A DNA stretch of 44,386 bases from contig CAUJEY010000253.1 of assembly GCA_963169325.1 (NCBI GenBank), positions 1 to 44,386 on the forward strand. The letters run 5' to 3'. Source of the DNA: Bacteroidota bacterium. GTDB taxonomy: Bacteria; Bacteroidota; Bacteroidia; Chitinophagales; Saprospiraceae. A program made the translations under genes and the position numbers. Shown in pieces: positions 1 through 44,386 of this stretch (the first letter of the stretch is position 1; the number at the start of each line of letters is the position of its first letter). The notes beneath the pieces are model-generated. The model was not told the origin of the DNA. It did not search any database and saw only the letters and a list, made by a program, of their open reading frames with translations.

Positions 1-1536
1 CGCTTCGGCTTCCACATTAGAGAACCCGAGCAGCCGGAAGTTGCGGCTTTGCAGGTCGCGGTCGTGTATCCGGATGGAGCCGCCGCCGATTTCCACGCCG
101 TTAAGCACCAGGTCGTATGCGTCGGCGCGGATACCTTTCAGTACAGCGTGGTCGTCGGAGTCCAGTTTCGGAATATCGGCCGGTTTAGGCGAGGTGAAGG
201 GGTGGTGCATGGCAAAGAAACGCTGTTCATCTTCGTCCCATTCGAGCAGGGGGAAATCCACCACCCACAGCGGTTTGAATACTTTCGGGTCGCGCAGGCC
301 GAGGCGGTTGCCCATTTCGAGGCGCAGTTCGGAGAGTTGTTTGCGCGTTTTTTCTTCTTCGCCGCAGAGCAGGAAGAGCATATCGCCCGGGTTGGCGCCG
401 CATTGTTGCAGCCAGCCTTTCAGGTCGTCGGGCGAGTAGAATTTATCCACCGAAGATTTGACGCTTCCGTCGGCTTCATATTTCACATACACCAAACCTT
501 TAGCGCCGATTTGCGGGCGTTTCACCCATTCGGTGAGTTCATCAATTTGTTTGCGGCTGTATTCGGCGCAGCCGGGCGCGCAGATCGCCAGCACGGTATC
601 AGCGGTATCGAACACCAGGAAGCCCTTGCCTTTGGCCGTGGCGCTCAGGTCGACGAATTCCATACCGAAACGCAGGTCGGGTTTGTCAGAGCCGAAACGG
701 CGCATAGCCTCATCGTAAGTCATGCGCGGGAAGTCGGACATTTCAACGCCGAGCGTGGTGCTGAAGAGGTGTTTGGTCAGCCCTTCAAAGGTATTCAGGA
801 TGTCTTCCTGGTGGATAAAGGACATTTCGCAGTCGATCTGCGTAAACTCCGGTTGCCGGTCGGCGCGCAGGTCTTCGTCGCGAAAACATTTCACGATCTG
901 GAAATATTTGTCGAAGCCGGCTACCATCAGGATTTGCTTGAAGGTCTGTGGCGATTGCGGCAGGGCGTAAAACTGGCCCTTGTTCATGCGCGAAGGCACC
1001 ACGAAATCGCGGGCGCCCTCGGGGGTGGATTTGATGAGGAAAGGGGTTTCCACTTCAATAAAGCCCTGCCCGGCGAGGTATTGGCGGGTAGCCAGCGCCA
1101 GGTTGGAGCGGAAAATGATATTTTGCTGCACGGCATTGCGGCGCAGGTCGAGGTAGCGGTATTTCATGCGCAGGTCGTCGCCGCCGTCGGTGTCGTCCTG
1201 GATGGTGAAGGGCGGCGTTTTGGCCGTATTGAGCACTTCGAAAGCGGTTACCTGGATTTCGATATCGCCGGTAGCGCGGTTGGGGTTTTTGCTGGTGCGC
1301 TCGCGTACGGTACCCGTAGCCTGGATCACGAATTCGCGGCCCAATTTGCGGGCGCGTTCGCAGAGTCCGGCATTGTCATCCATATCGAACACGAGTTGCG
1401 TGATGCCGTAGCGGTCGCGGAGGTCGACAAATGTGAGGCCGCCCAGGTCGCGGCTGATGGTTACCCAACCGGCTAAGGTGACGGTTTTGCCGGCGTCGGC
1501 GAGGCGGAGATCGTTGCAGGTGTGCGTGCGGTACAT
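1..1536 (-). CDS. aspS: Aspartyl-tRNA synthetase, 3' end cut by window edge
   Basis: Class II aminoacyl-tRNA synthetase that charges tRNA-Asp with aspartate in the cytoplasm. The first 512 codons are present and the frame runs off the left edge. The N-terminal OB-fold anticodon-binding domain (about residues 1-110) starts [16 protein letters not shown] and contains [19 protein letters not shown]. The catalytic core follows, with class II motif 2 ([18 protein letters not shown]) and the region [16 protein letters not shown] that precedes motif 3; motif 3 itself lies outside. A GAD-type insertion domain fits the span between, so this is the long bacterial form. The ATG at 1536 is followed directly by conserved sequence. 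A promoter box at 1612-1619 leaves a leader of about 70 nt that contains a heptad-repeat hairpin. Whether the enzyme is discriminating or also charges tRNA-Asn was not determined. Confidence 0.97.
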
Positions 1537-1541
1537 TTTAC

Positions 1542-1598
1542 AGTTTTGAGTTTTGAGTTTTGGGTTTTGAGTTCACTCGAAACTCAAAACCCAAAACT
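1542..1598. repeat. Heptad-word hairpin in aspS leader
   Basis: Tandem 7-nt words GTTTTGA, GTTTTGA, GTTTTGG, GTTTTGA are followed by their inverted copy. The perfect arms are AGTTTTGGGTTTTGAGTT at 1556-1573 and its exact reverse complement at 1581-1598, with a 7-nt loop. It lies between the inferred aspS transcription start and the ATG at 1536, so it would be transcribed in the leader. It belongs to the recurrent word-repeat class of this window. Confidence 0.85.
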
Positions 1599-1611
1599 TT
1601 GAAAAGGCGCG

Positions 1612-1619
1612 CAAAGGTA
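1612..1619 (-). promoter_or_regulatory. Promoter -7 box for aspS
   Basis: The minus strand reads TACCTTTG, matching the Bacteroidota -7 consensus TAnnTTTG, 76 nt before the aspS ATG. No clear -33 TTG is visible at the usual spacing. Confidence 0.5.
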
Positions 1620-1663
1620 AGGGAAAGCCTTAAAAGAGCGGCACAGGAATAATAATAGTAAAC

Positions 1664-1702
1664 AAAAAGCTCCCCCGGGGAAGTTCCGCCGGAAGAGCTT
1701 TG
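1664..1702 (-). terminator. Possible terminator hairpin
   Basis: Arms AAAGCTC (1666-1672) and GAGCTTT (1695-1701) enclose a GC-rich interior with shorter CCGG pairings. On the minus strand the hairpin ends in GAGCTTTTTG. It lies about 50 nt past the stop of the decayed T9SS tail and upstream of the aspS promoter, where it would insulate aspS. Confidence 0.5.
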
Positions 1703-1751
1703 TCACAAACGTTTTCGCTGATTGGAATCAACGGCCCAATTTTTTGCAAGT

Positions 1752-2024
1752 CTAATGTTTAACTACTTTCCGCACGGTTGTTTGCCCATTCACCTGTGTC
1801 CGCACGAGATAGGTTCCGCTGGGCCATTCGGCCAGTTCGATACGTTGGATGTATTCGCCGGCATCCATCTTTTGTTCACGGAACGATTCCACGGTGCGCC
1901 CCGAAAGGTCCAGTATGTCCAGGCTGACGGTGGCGGGAGCCGGCAATTGTTTAGTTTGATAAAATTTGGTTTGAAACGCTTCAAACCCGACAGGACAAAG
2001 GTGTGGCCCGCAGTTTTCCGAATT
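1752..2024 (-). pseudogene. Remnant of a T9SS type A sorting domain
   Basis: The minus frame encodes LPAPATVSLDILDLSGRTV, later LAEWPSGTYLVRTQVNG, and ends TTVRKVVKH. This is the classic C-terminal signal by which the Type IX system exports proteins across the outer membrane. The rest of the protein is absent: the frame opens just after an in-frame stop (2025-2027), has only about 25 unrelated residues before the domain, lacks the usual PNP motif, and has no ATG or signal peptide. A short TTG-started product from 1946 is possible, but without a signal peptide it could not reach the secretion machine. The best reading is the surviving 3' end of a deleted cargo gene. A terminator-like hairpin follows at 1664-1702. 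The stretch 2025-2156 upstream shows nothing recognisable. Confidence 0.7.
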
Positions 2025-2156
2025 TTACCCTGAAAACCGTGATTTTGGGAAAATACCTGAGATGAATGAAAGTTAGGAGGATGCCAGGAATACGTCTCCT
2101 TGATAACAGCGAGTCCTCTGCATTTTCAGGGAGAGTGCTGCGTTGCCAACCCTTAT

Positions 2157-2537
2157 TTAGTTATTCCGTAGTCGAATGCGAACCAATTCGCCTGTATTTT
2201 CAGCAACCAAAATAAATGGAATTGTAAAATCCAGGTTGGCATCGAGAATGGCCAGAATGCTTTCAATATGCACTTCGGGTGATTCGTGCCCTGGCCTCAA
2301 ATAAATTATGCCATAATAAGGCATTTTATCTCGAAATATCAGTGTACCGAAATCGCTATCCTGAGAAATAATGACGCGCTGCTGCAAATAGGATTGTTCT
2401 ATAATAGCCGCGTCTGAAAGCCGAAACAACCGTTCTTCTTTTATATCAAAAACATCAAAACCTGCAGAACGTAAAATCATTACGAGTTCTGCATCAATAT
2501 TTTCGTCGGTCAAAAAACGGAATTCTTGAATACTCAT
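2157..2537 (-). CDS. DUF5615 PIN-like protein, probable toxin
   Basis: A 126-residue protein with the DUF5615/Mut7-C PIN-like fold. The N-terminus FLTDENIDAELVMILRSAGF places an acidic pair where PIN nucleases bind metal, and IISQDSDFGTLIF carries the second conserved Asp set. Family knowledge: these are small VapC-like putative ribonucleases, nearly always encoded directly after a DUF433 protein. Here the ATG overlaps the stop of the upstream DUF433 gene by 4 nt (ATGA), implying translational coupling. Metal-dependent RNA cleavage and toxicity are inferred from the family and not shown by this sequence. The start MSIQEF is the only sensible one. Confidence 0.85.
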   Translation of the reverse strand: MSIQEFRFLTDENIDAELVMILRSAGFDVFDIKEERLFRLSDAAIIEQSYLQQRVIISQDSDFGTLIFRDKMPYYGIIYLRPGHESPEVHIESILAILDANLDFTIPFILVAENTGELVRIRLRNN

Positions 2538-2779
2538 GCAGGCGAATGTGTGCGTACTTCAATGACAACTTCGTTCCGAGCAAAGCGAGCTGCATAGCGG
2601 ATAGCTTCCATGACCAGCTCCGGAGTCAGCAAAGGGTGCTTTCGGGCAATACTCTCTGCTGTGCCACCTGTACCCAGCCAATCCATAATTAACTCCACGC
2701 TTATCCGTGTACCAGCGATGCAGGGTTTGCCATTCAGAATTTCTGGATCTGAGATTATATTAGGAAATGCGTAAGTCAT
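2534..2779 (-). CDS. DUF433 protein, probable antitoxin
   Basis: An 81-residue DUF433 protein. The pattern ISDPEILNGKPCIAGTRISV, then LIMDWLGTGGTAESIARKHP and LTPELVMEAIRYAARF, is the family signature, a winged/homeodomain-like helix-turn-helix. It precedes the DUF5615 gene with a 4-nt overlap, the usual order for this toxin-antitoxin-like pair. By analogy it would neutralise the PIN-like partner and may autoregulate the operon. A TATTTTTG -7 box lies 17 nt upstream of the ATG. The pair sits between the TonB receptor cassette and the decayed T9SS tail, a plausible accessory insertion point. Confidence 0.85.
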   Translation of the reverse strand: MTYAFPNIISDPEILNGKPCIAGTRISVELIMDWLGTGGTAESIARKHPLLTPELVMEAIRYAARFARNEVVIEVRTHSPA

Positions 2780-2796
2780 CTGAAATTATTTTTACA

Positions 2797-2804
2797 CAAA
2801 AATA
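2797..2804 (-). promoter_or_regulatory. Candidate -7 box for DUF433-DUF5615
   Basis: The minus strand reads TATTTTTG (TAnnTTTG) 17 nt upstream of the DUF433 ATG, implying a leader of roughly 10 nt. The flanks are A/T homopolymers, so a chance match is possible. Confidence 0.35.
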
Positions 2805-2859
2805 GGTTTTTTTTAAGAAAAAAATTACCCTCAGGGCATGGTATAATGTTTATCCCCCC

Positions 2860-5520
2860 TCACCACCGCAACAACAAAAATAAATTCACCATCCGCCCAA
2901 GCAATGCCCGCTCCACGGCGCCGGCGCCGTACCCGTCGGGTTGGCCCTGATCGTCGAATCGCGGTTCCGGAAAAAACTCCCGGCTTTGCAGGTTTACGTG
3001 GTTGAAGAGGTTGAATGCCGAGAGGCCGATTGTACCCTGCAGGCGTTTTTGTCCGCCAAAATGGTATTGCGCGCTGAAATCCACCCGCGAATAGTAAGGC
3101 AGGCGGGCGCTGTTGCGCGGACCGTAGGCCACTATGGCGGTTTGTGTACTGTCGACGGCGATACCTGTGGGCGGCGTGTAGGGTCGCCCGGAGTGCGCGC
3201 TCCAGGTCATGGAAAAAAGCCAACGTTTGACGGCTAAATGGTGTGCCCAGCCGATGGCCCGGCGCTGATCGAAATCAGCGGGAAAGGCTTGTCCGTTATT
3301 TAGGGAATCGAACTGCACGTCGGCCTGGCTTGCCGTGTAGCTCAGCCATTGGGTGTAGGGCCCCCAGCGTTTGCGCAGCATCATTTCCAGGCCGCCGGCC
3401 GTTTGGGTTCCCCGGAGGTTCCACCGGGCTTGCGACACGCCGTTGAAGCGTAAATTAGCGCCGGTGAGCGGTTCCTGTGCTTTTCCGTACACCTCCACAT
3501 CGAGGAGCCAACCCTTTTTATCAAAAGAAAAACCCGCCGATACCTGCCGGCTGCGCAACACGGGCAGCTGATAGTTTTCGTCGGTGGTGAGCCAGACTTC
3601 GTTGTTCAGGCCCAGGTTGTTGGGCACATACACCCGCCGCATAAACTGGTGGAATGTGCCTGCCGAAGCTTTCAGCCGGAAGTGGGGCCCGGTTTGCCAT
3701 TGCGCGGAGAGTCTCGGTTCCCAGTACGATTGTGTGGAATAGTTAAACGTGGTATGCCGGAGCCCGGCTTCAAGGTACCAGTGCGCGCTGTCGCCCAAAC
3801 GCCAGATACCGTAGAAGGAAGATTGGTTGGAAGGCAGGTCCGTCCGGATTTCGGCAGAGTCGGCAGGGGGGATGGCGGCACTTCGTCGGTCGAGAAACAA
3901 GTTGCCGGTTTTTACCGCCTGGAAACCGAATTGCAGGTGCTGGCGCCGGGACAAACGGTAATGGTTATCGAAGCGGAAGGAGCCTTCGCGCAGGGTATTT
4001 TCCTGGTAATGCCGGTATTGGGCTACATCGGTCGAATCAAAAGTGCCACCGAAGCGGTACGTGCTTTGGTAGTTGCTTATCGCAAACCGCCATTCGGAAG
4101 TATAGCGGTCGGTCCAGTCGTGGCGCAGGCGCACCCCGAGGCCGGTGTTTCCGATGTTCACGGTATCGCCGCCGGCAAAGTAATAGCCGAAACGGCGCAG
4201 GTCCAGTTCCCGGCGGTAGCGCAGTTCGTCGAAACCGCCGTACATGCTCAGGTCGAACAGCGTACGGCTATTGGGTTGCCACCACAGTTTCAGGTTGCCG
4301 TCGCTGAAGGCCGAAACGGGGGTTATTTTATAGGTTTGTTGCAGCAGGGAATCGCCTTGCTGGGTTTCCTGGTCGCCACTGATGCGGGAATTTTGAGTCG
4401 CAAAACCGAAAAGTTGCTGGTACGATTTATTTTGTACCAGGTCGGAAAAAGCATACCGCCCCGCCAGCAGCAACCCGCCTTTTTTGCGAAACAAGGGTGT
4501 TTCTACGGAAAAATAGGAATTAACAAAGTTGATACCGGCGGAATAGCGGGCGCGTTCCAGCGGGCCGGTCTCTGTGCGCATGTCGATGAGGCTCGACACG
4601 CGCCCGCCGTAGTCGGCGCTGAAATTACCTTTCCACACATTCACCCGATCCACCACATAAGGGTTGAGCGCCGAGATGAGGCCGAAAAGATGTCCGGTGT
4701 GGTATATCGGGATACCTTCCCAGAGGATAAGATTCTGATCGGGGCTGCCGCCGCGCACCAGCAGTTCGTCGGCTTTATCGCCTTCGTTGGTGATGCCGGG
4801 CAGGAACTGGATCATGCGGAAGGGGTCGGGTTCGCCGAGGCTGGGCACGAGGCCGCCGCGTCCGGGGCGAAACTCCGGGGCGCCGCCTTCCGCCGGCAGG
4901 TTGAAGGCTTCGATGGCCCGGTCGGTGATGGTGATTTCCACCAATTCGCGGCTGGCGGGCCGCAACGGCACGTCGGGACAAGATTGCCGGAGCAACGTCG
5001 CCGCCGGCAGACGCAGCGTCCGGTAGCCCAGCACCCGGATCAGCAGGGTATCCGTTTGAGCCAGATCGGCGGTCATTTTCAGGGAAAACCGTCCGTTGTC
5101 GTCGCTTTGGCCGCCGCTGCCGGCCCGGACCGAAAAAATGCTGGCATACGGCAGGGCTTCGCGCGTTTCGGCGTCCACTAAGCGGGCGCAGAGGGTGACC
5201 GGCGGCGCTGGCTCGGGGCGTTCGAGGATGAGCACATGCCGCTCGCGCACGATCTCGGCGGTCAGCGGCGTTTCGCGCAGCAGGATGGCGAATGCCTCCG
5301 CCGGTTTTTTATGGGTAAATGCCGCCGTGACACGCAGATTTTTGACCAAAGCGGGGTCGTAGGAAACGGTGATACCGCCCGATTTTTCCAGGGCGCGGAA
5401 GGCATCGGCGAGGGGCGTGTCGCGGAAATCGGCGCTGAGGAGGGGTTGGGCCCCGGCACTCAGGGCGATACAAAAAAGGGCAAATGCCAGAACTGCAAAA
5501 CGCCTGCCGGGTGGCTGCAT
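2860..5520 (-). CDS. TonB-dependent outer-membrane receptor with STN domain
   Basis: An 886-residue outer-membrane active transporter driven by TonB-ExbBD. Order: signal peptide (about 1-24, ending SAGAQ); secretin/TonB short N-terminal domain (about 30-98, FRDTPLADAFRALEKSGGITV), the part that contacts an anti-sigma factor; carboxypeptidase-regulatory-like beta-sandwich (about 105-190, VDAETREALPYASIFS); plug (about 205-320, ending DYGGRVSSLIDMRTE); then the beta-barrel ending in an aromatic residue (FLLLRW). It follows fecR by 23 nt, completing a FecI-FecR-FecA-like signalling cassette in which ligand binding at the receptor releases the sigma factor. Substrate cannot be told from the sequence; no iron-specific box was seen. 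The signal peptide supports the ATG at 5520. Confidence 0.93.
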   Translation of the reverse strand: MQPPGRRFAVLAFALFCIALSAGAQPLLSADFRDTPLADAFRALEKSGGITVSYDPALVKNLRVTAAFTHKKPAEAFAILLRETPLTAEIVRERHVLILERPEPAPPVTLCARLVDAETREALPYASIFSVRAGSGGQSDDNGRFSLKMTADLAQTDTLLIRVLGYRTLRLPAATLLRQSCPDVPLRPASRELVEITITDRAIEAFNLPAEGGAPEFRPGRGGLVPSLGEPDPFRMIQFLPGITNEGDKADELLVRGGSPDQNLILWEGIPIYHTGHLFGLISALNPYVVDRVNVWKGNFSADYGGRVSSLIDMRTETGPLERARYSAGINFVNSYFSVETPLFRKKGGLLLAGRYAFSDLVQNKSYQQLFGFATQNSRISGDQETQQGDSLLQQTYKITPVSAFSDGNLKLWWQPNSRTLFDLSMYGGFDELRYRRELDLRRFGYYFAGGDTVNIGNTGLGVRLRHDWTDRYTSEWRFAISNYQSTYRFGGTFDSTDVAQYRHYQENTLREGSFRFDNHYRLSRRQHLQFGFQAVKTGNLFLDRRSAAIPPADSAEIRTDLPSNQSSFYGIWRLGDSAHWYLEAGLRHTTFNYSTQSYWEPRLSAQWQTGPHFRLKASAGTFHQFMRRVYVPNNLGLNNEVWLTTDENYQLPVLRSRQVSAGFSFDKKGWLLDVEVYGKAQEPLTGANLRFNGVSQARWNLRGTQTAGGLEMMLRKRWGPYTQWLSYTASQADVQFDSLNNGQAFPADFDQRRAIGWAHHLAVKRWLFSMTWSAHSGRPYTPPTGIAVDSTQTAIVAYGPRNSARLPYYSRVDFSAQYHFGGQKRLQGTIGLSAFNLFNHVNLQSREFFPEPRFDDQGQPDGYGAGAVERALLGRMVNLFLLLRW

Positions 5521-5543
5521 AAATATTTTTTTTCAACAGGATA

Positions 5544-6479
5544 TTACTCTTCCCCCGAAATCCGCACCAGCTTTCCATCCACCTTATAGGTCAGTCCCAT
5601 CGGATCGCACACCATACGCAGTGCCACCGGCAGATCGCCATAAATAAAAGCGCCGGTGAAGCGCCGGCCTTCGGTACCGGAAGTTTCGATTTTGATGTTG
5701 TATTGCCGTTGCAGTTCCGCCACCACCTCATAAAAAGGTACGTTGGCAAACCGGCTTTCGCCCTGCATCCAGCCCGGCCAGGAGTCGGTGATGGCGCCCA
5801 GCGGTTGCCAACTGCCATTGCGGGCAACGGCTTTTTGGGTAGCGCGCAAGGCTTGTTTGGCGCCGGAAGGCACCGCTGCCTGCACCAGACCTTCGTAGCA
5901 GGCTACGTCGAACGAACTGCCGCGATAACGCACGGTAAAACTGGTGCCGAGTACCGATACGCTGCCGCCGGAGGTTTCCACGGTGAACGGCGCGCCTTTT
6001 TTTACGGTAAAAAAAGCCTCGCCGATGAGTCGCACCCGGCGCTCCTCACTCCATTTTTGGGTATATATTTCCACCGACGAAACGGCATTGAGCCGCACGG
6101 TGGAGCCGTCCGGCAGGGTCGTTGTTTTTTGTTCGCCGGTAGTGGTGGCTACAATCGCCGGCGCTGCCGGCAAGGGATTCCACCAAAGCGTCCAGGCAAA
6201 TACGGCCAGCGCAACCACTGCGGCGGCGGCTACTGCCCACTTCAACCAATATTGACGGCCGCCGCCGGTCCGGATGCGCTGCTTAGTAGTCAAACCGGGC
6301 GCCAGCCGGTCCCACATCGCCTGCGTCCCGGCATCGGGCAATTGTAATCCCCCGGCAGCCTCCACGATCTGCCGGAATACCGGAAAATCCGGATGCTGCT
6401 CCAACGCCTGCCGCTCGGCATCGCTGAGTTCGCCGCTGAGCCAGCGGGCAAGTAGCGTATCATCCTGGAAGGTGTTCAT
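5544..6479 (-). CDS. FecR family anti-sigma factor
   Basis: A 311-residue inner-membrane regulator. The cytoplasmic N-terminal part (about 1-76) should bind the sigma factor. One membrane segment follows (about 78-100, WAVAAAAVVALAVFAWTLWW), then a periplasmic FecR domain (about 112-205, TTTLPDGSTVRLNAVSSVE) and a C-terminal DUF4974 domain (about 240-311, NVPFYEVVAELQRQYNIKIE), which resembles the STN fold of the partner receptor. The chosen start is MNTFQDDTLL. A longer frame back to 6533 would only translate the palindrome at 6488-6559, giving a spurious N-terminus. The gene follows the ECF sigma gene across a 261-nt gap holding two palindromes and precedes the TonB receptor by 23 nt. Confidence 0.93.
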   Translation of the reverse strand: MNTFQDDTLLARWLSGELSDAERQALEQHPDFPVFRQIVEAAGGLQLPDAGTQAMWDRLAPGLTTKQRIRTGGGRQYWLKWAVAAAAVVALAVFAWTLWWNPLPAAPAIVATTTGEQKTTTLPDGSTVRLNAVSSVEIYTQKWSEERRVRLIGEAFFTVKKGAPFTVETSGGSVSVLGTSFTVRYRGSSFDVACYEGLVQAAVPSGAKQALRATQKAVARNGSWQPLGAITDSWPGWMQGESRFANVPFYEVVAELQRQYNIKIETSGTEGRRFTGAFIYGDLPVALRMVCDPMGLTYKVDGKLVRISGEE

Positions 6480-6487
6480 GTCTCGGG

Positions 6488-6559
6488 AATGTTTTTTCCA
6501 GGACTCCCCTAAATTGATTTTTGAAAAAATCAATTTAGGGGAGTCCTGGAAAAAACATT
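6488..6559. repeat. Perfect palindrome, 35-bp arms, at fecR start
   Basis: The arm at 6488-6522 is the exact reverse complement of 6525-6559, with GA between. The innermost core is AAATTGATTTTT. The palindrome begins 8 nt upstream of the fecR ATG, so the fecR mRNA leader would carry a hairpin right where ribosomes load. The core AAATTGATTTT and the outermost AATG recur in the second palindrome at 6673-6745, although the rest of the arms differ. Confidence 0.95.
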
Positions 6560-6672
6560 TACAATTTTATTCGTGAATTAGATAACCGCATATAAAACGA
6601 AAGCCGGCATAAAAACCCTACTTCACGCTGTTGAATATTTGTAAAACACTATTTCTGATTTTAAAATCTGTA

Positions 6673-6745
6673 AATGAATTTGTTAAGCGGGATCAAAAAT
6701 TGATTTTCTAAAAATCAATTTTTGATCCCGCTTAACAAATTCATT
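6673..6745. repeat. Perfect palindrome, 35-bp arms, at sigma gene stop
   Basis: The arm at 6673-6707 is the exact reverse complement of 6711-6745, with CTA between. It overlaps the stop codon of the ECF sigma gene (6741-6743). A transcript of the sigma gene would form a 35-bp hairpin immediately at its stop, without a strong U-tract after it. It shares the AAATTGATTTT core with the palindrome at 6488-6559. The 113 nt between them are AT-rich and show no gene. Confidence 0.95.
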
Positions 6746-7256
6746 CCCCGCCTAAAAAACAATTTCGCAATTCCACCAGCGCCCCGTGCATCCGTTTTTC
6801 CACGGCTTTCACGCTGAGACCGAGGCGTTCGGCTATTTCGGCGTAGGTGAGTTTGTCCACACGGTTCATCAAAAAAACGATCCGCTGCCCTTCCGGCAAC
6901 TGCGCCAGTGCGGACGTTAATTTATCTTGTAATTCTTTTGTTTCCAAATCGTGGTCGGCGCCCGGCACGCCGGCCGGCACGACTCTTTCCGCATACTGTA
7001 TAAACTTGAAGCTGACCTGCTGGCGCCGGGTTTCGTCGAGAAAAAGGTGGTTAGCCACGGTGTAGAGAAAACTTTTCGCTTTATCCGGCGGCACGGCCTG
7101 GCAATTTTTCCACAGCCTTAAAAACGACTCCTGCACCGCGTCTTCCGCGCCTGACCAATCACCAGAGCGGAAAAACACGAAATGCCGCAAGGGTGCAGCA
7201 TAGCGAAAAAACAACTCGCGGAATGTGGAAGGGTGGCAGGTATCGTGTTCCATCAT
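6741..7256 (-). CDS. ECF RNA polymerase sigma factor, FecI-like
   Basis: A 171-residue sigma-70 family extracytoplasmic-function factor. Region 2 is seen in LFFRYAAPLRHFVFFRSGDW and EDAVQESFLRLWKN. Region 4 is LAQLPEGQRIVFLMNRVDK followed by the helix-turn-helix YAEIAERLGLSVKAVEKRMH. The length is normal and there is no extra C-terminal domain. It is the first gene of the sigma-FecR-TonB receptor cassette and would direct transcription of that cassette when the anti-sigma factor is released. Two adjacent ATG codons (7256 and 7253) are equally plausible starts. The stop codon is inside a 35-bp-arm palindrome, which may uncouple sigma from anti-sigma expression. Confidence 0.95.
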   Translation of the reverse strand: MMEHDTCHPSTFRELFFRYAAPLRHFVFFRSGDWSGAEDAVQESFLRLWKNCQAVPPDKAKSFLYTVANHLFLDETRRQQVSFKFIQYAERVVPAGVPGADHDLETKELQDKLTSALAQLPEGQRIVFLMNRVDKLTYAEIAERLGLSVKAVEKRMHGALVELRNCFLGGE

Positions 7257-7282
7257 CGGCAGAAACGGATTAGGTGGTTAAT

Positions 7283-7432
7283 AGGTTTGAGGGTTTGGAG
7301 GTTTGGAGGTTTGGGGGTTTGGAGGTTTCTGGTTTGAAGGTTTGAGGGTTACTGGTTGTAGAGGGCTCTGTCAACCATTCCCCCTCAAACCTTCAAACCA
7401 GAAACCTCCAAACCCCCAAACCCCCAAACAAC
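7283..7432. repeat. GTTTGRRG word repeat with inverted copy
   Basis: Ten successive units of 7-8 nt (GTTTGAGG, GTTTGGAG twice, GTTTGGGG, GTTTGGAG, GTTTCTG, GTTTGAAG, GTTTGAGG, GTTACTG, GTTGTAG) are followed after a short spacer by the inverted copy. The perfect 40-bp arms are 7309-7348 and 7382-7421. The element fills the divergent gap between the sigma gene and DUF1800, where promoters for both must lie. The same words, including GTTTCTG then GTTTGAAG, recur at 44170-44248. Confidence 0.9.
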
Positions 7433-7517
7433 GCATCAACACAAAAAAAATTACCTCCATTGGTAGGGTGCCCCGTGTCTTTTCCCGTTTTTAGCGGAAA
7501 CTAAATCCACCCTGCGT

Positions 7518-9227
7518 ATGAGTCACCTCGATCGCCGCGCTTTTTTGGCGCCGGGCCGAAAGCCCAAATCCTCCATTCCTCTGCTGGAAGACCAGCACCT
7601 CGAACGCCTGCCGGCGCTCGAAGAAAAATTAGCCGCCCGGGTCGCCGCGCCGCCCGACTCCGGGTTGGCGCCTTACACAGGCCCCTGGACGCGCAAGGAA
7701 GTCATCCACCTGTTAAACCGCGCCTTGTTCGGACCGGTAAAAGCCGATGTAGATTATTTTGTCGGCAAAACGATGTCGGCGGCCGTGAATGAAATCCTGT
7801 ACGCCCCTTTTACCCCGCCGCCACCGCCAGTAAACGACTACAATAACCCCGACTTTACCGATCCCGACGTGCCTTTTGGCCAAACTTTCGAAAATACCCC
7901 TTTAAACGTCAGTGCCGAATTTTGGCGGGTGGAAAGTACCCGCGCCTGGTGGACCCGGCTAATGTTGAACAGCGGGCGCAGCATCCGGGAGAAAATGACC
8001 CTGTTCTGGCACAATCACCTCCCGGTGCAATTTGCCGAAGCCTTTTTCGGCAGCATGTTGTACCGGTACACCAAAACGCTTCGCGCCAACGCACTGGGCA
8101 ACTTTAAAACCATGATGCGGGATATCACGCTCGACCCCGCCATGCTGATCTACCTGAACGGCTACCTCAACTCCCGTACCGCCCCCGATGAAAACTATGC
8201 CCGCGAGATTCAGGAGCTGTTCATCATCGGCAAAGACCTGCCCCAGCATTTCACCGAAGACGACGTAAAAGCCGCCGCCCGGCTCCTCACCGGTTGGAAA
8301 ACCGACGGCTTCAGCCACTTTTTCTTCGCCAATGACCACGATACCGGCGATAAACAGTTCTCCGCTTTTTACAACAACCGGAAAATACAAGGCAAAAGCG
8401 GCCCGGGCGCCGGCGACGCTGAACTGGACGAATTCCTCGATATGTTGTTCGACCACCCCGAAGCAGCGCGTTTCGTGTGCCGGAAATTGTACCGTTTTTT
8501 CGTGTTCCACTACATCGACGCGCAAACGGAACAAAACGTGATCGAACCGCTGGCGCAAATTTTCCGCAACAATAACTACGATATCCTGCCGGTGCTGGAT
8601 GTGCTGTTTAAAAGCGAACATTTCTTCGATACGCTCAATCGCGGCGTGGTGATCAAAAGCCCGATAGACATGGCCGTCGGGCTTTTTCGCCATTTTGGAG
8701 TAAAACTGCCCGGCAGCGCAGACCTGCTCGATAATTTTGTCATCAGCTTTTATCTCAACTACGGGATGTCTGCCATGTTGCAAATTCCCGGCGATCCGCC
8801 CAATGTAGCCGGTTGGCAGGCCTACTACCAATTCCCGACCTACGACAAACTGTGGATCAACACCGGTACCCTGCCCAAACGCGGCGAATACACTGCGGGT
8901 ATGGTGTTTGTCGGCATCAACGCCGTGAATAATAAAGCCATTATCGACCCCCTGGCCTGGGCATCCACGCTCTCGAACCCGGGCAACGTCAACGACCTGA
9001 TCAATGAATCGCTGGAAATGCTGCTCGGACTCCCGGTATCGCAAACGGTGAAAGATTCGCTGAAACCGATCCTGCTTTCCGGCCTGCCCAATGAAAGTTA
9101 CTGGACGATCGGCTGGAGCCTTTGGCAGGGCGACCCCTCCAACGAAATGTTGGCCGGCGCCGTTCGCACCCGGCTGCAAGCCTATTTATGGCGGGTATTA
9201 CAAATCGAAGAATTTCAACTCAGCTAA
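7518..9227 (+). CDS. DUF1800 family protein
   Basis: A 569-residue DUF1800 protein. Family marks are RKEVIHLLNRALFGP near residue 60, DENYAREIQELFIIGKDLP near 225, the following DVKAAARLLTGWK, and CRKLYRFFVFHY near 330. Function is unknown. Family knowledge: it is almost always paired with a DUF1501 protein, as here, and the pair is thought to act at the envelope. No classical signal peptide is visible; the N-terminus SHLDRRAFLAPG holds an RR-x-FL pattern reminiscent of a Tat signal but lacks a convincing hydrophobic stretch. DUF1501 follows after 91 nt occupied by an inverted word repeat, so the two are probably co-transcribed. Confidence 0.9.
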   Translation: MSHLDRRAFLAPGRKPKSSIPLLEDQHLERLPALEEKLAARVAAPPDSGLAPYTGPWTRKEVIHLLNRALFGPVKADVDYFVGKTMSAAVNEILYAPFTPPPPPVNDYNNPDFTDPDVPFGQTFENTPLNVSAEFWRVESTRAWWTRLMLNSGRSIREKMTLFWHNHLPVQFAEAFFGSMLYRYTKTLRANALGNFKTMMRDITLDPAMLIYLNGYLNSRTAPDENYAREIQELFIIGKDLPQHFTEDDVKAAARLLTGWKTDGFSHFFFANDHDTGDKQFSAFYNNRKIQGKSGPGAGDAELDEFLDMLFDHPEAARFVCRKLYRFFVFHYIDAQTEQNVIEPLAQIFRNNNYDILPVLDVLFKSEHFFDTLNRGVVIKSPIDMAVGLFRHFGVKLPGSADLLDNFVISFYLNYGMSAMLQIPGDPPNVAGWQAYYQFPTYDKLWINTGTLPKRGEYTAGMVFVGINAVNNKAIIDPLAWASTLSNPGNVNDLINESLEMLLGLPVSQTVKDSLKPILLSGLPNESYWTIGWSLWQGDPSNEMLAGAVRTRLQAYLWRVLQIEEFQLS

Positions 9228-9230
9228 TTT

Positions 9231-9311
9231 TAGTTTGAAGTTCAAAGTTTGAAGTTCGAAGACGCAGTGCCCGCTTCAAACTTCAAACTTCGAACCTCAA
9301 ACTTCAAACTA
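9231..9311. repeat. GTTYRAA heptad hairpin between DUF1800 and DUF1501
   Basis: Words GTTTGAA, GTTCAAA, GTTTGAA, GTTCGAA (9231-9261) are followed by an imperfect inverted copy built of CTTCAAA, CTTCGAA and CCTCAAA (9274-9311). It starts 3 nt after the DUF1800 stop and ends 7 nt before the DUF1501 ATG, filling almost the whole intra-operon gap. Confidence 0.88.
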
Positions 9312-9318
9312 TAAAGAA

Positions 9319-10911
9319 ATGAAACGTCGCAATTTTCTTAAAAATATCACCGCCGGGGTGGCTATTCCGTCCCTGATCGGCGGCATGGGGGTACGCGCTT
9401 ATGCCGCCAGCCCGTTTTCCCGGCTATTAAATGCTTTTTCCACCGATACCGATCACGTGCTGGTGCTGATCCAGCTAAACGGCGGAAACGACGGCCTGAA
9501 CACGGTAGTGCCGATCGACCAGTACGACCGCCTGTACAACGGCCGTTCCAATGTTATTCTGCCGGAAAACAGCCTGCTGCCGCTGAGCGGTTCGCCCACG
9601 CTCGGCCTGCATCCCGCTTTGCAGGGATTTCGCAGCCTGTATGACGAGGGTAAACTGCGGATCGTGCAAAACGTCGGGTATCCCGATCAGAGTTACAGCC
9701 ACTTCCGCTCTACCGATATCTGGATGTCGGGCGCCGGTGCGGACGAGTATTTCCCCAGCGGCTGGGCCGGGCGCTACCTGGCTTACGAATATCCCAACTT
9801 TCCGGCAGACTACCCCAACCCCGATATGCCGCATCCACTGGCCGTGGAAATCGGTAACTCCATGTCGCTGAGCCTGATGGGCCCGCAATCGGGCATGGGT
9901 TTCGTCATTCCCAATGCCGACGCGTTTTACCAACTGCTGGCCGGCGTGCAAGACCCCGCGCCGAACACGCCCGCAGGCGAGCAACTGGCGCATATTCGTC
10001 TTATTGCCCAACAATCGAGGGTGTACGGTCAGGCGATCATTGATGCTTCCGGCAAAGTGACGAATCAACAAGCGTATCCGGACACCACGCTTGCCAACCG
10101 CCTGAAAATCGTTTCGCGCCTGATCGCCGGCGGACTCAAAACCCGGCTGTACGTGGTGAGTTACGACGGGATCGGCAGCTTCGATACGCATGATACGCAG
10201 GTGGACCCCGACGATCATACCAAGGGGGAACACGCCAATCTGTTGCAGCAACTCGGAGACGCTGTAAAGGCCTTCTGCGACGACTTGCAGTTTCTTGGCG
10301 CTGCCGACCGGGTAACCGGCCTCACCTTTTCCGAATTCGGCCGGCGCATCGCCAGCAATTTCAGCGGCGGCACCGACCACGGCGAAGCGGCGCCCGTGTT
10401 TATGTTCGGCAAATCCGTGGCCGGCGGCGTATTGGGGAGCAATCCGCAAATTCCGCAATTCCCCACCGCGAATGACGCTATGCCTTTAGAGTTTGATTTC
10501 CGCTCCATATATGCCTCCGTGTTGCGCGACTGGTTCTGCGTGCCGCAGGATGATATCCCGAACGTGCTATTGCACGATTTTCCCTATCTCAACCTGTTCG
10601 ACAGCGGCCTGCCCTGCGTTTCCACGGCCGTGCACGATGCGAACCAGGCTGCCGGCAAATCGCTGCTCACGGCATGGCCCAATCCATTTACATCGGGGCT
10701 TACGCTGGAATATGAAACAGCCGGGGGGCTTACCCTGATACAATTGCTGGATACTTCCGGAAAAGTAGTGGCTACCCCGGTGAACAGGTGGCAGCCCAAA
10801 GGCAAATACCAGGAATACTGGGAAGGGACAGATTTGCCGGCCGGAACCTATTTCTGCCGTTTGTTGAACAATGGCCGGCATCAAACAAAGACGGTGGTGA
10901 AAAGCAGGTAA
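9319..10911 (+). CDS. DUF1501 protein with T9SS type A sorting tail
   Basis: A 530-residue protein of the DUF1501 family (alkaline-phosphatase-like superfamily). The N-terminus MKRRNFLKNITAGVAIPSLI fits a twin-arginine (Tat) signal. Core motifs are VLIQLNGGNDGLNTVVPIDQ, SYSHFRSTDIW, SFDTHDTQ and TFSEFGRRIASN with GGTDHGEAAP. The last 80 or so residues form a T9SS type A sorting domain: WPNPFTSGLTLEYE, LLDTSGKVV, LPAGTYFCRLLNNG, and a lysine-rich end. The expected route is folded export by Tat, then outer-membrane passage by T9SS to the surface. It is paired with DUF1800 upstream. Catalytic activity is unknown; the metal-site residues seem present but were not assigned one by one. Confidence 0.92.
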   Translation: MKRRNFLKNITAGVAIPSLIGGMGVRAYAASPFSRLLNAFSTDTDHVLVLIQLNGGNDGLNTVVPIDQYDRLYNGRSNVILPENSLLPLSGSPTLGLHPALQGFRSLYDEGKLRIVQNVGYPDQSYSHFRSTDIWMSGAGADEYFPSGWAGRYLAYEYPNFPADYPNPDMPHPLAVEIGNSMSLSLMGPQSGMGFVIPNADAFYQLLAGVQDPAPNTPAGEQLAHIRLIAQQSRVYGQAIIDASGKVTNQQAYPDTTLANRLKIVSRLIAGGLKTRLYVVSYDGIGSFDTHDTQVDPDDHTKGEHANLLQQLGDAVKAFCDDLQFLGAADRVTGLTFSEFGRRIASNFSGGTDHGEAAPVFMFGKSVAGGVLGSNPQIPQFPTANDAMPLEFDFRSIYASVLRDWFCVPQDDIPNVLLHDFPYLNLFDSGLPCVSTAVHDANQAAGKSLLTAWPNPFTSGLTLEYETAGGLTLIQLLDTSGKVVATPVNRWQPKGKYQEYWEGTDLPAGTYFCRLLNNGRHQTKTVVKSR

Positions 10912-10987
10912 AGTCAAAATGTAAAAGTCAAAATGTAAAATGTAAAAGTTTTACATTTTGCCTTTTACATTTTATATTTTGACTTTA
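10910..10987. repeat. GTMAAAAT word hairpin after DUF1501
   Basis: Words GTCAAAAT, GTAAAA, GTCAAAAT, GTAAAAT, GTAAAA are followed by the inverted set TTTTACATTTTG, TTTTACATTTTA, TATTTTGACTTT. The two 38-nt arms match at most positions. It begins within the DUF1501 stop codon. It is placed where a terminator would be but lacks a GC-rich stem. Confidence 0.88.
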
Positions 10988-11008
10988 TCAGGGTAAAATC
11001 CTGCTTGC

Positions 11009-11111
11009 GTGTCTTAAAGTCGATACTTCTGATTTAAGGGTTTATCCCAAATGCCTGGGCAAGCGCTGCGCGCGCGGCGCTTGTCCTTGATTTTGTTTCG
11101 ACTTTAAACAC
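11009..11111 (+). promoter_or_regulatory. Structured leader upstream of TonB receptor
   Basis: TTAAAGTCGA (11014-11023) pairs exactly with TCGACTTTAA (11098-11107). The pairing extends outward through GTGT/ACAC with one bulged C. Inside it lies a GC-rich hairpin, GGCAAGCGC (11058-11066) with GCGCTTGTC (11077-11085). The structure ends 9 nt before the ATG at 11121. It could be a cis-regulatory RNA, an operator, or a terminator for the upstream operon; no known riboswitch class was recognised. Confidence 0.5.
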
Positions 11112-11120
11112 GATTAAGCT

Positions 11121-13481
11121 ATGTTCCAATTGATTAAAATCTTCTTTTTAGCCGCCTTTATTTTATTTTGCGCACCGGCCGGTACGGCCCAAAATTATAC
11201 CCAAACCCTGAAGGGCACGGTATTAGACAAGGCCGTAAAAACGCCGCTTATCGGCGCTACCGTCGTGCTGCTTGGCGTGGAGCCCGTAATGGGCGCCATG
11301 ACCGATGCCGATGGTCGTTTTCGCCTGCCGGCTGTGCCGGTGGGCAAACACACGATCCGGGTAACTTATCTGGGTTACAAAGAAATGTTGGTGCCGAATG
11401 TGACCCTGAATTCAGGTAAAGAAGCTGAATTGACCCTCGAACTGGAGGAAGACCTGTTGGTCGCCAAAGAAGTGGTCATCCGGGCCCGGGTTGAAAAACA
11501 AAAGCCCCTGAACGAACTATCCACGGTGAGCGCGCGCACCTTTTCGGTAGAAGAAACCCAACGGTTTGCCGCTGCGGTGAACGATCCGGCGCGTATGGCT
11601 TCTGCCTATGCCGGCGTGGCGGTGGGCAACGACGGCAACAACGTCATCGTCATTCGCGGCAACGCGCCCAACGGCCTGCTTTGGCGGATGGAAGGGGTGG
11701 ATATTCCCAACCCCAACCACTTCTCGGCGGTGGGTACCTCGGGCGGTGGTATCTCGATCCTGAGTTCGCAGCTCTTGTCCAATTCCGATTTTCTTACCGG
11801 CGCTTTCGCCGCCGAATACGGTAACGCCCTGTCGGGGGTGTTCGACCTGAAATTGCGCAAAGGCAACTCCGAAAAACGCGAATACACCCTGCAAGCCGGC
11901 GTACTCGGGTTCGATGCCGCTGTGGAGGGGCCGTTCCGGCTGGGCAACCAAACCGGTTCCTATTTGGTCAACTACCGCTATTCCACCCTTTCGGTCCTGA
12001 GCAAAGTCGGGGTTAATATCGGCGACGCCGTGACGAATTTTCAGGACCTGTCTTTCAATATCTGGATGCCGGCCGGCAAACTGGGGCAATTCACCCTGTT
12101 CGGCATGGGCGGCCTGAGTAACCAGGATTTTGACGGCAAACCCGACTCCCTGCTTTGGCAGGAAAATGCGGACCAACAATACGGCTGGAATTTCAAAGCC
12201 AATACCGGTGTAACAGGTCTGACGCACAGCCTGGTATTGAACGACGATACTTACCTGAAAACCGTCGTGGCTTTTTCCGGCACCCAAAACGGCAACCGTA
12301 CCGACGAATACCAGGACGATTACAGTCAGCGCCGCCTGTTCGACGGTAATTACCGTCAGACCAAAACCACGATTTCCTCCACGCTGACGCATAAGTTCAA
12401 TGCCCGCCACCTGTTGCGCGCGGGGGCTTATGTCAATATGATGCAATACCGTTTTGGCCAGCGGGAGTGGGACGATGATGCCGAGCGCCTGGTGGAGCAA
12501 CTCAATAACACGGGTTCCGCCACTTCGCTCGACGCATTTGCGCAATGGCAATACCGCGCCTCCGAGCGTCTTACGCTGAACGCCGGCGCACACGGCATTT
12601 ATTTTTTCTTGAATAATACGTATTCCGTGGAGCCGCGCGCTGCCGTGAAATACGCCATCAGTGATGGTCAGTCGCTTAGTCTGGGGTATGGTCTGCACGG
12701 CCAGATGCAGCCGTTGGGGGTGTATTTTATCAAAAATGAAAACAATGAATTGCCCAACCGCAACCTGGGCTTTACCAAAGCGCATCACCTGGTGTTGTCG
12801 TACGACCAGTCTTTGCCCGGCAACTGGCACATAAAACCGGAATTGTACTACCAGTCGCTGTTCAATGCGCCTGTCAGCCGGGACGAGCAGGATGCCTTTT
12901 CGCTGCTGAACGTTCCCGACGGTTTTGTGGGCGAAATACTGGCCAACCGGGGTAAAGGCCGCAACTACGGGGTGGAACTCACCGTAGAAAAATTCCTGAG
13001 CAACGGTTTTTATTTCCTGCTGTCCGGCTCTTTGTTTCAGTCGGAATATCAGGGCTCGGATGGGGTTTGGCACAACACACGGTTCAACAGCAACTATGTC
13101 ACCAGTTTGGTGAGCGGCAAAGAGTGGGGCTGGAACCGCCGCCAGAAAAACCGCACGTTCGGCGTCAACGTGAAGTTAACCGCTATGGGCGGCAACCGCG
13201 AAACCCCCATCGACCTGGCGGCATCCGCCGAACAAGGCAAAACCGTGTATTTTGAAGACCGCGCTTTTGAAGATCAAATGCCCTATTATTTGCGACTCGA
13301 CACGGGCGTACGGATCAAACGAAACTACAAACACCTGACGACCACCCTGGCGCTGGATATTCAGAACACGACCAACCGGCAGAATATTTTTGGCCGGTAT
13401 TACGATACGAAAAGTGGGACGGTGAAATACTGGTACCAGGCGCCGATGATTCCGATATTGAGTTATCGGGTGGAGTTTTAA
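11121..13481 (+). CDS. TonB-dependent receptor, CarboxypepD_reg type
   Basis: A 786-residue outer-membrane receptor. Signal peptide about 1-22 (ending GTAQ). A carboxypeptidase-regulatory-like domain (about 28-115) shows TLKGTVLDKAVKTPLIGATV and GRFRLPAVPVGKHTIRVTYL. The plug runs about 120-245 with VIRGNAPNGLLWRMEGVDIP and AEYGNALSGVFDLK. The barrel continues to the C-terminus and ends in Phe (YRVEF), the usual Bam recognition residue. It lacks the STN domain of the receptor at 2860-5520, so it is not expected to signal to an anti-sigma factor. No SusD gene is adjacent, so it is not a SusCD pair; substrate unknown. It is separated from DUF1501 by a word repeat and a structured leader. It converges with the next gene with a single base between stop codons. 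Confidence 0.93.
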   Translation: MFQLIKIFFLAAFILFCAPAGTAQNYTQTLKGTVLDKAVKTPLIGATVVLLGVEPVMGAMTDADGRFRLPAVPVGKHTIRVTYLGYKEMLVPNVTLNSGKEAELTLELEEDLLVAKEVVIRARVEKQKPLNELSTVSARTFSVEETQRFAAAVNDPARMASAYAGVAVGNDGNNVIVIRGNAPNGLLWRMEGVDIPNPNHFSAVGTSGGGISILSSQLLSNSDFLTGAFAAEYGNALSGVFDLKLRKGNSEKREYTLQAGVLGFDAAVEGPFRLGNQTGSYLVNYRYSTLSVLSKVGVNIGDAVTNFQDLSFNIWMPAGKLGQFTLFGMGGLSNQDFDGKPDSLLWQENADQQYGWNFKANTGVTGLTHSLVLNDDTYLKTVVAFSGTQNGNRTDEYQDDYSQRRLFDGNYRQTKTTISSTLTHKFNARHLLRAGAYVNMMQYRFGQREWDDDAERLVEQLNNTGSATSLDAFAQWQYRASERLTLNAGAHGIYFFLNNTYSVEPRAAVKYAISDGQSLSLGYGLHGQMQPLGVYFIKNENNELPNRNLGFTKAHHLVLSYDQSLPGNWHIKPELYYQSLFNAPVSRDEQDAFSLLNVPDGFVGEILANRGKGRNYGVELTVEKFLSNGFYFLLSGSLFQSEYQGSDGVWHNTRFNSNYVTSLVSGKEWGWNRRQKNRTFGVNVKLTAMGGNRETPIDLAASAEQGKTVYFEDRAFEDQMPYYLRLDTGVRIKRNYKHLTTTLALDIQNTTNRQNIFGRYYDTKSGTVKYWYQAPMIPILSYRVEF

Positions 13482-13482
13482 C

Positions 13483-15234
13483 TTACTTTTTCGCCAAAAC
13501 CACCGCCTTCGCCGCAACTCGCCGCCCGGTATCATCCATCAACGCCACAAAATACACCCCATCCGATAAATCGCCCAAATCCACACGCCCTTCCGCCGTT
13601 TCGCGCTCCAGCCGCAAACGACCGAGCGCGTCGTACACCCGCGCGGTCACAGGTCCTCCGGAAGGTAGGCCGCTCCAGCGCAGCTCGCCGCCGGTAGGGT
13701 TGGGCGAAAACACCACTTCGTTATCGCCTACTGCCTGCTGCGCACTGCCTACTGTTTCTACGTACACCATTTTACACTTGGTGTCACTGCCGTATTGGTT
13801 GCTCACCGTGAGGCATACTTCGTAGCCGCCGGGGGCGGAAAAGGTATGGGACGGATGTTTTTCGGCGCTGTTGTTGCCTGCGCCGCTGCCCGGATCGCCG
13901 AAATCCCACTGCCACTGGTTAGGCTCATACCACGATACGGAAGTGAAGTCCACGCCGAGCCCGCCGGTTTTGTCGTAGCGCCAGCCCGCCAGCGGGTGGT
14001 TGTCGATGCCGAGGGTGTCGCAGGGCGAGCCGTCGATGGGGCCGAGGCGGAAGTTGGGGAAGTGGGGGAGGCCTTTGTAAGCGAAGTCGAACCGGTAGTA
14101 ATAATGGACGAATTCGCAGTCAGCCCCTTGCCGCTCCGGACGTCCAACTCGGTGCATACAACTTTGACCGCTCACTGGGCGGCAATAAATGCGGCCGTCA
14201 GGCCCCAATTCCAAATAACCGATAGAGGAACCCGACTGACATTCGCTGCTTGGTTCTCTTTCAGCGATAATAATCTTACTGGCTGGGATGTCCGAAGCCC
14301 ACATATCGAACTGCAGGATGCGTTCTATTTCCGCAGCATACAGATAATGCCCATCGGCAGACCAAGCGAGCCCCGACGAAACATCGTTATCCGCATCGTC
14401 TTGTATCGGAATATAAATTGGATTAGACAACTCGCCCGTGCATCTGTCGAAATCAAACACACGCAGATCATCACGCGAATTAAAACGGGCCATCTTTCTC
14501 CCGTCCGGTGAAAAAACAATTTCTCCCCCTCCCTCCTCCGAAGTTGTTTCCCCTACATTTTGTTCTTTGATAGTGATGCCATCGGGAGTGAGCAACAGCA
14601 GGTAATACTTGTTGCTGTGCGTTTTTGCCGTTGCTACCCACCAGTCCCGGCCATTGGCGTGACGCACCGCGTGCAAGCCGTCTGGGTGTAGCGTGTCCTG
14701 TACCAAGGGCTTGTTTTTAAATACAACTTTCCCATTGCCACTATTGAGCAACATATCAATTTTTGTGTGAAATAACACATCTCTAAATCCGACCAAAGGC
14801 TGAATGGTGGCATAGGTGCGGGTGTGAAACAAATGATAAATTGCTTGAGAGTCTGGTGCTTGCAATAATATCATATTATTATCATGAGGATAACTAAGGC
14901 TGGGCCAACTGCAAAGATTGTCGTACACCCATCCGGGATTCAAGCCGTTGCTGTTTTCTACCATAACGCCATCGCCGGTTTCAATGTAGCAGCTATTGGA
15001 AAGCAACAACAATTTTCCAGTGGAATCGCATATCATGGCGTTAGACTCCTTGAGTGATATTGGTTTAGTTTTGTATTCGATAGTCAATGAGTCGTCAAAA
15101 TAAAAATAAATTCCATTCGACACTGGTTGGTCACTATACCTGTATCCAAGCACCCAAACTTTGTCTTCTTTTTGAGAATAGGAAATTTGTGAAATCAAGG
15201 CTATAAGGAAATAAAGAGAAACTGTTTTTTTCAT
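13483..15234 (-). CDS. Secreted T9SS cargo with propeller-like N-terminus and PKD domain
   Basis: A 583-residue exported protein. Signal peptide MKKTVSLYFLIALISQISYS (1-20). Residues about 25-390 look like a beta-propeller made of loosely repeated blades (GKLLLLSNSCYIET, GEIVFSPDGRKMARFNS, LAWSADGHYLYAAEI, GYLELGPDGRIYCRP). A PKD domain follows (about 415-490, NQWQWDFGDPGSG and HTFSAPGGYEVCLTVSN). The C-terminal T9SS type A sorting domain has VFSPNPTGGELRWSGL, VYDALGRLRLERE and LSDGVYFVALMDD. Proteins of this build are common surface proteins in Saprospiria-like genomes; ligand and role are unknown. Codon use inside the propeller is more AT-rich than in the neighbours, which may indicate separate ancestry or relaxed selection. 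Confidence 0.9.
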   Translation of the reverse strand: MKKTVSLYFLIALISQISYSQKEDKVWVLGYRYSDQPVSNGIYFYFDDSLTIEYKTKPISLKESNAMICDSTGKLLLLSNSCYIETGDGVMVENSNGLNPGWVYDNLCSWPSLSYPHDNNMILLQAPDSQAIYHLFHTRTYATIQPLVGFRDVLFHTKIDMLLNSGNGKVVFKNKPLVQDTLHPDGLHAVRHANGRDWWVATAKTHSNKYYLLLLTPDGITIKEQNVGETTSEEGGGEIVFSPDGRKMARFNSRDDLRVFDFDRCTGELSNPIYIPIQDDADNDVSSGLAWSADGHYLYAAEIERILQFDMWASDIPASKIIIAEREPSSECQSGSSIGYLELGPDGRIYCRPVSGQSCMHRVGRPERQGADCEFVHYYYRFDFAYKGLPHFPNFRLGPIDGSPCDTLGIDNHPLAGWRYDKTGGLGVDFTSVSWYEPNQWQWDFGDPGSGAGNNSAEKHPSHTFSAPGGYEVCLTVSNQYGSDTKCKMVYVETVGSAQQAVGDNEVVFSPNPTGGELRWSGLPSGGPVTARVYDALGRLRLERETAEGRVDLGDLSDGVYFVALMDDTGRRVAAKAVVLAKK

Positions 15235-15244
15235 GGCAATAAAT

Positions 15245-15284
15245 AAAAAAATCAGGCCATACGAGTCCGGGTCGTATGGCCTGA
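15245..15284 (-). terminator. Rho-independent terminator after beta-helix gene
   Basis: Perfect 13-bp stem TCAGGCCATACGA (15252-15264) and TCGTATGGCCTGA (15272-15284) with a 7-nt loop, followed on the minus strand by seven T (15245-15251). It lies 15 nt past the stop of the beta-helix gene. Confidence 0.9.
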
Positions 15285-15298
15285 GCGTGAAAAAAGAA

Positions 15299-18200
15299 TC
15301 AACGGTTGATGAGGATGACGCTTTGTGTTGTCAGCATCCGGCCTTCGCGGAAAAGCTGGAGGCGGTAAACGCCTGGCGGTAACAGCGAAAGGTTCAGCCG
15401 GTTGTCAGCCACTGTTTTTTCCATTTGCATTTGACCGATGTTGTTGAACACTCGCGCCAACACTTCACCGGATACGGAAAGGAACACTTCGCCCGTTGTC
15501 GGGTTGGGATAGAGCGTGATGTCTTTCAGACCGGATGACTTACCGTTTACCTGTTTTTGGCGTGGCTGTGGAGGCGCGCAAAGGTCAAAATCGTTGTAAT
15601 CAGTCCCGGTGAAGTACGATACGAAGGCCCGCGCCTCGTACACGGCGTCGCCTCCCTCAAGCGGACATTGTTCTGCGATGCCCTCCAGCGTGGTCAAATC
15701 GCCGCTTGCCAAGGTATCTGTGAGCAGGAAATTCAACACGATGTTGTTGACCGTTTTGTGGTTGTCATCGGGCGCAAGCGTGGTACTGACAGCAGCATTG
15801 AGCGCGATCAGGTTTTGAATTTTCGTACTCCGGGCCATAGCCAGCGTATCTAAGTACAACGCATATTGCGACAATGCGGCTACGCCGAACTGCACCACGG
15901 TGTCGTATTGCCCGTGGCTTATGGTCGTGTCGCCGGCGTGGCGCAGGCTGTCCAAATGCCTTAAATCTTCCATTTCGTCGTGCCAGGCGAGGCGGAAATT
16001 TTCCAGGGTGGTATCCTGGGCGCCACTCAAGGAGAATATTTCGGCCTTTTCTTCAGCGATGTAGGCCAAACGGCCCGTAGAAAGACTGTCGTGGGTTTCC
16101 TTGAAGTCCTCGAACTCCGTAGCGTAAGATTCGATGGCAGGGTGACGCAGCATTTTGCGGTAAAGTCGGTAGGCGCCTTTCCAGTTCGTCTCGTCCTCGA
16201 ATACATCGGGGTACAACTTTTCCGTGGCGATGCCCTCGTCTAAAAAAGTCGGCGTGTCACTTTCTCCTTCGAAAGGCGGTTTTACCGTTGGCGCGGAACA
16301 GCCGTTATCACAATCAAAAGATGAAAGTTCATTAGGGTCATTTTCAAACCAATCTTCCGGGTCCACATCCGGGCTTAAGGCTCCGCTTTTTTCATTCGGG
16401 TCAACCCAAAACTTTGAGAAATCAACAATGTCGGACGTTCCTCCCCTGTTTATTGCGCCAAAACCACTTGGTGATATCACCCATTCGTTACCCCTGTGGT
16501 ATTGTATGCCGATATAGGCGTTGCCGATATTTTCAGCGCCTACTTGAATACCTGTGTCATCGTGGTCGTTGAGTTTATTGCCCTTTACATTATTGGTAAA
16601 GTCGGCCATATCGGAGAACTGCAAACCTACCCCCGTGTTGTCCACGCAGTTGCAGGTAAAAGCGTTGGCGAAACCCGCGCTGGAATTTATGGCCCTGGAA
16701 GTGGCATTGCCGCCTGCAGAGGTGGAGCGGGTGACATCGTTGAAATTGATCTGCGAAAATGTACTTGCATCCACGCGGATGCCATCGTATAATCCTGAGT
16801 TGGTGGTTGCACCCACATCATTTACCATGTTGCTTTCCAGCAAACCCGAAAAGCCGTTGCGGTACAGGATGCCGTTTCCGCCCAAGGTCATAGTCACAGA
16901 GTTTCCGCTCACTTCCCAGCCGTCGGTACCGAATATCTGTGGCGCGGTCTGGCCGGGCTTGGGCGTATAACCTAATCCTATCTCGTTCATCTGAATTCCG
17001 GTGACCGGGTTGTTTCCGGTACCCAGGCCGGTAATCGTCACCGTATTATTCCGGATCACACTACTAAAGTGCAGCGGCTCGTTCAGCCCCGAGCGGATGC
17101 CGAACTTGCGGGCAGTGATGGTATTCTGATCAAGAATTATATCCCGTTTTCGGCTGTTCGCTATGTCTATGCCGACATCTACGTTGGTCATGGTCGTTTT
17201 TTCTACATTGAGCGCGTAACTGTTGGCATATATCCCGGTTTTGCAGTCGTCAAAAGTCATACTGGTCCATAATTCGTTGATATTGAACCAATATGACGAG
17301 CCTTTACCGGCCAGCCGGACGCCGAAGCCTTCGAAGGGGTAGGCCGGTGTCAGGTCGGCGGTGTTCATATCGGTGAAGGTCATGTTGCCGATGCTACCGG
17401 TGGAGTTGTAGGCGACGATGCCGTTGGCGAGGCGTAAAAATTCATTACCGCCGTTAACTATACCCCCGAAAACATTAAAATCCCGGTAGCCATTAAGTCG
17501 TATGCCGCAGAAGCCACGTTCTTCCACAGATTCCGGCATGCCAGTATAAGGCGTTTTCAATGCGCCGCCATCTTGGGTAGAGAAGGTATTGCCGGCCAAA
17601 AGACTAATTTCTACTCGCCCGTTTCCTGTCGGGGCACTGTGCATATCGAGGTTCAGGCCAATATAGTTATTCATAAAATCGGTGTTAATCAACACCAAAC
17701 TGGAATTTGGCAAGGCATTCACCCCAAACCGACAATCGGAAACAACGACGTTTTCCATTGACAATTTGGGGATTTTAGAAAACTCATCTACAGGTTCAAC
17801 GACAATGCCTTCGGCCAATTCCGATTCCGGGCAAGTATGGATATTAGCCGCTTTGACGAATAGAGCCGGAGGGAACCCACCTGATGCCTTTTCAGTTACT
17901 ATCCTGATCCGCGCCCCCGGCATCAGGGTAATATCCTTAAAGTTATTTGTCGCTCCAATAAATGATGCCGGAATATCGATCACCAGTTCATCATCAATCA
18001 GCAAGTCGGGTAATGAATTGTTGGACGGTGAAACCCCAAGTACTCCATCCTGAATAAGTTGGTACAGACTGGTCTCCGAATACGGGCGCAAGTCAACGAA
18101 ACCTGTACTAAAGATAGCAAAATTTTCCTCTTTTTGTAAAGGAGTCGAACACTCGGGGTCAAATACCTTAACTGATAAGCTTTTAAAAATTGACGATTCG

Positions 18201-18652
18201 TTTCCAAAACTCGCATTACGATTGAATGTGATCGTATGAACGGATGGATAAACCTCTGTAGCTGGATCGGAAGTAATTACCTTCCCAGTAACACGGGTTT
18301 TGCCGGTTTCCGGATCATTAAAAGAATATGTCACATCCTGTAAAGCGCCGTTATCTACAAAAGTGTAAAAAAAATCATTCGTAACAAACTCAATGATAAA
18401 AGTGTGCGGACTGTGTGAGTCGGGGGTAAGCGTCAATACTACGGTAAAGGTAAAGTCGCAGATACCTAAAGTGTTGTTGGGCAGGGAGATAATAACTCCG
18501 GCACAATCCTCTTCGGCAGACAGAATGCCTTTTACATTTGGCGTACCCGGACTAAACTGCGGAAACATAAGCACAAAACACAAGGCTAAAAAGATTGGGA
18601 AAATGTTCCCTGGTTGTTTGGCCGCCGACCCGTGGGGGGGGGGGCAGAGCAT
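15299..18652 (-). CDS. Large T9SS-secreted beta-helix surface protein with poly-C tract
   Basis: A 1117-residue protein. The ATG at 18652 is chosen because it is the first ATG in the frame and a TATCTTTG box at 18754-18761 puts transcription start near 18747, after any longer TTG start. MLCPPPHGS is followed by a signal peptide (hydrophobic IFPIFLALCFVLMF). Residues about 200-750 hold many short turns rich in Asn, Gly and Thr (ANGIVAYNSTGSIGNMTFTD, YANSYALNVEKTTMTNVDVG) typical of a right-handed parallel beta-helix, with CNCVDNTGVGLQF near the end. An alpha-helical stretch of about 250 residues follows, then the T9SS type A domain (LYPNPTTGEVFLSV, LPPGVYRLQLFREG). Codons 3-7 read through 11 consecutive C, so length change would shift the frame before the signal peptide. 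Probably a variable adhesin-like surface protein. Confidence 0.88.
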   Translation of the reverse strand: MLCPPPHGSAAKQPGNIFPIFLALCFVLMFPQFSPGTPNVKGILSAEEDCAGVIISLPNNTLGICDFTFTVVLTLTPDSHSPHTFIIEFVTNDFFYTFVDNGALQDVTYSFNDPETGKTRVTGKVITSDPATEVYPSVHTITFNRNASFGNESSIFKSLSVKVFDPECSTPLQKEENFAIFSTGFVDLRPYSETSLYQLIQDGVLGVSPSNNSLPDLLIDDELVIDIPASFIGATNNFKDITLMPGARIRIVTEKASGGFPPALFVKAANIHTCPESELAEGIVVEPVDEFSKIPKLSMENVVVSDCRFGVNALPNSSLVLINTDFMNNYIGLNLDMHSAPTGNGRVEISLLAGNTFSTQDGGALKTPYTGMPESVEERGFCGIRLNGYRDFNVFGGIVNGGNEFLRLANGIVAYNSTGSIGNMTFTDMNTADLTPAYPFEGFGVRLAGKGSSYWFNINELWTSMTFDDCKTGIYANSYALNVEKTTMTNVDVGIDIANSRKRDIILDQNTITARKFGIRSGLNEPLHFSSVIRNNTVTITGLGTGNNPVTGIQMNEIGLGYTPKPGQTAPQIFGTDGWEVSGNSVTMTLGGNGILYRNGFSGLLESNMVNDVGATTNSGLYDGIRVDASTFSQINFNDVTRSTSAGGNATSRAINSSAGFANAFTCNCVDNTGVGLQFSDMADFTNNVKGNKLNDHDDTGIQVGAENIGNAYIGIQYHRGNEWVISPSGFGAINRGGTSDIVDFSKFWVDPNEKSGALSPDVDPEDWFENDPNELSSFDCDNGCSAPTVKPPFEGESDTPTFLDEGIATEKLYPDVFEDETNWKGAYRLYRKMLRHPAIESYATEFEDFKETHDSLSTGRLAYIAEEKAEIFSLSGAQDTTLENFRLAWHDEMEDLRHLDSLRHAGDTTISHGQYDTVVQFGVAALSQYALYLDTLAMARSTKIQNLIALNAAVSTTLAPDDNHKTVNNIVLNFLLTDTLASGDLTTLEGIAEQCPLEGGDAVYEARAFVSYFTGTDYNDFDLCAPPQPRQKQVNGKSSGLKDITLYPNPTTGEVFLSVSGEVLARVFNNIGQMQMEKTVADNRLNLSLLPPGVYRLQLFREGRMLTTQSVILINR
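18634..18644. repeat. 11-nt G/C homopolymer in 5' coding region
   Basis: Eleven G on the plus strand, read as eleven C in the beta-helix gene, beginning at codon 3. With 11 the frame is intact (M-L-C-P-P-P-H-G-S); loss or gain of one base would end translation early. This is the classic design of a slipped-strand contingency locus. Confidence 0.85.
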
Positions 18653-18753
18653 ACTACTTTTTTCATTAGAAAAAATTTTTGGGTAAAAAAATCGGTTGAT
18701 GATGTTGCCCGCCAACAGCGCTCCCGGACGGCGGCCTTGCCGGAACAACTTTT

Positions 18754-18761
18754 CAAAGATA
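18754..18761 (-). promoter_or_regulatory. Candidate -7 box for beta-helix gene
   Basis: The minus strand reads TATCTTTG (TAnnTTTG), 101 nt before the ATG at 18652, with no clear -33 TTG. The rest of the stretch 18653-18944 shows no gene. Confidence 0.45.
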
Positions 18762-18944
18762 GGCCGAACAGCCCATGCCTGGTTGTTTGAGTGTGTTAAT
18801 TCTGCCCGCCATTTCGTGAACGCGGCAAAAACAAAGTATTTTCGGGGTTTTCATTGAGCGAACGAGAAAGGGAAGTGGAACAATCTGTTGTTGTACTCCA
18901 GGTTTCATTTGTGTTAAGGATTTTAGTAAAAAATGAATCCATAA

Positions 18945-19874
18945 TTACGGTGTCTTTAATAAAAAAAGGATTGGTATATCCAGTCTCTTGCTCCAGGCCG
19001 CCTCACTGTGTGGCTCGCCGGGGAACTCCCGGGTGATCCAATTTTCGACGGTAAAGCCTTTTAGGGTCATGATTTCATCCACTTGTTTTTGAAGCGGCGG
19101 GTACATGGCATCCAGGGTGGCCGTGCCGTAGTCGAAGTAAATTTTATGGGTTATCGGGTCGGGCAAACGGCGTCGCAGGTACCCGAAAAAAGCCTCGGGG
19201 ATAGGGTTGTTTTCGAGGGTAAAGATGCCGGGCCAATGCGTGGACAGGCAGGCGGCTCCGCCAAATACGTCGGGGTATTCGCAGATGGCGTACAGCGAGA
19301 TCAGGCCGCCCATGCTGCTGCCTGCGATAAAGGTGTGGGACCGGTCGGGGGAAGTGGCGTAGGTGTTATCGATAAAGGGTTTGAGTTCCCTGACCAAAAA
19401 CCGCAGGTAACGATCCGATTTCACTTTTTTACTGAACAGGCTGGTTTCGCCGCTGCGCGTGGATTGGTAGATGGCCTTGCGTTGGGATGGCGATAACGAT
19501 TCAAACGGCTTTTGCGGAAAATACTCCGCATGGCGTTGCATGCCGTTATTCCAGATGCCTACGACGATACAGTCTGATATTTTTCCGGCTTTTATCAGTT
19601 TGGAAAACCATTCATCCACCTGCCACTCCTGTTTGTTCCAATTGGACGTGGAATCGAAAAGCATTTGACCGTCGTGCATATACACGACGTTGTATCGTTT
19701 GTTGGTGTCATAATCATCGGGTAGCCAAACGTCGATATTCCGAGCGTCTACGTACCGGGAGGGAAAGTTGGCGATGTGGTGGATGGCGCCGGCGGAGACG
19801 GCGGGTTGCTGGCTGCGCGCGGGTGACACAGCGACAAGGAGGGTTAGGAAGAGGAAGAAGACTTTAAATAGCAT
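18945..19874 (-). CDS. Exported esterase, alpha/beta hydrolase fold
   Basis: A 309-residue protein of the putative esterase family (enterochelin esterase/esterase D-like, PF00756 type). Signal peptide about 1-21 (ending PARSQ). The start of the fold is NIDVWLPDDYDTNKRYNVVY followed by MHDGQMLF. The nucleophile elbow is GSSMGG with Ser187; H289 in EPHSEAAW is the likely catalytic His, and an Asp near 248-255 completes the triad. Substrate is unknown; relatives hydrolyse siderophore, carbohydrate or phenolic esters. It follows the 153-residue gene by 14 nt and is probably co-transcribed with it. No lipobox, so the product is likely periplasmic. Confidence 0.85.
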   Translation of the reverse strand: MLFKVFFLFLTLLVAVSPARSQQPAVSAGAIHHIANFPSRYVDARNIDVWLPDDYDTNKRYNVVYMHDGQMLFDSTSNWNKQEWQVDEWFSKLIKAGKISDCIVVGIWNNGMQRHAEYFPQKPFESLSPSQRKAIYQSTRSGETSLFSKKVKSDRYLRFLVRELKPFIDNTYATSPDRSHTFIAGSSMGGLISLYAICEYPDVFGGAACLSTHWPGIFTLENNPIPEAFFGYLRRRLPDPITHKIYFDYGTATLDAMYPPLQKQVDEIMTLKGFTVENWITREFPGEPHSEAAWSKRLDIPILFLLKTP

Positions 19875-19888
19875 GTGTAACAGGGATT

Positions 19889-20350
19889 CTATCCATCAAT
19901 TAAAATATCTCTGGGCTCAAAATCATACATGGTTATGGTAATTTCGTGATTTAGGTCATGTTCTGTCTCGAATGCAATTTCCCAAATAACGGGTTTCCCA
20001 TCACACCTTGGCAATGCCAGATTTATGGGTTGGAACTCTTTCCGGAAGTCGGTAATTTTAAAATTTGATTTCCAGTTTCTGAACTCCTTTTCAATCAAGG
20101 GTGCAATTTTGACGGTAAGGTTACCATATTCGTTTTCGATTTGCCGGAAGAAGTCTTTTTGTGTGGAAGTAGGACCGCTTACATCGGCGTTAATAAAGAC
20201 TTCGATGGGCCGACTTGAGGGATTGAAATCGCGCTTGCATTCGAAGTAGTTTTTTTGAGGTTTGTTCTTAAATTGGATGAAGAGCATCCGACCAAAGAAG
20301 TCGTCATCGATCATTATTTTTTTGCCGAAGAGGAAGTCGAAGAAAGCCAT
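19889..20350 (-). CDS. Unknown 153-residue protein
   Basis: Not recognised. Starts MAFFDFLFGKKIMIDDDFF, has no signal peptide or membrane segment, and is rich in charged and aromatic residues. The C-terminal half, PVIWEIAFETEHDLNHEITI then MYDFEPRDILIDG, reads as a mixed alpha/beta domain. Its general look (FxxxFGK start, a domain ending in a short acidic tail) recalls small cytoplasmic DUF2004/DUF6985-like or immunity-like proteins, but this is only an impression. It is the first gene of a two-gene unit with the esterase (14-nt gap) and is divergent from the MATE exporter. The coding region is more AT-rich than the flanks, suggesting transfer. Confidence 0.7.
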   Translation of the reverse strand: MAFFDFLFGKKIMIDDDFFGRMLFIQFKNKPQKNYFECKRDFNPSSRPIEVFINADVSGPTSTQKDFFRQIENEYGNLTVKIAPLIEKEFRNWKSNFKITDFRKEFQPINLALPRCDGKPVIWEIAFETEHDLNHEITITMYDFEPRDILIDG

Positions 20351-20414
20351 TCTGTGTTTGTTTCGGATATTATGTCTTGCTTCACAAGGTACAAATATTT
20401 GCTATAGTACCAAC

Positions 20415-20422
20415 TACCTTTG
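20415..20422 (+). promoter_or_regulatory. -7 box for MATE gene, apparently leaderless
   Basis: TACCTTTG (TAnnTTTG) ends 5 nt before the ATG at 20428, so transcription would begin at or next to the A of the start codon. Confidence 0.5.
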
Positions 20423-20427
20423 CCCCT

Positions 20428-21798
20428 ATGCCAATCCATCCGCTCCGCCGCTTTTTTCGCGGCCCAATCCTGCGTACCGAACTGTCAAAAACCTTTTGGC
20501 TGGCCCTCCCACTCATGCTGGGCGAGCTCAGCAGTATGGGTATGGGCCTGGCCGGCACCCTGATGATCGGCCACCTCGGCGAAACGGCGCTGGCGGCTTC
20601 CGGTGTTGCCGGCGTGGTTTTCGTGATGTCGATGCTACTGGTGTGGGGCAGTATCCGGATGGTTCCGACACCGGTGGCGGAGGCGCACGAGCTGCGCGAC
20701 GGGGAGAAGGTGCGCACTTTACTGGGCGCGGGCCTGCTTCTGGGACTGATATTGATTATCGTTTGCGCCTCGTTGCTTTGGATCGGTGTTCAATATTTCG
20801 ACCTGTTGCGGCAAGACCCCGAGGTGTCCCGCCTGGCCGTCGGCTACCTGAAGATCATCATTTACAGCATGCCGGTACTGATCCTGTTTGCCGTGCTGGT
20901 CAACTTTATGGATGCCTTTACCTACGTACGGCTGACGATGTTTGTGTCGTTTTTCGGGTTGGCGCTCGATGTGACGCTCAACTGGCTGTTTATATTCGGC
21001 CAGTTCGGGCTGCCCCGGCTCGGCATCAACGCGATTGCCATGAATACCGGCATTTCGCATGCCGCAATGACGCTTGTGCTCGCCTGGGTATTGTGGCGCA
21101 AGGGCGAATTGCAGTATTTTCGGGCAGCCCGCACGACCGCAACGGCGGTATGGCAACAAACCCGGCGTTTTATCCGCTACGGGGTGCCGTCTGCGCTGCA
21201 AATTATGGTGGAATTCGCTGCTTTCGGGGCAGGAACGATTATCATCGGCCAAATCAGCAAAACGGAACAGGCGGCGCATCAAATTGCAATCAATCTCATT
21301 TCGGTCACTTATGTCACGATTATGGGCGTCTCCACAGCAGGCATGATCCGCATCGGACAAGCCCTGGCTTACAAAAGCCGGGTTCGTATCTGGATGGCCG
21401 GGGTAGCCACGATGGTACTGGCCATGCTAATTATGACAGCGCCTACCCTGGCTTTTTTAGTCTTTCCCCGGAGTATCGTATGGTTATATATCGACGACCC
21501 GAAAGTGATCGGCATCGCCACCACGCTGGTTTTTTTCGCGGGGCTGTTCCAATTAGCCGATGCCGCTCAGGCTTCGAGTATTTCGCTGCTGCGCGCCCTG
21601 AACGATGTTTTAGTCCCCTCGGCTATCTCTTTTGTAGCGTTCTGGCTGATCGGCCTGCCCTTGGGCTATTGGCTGGCAGTGGATCAGGGCTGGAATGCCA
21701 AAGGAATTTGGATGGGCTACTTAGTGGCGTTGGCCTTGCAGGCGGTGATGTTCGTCAGCCGGTTTTTTGTGTTGGTCCGGCGGCAGACGACTGAATAG
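20428..21798 (+). CDS. MATE family multidrug/Na+ efflux transporter
   Basis: A 456-residue inner-membrane antiporter of the NorM-like MATE family. The N-terminal half has LALPLMLGELSSMGMGLAGT and MIGHLGETALAASGVAGVVF. About twelve hydrophobic segments occur in two homologous halves. The second half begins around residue 240 with RRFIRYGVPSALQIMVEFAA and has the conserved QISKTEQAAHQIAINLISVT. It exports cationic drugs or metabolites in exchange for Na+ or H+; the substrate is not evident. The start is set at MPIHPLRRFF, because a TACCTTTG -7 box ends only 5 nt upstream and a longer reading from 20377 would start before the promoter. It converges with the gene at 21837-22526. Confidence 0.95.
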   Translation: MPIHPLRRFFRGPILRTELSKTFWLALPLMLGELSSMGMGLAGTLMIGHLGETALAASGVAGVVFVMSMLLVWGSIRMVPTPVAEAHELRDGEKVRTLLGAGLLLGLILIIVCASLLWIGVQYFDLLRQDPEVSRLAVGYLKIIIYSMPVLILFAVLVNFMDAFTYVRLTMFVSFFGLALDVTLNWLFIFGQFGLPRLGINAIAMNTGISHAAMTLVLAWVLWRKGELQYFRAARTTATAVWQQTRRFIRYGVPSALQIMVEFAAFGAGTIIIGQISKTEQAAHQIAINLISVTYVTIMGVSTAGMIRIGQALAYKSRVRIWMAGVATMVLAMLIMTAPTLAFLVFPRSIVWLYIDDPKVIGIATTLVFFAGLFQLADAAQASSISLLRALNDVLVPSAISFVAFWLIGLPLGYWLAVDQGWNAKGIWMGYLVALALQAVMFVSRFFVLVRRQTTE

Positions 21799-21836
21799 AC
21801 AAAAAGTTAGCCGTTCAGGTCGAAATGTCTGCCGGT

Positions 21837-22526
21837 TTACTCTTTCGTTTTAAAAAAATAACCCGCTGCAACAAAAAGCGGGAAGGGATAAAGCATACCT
21901 TCTTCGGCGAGTCTGTTTCGGCCTGTATTGGTAATAACGGCCCGTCCACCGCCGATACAGAGTAACACATCTTTTCTGGCAGTCAGGTAAAAGTACAGTA
22001 TGCCTTCCAAGCCGAGATTTACCTGATAATTATCTGAATAGTTGTATTCAGGGCGGTTGTATTCCGCGAAAGCACTGACCCAGCTATGGGAGATTCGGAT
22101 GGCAAGCCCCAGGCGTTTGTTCATCGGGGCATTGACCCCTAAGGATATCTTGTTAATTTTTCCGGAAATATTGTTCAGGGAATAGTCTGATCCGGAAAGG
22201 TTGGGTTTCAGCAGAAAACTACCCCCGCCATAACTCGCCGACAGCATCAACTTTTTCCCGGGGGCAACCCAACTCCCACCGGCTTCAACCGAAATCGATT
22301 TTGGCGCCAAGGGGGAAGTTTTATAGTTCGAGCCAACATCCAGCACCCAATGTGCATCCGGTGAGTATCCGGCATTTAAGCCAAGGCCGTTATTACCCAA
22401 CCAAAAGCAGGCATTGAGTGCATTTCTCTGTTGTGGGATAGCGATTTGAGGCATGGGTACCGATACGCATTCGGTCAGTAAAAACGAAATCAGAAGGCCA
22501 AGTAAACAGGTATGGATATATTTCAT
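21837..22526 (-). CDS. Predicted outer-membrane beta-barrel protein, unknown
   Basis: A 229-residue exported protein; family not recognised. The start is MKYIHTCLLGLLISFLL, which gives a proper signal sequence; an upstream ATG at 22559 adds only 11 polar residues. The signal ends LLTECVSVPMP, which resembles a lipobox but has Glu at -1, so lipidation is doubtful. The mature part alternates hydrophobic and polar residues (WVLDVGSNYKTS, KKLMLSASYGGGSFLL, NISGKINKISLGVN, RLGLAIRISHSWVSAF, YQVNLGLEGILYFYL), like eight to ten outer-membrane strands, and ends FVAAGYFFKTKE. Probably a small OmpA/OmpW-like barrel. A single gene, convergent with the MATE gene. Confidence 0.7.
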   Translation of the reverse strand: MKYIHTCLLGLLISFLLTECVSVPMPQIAIPQQRNALNACFWLGNNGLGLNAGYSPDAHWVLDVGSNYKTSPLAPKSISVEAGGSWVAPGKKLMLSASYGGGSFLLKPNLSGSDYSLNNISGKINKISLGVNAPMNKRLGLAIRISHSWVSAFAEYNRPEYNYSDNYQVNLGLEGILYFYLTARKDVLLCIGGGRAVITNTGRNRLAEEGMLYPFPLFVAAGYFFKTKE

Positions 22527-22640
22527 GTCGGTTATAATTTCCATCCCAAAAAAACTCATCTTACGATAAGGCCTCCTGATTTCCAGGTTAAATAATCAAA
22601 AAGAATCCGGGATGTGCCCAGAACCGACTAACCGGATCCA

Positions 22641-23105
22641 TCAATACCCGAGCCCAAGTTTCCTGTAAACAAAACTCATTAGCCAGGCCGGGCCGATCAT
22701 CAGAAACTGGAGGTCTTTAAAAAACGAAGGTTTTTTACCTTCCACTTTATGGCCCCAAAACTGGCCGATCCACGCCAGTACGAACAGGGTAATACAAACC
22801 TGCCAGAGCGGGACGCCGCTTGTTTCTATTTGTTGGGCAATTAGCAGGCATATCATGGAAAACAGCAACATGCCTATTGCCAGCGCCGGCGAGAGCCGGA
22901 AATAATAGAGCACGGCAAGCGTCAGCAATACCATCGCCAGGTTGAGTTGCAGGGTTGGGGTGATCGATATTCCCAATTTGATGCCATAGAACAGCCCAAC
23001 AATGGAAAAAAAAATGGTGGGTACACAAATCCAGTGTACCATTTTGTTGGTGGGATTCTGATGGCTTTCTCCGTATTCGGTCAGCCAGTCCTGCATACTT
23101 TTCAT
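22641..23105 (-). CDS. Mpo1-like (DUF962) membrane protein
   Basis: A 154-residue DUF962/Mpo1-like protein with four predicted membrane segments. The signature is MQDWLTEYGESHQNPTNKMV followed by HWICVPTIFFS near the N-terminus and WIGQFWGHKVEGKKPSFFKD near residue 115. Those His residues match the metal-binding set of yeast Mpo1, an Fe-dependent dioxygenase that alpha-oxidises 2-hydroxy fatty acids. Bacterial activity is inferred by homology; Bacteroidota do make hydroxylated fatty acids and sphingolipids, which would be a natural substrate pool. It is a single gene, divergent from the nitrilase unit, with the MITE-like insertion in between. Confidence 0.88.
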   Translation of the reverse strand: MKSMQDWLTEYGESHQNPTNKMVHWICVPTIFFSIVGLFYGIKLGISITPTLQLNLAMVLLTLAVLYYFRLSPALAIGMLLFSMICLLIAQQIETSGVPLWQVCITLFVLAWIGQFWGHKVEGKKPSFFKDLQFLMIGPAWLMSFVYRKLGLGY

Positions 23106-23232
23106 ACCGATGAATTTTTAGTGATGGTTAATGCCGATAGTTTTTGCCGCACGGCGCGCTGGTATTGAAGCCTCAAAACTATGAAAAACGGAATCAATCA
23201 TTTAAACCGGTTCAAATAATTCAATGACCTCG

Positions 23233-23240
23233 TAAGTTTG
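23233..23240 (+). promoter_or_regulatory. Possible -7 box interrupted downstream by MITE
   Basis: TAAGTTTG matches TAnnTTTG. Its last five bases belong to the left copy of the 9-bp target duplication, so the MITE-like element inserted directly after it. The downstream gene is the nitrilase at 23423. Confidence 0.3.
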
Positions 23241-23244
23241 CGAC

Positions 23245-23367
23245 CACACTACTGGACATTTTCAATTTTAACACATAGGCACATAGATCACAAAGGCTTT
23301 AAACCTTTGAAAATCAAAAAACTATGTGTCCTATGTGCCTATGTGTTGAAAAATGTCCAGTAGTGTG
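23245..23367. mobile_element. 123-bp MITE-like element with 9-bp target duplication
   Basis: The element begins CACACTACTGGACATTTT and ends with its perfect 18-bp inverse. It is flanked by direct repeats GTTTGCGAC at 23236-23244 and 23368-23376. The interior carries the word repeat CACATAGGCACATAG and an inverted version, so the whole folds into an imperfect hairpin. No coding capacity. A non-autonomous element mobilised by an unseen transposase is the natural reading; 9-bp duplications occur in IS1 and in some IS4-related families. Confidence 0.82.
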
Positions 23368-23422
23368 GTTTGCGACTTATACCCGGCGGAAACGGAATTC
23401 AACTTTTTTAAAACGACAAACG

Positions 23423-24205
23423 ATGCGCCTGACCATTCTACAATCTGCTCTTCACTGGGAAAATGCCGGGGCTAACCGCGCCATGTTTGCCGAAAAACTG
23501 GCCCCATTGGCCGGTCAGACAGATCTCGTGATACTGCCGGAGATGTTCACAACAGGTTTTTCCATGAATGCCGCCGCGTTGGCCGAACCGATGGACGGCC
23601 CCACGGTGCAGTGGTTACAGGAACAGGCTGTTCGGACCGGCGCCGCGATCACCGGCAGTTTTATTTGCCGGGAAAAGGACCGTTACTACAACCGGCTCGT
23701 GTTCATGCGCCCGGACGGACGGCTGGATATTTATGACAAACGCCACCTCTTCGGTCTCGCCAAAGAACATGAAACCTATACGCCGGGCGCCACGCGGTGC
23801 ATCGTAGAGTGGCTGGGCTGGAAAATTTGCCCCTTGGTCTGCTACGACCTCCGGTTTCCGGTGTGGAGCCGAAACCCGGCGGCTACACCTGAGTCCGGCG
23901 GCTACGATTTGCTCATTTATGTGGCCAACTGGCCCGAACGGCGCAGCCACCACTGGCGCGCTTTGTTGCCGGCGCGGGCTATTGAGAATCAGTGTTACGT
24001 AGCGGCGGTGAACATCGTGGGCGCTGACGGAAACGGGTATGATTACCGGGGCGATTCGGGTATCGTGGATTTTTCGGGACAAAAAATTTGCCAAATAAGT
24101 GGCCGGGACGGGCAGTTTACCACCAAACTATCATTGGAGGATTTGCAACAGTTCCGCCGGCAATTGCCCTTTTTGGAAGATGCCGATGCGTTTCAACTGT
24201 TTTAA
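23423..24205 (+). CDS. Nitrilase-superfamily omega-amidase (YafV-like)
   Basis: A 260-residue carbon-nitrogen hydrolase. The catalytic triad is visible: E40 in LVILPEMFTTGF, K106 in IYDKRHLF, and C140 in CPLVCYDLRFPVW; the supporting Glu is in KEHETYTPG. Length and motifs match the YafV/Nit2 omega-amidase branch, which hydrolyses alpha-ketoglutaramate or alpha-ketosuccinamate left by transaminases, a metabolite-repair role in the cytoplasm. The start MRLTILQSALHW is chosen because the fold begins there; the longer frame from 23324 would translate the MITE-like element. Transcription must cross or start within the MITE region. Confidence 0.9.
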   Translation: MRLTILQSALHWENAGANRAMFAEKLAPLAGQTDLVILPEMFTTGFSMNAAALAEPMDGPTVQWLQEQAVRTGAAITGSFICREKDRYYNRLVFMRPDGRLDIYDKRHLFGLAKEHETYTPGATRCIVEWLGWKICPLVCYDLRFPVWSRNPAATPESGGYDLLIYVANWPERRSHHWRALLPARAIENQCYVAAVNIVGADGNGYDYRGDSGIVDFSGQKICQISGRDGQFTTKLSLEDLQQFRRQLPFLEDADAFQLF

Positions 24206-24256
24206 GGTTTTTTTAACAATTTTTATTCTAAAAAGGAGCAGTTTAAAACCTTTTTC

Positions 24257-24264
24257 TATCTTTG
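24257..24264 (+). promoter_or_regulatory. Candidate -7 box for NlpC/P60 gene
   Basis: TATCTTTG (TAnnTTTG), 141 nt before the ATG at 24406. The gap 24206-24405 otherwise shows nothing recognisable. Confidence 0.45.
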
Positions 24265-24405
24265 CCGCAACGGGACGGTTTTGGCAGCCCTTTTTTTTAC
24301 CATTTTACCCGTGAACATGCACTTGTTGCAAACTGCCAAATCAGCCTTTTTTTCGCTTTAATCCAACAATCTTCCACACACCGTCGATGCGCTTCCGGCC
24401 ATCGA

Positions 24406-24957
24406 ATGAAAAAAAATCGTTTCTCTATGAGCGACCCTTCCAGTTGTTGCTTTACCACAGTACGTCGTTTTTTTCTGCTCCCCATTGCCCTTTTACTTGT
24501 AGTTCTTGGTTCTGCCTACCGCCCTATCCGCGCACTTAGTGCCGAGATGATTCAATTGCGGGAAGAGATCATTTGCCAGGCCCAGCAGTATGTCGGTATT
24601 CGTTACCGGTACGCAGGCGTCAGCCCGACCACCGGATTCGATTGCTCCGGTTTTACCAGTTTCATTCTGAAAAAATTTGATGTAAACGTTTCCTGCGGCT
24701 CTTCGACGCAGTCGCAACAAGGTGTCAAAGTGCCTTTGAGCGAAGTGATGCCGGGCGACCTGGTGTTTTTTGGCAATCGCAGTCGCACGCGCATCCAACA
24801 TGTGGCGATGGTGGTAGAGAACACGCCCAGCGGCATTGTCTGTGTACACAGTACCTGCACCCGCGGCATCGTCGTCGAAAATGTAAGTACTTCCCCTTAT
24901 TGGCGGCCGCGTATTTTGTTTGCCCGCGATGTATTGGGGCGCCGTACCGCGGAGTAA
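24406..24957 (+). CDS. C40 family (NlpC/P60) peptidoglycan endopeptidase
   Basis: A 183-residue cell-wall hydrolase. It has an N-terminal signal/anchor with a hydrophobic core FFLLPIALLLVVLG (about 22-35). The NlpC/P60 domain covers about 52-175 with nucleophile C80 in TGFDCSGFTSFIL, H132 in RIQHVAMVVE and the third polar residue H148 in VCVHSTC. Such enzymes cut the D-Glu/meso-Dpm stem-peptide bond or related bonds in the periplasm. No SH3 or LysM targeting domain is present, so this is a minimal form. The start at MKKNRFSMSD is chosen; MSDPSS at 24427 is an alternative. A terminator follows at 25009-25040 and the wall-precursor gene ddl comes next. Confidence 0.9.
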   Translation: MKKNRFSMSDPSSCCFTTVRRFFLLPIALLLVVLGSAYRPIRALSAEMIQLREEIICQAQQYVGIRYRYAGVSPTTGFDCSGFTSFILKKFDVNVSCGSSTQSQQGVKVPLSEVMPGDLVFFGNRSRTRIQHVAMVVENTPSGIVCVHSTCTRGIVVENVSTSPYWRPRILFARDVLGRRTAE

Positions 24958-25008
24958 TTTGTTTCCAGACTTTACACAATACTGCTAAACAGCAGAACGA
25001 AAAATGAG

Positions 25009-25040
25009 ACGGTCGCCGGCAATGCCGGGGGCCGTTTTTT
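25009..25040 (+). terminator. Rho-independent terminator after NlpC/P60 gene
   Basis: Outer stem ACGG/CCGT (25009-25012 with 25032-25035) and inner stem CCGGC/GCCGG (25016-25020 with 25024-25028), followed by six T. Confidence 0.75.
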
Positions 25041-25057
25041 GATTCAGTTACGAAGTA

Positions 25058-25065
25058 TATCTTTG
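25058..25065 (+). promoter_or_regulatory. Promoter for ddl
   Basis: TATCTTTG (TAnnTTTG), with TTTG at 25038-25041 and 16 nt between. The -33 element shares bases with the terminator U-tract. The ATG is 24 nt beyond the box. Confidence 0.55.
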
Positions 25066-25088
25066 CGCGCAAACTCGACACCACAACC

Positions 25089-26048
25089 ATGAAAAACATA
25101 GCCATTCTCACCGGCGGCGATTCCGCCGAACGTGTCATTTCCCTGAAAAGCGGCAAAGTGGTGTACGACCACCTGCCCACCGATCGCTATCGTTCTTTTT
25201 TGATTGATGTGCAGGGCGCAGACTGGAAAGAAGTGGATACCGGTACACCCGTGGATAAAAACGATTTCAGCCTGACGCTGAATGGGGAAAAAATACGCTT
25301 CGATTGCGCTTTTGCCGCATTGCACGGCAGCCCCCTGGAAGATGGCAAAATGCAGGGATACTTAGACCTGATCGGATTGCCTTACACCTGCTGCGATGGT
25401 TTTGTGAGTGGCCTGACCATGAACAAATACCTCACTAAGGTGCAACTGGCGCCACTTGGCGTGCCGATGGCCCCTTCCGTCTTATTGCGCAGGGAGGAGC
25501 CCGTGGATGAAGCCAAACTGCTGGCCATGGGTTTACCGTTATTTGTAAAACCCAATACACACGGCTCCAGCTTTGGGGTGACTAAGGTGAAAACGGCGGA
25601 GCAGTTGTTGCCCGCTATCGAAGCCGTTTGGCCCTACGACCAGGAAGCTGTGGTGGAGGCTTTTATGCCGGGTCGTGAATTTTCCAACGGCGTATTGCGC
25701 GTGAACGGCGAAGTTGTGGGGCTGCCCGTCACGGAGATTATTCCGGAAACGGAGTTTTTCGACTTTGCCGCCAAATATGAAGGTAAATCACAGGAAGTGA
25801 CGCCCGCTGCATTATCGCCGGAGTTGGAGCGCCAATGCCGCGAGCGCTCGCGTTTCCTGTACGATGTGCTGCGCTGCCGCGGCGTGGTACGTTTCGATTA
25901 TATTTTGGTAGGTGATACGTTCCATTTTCTGGAAGCCAATACCATACCCGGAATTTCGCCCGCCAGTATTGTGCCGCAGCAGGCACAGGCGCATGGTTGG
26001 AAATTGGGAGAATTTTTTGGGTTGTTGATTGAAGAGGCGGTGCGATAA
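25089..26048 (+). CDS. ddl: D-alanine--D-alanine ligase
   Basis: A 319-residue ATP-grasp enzyme that joins two D-Ala for the peptidoglycan stem peptide. The N-terminal motif GGDSAERVISLKSG binds the first D-Ala. AALHGSPLEDGKMQGYLDLI with GLPYTCCDG is family-typical. The ATP-grasp core includes FVKPNTHGSSFGVTKVKTAE and EAFMPGREFSNGVL. The C-terminus has FHFLEANTIPGISPASIVPQ, which holds the metal-binding Glu/Asn and D-Ala-contacting Ser. Nothing suggests a D-Ala-D-Lac variant, but the specificity residue was not verified. Convergent with the OsmC gene, with only 31 nt between the stops. Confidence 0.95.
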   Translation: MKNIAILTGGDSAERVISLKSGKVVYDHLPTDRYRSFLIDVQGADWKEVDTGTPVDKNDFSLTLNGEKIRFDCAFAALHGSPLEDGKMQGYLDLIGLPYTCCDGFVSGLTMNKYLTKVQLAPLGVPMAPSVLLRREEPVDEAKLLAMGLPLFVKPNTHGSSFGVTKVKTAEQLLPAIEAVWPYDQEAVVEAFMPGREFSNGVLRVNGEVVGLPVTEIIPETEFFDFAAKYEGKSQEVTPAALSPELERQCRERSRFLYDVLRCRGVVRFDYILVGDTFHFLEANTIPGISPASIVPQQAQAHGWKLGEFFGLLIEEAVR

Positions 26049-26079
26049 AACGCCGTTCCGGCCCCTTCCAAGCTAAAAT

Positions 26080-26496
26080 CTACGGTATCCGCACCTCCCA
26101 GGTAATCGTCGCCCCGGCGAGCCGCAACGTTTCGGCGGCGCTGCAATATTTTTGAACAGACATTTCAACCGCTTTTTCCGCTTTTTTCGGATCGACCTTG
26201 CCAAATATGGTAAACACAAGGTGCGCCTTTTGCCAGGGCGCCGGCAGGGGCTGGTGGAAACGCTCGGCTTCGATGTCGATACTCAGGTCATCTACTTGCT
26301 GGCGTTGTTTTTTCAGGATGGTGAGCACATCCACAGCGGCACATCCGCCGAGACTCAGGATCATTAATTGCATGGGGCGGAAGCCCGTGGCATCGCCGCC
26401 GGCCATTTCTGGCAGGGAAAGGCGTATTTCGTTGCCGGTTTCGTCCTGGCCGAGCATCGCTTGACCATCGGGGGAAAGTTGGAGGTGGATTTGCAT
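26080..26496 (-). CDS. OsmC family protein
   Basis: A 138-residue OsmC-like protein. It has an N-terminal strand region MQIHLQLSPDGQAMLGQDE, a central FRPMQLMILSLGGCAAVDVL helix with a single conserved Cys, and a C-terminal KKAEKAVEMSVQKYCSAAET segment with a second Cys. Family members are thiol peroxidases (Ohr, OsmC) or, in the YhfA-like branch, proteins of unknown role; SLGGCAAVDVL fits the general OsmC/YhfA side rather than Ohr. Cytoplasmic, with no signal peptide. A TACCTTTG box lies 21 nt upstream of the ATG. Confidence 0.9.
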   Translation of the reverse strand: MQIHLQLSPDGQAMLGQDETGNEIRLSLPEMAGGDATGFRPMQLMILSLGGCAAVDVLTILKKQRQQVDDLSIDIEAERFHQPLPAPWQKAHLVFTIFGKVDPKKAEKAVEMSVQKYCSAAETLRLAGATITWEVRIP

Positions 26497-26517
26497 GAAA
26501 GGGTAATTTTAATGGGA

Positions 26518-26525
26518 CAAAGGTA
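26518..26525 (-). promoter_or_regulatory. -7 box for OsmC gene
   Basis: The minus strand reads TACCTTTG, 21 nt before the ATG at 26496, giving a short leader. No convincing -33 element. Confidence 0.5.
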
Positions 26526-26586
26526 CGGGAGGAAAATACAAGTGGAAGGAACAGCAATCTTGGTTTAAAAGTTGTTGCGGCAATGG

Positions 26587-26594
26587 TACCTTTG
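26587..26594 (+). promoter_or_regulatory. Promoter for UPF0158 gene
   Basis: TACCTTTG (TAnnTTTG) with TTG at 26560-26562 (24-nt spacer). The GTG start is 37 nt after the box. Confidence 0.5.
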
Positions 26595-26631
26595 TACTTG
26601 AAAATTTGAACAATACTGAACACGAAACAAC

Positions 26632-27051
26632 GTGGAAGACGACATCTTATTCGACATTATTGACCTGCTCGACGACGGCGAAATCGTGTACCTGCATCGC
26701 CAGACGAAGGAAATTCTCTCGTACCCCGACCCCCAGCGCTGGAATGAAAGCGAGTATATCGACCTCATCGAATCGGTAAAATCCCGCGCTGCCGCTGAAC
26801 CGGACCAATTTATCGTTGTTGACCCACCGGAACCACGCGATTCATACCGGATGATGGAGGATTTCGTGTTTAAGGTCGACGATGAGCACCTGCGCGGCCG
26901 CCTACTGGAAGCCCTCAACAGCAAAAAACCGTTCCGGTATTTCCGCGCTACGGTGGAAGATTCGCATGAACGCGAAAACTGGTTCGACTTCAAAGACGCC
27001 CGCATGAAAGAATGGCTTCTCGGACAATTGGCGCTCGTATGGGACGAGTAA
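26632..27051 (+). CDS. UPF0158 family protein
   Basis: A 139-residue cytoplasmic protein of family UPF0158 (PF03682 type). The pattern is a short start with DGEIVYLHRQTKEILSYPDP, a middle segment IVVDPPEPRDSYRMMEDFVF, and the ending GRLLEALNSKKPFRYFRATV then ENWFDFKDARMKEWLLGQLA. Function is unknown. The start is GTG; no ATG occurs before conserved sequence, and the promoter box upstream agrees with it. It is followed after 38 nt by an M28 peptidase on the same strand, possibly co-transcribed. Confidence 0.85.
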   Translation: MEDDILFDIIDLLDDGEIVYLHRQTKEILSYPDPQRWNESEYIDLIESVKSRAAAEPDQFIVVDPPEPRDSYRMMEDFVFKVDDEHLRGRLLEALNSKKPFRYFRATVEDSHERENWFDFKDARMKEWLLGQLALVWDE

Positions 27052-27089
27052 ATTACTACAACTAATGTTTTGAAATTCAGCACTTAACT

Positions 27090-28334
27090 ATGAAACAACA
27101 CATCACATTTTACCTGATTATTCTTTTTTTGTTTGCGCAAAATAAAACGTTCTCCCAAACTGCCATTTCAACGGAAAACATTCGGAAGCACGTCACCTAT
27201 CTCGCCTCCGACAAACTCAAGGGGCGCGGAACCGGCACAAAAGAGGAGCGTAAAGCAGCGAAGTACATCGCCAAACAATTTAAACAAGCCGGACTCCAGC
27301 CAAAAGGCGACAACGGAACCTGGTACCACGAGTTCAGTTTCAAAAAATCATCGGACCCGCACGGCAACGTAGCCGCCGACGCCCCACAGGTGCAAAGCCG
27401 GAACGTAGTCGCTTATCTCGACAACGGCGCACCGTACACGATCGTCATCGGTGCGCACTACGACCACCTCGGCTTGGGGCACGACCGCAACTCCCTGGAG
27501 GCCAACTCCGCCGGTAAAATCCATAACGGCGCCGACGACAATGCCTCCGGCGTTTCCGGCGTACTCGAACTGGCGCGGTATTTTGCCAAAAACGACGTGA
27601 AGGAACAGCACAACTTTCTGTTTCTCTGTTTCTCCGGCGAGGAACTGGGCCTGATGGGCTCTAAAAAATTCACCGAAACGCCGGGCATCGACCTGGCCAA
27701 GGTCAATTTTATGATCAACATGGACATGATCGGCCGCCTCAACGACGAAAAACGTATCATGGTCGGCGGCGTCGGTACCGCGCCCGAATTCGTGCCCCTC
27801 ATCAACAGTATAAAATCCGGCCTTACCGTCAAACAGGACAGTGCCGGCATCGGCCCCAGCGACCACACTTCGTTTTACCTGAAAAATATTCCGGTGCTCT
27901 TTTTCTTCACCGGCCAACACTCCGATTATCACAAGCCCTCCGACGATATCGAAAAAGTAAATTTCAATGGCGTAAAAGAGGTGCTGGATTACGCAGCGCG
28001 TATGATTGAATCCCTGGACAAAAAGCCGAAACTCGCGTTTCAGCAAACCAAATCCAGACAGGAAGACACGCCGCGCTTCAAAGTTACTCTCGGCATTATG
28101 CCGGACTATACTTATGAAGGAGAGGGCGTACATGTAGACGGCGTAACCGACGGCAAACCTGCCTCCATAGCCGGCGTGCAAAAAGGCGACGTAATCCTTG
28201 GCCTGGGCGAACACCCGGTAAATGATATGCAGGGATATATGAAAGCCCTGGGAGCCTTTAAAAAAGGCGATAGCACGCAGTTAAAGGTGAAGCGGGGAGG
28301 GGAAACGAAGGTATTGCCGGTGACGTTTCAATAA
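27090..28334 (+). CDS. Secreted M28 family metallopeptidase with PDZ domain
   Basis: A 414-residue exported aminopeptidase-like enzyme. Signal peptide about 1-23 (ending NKTFSQ). The zinc ligands of family M28 are all seen: H123 and the following Asp in IGAHYDHLGLG, D150 in NGADDNASGVSG, catalytic E184 and ligand E185 in CFSGEELGLMG, D212 in INMDMIGRL, and the final His in the GPSDHTSFYLKNIPVLFFFT region or at YHKPSDD. A PDZ domain occupies about 330-414 (GVHVDGVTDGKPASIAGVQK and GDVILGLGEHPVNDMQGYM). It trims peptides in the periplasm or outside. A word-repeat hairpin follows its stop. Confidence 0.93.
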   Translation: MKQHITFYLIILFLFAQNKTFSQTAISTENIRKHVTYLASDKLKGRGTGTKEERKAAKYIAKQFKQAGLQPKGDNGTWYHEFSFKKSSDPHGNVAADAPQVQSRNVVAYLDNGAPYTIVIGAHYDHLGLGHDRNSLEANSAGKIHNGADDNASGVSGVLELARYFAKNDVKEQHNFLFLCFSGEELGLMGSKKFTETPGIDLAKVNFMINMDMIGRLNDEKRIMVGGVGTAPEFVPLINSIKSGLTVKQDSAGIGPSDHTSFYLKNIPVLFFFTGQHSDYHKPSDDIEKVNFNGVKEVLDYAARMIESLDKKPKLAFQQTKSRQEDTPRFKVTLGIMPDYTYEGEGVHVDGVTDGKPASIAGVQKGDVILGLGEHPVNDMQGYMKALGAFKKGDSTQLKVKRGGETKVLPVTFQ

Positions 28335-28335
28335 A

Positions 28336-28468
28336 ATGAGATCAATGTGTTTTAAATGTGGTCAATGTGGTCAATGTGGTCAATGTGATCAATTATGAAA
28401 TTTAAAATTACCACATTGACCACATTTTAAACACATTGACCACATTGATCTCATTGACCACATTAACA
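28336..28468. repeat. GTCAATGTG word repeat between convergent genes
   Basis: Nine-nt words GTCAATGTG in series (left, about 28337-28392) are followed by an inverted set ACCACATTG, ACACATTG, ATCTCATTG (right, about 28410-28466). Blocks such as GAGATCAATGTG and AATGTGGTCAATGTGG are exactly mirrored. It fills the space between the stop codons of the M28 gene and the convergent coiled-coil gene, the place of a bidirectional terminator. Confidence 0.88.
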
Positions 28469-28849
28469 TTACAGGTTCTTCGCCACGAAACGGTACAATT
28501 CCTCTTTCATCTCGTGAAATAAGCGGCCGAAGGTTTCCACCCGGTCGATAAGCACTAATTCTGCTTTGGGCCGGCTGTTTTCTGCAAAAACCGGGTCGGT
28601 TTCGAACAGTTTTTCGATGCGGTTTTCATCCTGCTTGATGTCGTGGCGCAGGATATCGTGTTGTTCGCGCTGCAGGATCAATTGGTTTTGGAAGTGTTCC
28701 ACCAGTGCCAGTACCTCACCATCCGTGTTTTTCGCGGCTACTTCTTCCAGCCGTTTTTGGAACACTTGCATTTCATCTTTGTAGAAGGCGAGATAATTTA
28801 GCCAGGTTTTGTGGTGTTGGTGTTGATCAAGATATGTTTCTCTTTTCAT
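28469..28849 (-). CDS. Small coiled-coil protein, unknown
   Basis: A 126-residue, highly charged helical protein; not recognised. The start is MKRETYLDQHQHH; a longer frame to 28939 adds residues that look untranslated. Most of the sequence is predicted as two long helices (FYKDEMQVFQKRLEEVAAKN, then LVEHFQNQLILQREQHDILR and DIKQDENRIEKLFE), a third helix near 95-125 (VETFGRLFHEMKEELYRFVA), and no signal peptide. It resembles small cytoplasmic helical-bundle proteins common in Bacteroidota with no known role. Its 3' end abuts the GTCAATGTG repeat. Confidence 0.75.
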   Translation of the reverse strand: MKRETYLDQHQHHKTWLNYLAFYKDEMQVFQKRLEEVAAKNTDGEVLALVEHFQNQLILQREQHDILRHDIKQDENRIEKLFETDPVFAENSRPKAELVLIDRVETFGRLFHEMKEELYRFVAKNL

Positions 28850-28997
28850 GTTACAAGGTATTTTTACCGGGGCAATATAGTATGTTCTGAAAAAAAGATT
28901 AGGACGTTGCATCTCATCTCCGGAGATGATGTTGCGCATCGGCTAATATTGCCGGTATCCGTGTTGAAAATTTTTACTTTTTTCAGGGGCAAAACTT

Positions 28998-29005
28998 TAC
29001 CTTTG
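28998..29005 (+). promoter_or_regulatory. -7 box for PpiD-like gene
   Basis: TACCTTTG (TAnnTTTG), 66 nt before the ATG at 29072. The nearest TTG upstream is too far for a standard -33. Confidence 0.45.
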
Positions 29006-29071
29006 CGGTTGCTTTTTTGGAAGCAATCGTTTTATTGATTTAAACATCTGATTTTCAAATAATTATAGCAA

Positions 29072-31183
29072 ATGGCTTTAATCGGACAGATTCGTAAACA
29101 AGGGTGGATTCTTATCACACTCATGATTTTGGCGCTGGGTGGCTTCATTCTGATGGACATTATAACAAACGCGGAAAGGTCGGCTGCCGGCGACATAAAC
29201 ACGTTGGGCAGGGTAAACGGTCAGGAGATCAAACGCAGCGAGTTTGACAATTATGAAAAACTGATTTACTCCAACAGCCAGGGAAACACCTACCAGGTTC
29301 GGCAGCAAATCTGGAATCATTTTGTGGAGGACGCCATTGTGGCGCAGGAAGCAGAAGCGCTGGGCTTGGGCGTCGGCAAAGAAGAACTGGTCGACCTGCA
29401 CTTCGGCAACAACCTGAGTCCGGTCATTGTCGAACGTTTTAAAGGGCAGGATGGCCAACCCAACCGGGCTACGCTTTCCAGCATAAAAGCCGCTATCGAA
29501 CAAGGTTCCTTTACGGACCCGGTCAATCGCGCTTACTGGGCTACCCAGGAAAAAGAAGTTGTGAAAGAACGCCTGCAGGAAAAAATCACGAACCTGGTTT
29601 TAAAAGGCGTTTACACGCCACAGTGGCAGGCAGAGATGACCTTCCGCGAAAATAATCAGCGTATCGACTTCCTCTTTGTGCGCGTCCCGTACGACAAGGT
29701 GCAAGACAGCGAAATCCAAATAACAGATGCCGATTATAAGGCCTACCTGGCAGAAAATCCGCATTTGTACGACCAGACGGAAGAAACCCGCACGGTAAGT
29801 TATGTATCCATCGACGTATTCCCCACTGCCGGCGACAGCATGGCTGCACGCGAATCCGTTGCCGGTATGATTGACGGATTGCGCGCGGCGCCGAACGACT
29901 CGGCATATATCGTGTCCCACAACGGCGTGTACGATAAAGCATATAAATCAAAAGCGTCGCTTCCGGCATCTGTCGCCGATTCGATGATGCAATTGCCCTT
30001 GGGAAGTATCATCGGCCCTTTCGAAGACCAGGGCGCCTGGAATGCGGCTAAAATCATAGACCGCAAACTGATCCCGGACTCCGTGAAAGCCCGTCACATT
30101 CTGATCCGGGAGGCTACGCCTGCCAACGAACAAAGAATCGACAGCCTGATGGCCCTGCTGAATGCTAAAACCGTACCGTTCGATACCCTCGCCGTACAAA
30201 ACAGTCAGGACGGCTCTGCATCAAAAGGCGGCGACCTCGGCTGGTTTGCTGAAGGTATGATGGTGCCGGAGTTCAATAACGTCTGCTTTTATGAAGGCGA
30301 ACAAGGCAAGTTTTACAAAGTAGCCACGCAGTTCGGCTGGCACCTGATTGAAATAACCGGCAAAAAATTCATCAAAAATGCCACCGGCGTACGGGCTGCC
30401 TACCTCGGCCAACCGATCGAACCGAGCACCCAAACGCAGCAAGTAGCCAAAGACCGCGCTCTGGCACTGGTACAACAAGCCAAGACGCTGGAAGACCTGA
30501 ATACCCTGGCTGCCAAGGAGAACCTGCCGGTACAAGTCAGCACCCCGTTGAAAGCGAACGATTTTTCGCTGGGCGCACTGGGCACCGGTGATGATGCGCG
30601 GGAGATCGTCCGCTGGGCATTCGATAAAAAGTCAAAAGAGAATAGCGTAGGCAAAGAGGTGTTTTCTTTCCGCGATGCAAACGGCGGCTATTTCGACAGC
30701 AAATACGTGGTAGCCGCGTTGAAAGCCATTGCACCGGAAGGTACAGCCACTGTCGCTACCTTGAAAGCAACCCCGCGGGCCGAGCAGGAAGTTAAAAATC
30801 GCAAAAAAGCGGAAGTGATCAAAGGCAAACTTCAGAATGCCGGCGATTTGTCCGCCGCCGCCGGACAATGGGGCGTTGCCGTGGACACTGCCAAAGGCAG
30901 TTCGATGCTGCAAACGTTCCTGCCCAACGGCGGTTCCGAACCGCGTGTGGTCGGGCTCGCGTTTTCCTTAGCCAAAGACGCAACCAGCAAGCCGGTAACC
31001 GGCGCCAATGGTGTGTATATCGTGAAACCCATCACAGACAAACCGGAAGCCCCCCTGCCGCCAGATCTGGCCATGTTTCGGCGCCAGGTAACATCTTCTG
31101 CCATCGCCGGCATGCGGATGAATCTGGTGAATTCAATGAAAAAACAGGCGGAGTTAAAGGACAACCGGAGCCGGTTCTTCTAG
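29072..31183 (+). CDS. ppiD: PpiD-like periplasmic peptidyl-prolyl isomerase
   Basis: A 703-residue membrane-anchored foldase. One N-terminal membrane helix (about 11-31, GWILITLMILALGGFILMDI) anchors it in the inner membrane. A SurA/PpiD N-terminal chaperone region follows (about 35-230, with FDNYEKLIYSNSQGNTYQVR). A parvulin-type PPIase domain lies at about 338-432, with VKARHILIREATPANEQRID, GDLGWFAEGMMVPEFNN and FGWHLIEITGKK. A second, degenerate PPIase-like segment may lie beyond. It helps fold outer-membrane and secreted proteins, of which this neighbourhood has many. A strong terminator follows at 31221-31257. Confidence 0.93.
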   Translation: MALIGQIRKQGWILITLMILALGGFILMDIITNAERSAAGDINTLGRVNGQEIKRSEFDNYEKLIYSNSQGNTYQVRQQIWNHFVEDAIVAQEAEALGLGVGKEELVDLHFGNNLSPVIVERFKGQDGQPNRATLSSIKAAIEQGSFTDPVNRAYWATQEKEVVKERLQEKITNLVLKGVYTPQWQAEMTFRENNQRIDFLFVRVPYDKVQDSEIQITDADYKAYLAENPHLYDQTEETRTVSYVSIDVFPTAGDSMAARESVAGMIDGLRAAPNDSAYIVSHNGVYDKAYKSKASLPASVADSMMQLPLGSIIGPFEDQGAWNAAKIIDRKLIPDSVKARHILIREATPANEQRIDSLMALLNAKTVPFDTLAVQNSQDGSASKGGDLGWFAEGMMVPEFNNVCFYEGEQGKFYKVATQFGWHLIEITGKKFIKNATGVRAAYLGQPIEPSTQTQQVAKDRALALVQQAKTLEDLNTLAAKENLPVQVSTPLKANDFSLGALGTGDDAREIVRWAFDKKSKENSVGKEVFSFRDANGGYFDSKYVVAALKAIAPEGTATVATLKATPRAEQEVKNRKKAEVIKGKLQNAGDLSAAAGQWGVAVDTAKGSSMLQTFLPNGGSEPRVVGLAFSLAKDATSKPVTGANGVYIVKPITDKPEAPLPPDLAMFRRQVTSSAIAGMRMNLVNSMKKQAELKDNRSRFF

Positions 31184-31220
31184 TTTAACATTGCCCCGGC
31201 ATACGTTTAATATTAAAGCA

Positions 31221-31257
31221 GGAGCCATTCCGGAGAACCGGAATGGCTCCTTTTTTT
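31221..31257 (+). terminator. Rho-independent terminator after ppiD
   Basis: Perfect 13-bp stem GGAGCCATTCCGG (31221-31233) and CCGGAATGGCTCC (31238-31250), AGAA loop, then seven T. Confidence 0.95.
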
Positions 31258-31284
31258 AGGAAATAAAACCGAATCAACAACACT

Positions 31285-31743
31285 GTGAAACCGGAAACAA
31301 CCTTAACACCCGATGAGATTCTGGCAAAACTGGAATATTTCTGCGCCTACCAGGAACGCTGCCCGCAGGAGGTACGCCGTAAGTTGACAGAGTTGGGCGC
31401 CCACGGTGAAGTGGCGGAACAAATCTATTCGGTGCTTGAGAACGACGCCTTTTTTGATGAAGCGCGTTTTGCCGAAGCATATACCGGCGGCAAATTCCGG
31501 GTGAACCAATGGGGGCGTGTTCGTATTCGACTGGAACTCCGGCGGCGCGATATCGCCCCCGACATCATCCGGCAAGCGCTTGACAGCATCGGGGAGGAAG
31601 AATATCTAATCGTACTTCAAAACCTGATTGCAAAAAAGCGGGAAAAATGGCCGGCGCCGAACGATTACGCCGCAAAAGCAAAAACCGCTGCGGCGCTGAT
31701 TCGGGTGGGATACGAACCGGAACTTGTTTTTCGTTATCTTTGA
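31285..31743 (+). CDS. recX: RecX family regulator of RecA
   Basis: A 152-residue RecX protein that caps or blocks growth of RecA filaments. The first RecX three-helix repeat is LAKLEYFCAYQERCPQEVRR and the next block has ENDAFFDEARFAEAYTGGKF. The QWGRVRIRLELRRRDIAPDI segment with IIRQALDSI is typical of the core, and a third helical unit ends with IRVGYEPELVFRYL. The start is GTG at 31285; no ATG precedes the first helix. It stands alone, away from recA. The gap 31744-31901 shows no gene and no good promoter box; TATCTTTC there is one mismatch from consensus. Confidence 0.9.
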   Translation: MKPETTLTPDEILAKLEYFCAYQERCPQEVRRKLTELGAHGEVAEQIYSVLENDAFFDEARFAEAYTGGKFRVNQWGRVRIRLELRRRDIAPDIIRQALDSIGEEEYLIVLQNLIAKKREKWPAPNDYAAKAKTAAALIRVGYEPELVFRYL

Positions 31744-31901
31744 CCAAATTATTGGAGTGCCAATGGTTTGTTTGGCAGGATAACCGCTTTCAAAAACCTG
31801 ACTTTTCCAAAAACTTGGTAAACGTATTGGCTGGCAGGGTAATTATCTTTCGGATATATTTACTGCTCAAACTGTTTTATTCACGTTAACCTCCGCATCG
31901 T

Positions 31902-32105
31902 ATGGCAAAGAAAAAAATTACACTCACTGATCTCAAAGTCCAAAGTTTCGTCACCACGCTCGACGACGAGCAGATGAACCACGTTAAAGGGGGCATCTAC
32001 ATCGTACGAGGCCGCCGGTTTACGTATCGTACCCGCTGGACCTCCGTGGATACCCGCAGCGACGAAATCGAAATGGCCGACCCGATACACAACAAGCGGT
32101 TCTAA
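31902..32105 (+). CDS. Orphan RiPP precursor with class I lanthipeptide-type leader
   Basis: A 67-residue peptide. The leader KKKITLTDLKVQSFVTTLDD, then EQMNHVKGG with the double glycine at residues 30-31, matches the leader of Bacteroidota class I lanthipeptides (pinensin type; LNDLKVxSFVTSL and a GG cleavage site). The 36-residue core after GG is Arg-rich, has four Thr and two Ser, and has no Cys, so a lanthionine ring cannot form. No LanB, LanC, protease or transporter gene is in the window. Its stop overlaps the stop of the opposing 515-residue gene by 3 nt. It could be a precursor matured in trans, one processed by a different enzyme, or a peptide that has kept only the leader. Confidence 0.75.
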   Translation: MAKKKITLTDLKVQSFVTTLDDEQMNHVKGGIYIVRGRRFTYRTRWTSVDTRSDEIEMADPIHNKRF

Positions 32106-33649
32106 TCAGCGGTCAATGCGCGCTGACGCCATTTAGTTTGCACTGCTTCGGCAAAACTGCAACCACTGATTTTTCCTTCGAGCCAGGCTACCAAATCGAA
32201 GGTTTGCAACAAAGCCCGCGCATCGGGAAGGGTAGAAAGTTCGTTTAAATCCTCCTTCATCTTTTGGAATGCCCGTTGCTGGTCTCGCGCTGATGGCGCC
32301 CGCATCAGTTCAGACATGAAATGAAAAAACCGCCGCTCCAGATCGTAGAGGCGGTTTTTCTTTTGTAAAAACCGCGTTGCCGAGCGCAGAAGCGACTCAA
32401 GTAAAACACTGTTGCCCATTTCAAAATGGAGAATAAGCGACAGGATGCGGGCCAGGCTTTGCAGGTCTTCCCGTTCCACCGTGCGCGGCTGGTTGAGCCA
32501 TTGGTTGAGGTGATCGAGCGCACCGCTGAAATCGCCGCAACCGAAACAGATACAACAGTATTGAAAATAAAAGCTCGCGGTTTCGTAATCGTGCGGGTCG
32601 AATTGTCCGGCCTCTGCCTGGCAACGATCCATTTCCAGCCGGCCTTCTTCAAATGCGCCGGTGAAAATACACAGCACAAATTTGTTGGTATAGTACTGCC
32701 GGTGGATTTTTCGCCGGTCATCTTCGGTGATCGGCGTCAAAATCCGCAGCTTCTCCAATGTGGCCCGTACTTCCTCATATCGCCCCAACAGGCCGCTGGA
32801 AAGGATAAAATTGCTCAGCGCAGCAATATAATCGGCTAAGTTCTCCCGGAGAAAATGCGGTTGGGACTCCAGCAATTCAATCATTTTTTTCCCGGATTCA
32901 TAAAATTGCTCCGGTTCCAGCGCCGCGTAATAATACAGGTTGAGCGTACGGTAATACAGCACCCGCGCTTTGTACGACAGCGCTTTATCAGGGTCGCTCA
33001 GCAGTTCGTGTCGTACCAGGTTCTGCAAACGCGCCATACGTTCTTCGCCGCGATGGAGCGCTTCACGTTTAATAGTAGTGTACACCTGGAAAAAAAGTTT
33101 GCGGTATGCGGCATTGTTCCGCAACTGGTCCAGGGCGCGTGTTTCGGCAAATTGCAGCTGGTCGAATTGTTTGTGGAGAAAATCCACATCCATGCGGGTG
33201 TATGCAATGTGTTTTTCCCAACGAATGATTTCCAGTAAATGGGTAAAACATTCGTATTGCGTGGCAATTTTGGTCGCCTTATACAACAACTCCCGGCAAT
33301 CGTCATAAAATCCTCTCTTAAATAACACCGACACACTTTGCAACAGGTGGTTCAATTTGTACTCGATGGAGCTTTGTTCGTCGTAGGATTGCAGGCTTTT
33401 GAGCACCAGATCGTATAAATACGCTTTTAATTCGGAGTACTTCCGGCTTTCAACAGGCTGATTTTTGTAAATTTTGTTGCAACAGACCGTATCGTCGAAA
33501 GATTCCATGCCCGCCATCAGGTCGAACAACATCAGATATTTGCTGTCTCGTTCGGCTTTTCCACGTACAAAAAGGCGGAAATAGCGTTTTTCCGCCGGCG
33601 TAAGCGAGCGAATCAGGCGGTATAATTTCTCGGAAGGCGTTTTAGCCAT
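32102..33649 (-). CDS. Helical-repeat protein, unknown
   Basis: A 515-residue cytoplasmic protein with no signal peptide; family not recognised. It opens with TPSEKLYRLIRSLTPAEKRY followed by FRLFVRG, an N-terminal block that is frequent in Saprospiraceae-like proteins of unknown role. The rest is almost all alpha-helical with irregular helix pairs of about 35-40 residues (YSELKAYLYDLVLKSLQSYD, LLQSVSVLFKRGFYDDCREL, YIAALSNFILSSGLLGRYEE, FQYCCICFGCGDFSGALDHL), consistent with a TPR-like solenoid and therefore with protein binding. It converges on the RiPP precursor with overlapping stops and is divergent from the LytTR gene. A role in regulation or peptide sensing is speculation. Confidence 0.8.
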   Translation of the reverse strand: MAKTPSEKLYRLIRSLTPAEKRYFRLFVRGKAERDSKYLMLFDLMAGMESFDDTVCCNKIYKNQPVESRKYSELKAYLYDLVLKSLQSYDEQSSIEYKLNHLLQSVSVLFKRGFYDDCRELLYKATKIATQYECFTHLLEIIRWEKHIAYTRMDVDFLHKQFDQLQFAETRALDQLRNNAAYRKLFFQVYTTIKREALHRGEERMARLQNLVRHELLSDPDKALSYKARVLYYRTLNLYYYAALEPEQFYESGKKMIELLESQPHFLRENLADYIAALSNFILSSGLLGRYEEVRATLEKLRILTPITEDDRRKIHRQYYTNKFVLCIFTGAFEEGRLEMDRCQAEAGQFDPHDYETASFYFQYCCICFGCGDFSGALDHLNQWLNQPRTVEREDLQSLARILSLILHFEMGNSVLLESLLRSATRFLQKKNRLYDLERRFFHFMSELMRAPSARDQQRAFQKMKEDLNELSTLPDARALLQTFDLVAWLEGKISGCSFAEAVQTKWRQRALTAD

Positions 33650-33773
33650 GGCTTTTTACCGGCGCCGGAAGGGTTATTTTTTATATCCGGCCGCCGACAA
33701 AAGTGTCCCTTTTATGTCATTTAACCAAAAGAGAAAATCGGGCTTGAATCCTGACTTATGAACCAAACATGGA

Positions 33774-33804
33774 TTGGTGGCAGCCGGCAGGGGGACTACT
33801 TTTG
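33774..33804 (+). promoter_or_regulatory. Promoter for LytTR gene
   Basis: TTG (33774-33776), 20-nt spacer, then TACTTTTG (33797-33804): a close match to the Bacteroidota -33 TTG / -7 TAnnTTTG pattern. It places transcription start near 33810 and rules out the upstream ATG at 33758. Confidence 0.65.
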
Positions 33805-33829
33805 TACCGTATTACAAAATTGCTCTGCT

Positions 33830-34300
33830 ATGATGAATGCCGTACCGTATCCCTCTGCCGCTGAATCGTCCGAACCCGTCCGGAGCGCCCGCTCTGTTGC
33901 GATAGCACCGGATTATTTTATCGCCCCGCCCTCGATCGAACGGGATTATACCCACACGATCGGTAAAGCCGGGAAGATCGTATTGCCCACGATGGAAGGT
34001 TTATGTTTCGAAAAAGTGAAACATATCGCTTACCTCGAAGCCAGTGGTAATTATACGGTATTGCACTTTCTGGACGGCCGGCAGATTCTGGTGTGCAAAA
34101 CCCTGCGCGAAGTGGAACATTTGCTCCCCGAACTCGCTTTCGTACGGATTCACCGCTCCCATACCATTCACCTGCGGCATATTAAAAAATATGTGCGCGG
34201 TAAAGGCGGTCATGTCGTACTGCAAAACAGCGTAACCCTCACCGTTTCTGCCGGTCAGAAAGATAACTTCCTCGATGCCTTAAAGCAGTATTTTAACTGA
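33830..34300 (+). CDS. LytTR-domain DNA-binding protein without receiver
   Basis: A 156-residue transcription regulator. After about 45 low-complexity residues comes a LytTR domain (about 50-155): GKIVLPTMEGLCFEKVKHIA, YLEASGNYTVLHFLDGR, LVCKTLREVEHLLPELAFVR, then the signature IHRSHTIHLRHIKKYVRGKG. There is no response-regulator receiver, so it is not a standard two-component partner; it may act constitutively or through an unseen ligand. The ATG at 33830 (or 33833) fits the promoter at 33774-33804. The neighbours are the helical-repeat protein (divergent) and, across a terminator, the acyl-CoA dehydrogenase. Confidence 0.9.
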   Translation: MMNAVPYPSAAESSEPVRSARSVAIAPDYFIAPPSIERDYTHTIGKAGKIVLPTMEGLCFEKVKHIAYLEASGNYTVLHFLDGRQILVCKTLREVEHLLPELAFVRIHRSHTIHLRHIKKYVRGKGGHVVLQNSVTLTVSAGQKDNFLDALKQYFN

Positions 34301-34456
34301 GCATCGCCTCGAACCGCCTTGAACCCCAAAGATCAAGTCCAAAATCTGTCTTAAAAAACCAAGACCCCAACCAACCTTTTTCTCCGGAAAATCGTCTTTA
34401 CTTGTACTTACCCGTGGAACACCCAAGCAAATAAACACAGTAAGGGTTTGGTTTGG

Positions 34457-34495
34457 CGCCGGGCGTGGAATGACACGACCCGGCGTTACCTTTTT
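34457..34495 (+). terminator. Terminator after LytTR gene
   Basis: CGCCGGGCGTG (34457-34467) pairs with CACGACCCGGCG (34474-34485), with one bulged A, and is followed by TTACCTTTTT. The rest of the 305-nt gap 34301-34605 shows no gene. Confidence 0.75.
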
Positions 34496-34605
34496 GTTAA
34501 AGGGGGACTGGTTTTGTTCAACAGACGTGTGAAATGATTTAGCTCATTTAGATACCGCTGAACAATTTCTTAATTCGCTTTAAAAAATCCAACGTCCAAT
34601 CTCCC

Positions 34606-35829
34606 CTACTTAAACGCATCCAACCCCGTCACATCATAACCGGTGATGAGCAGGTGGATATCGTGCGTGCCTTCGTAGGTGACCACACTTTCCAGGTTCA
34701 TCATGTGGCGCATGATGGAGTATTCGTTGGTAATGCCCATGCCGCCGTGAATTTGCCGGGCTTCGCGGGCGACTTCCAGGGCCATTTGTACATTGTTGCG
34801 TTTGGCCATCGATACCTGGGCGGGCGTCATAGTGCCGGCGTTGGCTAAGGTGCCCAAGCGCCAGGCGAGCAATTGCGCCTTGGTGATCTCGGTGATCATT
34901 TCGGCCAGTTTCTTTTGGGTCAGTTGGAACGCCCCAATGGGTTTGTCGAACTGAATGCGCTCTTTGGAATACCGGAGGGCCGAGTCGTAACAATCCAGCG
35001 CCGCGCCGATAGCGCCCCAGGCGATACCGTAGCGGGCTTTGGTGAGGCAGGTCAAAGGCCCGCGCATCCCGACTACGCCGGGCAGCACATTGGCTTTCGG
35101 TACGCGCACGTCTTCAAACACCAGTTCACCGGTGACGCTGGCACGCAGCGACCATTTACCGTGGATTTCGGGCGCGGAAAAACCTTTCATACCTTTTTCC
35201 ACGATCATGCCCAACACCTTGCCGTCTTCGCGTTTGGCCCACACCACGGCGATATCGGCCACCGGGGAATTGGTGATCCACATCTTGGCGCCGTTGAGGA
35301 TATAGGCATCGCCGTCGTCTTTCACGTTGGTGACCATGCCGGTGGGGTTGGAGCCGTGGTCGGGCTCGGTGAGGCCGAAACAGCCGATCATTTCACCTTT
35401 GGCCAACTTGGGCAGGTAGTGGCGGCGATGTTCCTCGGAGCCGAATTTGTAAATGGGATACATGACCAACGAGCCCTGCACGGAGGCCATGGAGCGGATG
35501 CCGGAGTCACCGCGTTCCAGTTCCTGCATGATGATGCCGTAGGCGATTTCATCCATGCCGCCGCAGCCGTATTCGGCCGGCAGCGAGGGACCGAATGCGC
35601 CGATGTCGGCCAGGCCCTTGAAAAGGTGCGTGGGGCAAGCGGCCCGGTTGGCGTAGTCTTCGATAATCGGACTCACCTCGGCTTTCACCCAATCGCGCAC
35701 GGCGTCGCGGGCGAGCAGGTGTTCGGGGGAAAGGAGTTCATCCACGCCGTAATAGTCGTGGTGCTGATAGCGGTCTTCGCGGGCAGAGCGAGCGGAAGTA
35801 TGGGTGGTGGCGGCGCCGTTGGTTTGCAT
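34606..35829 (-). CDS. gcdH: Acyl-CoA dehydrogenase, glutaryl-CoA dehydrogenase-like
   Basis: A 407-residue flavoenzyme. Features of the glutaryl-CoA branch are R112 in GDSGIRSMASVQGSLVMYPI (the Arg that holds the glutaryl carboxylate) and the catalytic base E386 in VVTYEGTHDIHLLITG. The FAD/substrate loops CFGLTEPDHGSNPTGM and WITNSPVADIAVVWAK are standard. It would oxidise and decarboxylate glutaryl-CoA to crotonyl-CoA in lysine/tryptophan breakdown, passing electrons to ETF. It is a single gene with a good promoter (35865-35893). Another short-chain acyl-CoA specificity cannot be excluded. The C-terminal residues GYDVTGLDAFK are intact. Confidence 0.9.
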   Translation of the reverse strand: MQTNGAATTHTSARSAREDRYQHHDYYGVDELLSPEHLLARDAVRDWVKAEVSPIIEDYANRAACPTHLFKGLADIGAFGPSLPAEYGCGGMDEIAYGIIMQELERGDSGIRSMASVQGSLVMYPIYKFGSEEHRRHYLPKLAKGEMIGCFGLTEPDHGSNPTGMVTNVKDDGDAYILNGAKMWITNSPVADIAVVWAKREDGKVLGMIVEKGMKGFSAPEIHGKWSLRASVTGELVFEDVRVPKANVLPGVVGMRGPLTCLTKARYGIAWGAIGAALDCYDSALRYSKERIQFDKPIGAFQLTQKKLAEMITEITKAQLLAWRLGTLANAGTMTPAQVSMAKRNNVQMALEVAREARQIHGGMGITNEYSIMRHMMNLESVVTYEGTHDIHLLITGYDVTGLDAFK

Positions 35830-35864
35830 ATTTTTCCTTTAAATTTGGTTAGGAAATGTGAGTG

Positions 35865-35893
35865 CAAAGGTAAAGAATGTTTAATGGAAACAA
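35865..35893 (-). promoter_or_regulatory. Promoter for acyl-CoA dehydrogenase gene
   Basis: On the minus strand, TTG (35893-35891), 18-nt spacer, TACCTTTG (35872-35865). The ATG at 35829 follows 35 nt after the box. Confidence 0.65.
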
Positions 35894-35990
35894 GTTTGAC
35901 AGGAACAGTTTTGGCGCGCTTTTGCAAAATATAATTCTTAAAAATAAAAATTAAAAGCGCTGAAAGCAAACATGGTTTTGAATGAACGCC

Positions 35991-36326
35991 TCACCACTCC
36001 CAACCTTCCATATCTTTCAAGGGCGGCGGTTTGATGGTGCGTTTGGTTTCCGCCCGTTGTTTCTGGCGTTCGATCACCAGGCGGGCCAGCCCGTAGTTGG
36101 CCGGTTCGGGGGCATCGGGACGCATGACCGGGTGAATTTTCACCTCCAGCACGTCGAGGCGGTACAGGAGGCTCATCAGGTATTCGGGTTGGTTTTCGAG
36201 CAGTTCGGCAATGCGCTCCGCGACCAACTGCAAGAGTTCGGCCTCGCTGGCGGGCGGAGGCGTGTTTTCCAGTTCGAAGGGACCGCGCACGAGGTCGGAT
36301 GTTTGTTGAAGAATATCGTCTGTCAT
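35991..36326 (-). CDS. Small conserved-looking protein, unknown
   Basis: A 111-residue acidic, helical protein; not recognised. The start MTDDILQQTSDLVRGPFEL is chosen over a longer frame to 36419 because a TATCTTTG box ends 6 nt upstream of it. The middle EAELLQLVAERIAELLENQP and EYLMSLLYRLDVLEVKIHPV forms two amphipathic helices, and the C-terminal RLVIERQKQRAETKRTIKPP ends in a Trp-rich tail (MEGWEW). No signal peptide. This shape (helical core, basic linker, acidic-aromatic end) is frequent among small cytoplasmic proteins of Bacteroidota. The message appears leaderless. Confidence 0.75.
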   Translation of the reverse strand: MTDDILQQTSDLVRGPFELENTPPPASEAELLQLVAERIAELLENQPEYLMSLLYRLDVLEVKIHPVMRPDAPEPANYGLARLVIERQKQRAETKRTIKPPPLKDMEGWEW

Positions 36327-36332
36327 CTGCTG

Positions 36333-36340
36333 CAAAGATA
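36333..36340 (-). promoter_or_regulatory. -7 box for 111-residue gene, apparently leaderless
   Basis: The minus strand reads TATCTTTG, ending 6 nt before the ATG at 36326, so transcription should start at or next to the ATG. Confidence 0.5.
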
Positions 36341-36517
36341 GGACAATTGAATGTATGGGCCGGCCACACTGATACCTGCACGACAATTTTGCAGAAAAAC
36401 AATAAGTACCCAACCTCAACGGTTATATTCGGCATGAAGTTTTGAGCATGCCCCTTTAATTGATTTCCATCCCGCCGCCGTATTACACTTATTTCTTGTG
36501 TTGACTCCCCCCGTCTA

Positions 36518-36552
36518 TATTCACCGGGTGACTCCAAGTCACTGGGTGAATA
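36518..36552. repeat. Inverted repeat upstream of adhesin-like gene
   Basis: TATTCACCGGGTGACT (36518-36533) and AGTCACTGGGTGAATA (36537-36552) pair at 14 of 16 positions, with CCA between. It lies 48-82 nt before the ATG at 36600, so it could be an operator or a leader hairpin. Confidence 0.65.
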
Positions 36553-36599
36553 TTCCATACCGACCATTTATTTCATTTTTATCCAATGTTAAAAACGTT

Positions 36600-39500
36600 A
36601 TGACACAATCATTACCCATTTCCAAATTGTTATTTTTCCACCTCTTTTTTCTTTTGAGCAGCGGGATGTATGCACAGCAAAACCCAACGGTTCAGCTTGC
36701 CGCGCCGGGGATGCGTATGCCGCTCGACCTACCTTCCGGCCAGACAACCGTGCAATTGTGCGGGCTGATCCCCGGAAAGAGCTATTCCGCCGCTGCTCTG
36801 AAATCCGTATTTGAACAGCCGGCGACGTTCGAACTTTCCCGACCCGGCTCCGCGGCCCTACCCGAACAACATACGCCCGCAGGGCGCGCGCGGAAAAATG
36901 AAATACGTTTCATCGCTTCCGGCGCCTGCGAAGACCTGATTGTTTCGGCCGTTACAACCCAGCAATCCACCGCCATGCCCATGTTCCTGTCGGTAGCCTG
37001 TGCGGACTGCCCACAAGAGAAAGAGGCGCCGGTAAAAGAGGCGCCGCGGGCCGACCTGGTGAATCTTTCCGTTACGCCGGCCGTGCCGGCCGAAAGTTTG
37101 ATCCGGAATACGCTTATTAGCGGAAATTGTTTTGAGGTAACCAACATTACATCGTCCGGGCCGGACAGCGCATTCGGCACTTTTACGAACGGAAGTGCCA
37201 CTATCGGCATTCAAAACGGGATCGTGATGTGCACCGGCAATGCGAGCATCCTTCCGGGCCCGAACGACGATGCAGCCGTTTCCGGCAATTTCGGCGGCAA
37301 TTTCGGCTATAATAACGTCCAGGACCCCGACCTGGAAAACCTGACCCCGGGCGAACAATGGGATGTGGTCAAACTCGAGTTTGATTTTACGCCGACGGCC
37401 AACATGGTGCAATTCGACTACGTTTTCGGTTCCGAGGAGTACTGCGAATACGCGGGGTTGTTTTTTAACGATGCATTCGGATTTTTTATCAGCGGCCCGG
37501 GTATTGTCGGCACGCAAAATCTGGCGCTGATTCCCAACACCAATACGCCTGTCACGATCAACAACGTCAATAATTTTACCAACGAACAATACTATGTGAA
37601 CAACAGCCAGACTTTGGAGGATTTTGCCTGTTTGTTTGAAGGCGCCGCCAACTTAGCCGATATTCAGCTGGACGGCTGGACCAAACCGTTTACAGCCACA
37701 GCCAACGTCATTCCTTGTGAAACCTACCATATTAAATTAGTGCTGGCGGACATTACCGATAGTCTCGTGGCTTCAGCCGTTTTCCTGCGCGCCAACTCCT
37801 TCGACGCCGGCGGTACCGCCAAAGCCGAAGTCGTGTATGCGGCTGGACAGTCGACGGCATTTGAAGATTGCCCGGTTTCCTATATCCGCTTCTCCCGCGA
37901 CAGCAGCGATCTGAATTTGCCGCTCGCCGTCAATTTTACCGTTTCCGGTAGCGCCACGGCCGGCGTGGACTATACCCCGCTGATCAGCCCGGTAGTCATC
38001 CCGGCCGGTCAGAATGAGGTGCTGGTGCCGGTGGTAGTTTTCGACGACCAAACGGCTGAAGGTCAGGAGAGTTTTACGCTGGCGATCGACAATGCCTGCT
38101 CCTGCGCACAGTCCGAAGTGGAATTTCTGATCAACGACAAACCGGCTATTCTAATTCAGGTTCCAAACGAAGATCAAAACCTGTGCGAAGGCCAGGCCGT
38201 TTTATTCACCGCCCAGGTCGGCGGCGGCGTACCGCCACTGTCCTATTTGTGGAATACCGGCGACACCACGGCTTCGGTGCTGTTAAACATGGAAGGCTTT
38301 TACACGCTTTCGGTCACGGATTTTTGCGGCAGCACGAGCGCTGATTCGGTGTACGTCAATATACTGCCCATACCGGTACTCAACGACACAATTTTGTTTT
38401 GCCCGGGCGATTCCGTTCAAATCGATGGCGTCGTTTATTTTGAATCCGGTACCGTGCTGGACACTCTGGCCGGCGCTAATGGCGCCTGCGATACGATCCT
38501 GACTTACGTGCTGAAGTTATTGCCCCAAACAAACCTGAACGATACGATCCAGTTTTGCTTAGGCGACACCATAGAAATTGCGGGCGGCATGTACACCGGC
38601 TCCGGTATAGTTGTGGACACCTTACCGGGAACCGGCGGCGGCTGCGACACGATCATTACTTATGTATTACAGGTGCAGGAGCCCCCGACCCGCCAGGAAA
38701 CGCTGCGCTTCTGTCCCGGCAGTTCTGTCACTATCGGCGGCACGGTGTACACCGGGCCGGGTACGGTAACCGACACTTTGCCTACCACCAACGGCACCTG
38801 CGATACGATTGTAACCTATACCCTTGAATTGCTGCCCTACCCTACCCGCGCTGAAACAATTTCGCTTTGCCCGGGCGCTACCGTCGCAATCGGCGGCAAC
38901 CTGTATACCGCGCCGGGTACCGCTGTGGACACCCTGCCGGGCCTCGGTGGCGGATGCGACACGATTGTTACGTACGCGCTCGAATTACTGCCCAACCCCA
39001 CCCGCGCCGAAACAATCGAATTCTGCCCTGGCGAAACCATTAATATCGGCGGCACGGCCTACAATCAGCCGGGAACGGTCGTCGACACGTTGACTGCGAG
39101 CATCGGCTGCGACACCATCGTCACCTACACGCTGGCCTTTCTGACGCCGGCGCCGTCCAACGTCAGTGTGATTTGCCCGGGCAATATCGAACTGAACGTC
39201 GGCGGACCCACTGCGGTAACCTACAACGCGCCTGCGGCAGCAAGCGACTGCACTTGCCCGGGGATTGCCCTTCAATTAACAGACGGCCTGTCGTCAGGCA
39301 GCACGTTCCCGGTAGGTTCCACAAAAGTGTGCTACCTGGCGACCGATAGTTGCGGCAACACGGCTTCCTGCTGTTTCACCGTGACTTTGTCAGAAACAAA
39401 ACCCTGCGATGTTAAAACCATCGGCTGTATCAAATACGAGCTGTTGAGCATTTCGCAAGATGCCAAATTTAACACTACGTACCGTATCCGCGTCACCAAC

Positions 39501-40106
39501 TCCTGCAATACCGAATTGCTGTACACGGCATTCGAATTGCCGGGCGGCGTGGTAGCAACCGATCCGGCCAACAACGCCACGTACACTGCGCCGAGCGGTC
39601 AGGCATACCTGGTACGCAATCCGAACTACTCGCCGTTTTATTCTATCCGGTATTCCTCCGTTGGAACGGGCATTTCCGGCGGAGCGGCGGATATTTTTGA
39701 GTACACCCTGCCGCCGCGTTCCTTTCCGAATTATATTCACGTTATCGCCAAAGTGGCTACCCAAACGTACTACGAGGCCTATTTGAATACGTTCTTCTGC
39801 CCGGTAGGCAAAACGCCTGTGGAAAACCGGAGTGCGGATGCTACAGCAAAACCTGCCAGTCTGCGCGTTTCTCCCAACCCAACGACAGGGACGTTTTTTG
39901 CCGATCTTTCCGACTGGCAGGGGGAAAAAGTCAGCCTCCAGGTGTTCGATAGCCGGGGAGCGCTGGTACAACGCCTGACCGTACAGGCAGAAAATGATTT
40001 ACAGCAAATTAACCTGCCGGATGGTTTGGCCGAAGGCCTGTATATCCTCGAAGTGCGCCCGGAAAACGGCGCGAAACAGGCGGTGCGGTTTGTCGTGAAA
40101 AATTAA
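36600..40106 (+). CDS. Choice-of-anchor L surface protein, T9SS type A
   Basis: A 1168-residue secreted protein. The start MTQSLPISKLLFFHLFFLLS gives a signal peptide ending GMYAQQ; an upstream ATG does not. Order: Ig-like N-terminal part (about 25-150); choice-of-anchor L domain (about 152-405, with GIQNGIVMCTGNAS, VKLEFDFTPTANMVQFDYVF, GSEEYCEYAG); Calx-beta-like domain (about 406-514, SATAGVDYTPLISPVVIPAG); PKD/Ig-like domain (about 515-591); five tandem 51-residue repeats (about 593-848), each with one Cys in CPG or CLG and one in CDTI; HYR domain (about 849-930, FPVGSTKVCYLATDSCGNTA); a Cys-containing module; T9SS type A domain (VSPNPTTGTFFADL). Likely a large adhesin; ligand unknown. 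Its stop overlaps the opposing gene by 4 nt. Confidence 0.92.
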   Translation: MTQSLPISKLLFFHLFFLLSSGMYAQQNPTVQLAAPGMRMPLDLPSGQTTVQLCGLIPGKSYSAAALKSVFEQPATFELSRPGSAALPEQHTPAGRARKNEIRFIASGACEDLIVSAVTTQQSTAMPMFLSVACADCPQEKEAPVKEAPRADLVNLSVTPAVPAESLIRNTLISGNCFEVTNITSSGPDSAFGTFTNGSATIGIQNGIVMCTGNASILPGPNDDAAVSGNFGGNFGYNNVQDPDLENLTPGEQWDVVKLEFDFTPTANMVQFDYVFGSEEYCEYAGLFFNDAFGFFISGPGIVGTQNLALIPNTNTPVTINNVNNFTNEQYYVNNSQTLEDFACLFEGAANLADIQLDGWTKPFTATANVIPCETYHIKLVLADITDSLVASAVFLRANSFDAGGTAKAEVVYAAGQSTAFEDCPVSYIRFSRDSSDLNLPLAVNFTVSGSATAGVDYTPLISPVVIPAGQNEVLVPVVVFDDQTAEGQESFTLAIDNACSCAQSEVEFLINDKPAILIQVPNEDQNLCEGQAVLFTAQVGGGVPPLSYLWNTGDTTASVLLNMEGFYTLSVTDFCGSTSADSVYVNILPIPVLNDTILFCPGDSVQIDGVVYFESGTVLDTLAGANGACDTILTYVLKLLPQTNLNDTIQFCLGDTIEIAGGMYTGSGIVVDTLPGTGGGCDTIITYVLQVQEPPTRQETLRFCPGSSVTIGGTVYTGPGTVTDTLPTTNGTCDTIVTYTLELLPYPTRAETISLCPGATVAIGGNLYTAPGTAVDTLPGLGGGCDTIVTYALELLPNPTRAETIEFCPGETINIGGTAYNQPGTVVDTLTASIGCDTIVTYTLAFLTPAPSNVSVICPGNIELNVGGPTAVTYNAPAAASDCTCPGIALQLTDGLSSGSTFPVGSTKVCYLATDSCGNTASCCFTVTLSETKPCDVKTIGCIKYELLSISQDAKFNTTYRIRVTNSCNTELLYTAFELPGGVVATDPANNATYTAPSGQAYLVRNPNYSPFYSIRYSSVGTGISGGAADIFEYTLPPRSFPNYIHVIAKVATQTYYEAYLNTFFCPVGKTPVENRSADATAKPASLRVSPNPTTGTFFADLSDWQGEKVSLQVFDSRGALVQRLTVQAENDLQQINLPDGLAEGLYILEVRPENGAKQAVRFVVKN
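38373..39146 (+). repeat. Five in-frame repeats of about 153 nt inside adhesin gene
   Basis: Each unit encodes the pattern TxxxCPGxxVxIGGxxY, then GTVxDTLPG and CDTIVTY, and ends in LELLP. Units 3-5 are the most alike, which points to recent tandem duplication. The two Cys per unit could form a disulfide. Confidence 0.85.
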
Positions 40107-41353
40107 CTAACCATTTTGACTTTCCTGCCCGGCAATTCCGACCAGGCCTTTTGTTTCGGGTCCAGCCCGCGTTTCGTCAGTACCCAAAGTACGGGGACGC
40201 GCGGCTGGACCTGTGGTTTGGCGGCAAAGCCGTCGGTAAAAAAGATAAAGCCGTCGGGGCGTTCGCGGTTGGCCCATTCGAGCGCATCGTTGAAATCGGT
40301 ACCGCCGCGTCCCATCACTATTTCGGGTGTGGCGCCCCGGTAGGCGTATTGGCGATACACTTTGGTGTCGGATTCCAGGATATCCACCTGTGCGCCGGCC
40401 CGCCAGAGGTGGAAAATTTCGTTAAAAAAAGTGTTCAGGTCGTCCTGTCCGATACTACCGGAAGTGTCGAGGGCAACGAGCAGCCGGCGGCGGTGCCTGA
40501 TTTTCAGTCCGGGCACGGTGCCGTAGCGTTTGGAGGGTCTTTTAATAGTATTTTTCAGGTGTGTTTTGGCGGCGCTTTCGGCAAATATCCGCAACACCTG
40601 GCGCCAATGCAGTTCCGGGGCGGGCCGCGGCAGGAGCCGGTCCAATATTTCTTTCACCTCACCGGGCATACTACCCCAGGCATGGGCGCTGGTGCGCTGG
40701 TGTGCCGTGCGCATGAGGCTGTCGAGGTGCATTTCGGCCGCATCACGTTCCATCTCGCTGCGGCTGCGAATTTCGCGCCAGGGCTGGTGCCGCTCCAGGC
40801 CGTGAGAGTCGGAGCGGATATTGTTGAGCATTTCCTGGTCGGGTGTGCCGGAGGCGCTGCCGCCGCGCCCCTGGCGCATGTCTTCTAATTTTTTGTAATA
40901 ATAAAACCAGGTTTGCCCGGGTTGCAGGGCCAGGTTTGGAAAAGATTCGAGAAAAATACTGTCGTCGGGCAACAGCGCCCGTTCCACGTATTGGTTCACC
41001 ACCAGATCAAAAGCCACATTCAGGAGCATGGGGTCCAAAAAAGGTTCGCGCACAAAAAGGTGCCGGAATACCAAATGTAACATCTCGTGTTTGACCACGC
41101 CGTAGCGATGTCCGGGGTCGGTCAGTTGGGTATCCCAAAATGGGGCGTTCACATACAAGGTCAGGGCATGATGGCCCAACCCAACCGCCAGGGTATCCAC
41201 CGGATGGCCTTTCCCCACCACTTCTTTATTCAAACTGGCGAACACGTGCGCATAAAACGGCTCCTTCAACAGCAGGTCAATGCCGGTGCGGGCCAGTTCG
41301 TCGAGAATCCTGGCGGTCGAATTTGATGTTCGTTTTACCATACTACTGAACAT
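40103..41353 (-). CDS. DUF2201-type metallopeptidase/VWA-like protein
   Basis: A 416-residue protein of the putative metallopeptidase plus VWA-like (DUF2201) family. The N-terminal half has a zincin motif HEMLH at 89-93 in YGVVKHEMLHLVFRHLFVRE, preceded by DTLAVGLGHHALTLYVNAPF. The C-terminal half is a von Willebrand A-like fold with a MIDAS motif DTSGSIG from D296 (LLVALDTSGSIGQDDLNTFF) and GRGGTDFNDALEWANRERPD. Family knowledge: usually encoded beside a MoxR-like AAA+ ATPase. Here the upstream partner, 24 nt away, is a leucine-rich repeat protein and no ATPase is in the window. Cytoplasmic. Start at MFSSMVKR; MVKRTS four codons later is possible. Confidence 0.88.
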   Translation of the reverse strand: MFSSMVKRTSNSTARILDELARTGIDLLLKEPFYAHVFASLNKEVVGKGHPVDTLAVGLGHHALTLYVNAPFWDTQLTDPGHRYGVVKHEMLHLVFRHLFVREPFLDPMLLNVAFDLVVNQYVERALLPDDSIFLESFPNLALQPGQTWFYYYKKLEDMRQGRGGSASGTPDQEMLNNIRSDSHGLERHQPWREIRSRSEMERDAAEMHLDSLMRTAHQRTSAHAWGSMPGEVKEILDRLLPRPAPELHWRQVLRIFAESAAKTHLKNTIKRPSKRYGTVPGLKIRHRRRLLVALDTSGSIGQDDLNTFFNEIFHLWRAGAQVDILESDTKVYRQYAYRGATPEIVMGRGGTDFNDALEWANRERPDGFIFFTDGFAAKPQVQPRVPVLWVLTKRGLDPKQKAWSELPGRKVKMVS

Positions 41354-41377
41354 TGTTCGTGTTGTTTACCCGTTGTT

Positions 41378-42427
41378 TTATTTTGCTCCCGTCAGGCGAA
41401 AATTGCCGGGCAGTTGGGTTTGCATTTTGAGATCGAGTTCCTCCAGGTTCCGGAGTGGTTCGAGGTCGATTTCTATTTTCCGGTATGGGTTATTGCTCAG
41501 TTCCAGTACGCGCAATTCAGTACATTCGGAGAGAAACGCCGGCAGGTATTCCAGTTGATTGAACCGAACGTTCAGGCGTTCCAGTTTTGGTGAATGTTGT
41601 AAAAAATCCAGCCGGACCAGGCCGCAGCGAACGAGGGTGGCTTCGCGCAGGTTGGGGAAAGGGCCCAAACGCGCTTCGCCTTCGATGGGGTACCCTTCGA
41701 GGATCAGCTTTTCCAGCGAAGGGTTGCCGTGCGGCCCGCCTTCGGGCACCTGCATGGGGTATTTGGGGCGGTAAGTACCTTTCCGGAGGATAAAAGTGCT
41801 CAACCGCGGCAGCGCAAATAAGGCCACGGGAAACGTTTCGATCCGGTTATTTTCCACAATCAGAATTTCCAAAGGCAACTGGAGCAACAGCGGAATGGCA
41901 TTCGGCAGGTCGAAATCCTTATGCGCCGGCAGGGCTACAAATCGCAGAAAATCGAGGGTGACCAACGCCGGCGAGAGCTGATTGACCGCCAAACGGCGTA
42001 AATCCAGGGTCTGGTGCGCGACGAGCGCATTGCTGCCGGGCGCGGGTCGGTTGCGGTGCCAAAGACACATTTTACTGGCCAGCAGCAGGTCGAACAGGTC
42101 TATTTCGGCGCTTTGGTAGCGGCTGAAATATTCGGCTTCGTCGTAGTGGTAGGCAGCGGATTCGCGCAGTTTTTGCGCCTGCTTCACACTTTCGGCAGAA
42201 GCAAAACGCTGGAGCAGCCCCATGGCACGACCCGATACTTCTCTGGTCGGGTGAAATACCGAAATGCCAAATAAATAACCCAATAAGCGGCGATTGGCGC
42301 CGCCCCCTTCGATAAGTTCGAGCAACAGCGGGCAATTATCCGACGTGGTATCGCGCAACAGGCGTGTAATTTGCCCGGTATAGGCGCCTTCTGTATCGGA
42401 TTCGAGGTAACGGTCGTGCTCTTTCAT
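41378..42427 (-). CDS. Leucine-rich repeat protein
   Basis: A 349-residue cytoplasmic protein. The first 150 residues are helical with Arg/Glu-rich segments (REVSGRAMGLLQRFASAESV). From about 165 on there are leucine-rich repeats of the bacterial type: LPLEILIVENNRIETFPVAL, LEKLILEGYPIEGEARLGPF, LREATLVRCGLVRLDFLQHS, LERLNVRFNQLEYLPAFLSE and LRVLELSNNPYRKIEIDLEP. LRR surfaces bind proteins, so it probably recruits a target for the metallopeptidase/VWA protein 24 nt downstream; the two are surely co-transcribed. No signal peptide. Confidence 0.88.
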   Translation of the reverse strand: MKEHDRYLESDTEGAYTGQITRLLRDTTSDNCPLLLELIEGGGANRRLLGYLFGISVFHPTREVSGRAMGLLQRFASAESVKQAQKLRESAAYHYDEAEYFSRYQSAEIDLFDLLLASKMCLWHRNRPAPGSNALVAHQTLDLRRLAVNQLSPALVTLDFLRFVALPAHKDFDLPNAIPLLLQLPLEILIVENNRIETFPVALFALPRLSTFILRKGTYRPKYPMQVPEGGPHGNPSLEKLILEGYPIEGEARLGPFPNLREATLVRCGLVRLDFLQHSPKLERLNVRFNQLEYLPAFLSECTELRVLELSNNPYRKIEIDLEPLRNLEELDLKMQTQLPGNFRLTGAK

Positions 42428-42604
42428 ACAAGCACAGCGCAGAGTTTAGACATATTTAACGAACACTTTCAGGCGGAAAAAGTTAGCAACCGGCCGCGAT
42501 TTCATAGTTTTCAATTTTTTTTGAAAACAAAATACCCGGAAACGGCATTTAGTAGGGCAGGTTAATCCGACCGGTATATTTTTTAACTTTTGTTCAGTAC
42601 ATTT

Positions 42605-43105
42605 ATGGATATCCAGGAAGGCAAACAGAAATTCATTGAATCTTGGGGTAAAATGGCCAGCGACTGGGGCATCAACCGCACGATGGCCCAGGTACATGCC
42701 CTGTTGCTGATTGCACCGGAGCCATTGACGGCCGACGAGGTGATGGAAGGTCTTTCCATTTCGCGCGGTAATTCGAATATGAACCTGCGCGCCTTGATGG
42801 ACTGGGGTTTGGTACACAAACAACTCAAAGCAGGCGAACGCAAAGAATATTTCTACGCCGAAAAAGACATGTGGACGGTGGTGCGGCAAATTATCGTACA
42901 CCGGAAAAAGAAAGAACTGGAGCCGATGCTGAAAGTGCTCGACGAAGTGGCCAATATAGAACCGAACTGCCCGGAATCGGAGTCGTTTTGCAACGTGGTA
43001 AAAGATATCCGCATGCTGTCCAGCAAAGCCAATCAAACCCTGGACACCTTGATTAAAGCCGATTCCAATTGGTTTGCCAATATATTTTTGCGGATGGTCA
43101 GATGA
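42605..43105 (+). CDS. GbsR/MarR family transcriptional regulator
   Basis: A 166-residue DNA-binding protein. The winged helix lies near residues 30-85: MAQVHALLLIAPEPLTADEV, MEGLSISRGNSNMNLRALMD and WGLVHKQLKAGERKEYFYAE match the GbsR/MarR group, in which Ser-Arg-Gly-Asn starts the recognition helix. A helical dimerisation region follows (MWTVVRQIIVHRKKKELEPM). The ligand is unknown; relatives respond to choline or osmotic stress. The start is ATG at 42605 (MDIQEGKQKF); an upstream TTG in frame at 42590 is less likely. It is divergent from the LRR gene and may control it. Confidence 0.9.
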   Translation: MDIQEGKQKFIESWGKMASDWGINRTMAQVHALLLIAPEPLTADEVMEGLSISRGNSNMNLRALMDWGLVHKQLKAGERKEYFYAEKDMWTVVRQIIVHRKKKELEPMLKVLDEVANIEPNCPESESFCNVVKDIRMLSSKANQTLDTLIKADSNWFANIFLRMVR

Positions 43106-43110
43106 AGACG

Positions 43111-43164
43111 CCATTGGGCGTCATTGGGTCATTTGGTGTCATTGAGTATCATTTCGTCATTGGG
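43111..43164. repeat. GTCATTGGG word repeat after GbsR gene
   Basis: Four to six degenerate units (CATTGGGC, GTCATTGG, GTCATTTGGT, GTCATTGAG, ATCATTTC, GTCATTGGG) follow the stop codon by 5 nt. A short GACGCC/GGCGTC stem (43107-43122) overlaps the first unit. No full inverted copy is present, unlike most other loci. Confidence 0.75.
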
Positions 43165-43185
43165 AGAACAAGTACTTGCCTGTCT

Positions 43186-44145
43186 TTAACGCAACAACAG
43201 CATTCCCATCTCCAACAGCCGGTTGTCGGCTTTCCAAACCTGAAAATAAGGCGTCATTTGCCCCCCGAAAGCGCGCAATGCGCGCTCGATGCCCCGCTCC
43301 ATACTTCCTTCAAAATCGAGGCTCAGGCCCCGTTCCGAACAAAACCGGATGGCCGCCCAGTATAAACCGTGCAGCGCCCGGGAACGTTGGCCCAGGTCCG
43401 GATCGAATCCGGAGAGCAACAGGGTGGCTTGTTGGGTATCGAACACCAGGTACAGGGCCGCGTGCGCCGCGCTCGTTTTGCAGTCGCGGGCTATAAAACA
43501 CACCGACTGCCGCCGTTCCTTCAGCGCGGCATGGAGCGCATTAAACGCTTCCCGGCGATAAGGCTGCCGCAATCCTTTCCGGCCAAAAGATTGGCCATTC
43601 AGCCGGAATAACAAGTCCGGATCATCTTCCTGCACTATTTCAGTTTCCCGCGCTGCGGTTTTCAGGTCGGTGCGCAACTTATTTTTCAAACCCTCGTACA
43701 AGGTCTCCAAATTATCCGTTTCAGGCAGCAGATAGGTGTAGCGCGTCGTTTGACGGTAACCTGCCCAGTAAAACGGCAACCAGTTGTGTACCTCCGGCCG
43801 GAAGGTTTGGCTAAAATAGGCCACGCGGGGCAGTTGTCCGATCAATTGAGTATATACTTCATGTTCAAAACCGTAGCGGCTGCTTTTTTTAAAATCCGGA
43901 TTGTCGGGGTACTGCAACCAGGGGCCGGAATAGGCGGTAAACGGCGGAAGTTGAATCACGGGTAAACCTAGGCGACGGGTTAAAAAGTAGGGTAAGGCGC
44001 CCACTATCCGGTCTCCACCATCATTTGCCAATGCAACCGACCAACGGCCGGCGCCACATACGGCATCGAGCCACCAGGGTTGTAATTGAATGGGCACATA
44101 CGTACCCGCGCAGAATTCTAAATAGCGTTCTTTGCTACCGGACAT
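43186..44145 (-). CDS. GNAT-fold acyl/aminoacyl transferase, FemAB-like
   Basis: A 319-residue protein with two GNAT-like halves in tandem, as in the FemAB/BioF2-like acetyltransferase family. Features are QPWWLDAVCGAGRWSVALAN with an ensuing VGALPYFLTRRLG near the N-terminus, LKNKLRTDLKTAARETEIVQ in the middle, and DPDLGQRSRALHGLYWAAIR and LSLDFEGSMERGIERALRAF near the C-terminus. Such proteins transfer amino acids or acetyl groups to peptidoglycan, lipid-linked sugars or other polymers. No signal peptide; cytoplasmic. Substrate unknown. The start is ATG at 44145; the upstream region is a word-repeat array with no minus-strand promoter box seen. Confidence 0.82.
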   Translation of the reverse strand: MSGSKERYLEFCAGTYVPIQLQPWWLDAVCGAGRWSVALANDGGDRIVGALPYFLTRRLGLPVIQLPPFTAYSGPWLQYPDNPDFKKSSRYGFEHEVYTQLIGQLPRVAYFSQTFRPEVHNWLPFYWAGYRQTTRYTYLLPETDNLETLYEGLKNKLRTDLKTAARETEIVQEDDPDLLFRLNGQSFGRKGLRQPYRREAFNALHAALKERRQSVCFIARDCKTSAAHAALYLVFDTQQATLLLSGFDPDLGQRSRALHGLYWAAIRFCSERGLSLDFEGSMERGIERALRAFGGQMTPYFQVWKADNRLLEMGMLLLR

Positions 44146-44169
44146 AGTTGTAATACCTTTGCTTTTTTA

Positions 44170-44248
44170 GGTTTAGAGGTTTAGAGGTTTGGGGGTTTGG
44201 GGGTTTGGGGGTTTGGGGGTTTCTGGTTTGAAGGTTTCTGGTTTGAAG
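44170..44248. repeat. GTTTGGGG word array without inverted copy
   Basis: Units GTTTAGAG twice, GTTTGGGG four times, then GTTTCTG-GTTTGAAG twice. It uses the same vocabulary as the 7283-7432 element 37 kb away, including the GTTTCTG/GTTTGAAG pair. No inverted copy follows. Instead the array stops at a possible insertion-sequence end near 44249. Confidence 0.85.
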
Positions 44249-44386
44249 AGGGTGTTCAAGAAAGTGTGTCAAAGTTAGAATCAAAAAAATAAACAACTTT
44301 GACAATGAAAAAGAAAAGAACATCGAGCCCGAAGTTGGAAACCCTGGTTCCAGACGAGGTCAAACGCAAAGAAATGTTGAGCCGTC
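44249..44386 (+). mobile_element. Possible left end of an insertion sequence (truncated)
   Basis: The word array stops abruptly at about 44249. GGGTGTTCAAGAAAGTGTGT then CAAAGTT (44250-44276) has the look of an IS256-like terminal inverted repeat. TGTCAAAGTT (44267-44276) is mirrored by AACTTTGACA (44295-44304) directly before an ATG. The right end is outside the window, so this is a hypothesis. Confidence 0.3.
44305..44386 (+). CDS. N-terminal 27 codons of a truncated gene, possibly transposase
   Basis: ATG at 44305 opens a frame that runs off the right edge: MKKKRTSSPKLETLVPDEVK followed by RKEMLSR. It is a basic start without a signal peptide. The product cannot be identified from 27 residues. 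The inverted repeat just upstream and the abrupt end of the word array suggest an IS transposase, but an ordinary gene is equally possible. A TACCTTTG box on the plus strand at 44154-44161, before the word array, could serve it. Confidence 0.5.
   Translation, partial: MKKKRTSSPKLETLVPDEVKRKEMLSR

Follow-up and report, generated by a model that had tools for sequence, protein, structure and literature searches.

A conserved precursor gene with a pinensin-type leader

The window, by which we mean the whole stretch of 44,386 nucleotides analysed here (contig CAUJEY010000253.1 of the Saprospiraceae assembly GCA_963169325.1), carries a gene for a 67-residue peptide, recognised from the open reading frame call, a leader model and the sequences of relatives, together with two neighbouring genes and two copies of a short DNA element:

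31791..31816, + strand: upstream element CAAAAACCTGACTTTTCCAAAAACTT, found 5′ of all 30 distinct relatives
31902..32105, + strand: precursor peptide gene, 67 aa
31902-31994, + strand: leader segment of the precursor, residues 1-31, ending in KGG
31995-32060, + strand: conserved core segment, residues 32-53
32061-32102, + strand: variable tail segment, residues 54-67, followed by the stop
32102..33649, − strand: 515-aa protein, BT2802-related (NF058569), tail-to-tail behind the peptide gene
33744..33769, + strand: second element copy, between the 515-aa gene and the LytTR gene, matrix score 11.8
33830..34300, + strand: LytTR-domain DNA-binding protein (PF04397, 54.6 bits)

At 36498-40106 the window also encodes a 1202-aa secreted-type protein with tandem CPG..I.IGG..Y...GTV.DTL....CDTIVTY.L. 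segments.

The first-pass annotation had described the 67-aa frame as a RiPP precursor whose lanthipeptide-type leader and GG site precede a 36-residue, Arg-rich and Cys-free core, and this description was borne out. Residues 4-31 scored 49.5 bits against the NCBIfam model NF038180 (leader_pinensin; cut-off 24), with KGG ending at residue 31, and a recount of the 36 core residues gave no Cys, four Thr, two Ser and seven Arg. The same model returned nothing above its cut-off on 14 control genomes. Identity as an NF038153 leader (20.3 bits; cut-off 22) or an rSAM-type leader (TIGR04149, 18.2 bits; cut-off 25) was dropped because both scores were below the cut-offs, and a Pfam search with the 67-aa peptide gave no match. 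Further precursors sharing the leader had also been envisaged, but the source genome (8.07 Mb, 349 contigs; completeness 96.7%, contamination 1.9%) held no second NF038180 match above the cut-off, making the gene single-copy there.

We searched a panel of 100 genomes, comprising the source genome, 41 congeners and 58 genomes from outside the genus, and recovered whole-peptide matches at E ≤ 0.01 in 37: the source genome, 33 of the 41 congeners (counting a mere fragment at a contig end in G010), and G052, G057 and G070. The leader model alone recovered 31 of the 33 positive congeners, missing G005 and G010. Across 30 distinct peptides, invariant residues were found both in the leader (M1, K3, L8, T18, L20, K29, G30 and G31) and in the core (G37, Y42, R45, W46, T47, D50 and R52), the latter giving the motif G....Y..RWT..D.R, and T47 was the sole core Ser or Thr kept in all 30. 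Cys was missing from the cores of 29 of the 30 distinct relatives, L031 being the exception. Outside the genus, the G052 peptide retained KWT within a related, Cys-free core, and that of G057 retained the leader and GWT in an otherwise different core, also without Cys. G070 is of the ordinary kind, with Cys-rich cores after a pinensin-type leader in a genome that carries both LanB and LanC.

Over 435 pairs, pN/pS was 0.33 in the leader, 0.41 in core residues 32-53 and 0.88 in tail residues 54-67, values obtained with synonymous sites close to saturation. In the close pair L023/L024 the core was very constrained (0.02 against 0.46 for synonymous change). The tail of this pair gave 0.03 against 0.31, and because tail changes are fewer than synonymous ones in some close pairs, the tail evolves fast but is not demonstrably neutral. 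The peptide C-terminus is variable, with 19 different last residue pairs among the 30 peptides. The relatives in 33 of 41 congeners, the invariant core residues and the pN/pS values together show that the 67-aa ORF is a real gene and rule out a chance ORF; the conservation of the core among relatives, which the annotation had named as a check, was thus found across residues 32-53, with seven positions invariant in 30 of 30 peptides.

Two constant neighbours and a recurring DNA element

In all 24 loci compared (23 and the window), a homologue of the 515-aa protein is encoded tail-to-tail with the peptide gene, and in all 22 that are long enough (17 found by clustering and five further ones) a LytTR gene follows beyond it on the strand of the peptide. 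Only these two genes are constantly linked to the peptide across the 24 loci; the other flanking genes vary, recX lying directly 5′ of the peptide in nine. Complete homologues of the 515-aa protein measure 512-532 aa, those of L035 and L048 are truncated by a contig end, and the frames in L056 and L055 are 474 and 571 aa. Within the genus, the peptide and a 515-aa ortholog (>400 bits) were both present in 33 of 41 congeners and both absent from 8. Outside the genus, G042, G050, G052, G056 and G057 also encode orthologs above 400 bits, yet the peptide occurs in just two of them, G052 and G057, so the 515-aa protein does not need it. The family is expanded in the order, with at least 15 matches in one genome.

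Against NF058569 (BT2802/RusR family) the 515-aa protein scored 157.6 bits over residues 3-501, far under the cut-off of 550 that marks curated membership, and no solved relative was found by sequence at E up to 1. RusR is presumably BT2802 itself. In excerpts of PMC12596196, which deal with the ribose regulon of RusR, the name BT2802 does not occur, and none of the matches listed in our literature search appeared to concern the BT2802 protein. The longest ORF of the LytTR gene starts at 33758, inside the second element copy; since most relatives begin with an M(L/M)NA-like sequence at 33830 or 33833 and the element overlaps the 33758 start, the gene likely starts at one of these two positions. 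Because no Pfam sensor domain was recognised in it, the LytTR protein looks more like a controller of the peptide gene than a receptor for the peptide.

The recurring element, with the consensus-like sequence AA(A/T)CCTGA(C/T)TTTT, precedes every one of the 30 distinct peptide genes, at −97 to −122 in 28 of them and at about −200 and −157 in L017 and L029. Its inner 18-base pattern is matched in the window without a mismatch, where shuffled sequences would be expected to yield 0.03 matches at two or fewer mismatches. A position weight matrix built from 24 distinct sites, for which 300 random sequences gave a maximum of 10.2 and a 95% mark of 2.1, detected another copy in the gap between the 515-aa and LytTR genes in all 22 loci; 21 of these exceeded the best random sequence, and L039 (7.0) exceeded the 95% mark only. 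In G052 the element stands 5′ of the peptide though LytTR sits on a separate contig, and three sites occur in G056, where LytTR and the 515-aa protein are present without the peptide. The element is rare, with seven sites in the source genome at one mismatch or fewer against one for the reversed pattern. It was present in 24 of 27 genomes searched, the others being peptide-negative G002 and G013 and peptide-positive G035, which has variant sites.

Away from the peptide island we surveyed 36 sites in 35 neighbourhoods, a part of all those found. In 10 neighbourhoods, from 10 genomes, the element lies 5′ of one orthologous secreted-type protein with a GWxTD domain, which in the source genome scores 43.6 bits against TIGR04514 (cut-off 28) and has its element at L207:1605-1623 (contig C318). 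Other genes whose starts by eye resemble signal peptides follow the element in 8 of the 35 neighbourhoods, while 13 of the 36 sites fall within predicted ORFs, including one that also precedes a GWxTD gene by 141 bases. We infer that the LytTR protein binds the element, and the GWxTD and other secreted-type proteins that carry it may form a surface-protein regulon. The annotation had proposed that the peptide might work with the adjacent LytTR regulator in signalling; an association is supported by the constant linkage and the shared upstream element, and peptide signalling is a candidate role only.

Candidate modification and export genes elsewhere in the genome

We saw no modification-enzyme or exporter gene linked to the peptide in the peptide neighbourhoods, so the earlier statement that none lies nearby holds for the neighbourhood, but not for the genome. 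The source genome encodes a glutamylation-type protein, LanB-N, on contig C203 (850-aa frame; PF04738, 57.9 bits, cut-off 28) and an elimination-type protein of 276 aa, LanB-C, on contig C230 (PF14028, 139.7 bits, cut-off 24.4; 95.5 bits on TIGR03891, over the cut-off). It also has two copies of a C39 exporter, one with the catalytic Cys motif QLDASDCG. The second C39-type ABC transporter, on contig C50 (L123), has no N-terminal catalytic Cys motif. LanC (PF05147) gave no match at E ≤ 0.001 in this 96.7% complete genome. The genome search that the annotation had put forward for LanB, LanC and C39 proteins thus turned up a LanB split into two proteins and a C39 exporter, while LanC went undetected, and the label 'orphan' fits the precursor locally but not genome-wide: the orphan appearance arises because the genes of its candidate enzymes are in other places.

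In the source genome the peptide, LanB-N, LanB-C and the exporter are on four different contigs. Broken assemblies do not account for this dispersal: in G007, an assembly of 9 contigs, a single 3.67-Mb contig carries all four at least 90 kb apart, with the exporter at about 1.11 Mb, LanB-C at 1.43, LanB-N at 1.52 and the peptide at 3.05; in neither genome do precursor, enzymes and exporter form a single cluster. Around 18 LanB-N loci, with neighbours named by eye, parA- and parB-like genes occur in 7-8 and a porin-like gene in 12. Besides the dispersed system, G005 has a conventional-looking, lanthipeptide-like cluster on contig C10 (L092) that comprises a C39 exporter, one full-length LanB and LanC in two copies.

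Using a profile of 16 LanB-N sequences, we found 6ec7 (1.5e-34) and 9jhq (1.2e-19) as the best solved relatives, followed by 9g04 (8e-11) and then MibB and NisB (about 1e-4). The nearest are annotated as a lantibiotic dehydratase and, for 9jhq, a goadsporin biosynthetic protein; we take 6ec7 to be TbtB and 9jhq to be GodF. NisB Y80 corresponds to LanB-N Y189, kept in 15 of 16 sequences, and NisB R83 to R192, kept in all 16; R13 near the LanB-N N-terminus is invariant, NisB R14 falling outside the aligned stretch. A profile of 14 LanB-C sequences matched the elimination domain of MibB at 1.6e-7 and that of NisB at about 1e-6. All 14 have a His that fits the IIHxxNNRL-type motif of NisB around H961, in a part of the alignment that scores weakly. 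According to an excerpt of PMC4341554, the NisB changes Y80F and H961A each abolish dehydration.

All 37 genus members searched, the source genome included, have a C39 family match whether or not they have the peptide, G028 a weaker one only. With KGG invariant in 30 of 30 peptides and an exporter bearing QLDASDCG, processing after GG is predicted. In a LanC search that covered 60 genomes and left out G037-G060, LanC was absent from 22 of the 29 positive congeners searched and present in seven.

Co-regulation of the enzymes through the element of the peptide was considered and rejected, as no convincing copy was found upstream of LanB-N, LanB-C or C39 genes. The scan took 15 of the 18 LanB-N and 13 of the 15 LanB-C loci retrieved. 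Upstream of the 15 LanB-N genes the best score was 6.6, with two (6.6 and 3.4) above the 95% mark and none above the random maximum. The best score for the 13 LanB-C genes was 3.0, with two again above the 95% mark (3.0 and, in the source genome, 2.7, both on the reverse strand) and none above the maximum, and six C39 genes scored at best −1.5, none above the 95% mark.

LanB-N tracks the peptide across genomes

LanB-N was present in 41 of the 100 genomes, namely the source genome, 37 of 41 congeners, G052, G057 and G070. Treating genomes as unrelated and complete, without correction for kinship or incomplete assemblies, Fisher tests gave 7e-4 for LanB-N within the genus (33 of 33 peptide-positive congeners against four of eight negative ones, G004, G015, G040 and, as a partial gene, G036), 3e-5 outside it (three of three leader-positive genomes against 0 of 55 negative), 0.019 for LanB-C in congeners (32 of 33 against five of eight; 37 of 41 overall), and 0.018 for LanB-C in other genera of the family (two of two against one of 17). 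As both LanB-N and LanB-C occur in some peptide-negative congeners, they may have other substrates. LanB-C persists in G002, G013 and G001 (L165, L166 and L168), congeners where LanB-N and the peptide are missing, and so may have another role.

A linear peptide that may be dehydrated in trans

The reading that we favour, with a probability of about one half, is that the gene encodes a linear RiPP that is dehydrated in trans by the split LanB, left uncyclised, exported by the C39 transporter and held under LytTR control. The pinensin-type leader would recruit a split class I dehydratase whose two genes are far apart, and LanB-N and LanB-C together would convert at least one Thr or Ser to dehydrobutyrine or dehydroalanine, T47 beside W46 being the first candidate. 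No lanthionine ring would be expected to form on the core, since Cys is absent from it and LanC was not found in the genome; on the same grounds we ruled out a true lanthipeptide. The C39 ABC exporter would cleave after GG, and the dehydrated product that it releases, linear and rich in Arg, would be no longer than 36 aa. The LytTR protein would control its own promoter as well as the peptide gene and the genes of some secreted proteins. Because that control would be shared with secreted proteins, a part in a cell-surface or communication programme is more likely for the product than one in killing. The earlier proposal of dehydration only, or of an enzyme acting in trans, agrees with the LanB pair, the C39 exporter, the lack of LanC and the co-occurrence of LanB-N with the peptide, while the modification itself is something we infer. 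Our more tentative extension is a cluster-free, class I-type pathway that has dropped ring chemistry and whose linear product is electrophilic through its dehydrobutyrine; conserved and secreted, this peptide would act as a signal or modify the surface, and LytTR would control it together with surface proteins. The LanC genes of seven of 29 positive congeners point against a dehydrated linear product, as does the G057 peptide, most of whose core differs behind the shared leader.

Since the peptide and the enzymes show no visible regulatory link and both enzyme halves occur in some peptide-negative genomes, the peptide may be unmodified or the LanB proteins may act on other substrates. The corresponding alternative, in which the GG leader serves export without chemistry, as in Gram-positive double-glycine pheromones, and the LanB halves work elsewhere, would explain why they are neither physically nor regulatorily tied to the peptide, why LanB-N and LanB-C are found in four and five of the eight peptide-negative congeners, and why C39 matches run through all 37 genus members. 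We consider it unlikely, because the leader is specifically of the lanthipeptide type, LanB-N accompanies all 33 positive congeners and, outside the genus, exactly the three leader-positive genomes of 58, the source genome offers no other NF038180 match above the cut-off, and T47 is invariant. If instead the peptide is dehydrated, a further step in trans could follow, be it a different cyclisation, the addition of a thiol or attachment to a surface protein. The LanC of some congeners and the element shared 5′ of GWxTD and other secreted-type proteins fit such a step, which we rate as improbable; the 22 positive congeners without LanC fit the linear product that we favour.

LanB-N might also be a PEARL. 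Excerpts of PMC11962472 distinguish LanB pairs, made up of glutamylation and elimination proteins, from PEARLs, which are LanB-like and typically without an elimination domain, and the LanB-N gene does lie apart from any gene for an elimination protein. A separate elimination-type protein is nonetheless present, which favours a LanB pair; the closest solved relatives are annotated as a lantibiotic dehydratase and a goadsporin biosynthetic protein, and the C-terminus of the peptide is variable, so that we hold a PEARL to be improbable too. The ATP-binding Glu-x-Arg expected of a PEARL was not spotted by eye near the LanB-N C-terminus in A2, inspected without an aligned PEARL sequence. A narrow bacteriocin that lost its rings would recall the pinensins, antifungal lantibiotics according to a title cited in PMC7268733, but the core has been kept throughout the genus instead of diversifying, and the only constantly linked genes in 24 loci encode the 515-aa protein and LytTR; this origin seems very improbable.

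RiPP mining seeks clusters, and the candidate enzymes of this precursor stand elsewhere; phyletic co-occurrence pointed to them although the precursor appeared to be an orphan. If dehydration without cyclisation proves true, lantibiotic enzymes would serve a conserved function in Saprospiraceae, for which residue T47, one DNA element and one regulator offer testable handles. A literature search for Saprospiraceae together with lanthipeptide returned no paper, and among the matches listed, seen as titles and abstract starts, none described this dispersed system.

Comparison with known systems

The peptide shares its leader family (NF038180) with pinensins and other pinensin-leader class I lanthipeptides, and excerpts of PMC7268733 describe GG leaders, C39 proteases and split LanB for pinensin and Bacteroidota class I clusters. 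Unlike the pinensins, the system described here has a Cys-free core conserved within a genus, a single precursor and unclustered genes, in a genome that yielded no LanC. Separate glutamylation and elimination proteins, as found here, also characterise the split LanB of thiopeptide and goadsporin pathways (TbtB, GodF; LanB_B in excerpts of PMC11962472). In our case, however, the two halves are encoded at a distance, both from one another and from the precursor.

Prochlorosin-type precursors can likewise be unlinked from their modifying enzyme. They are modified by one promiscuous enzyme, as an excerpt of PMC10783134 states. An enzyme acting in trans would thus be common to both systems, whereas here there would be one precursor, a split class I enzyme and no ring. 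LytTR-controlled peptide systems are also known from Gram-positives. Although the constantly linked genes here include no histidine kinase or membrane protein, the locus resembles those systems in having a LytTR gene near a GG-leader peptide, with the same element at both promoters.
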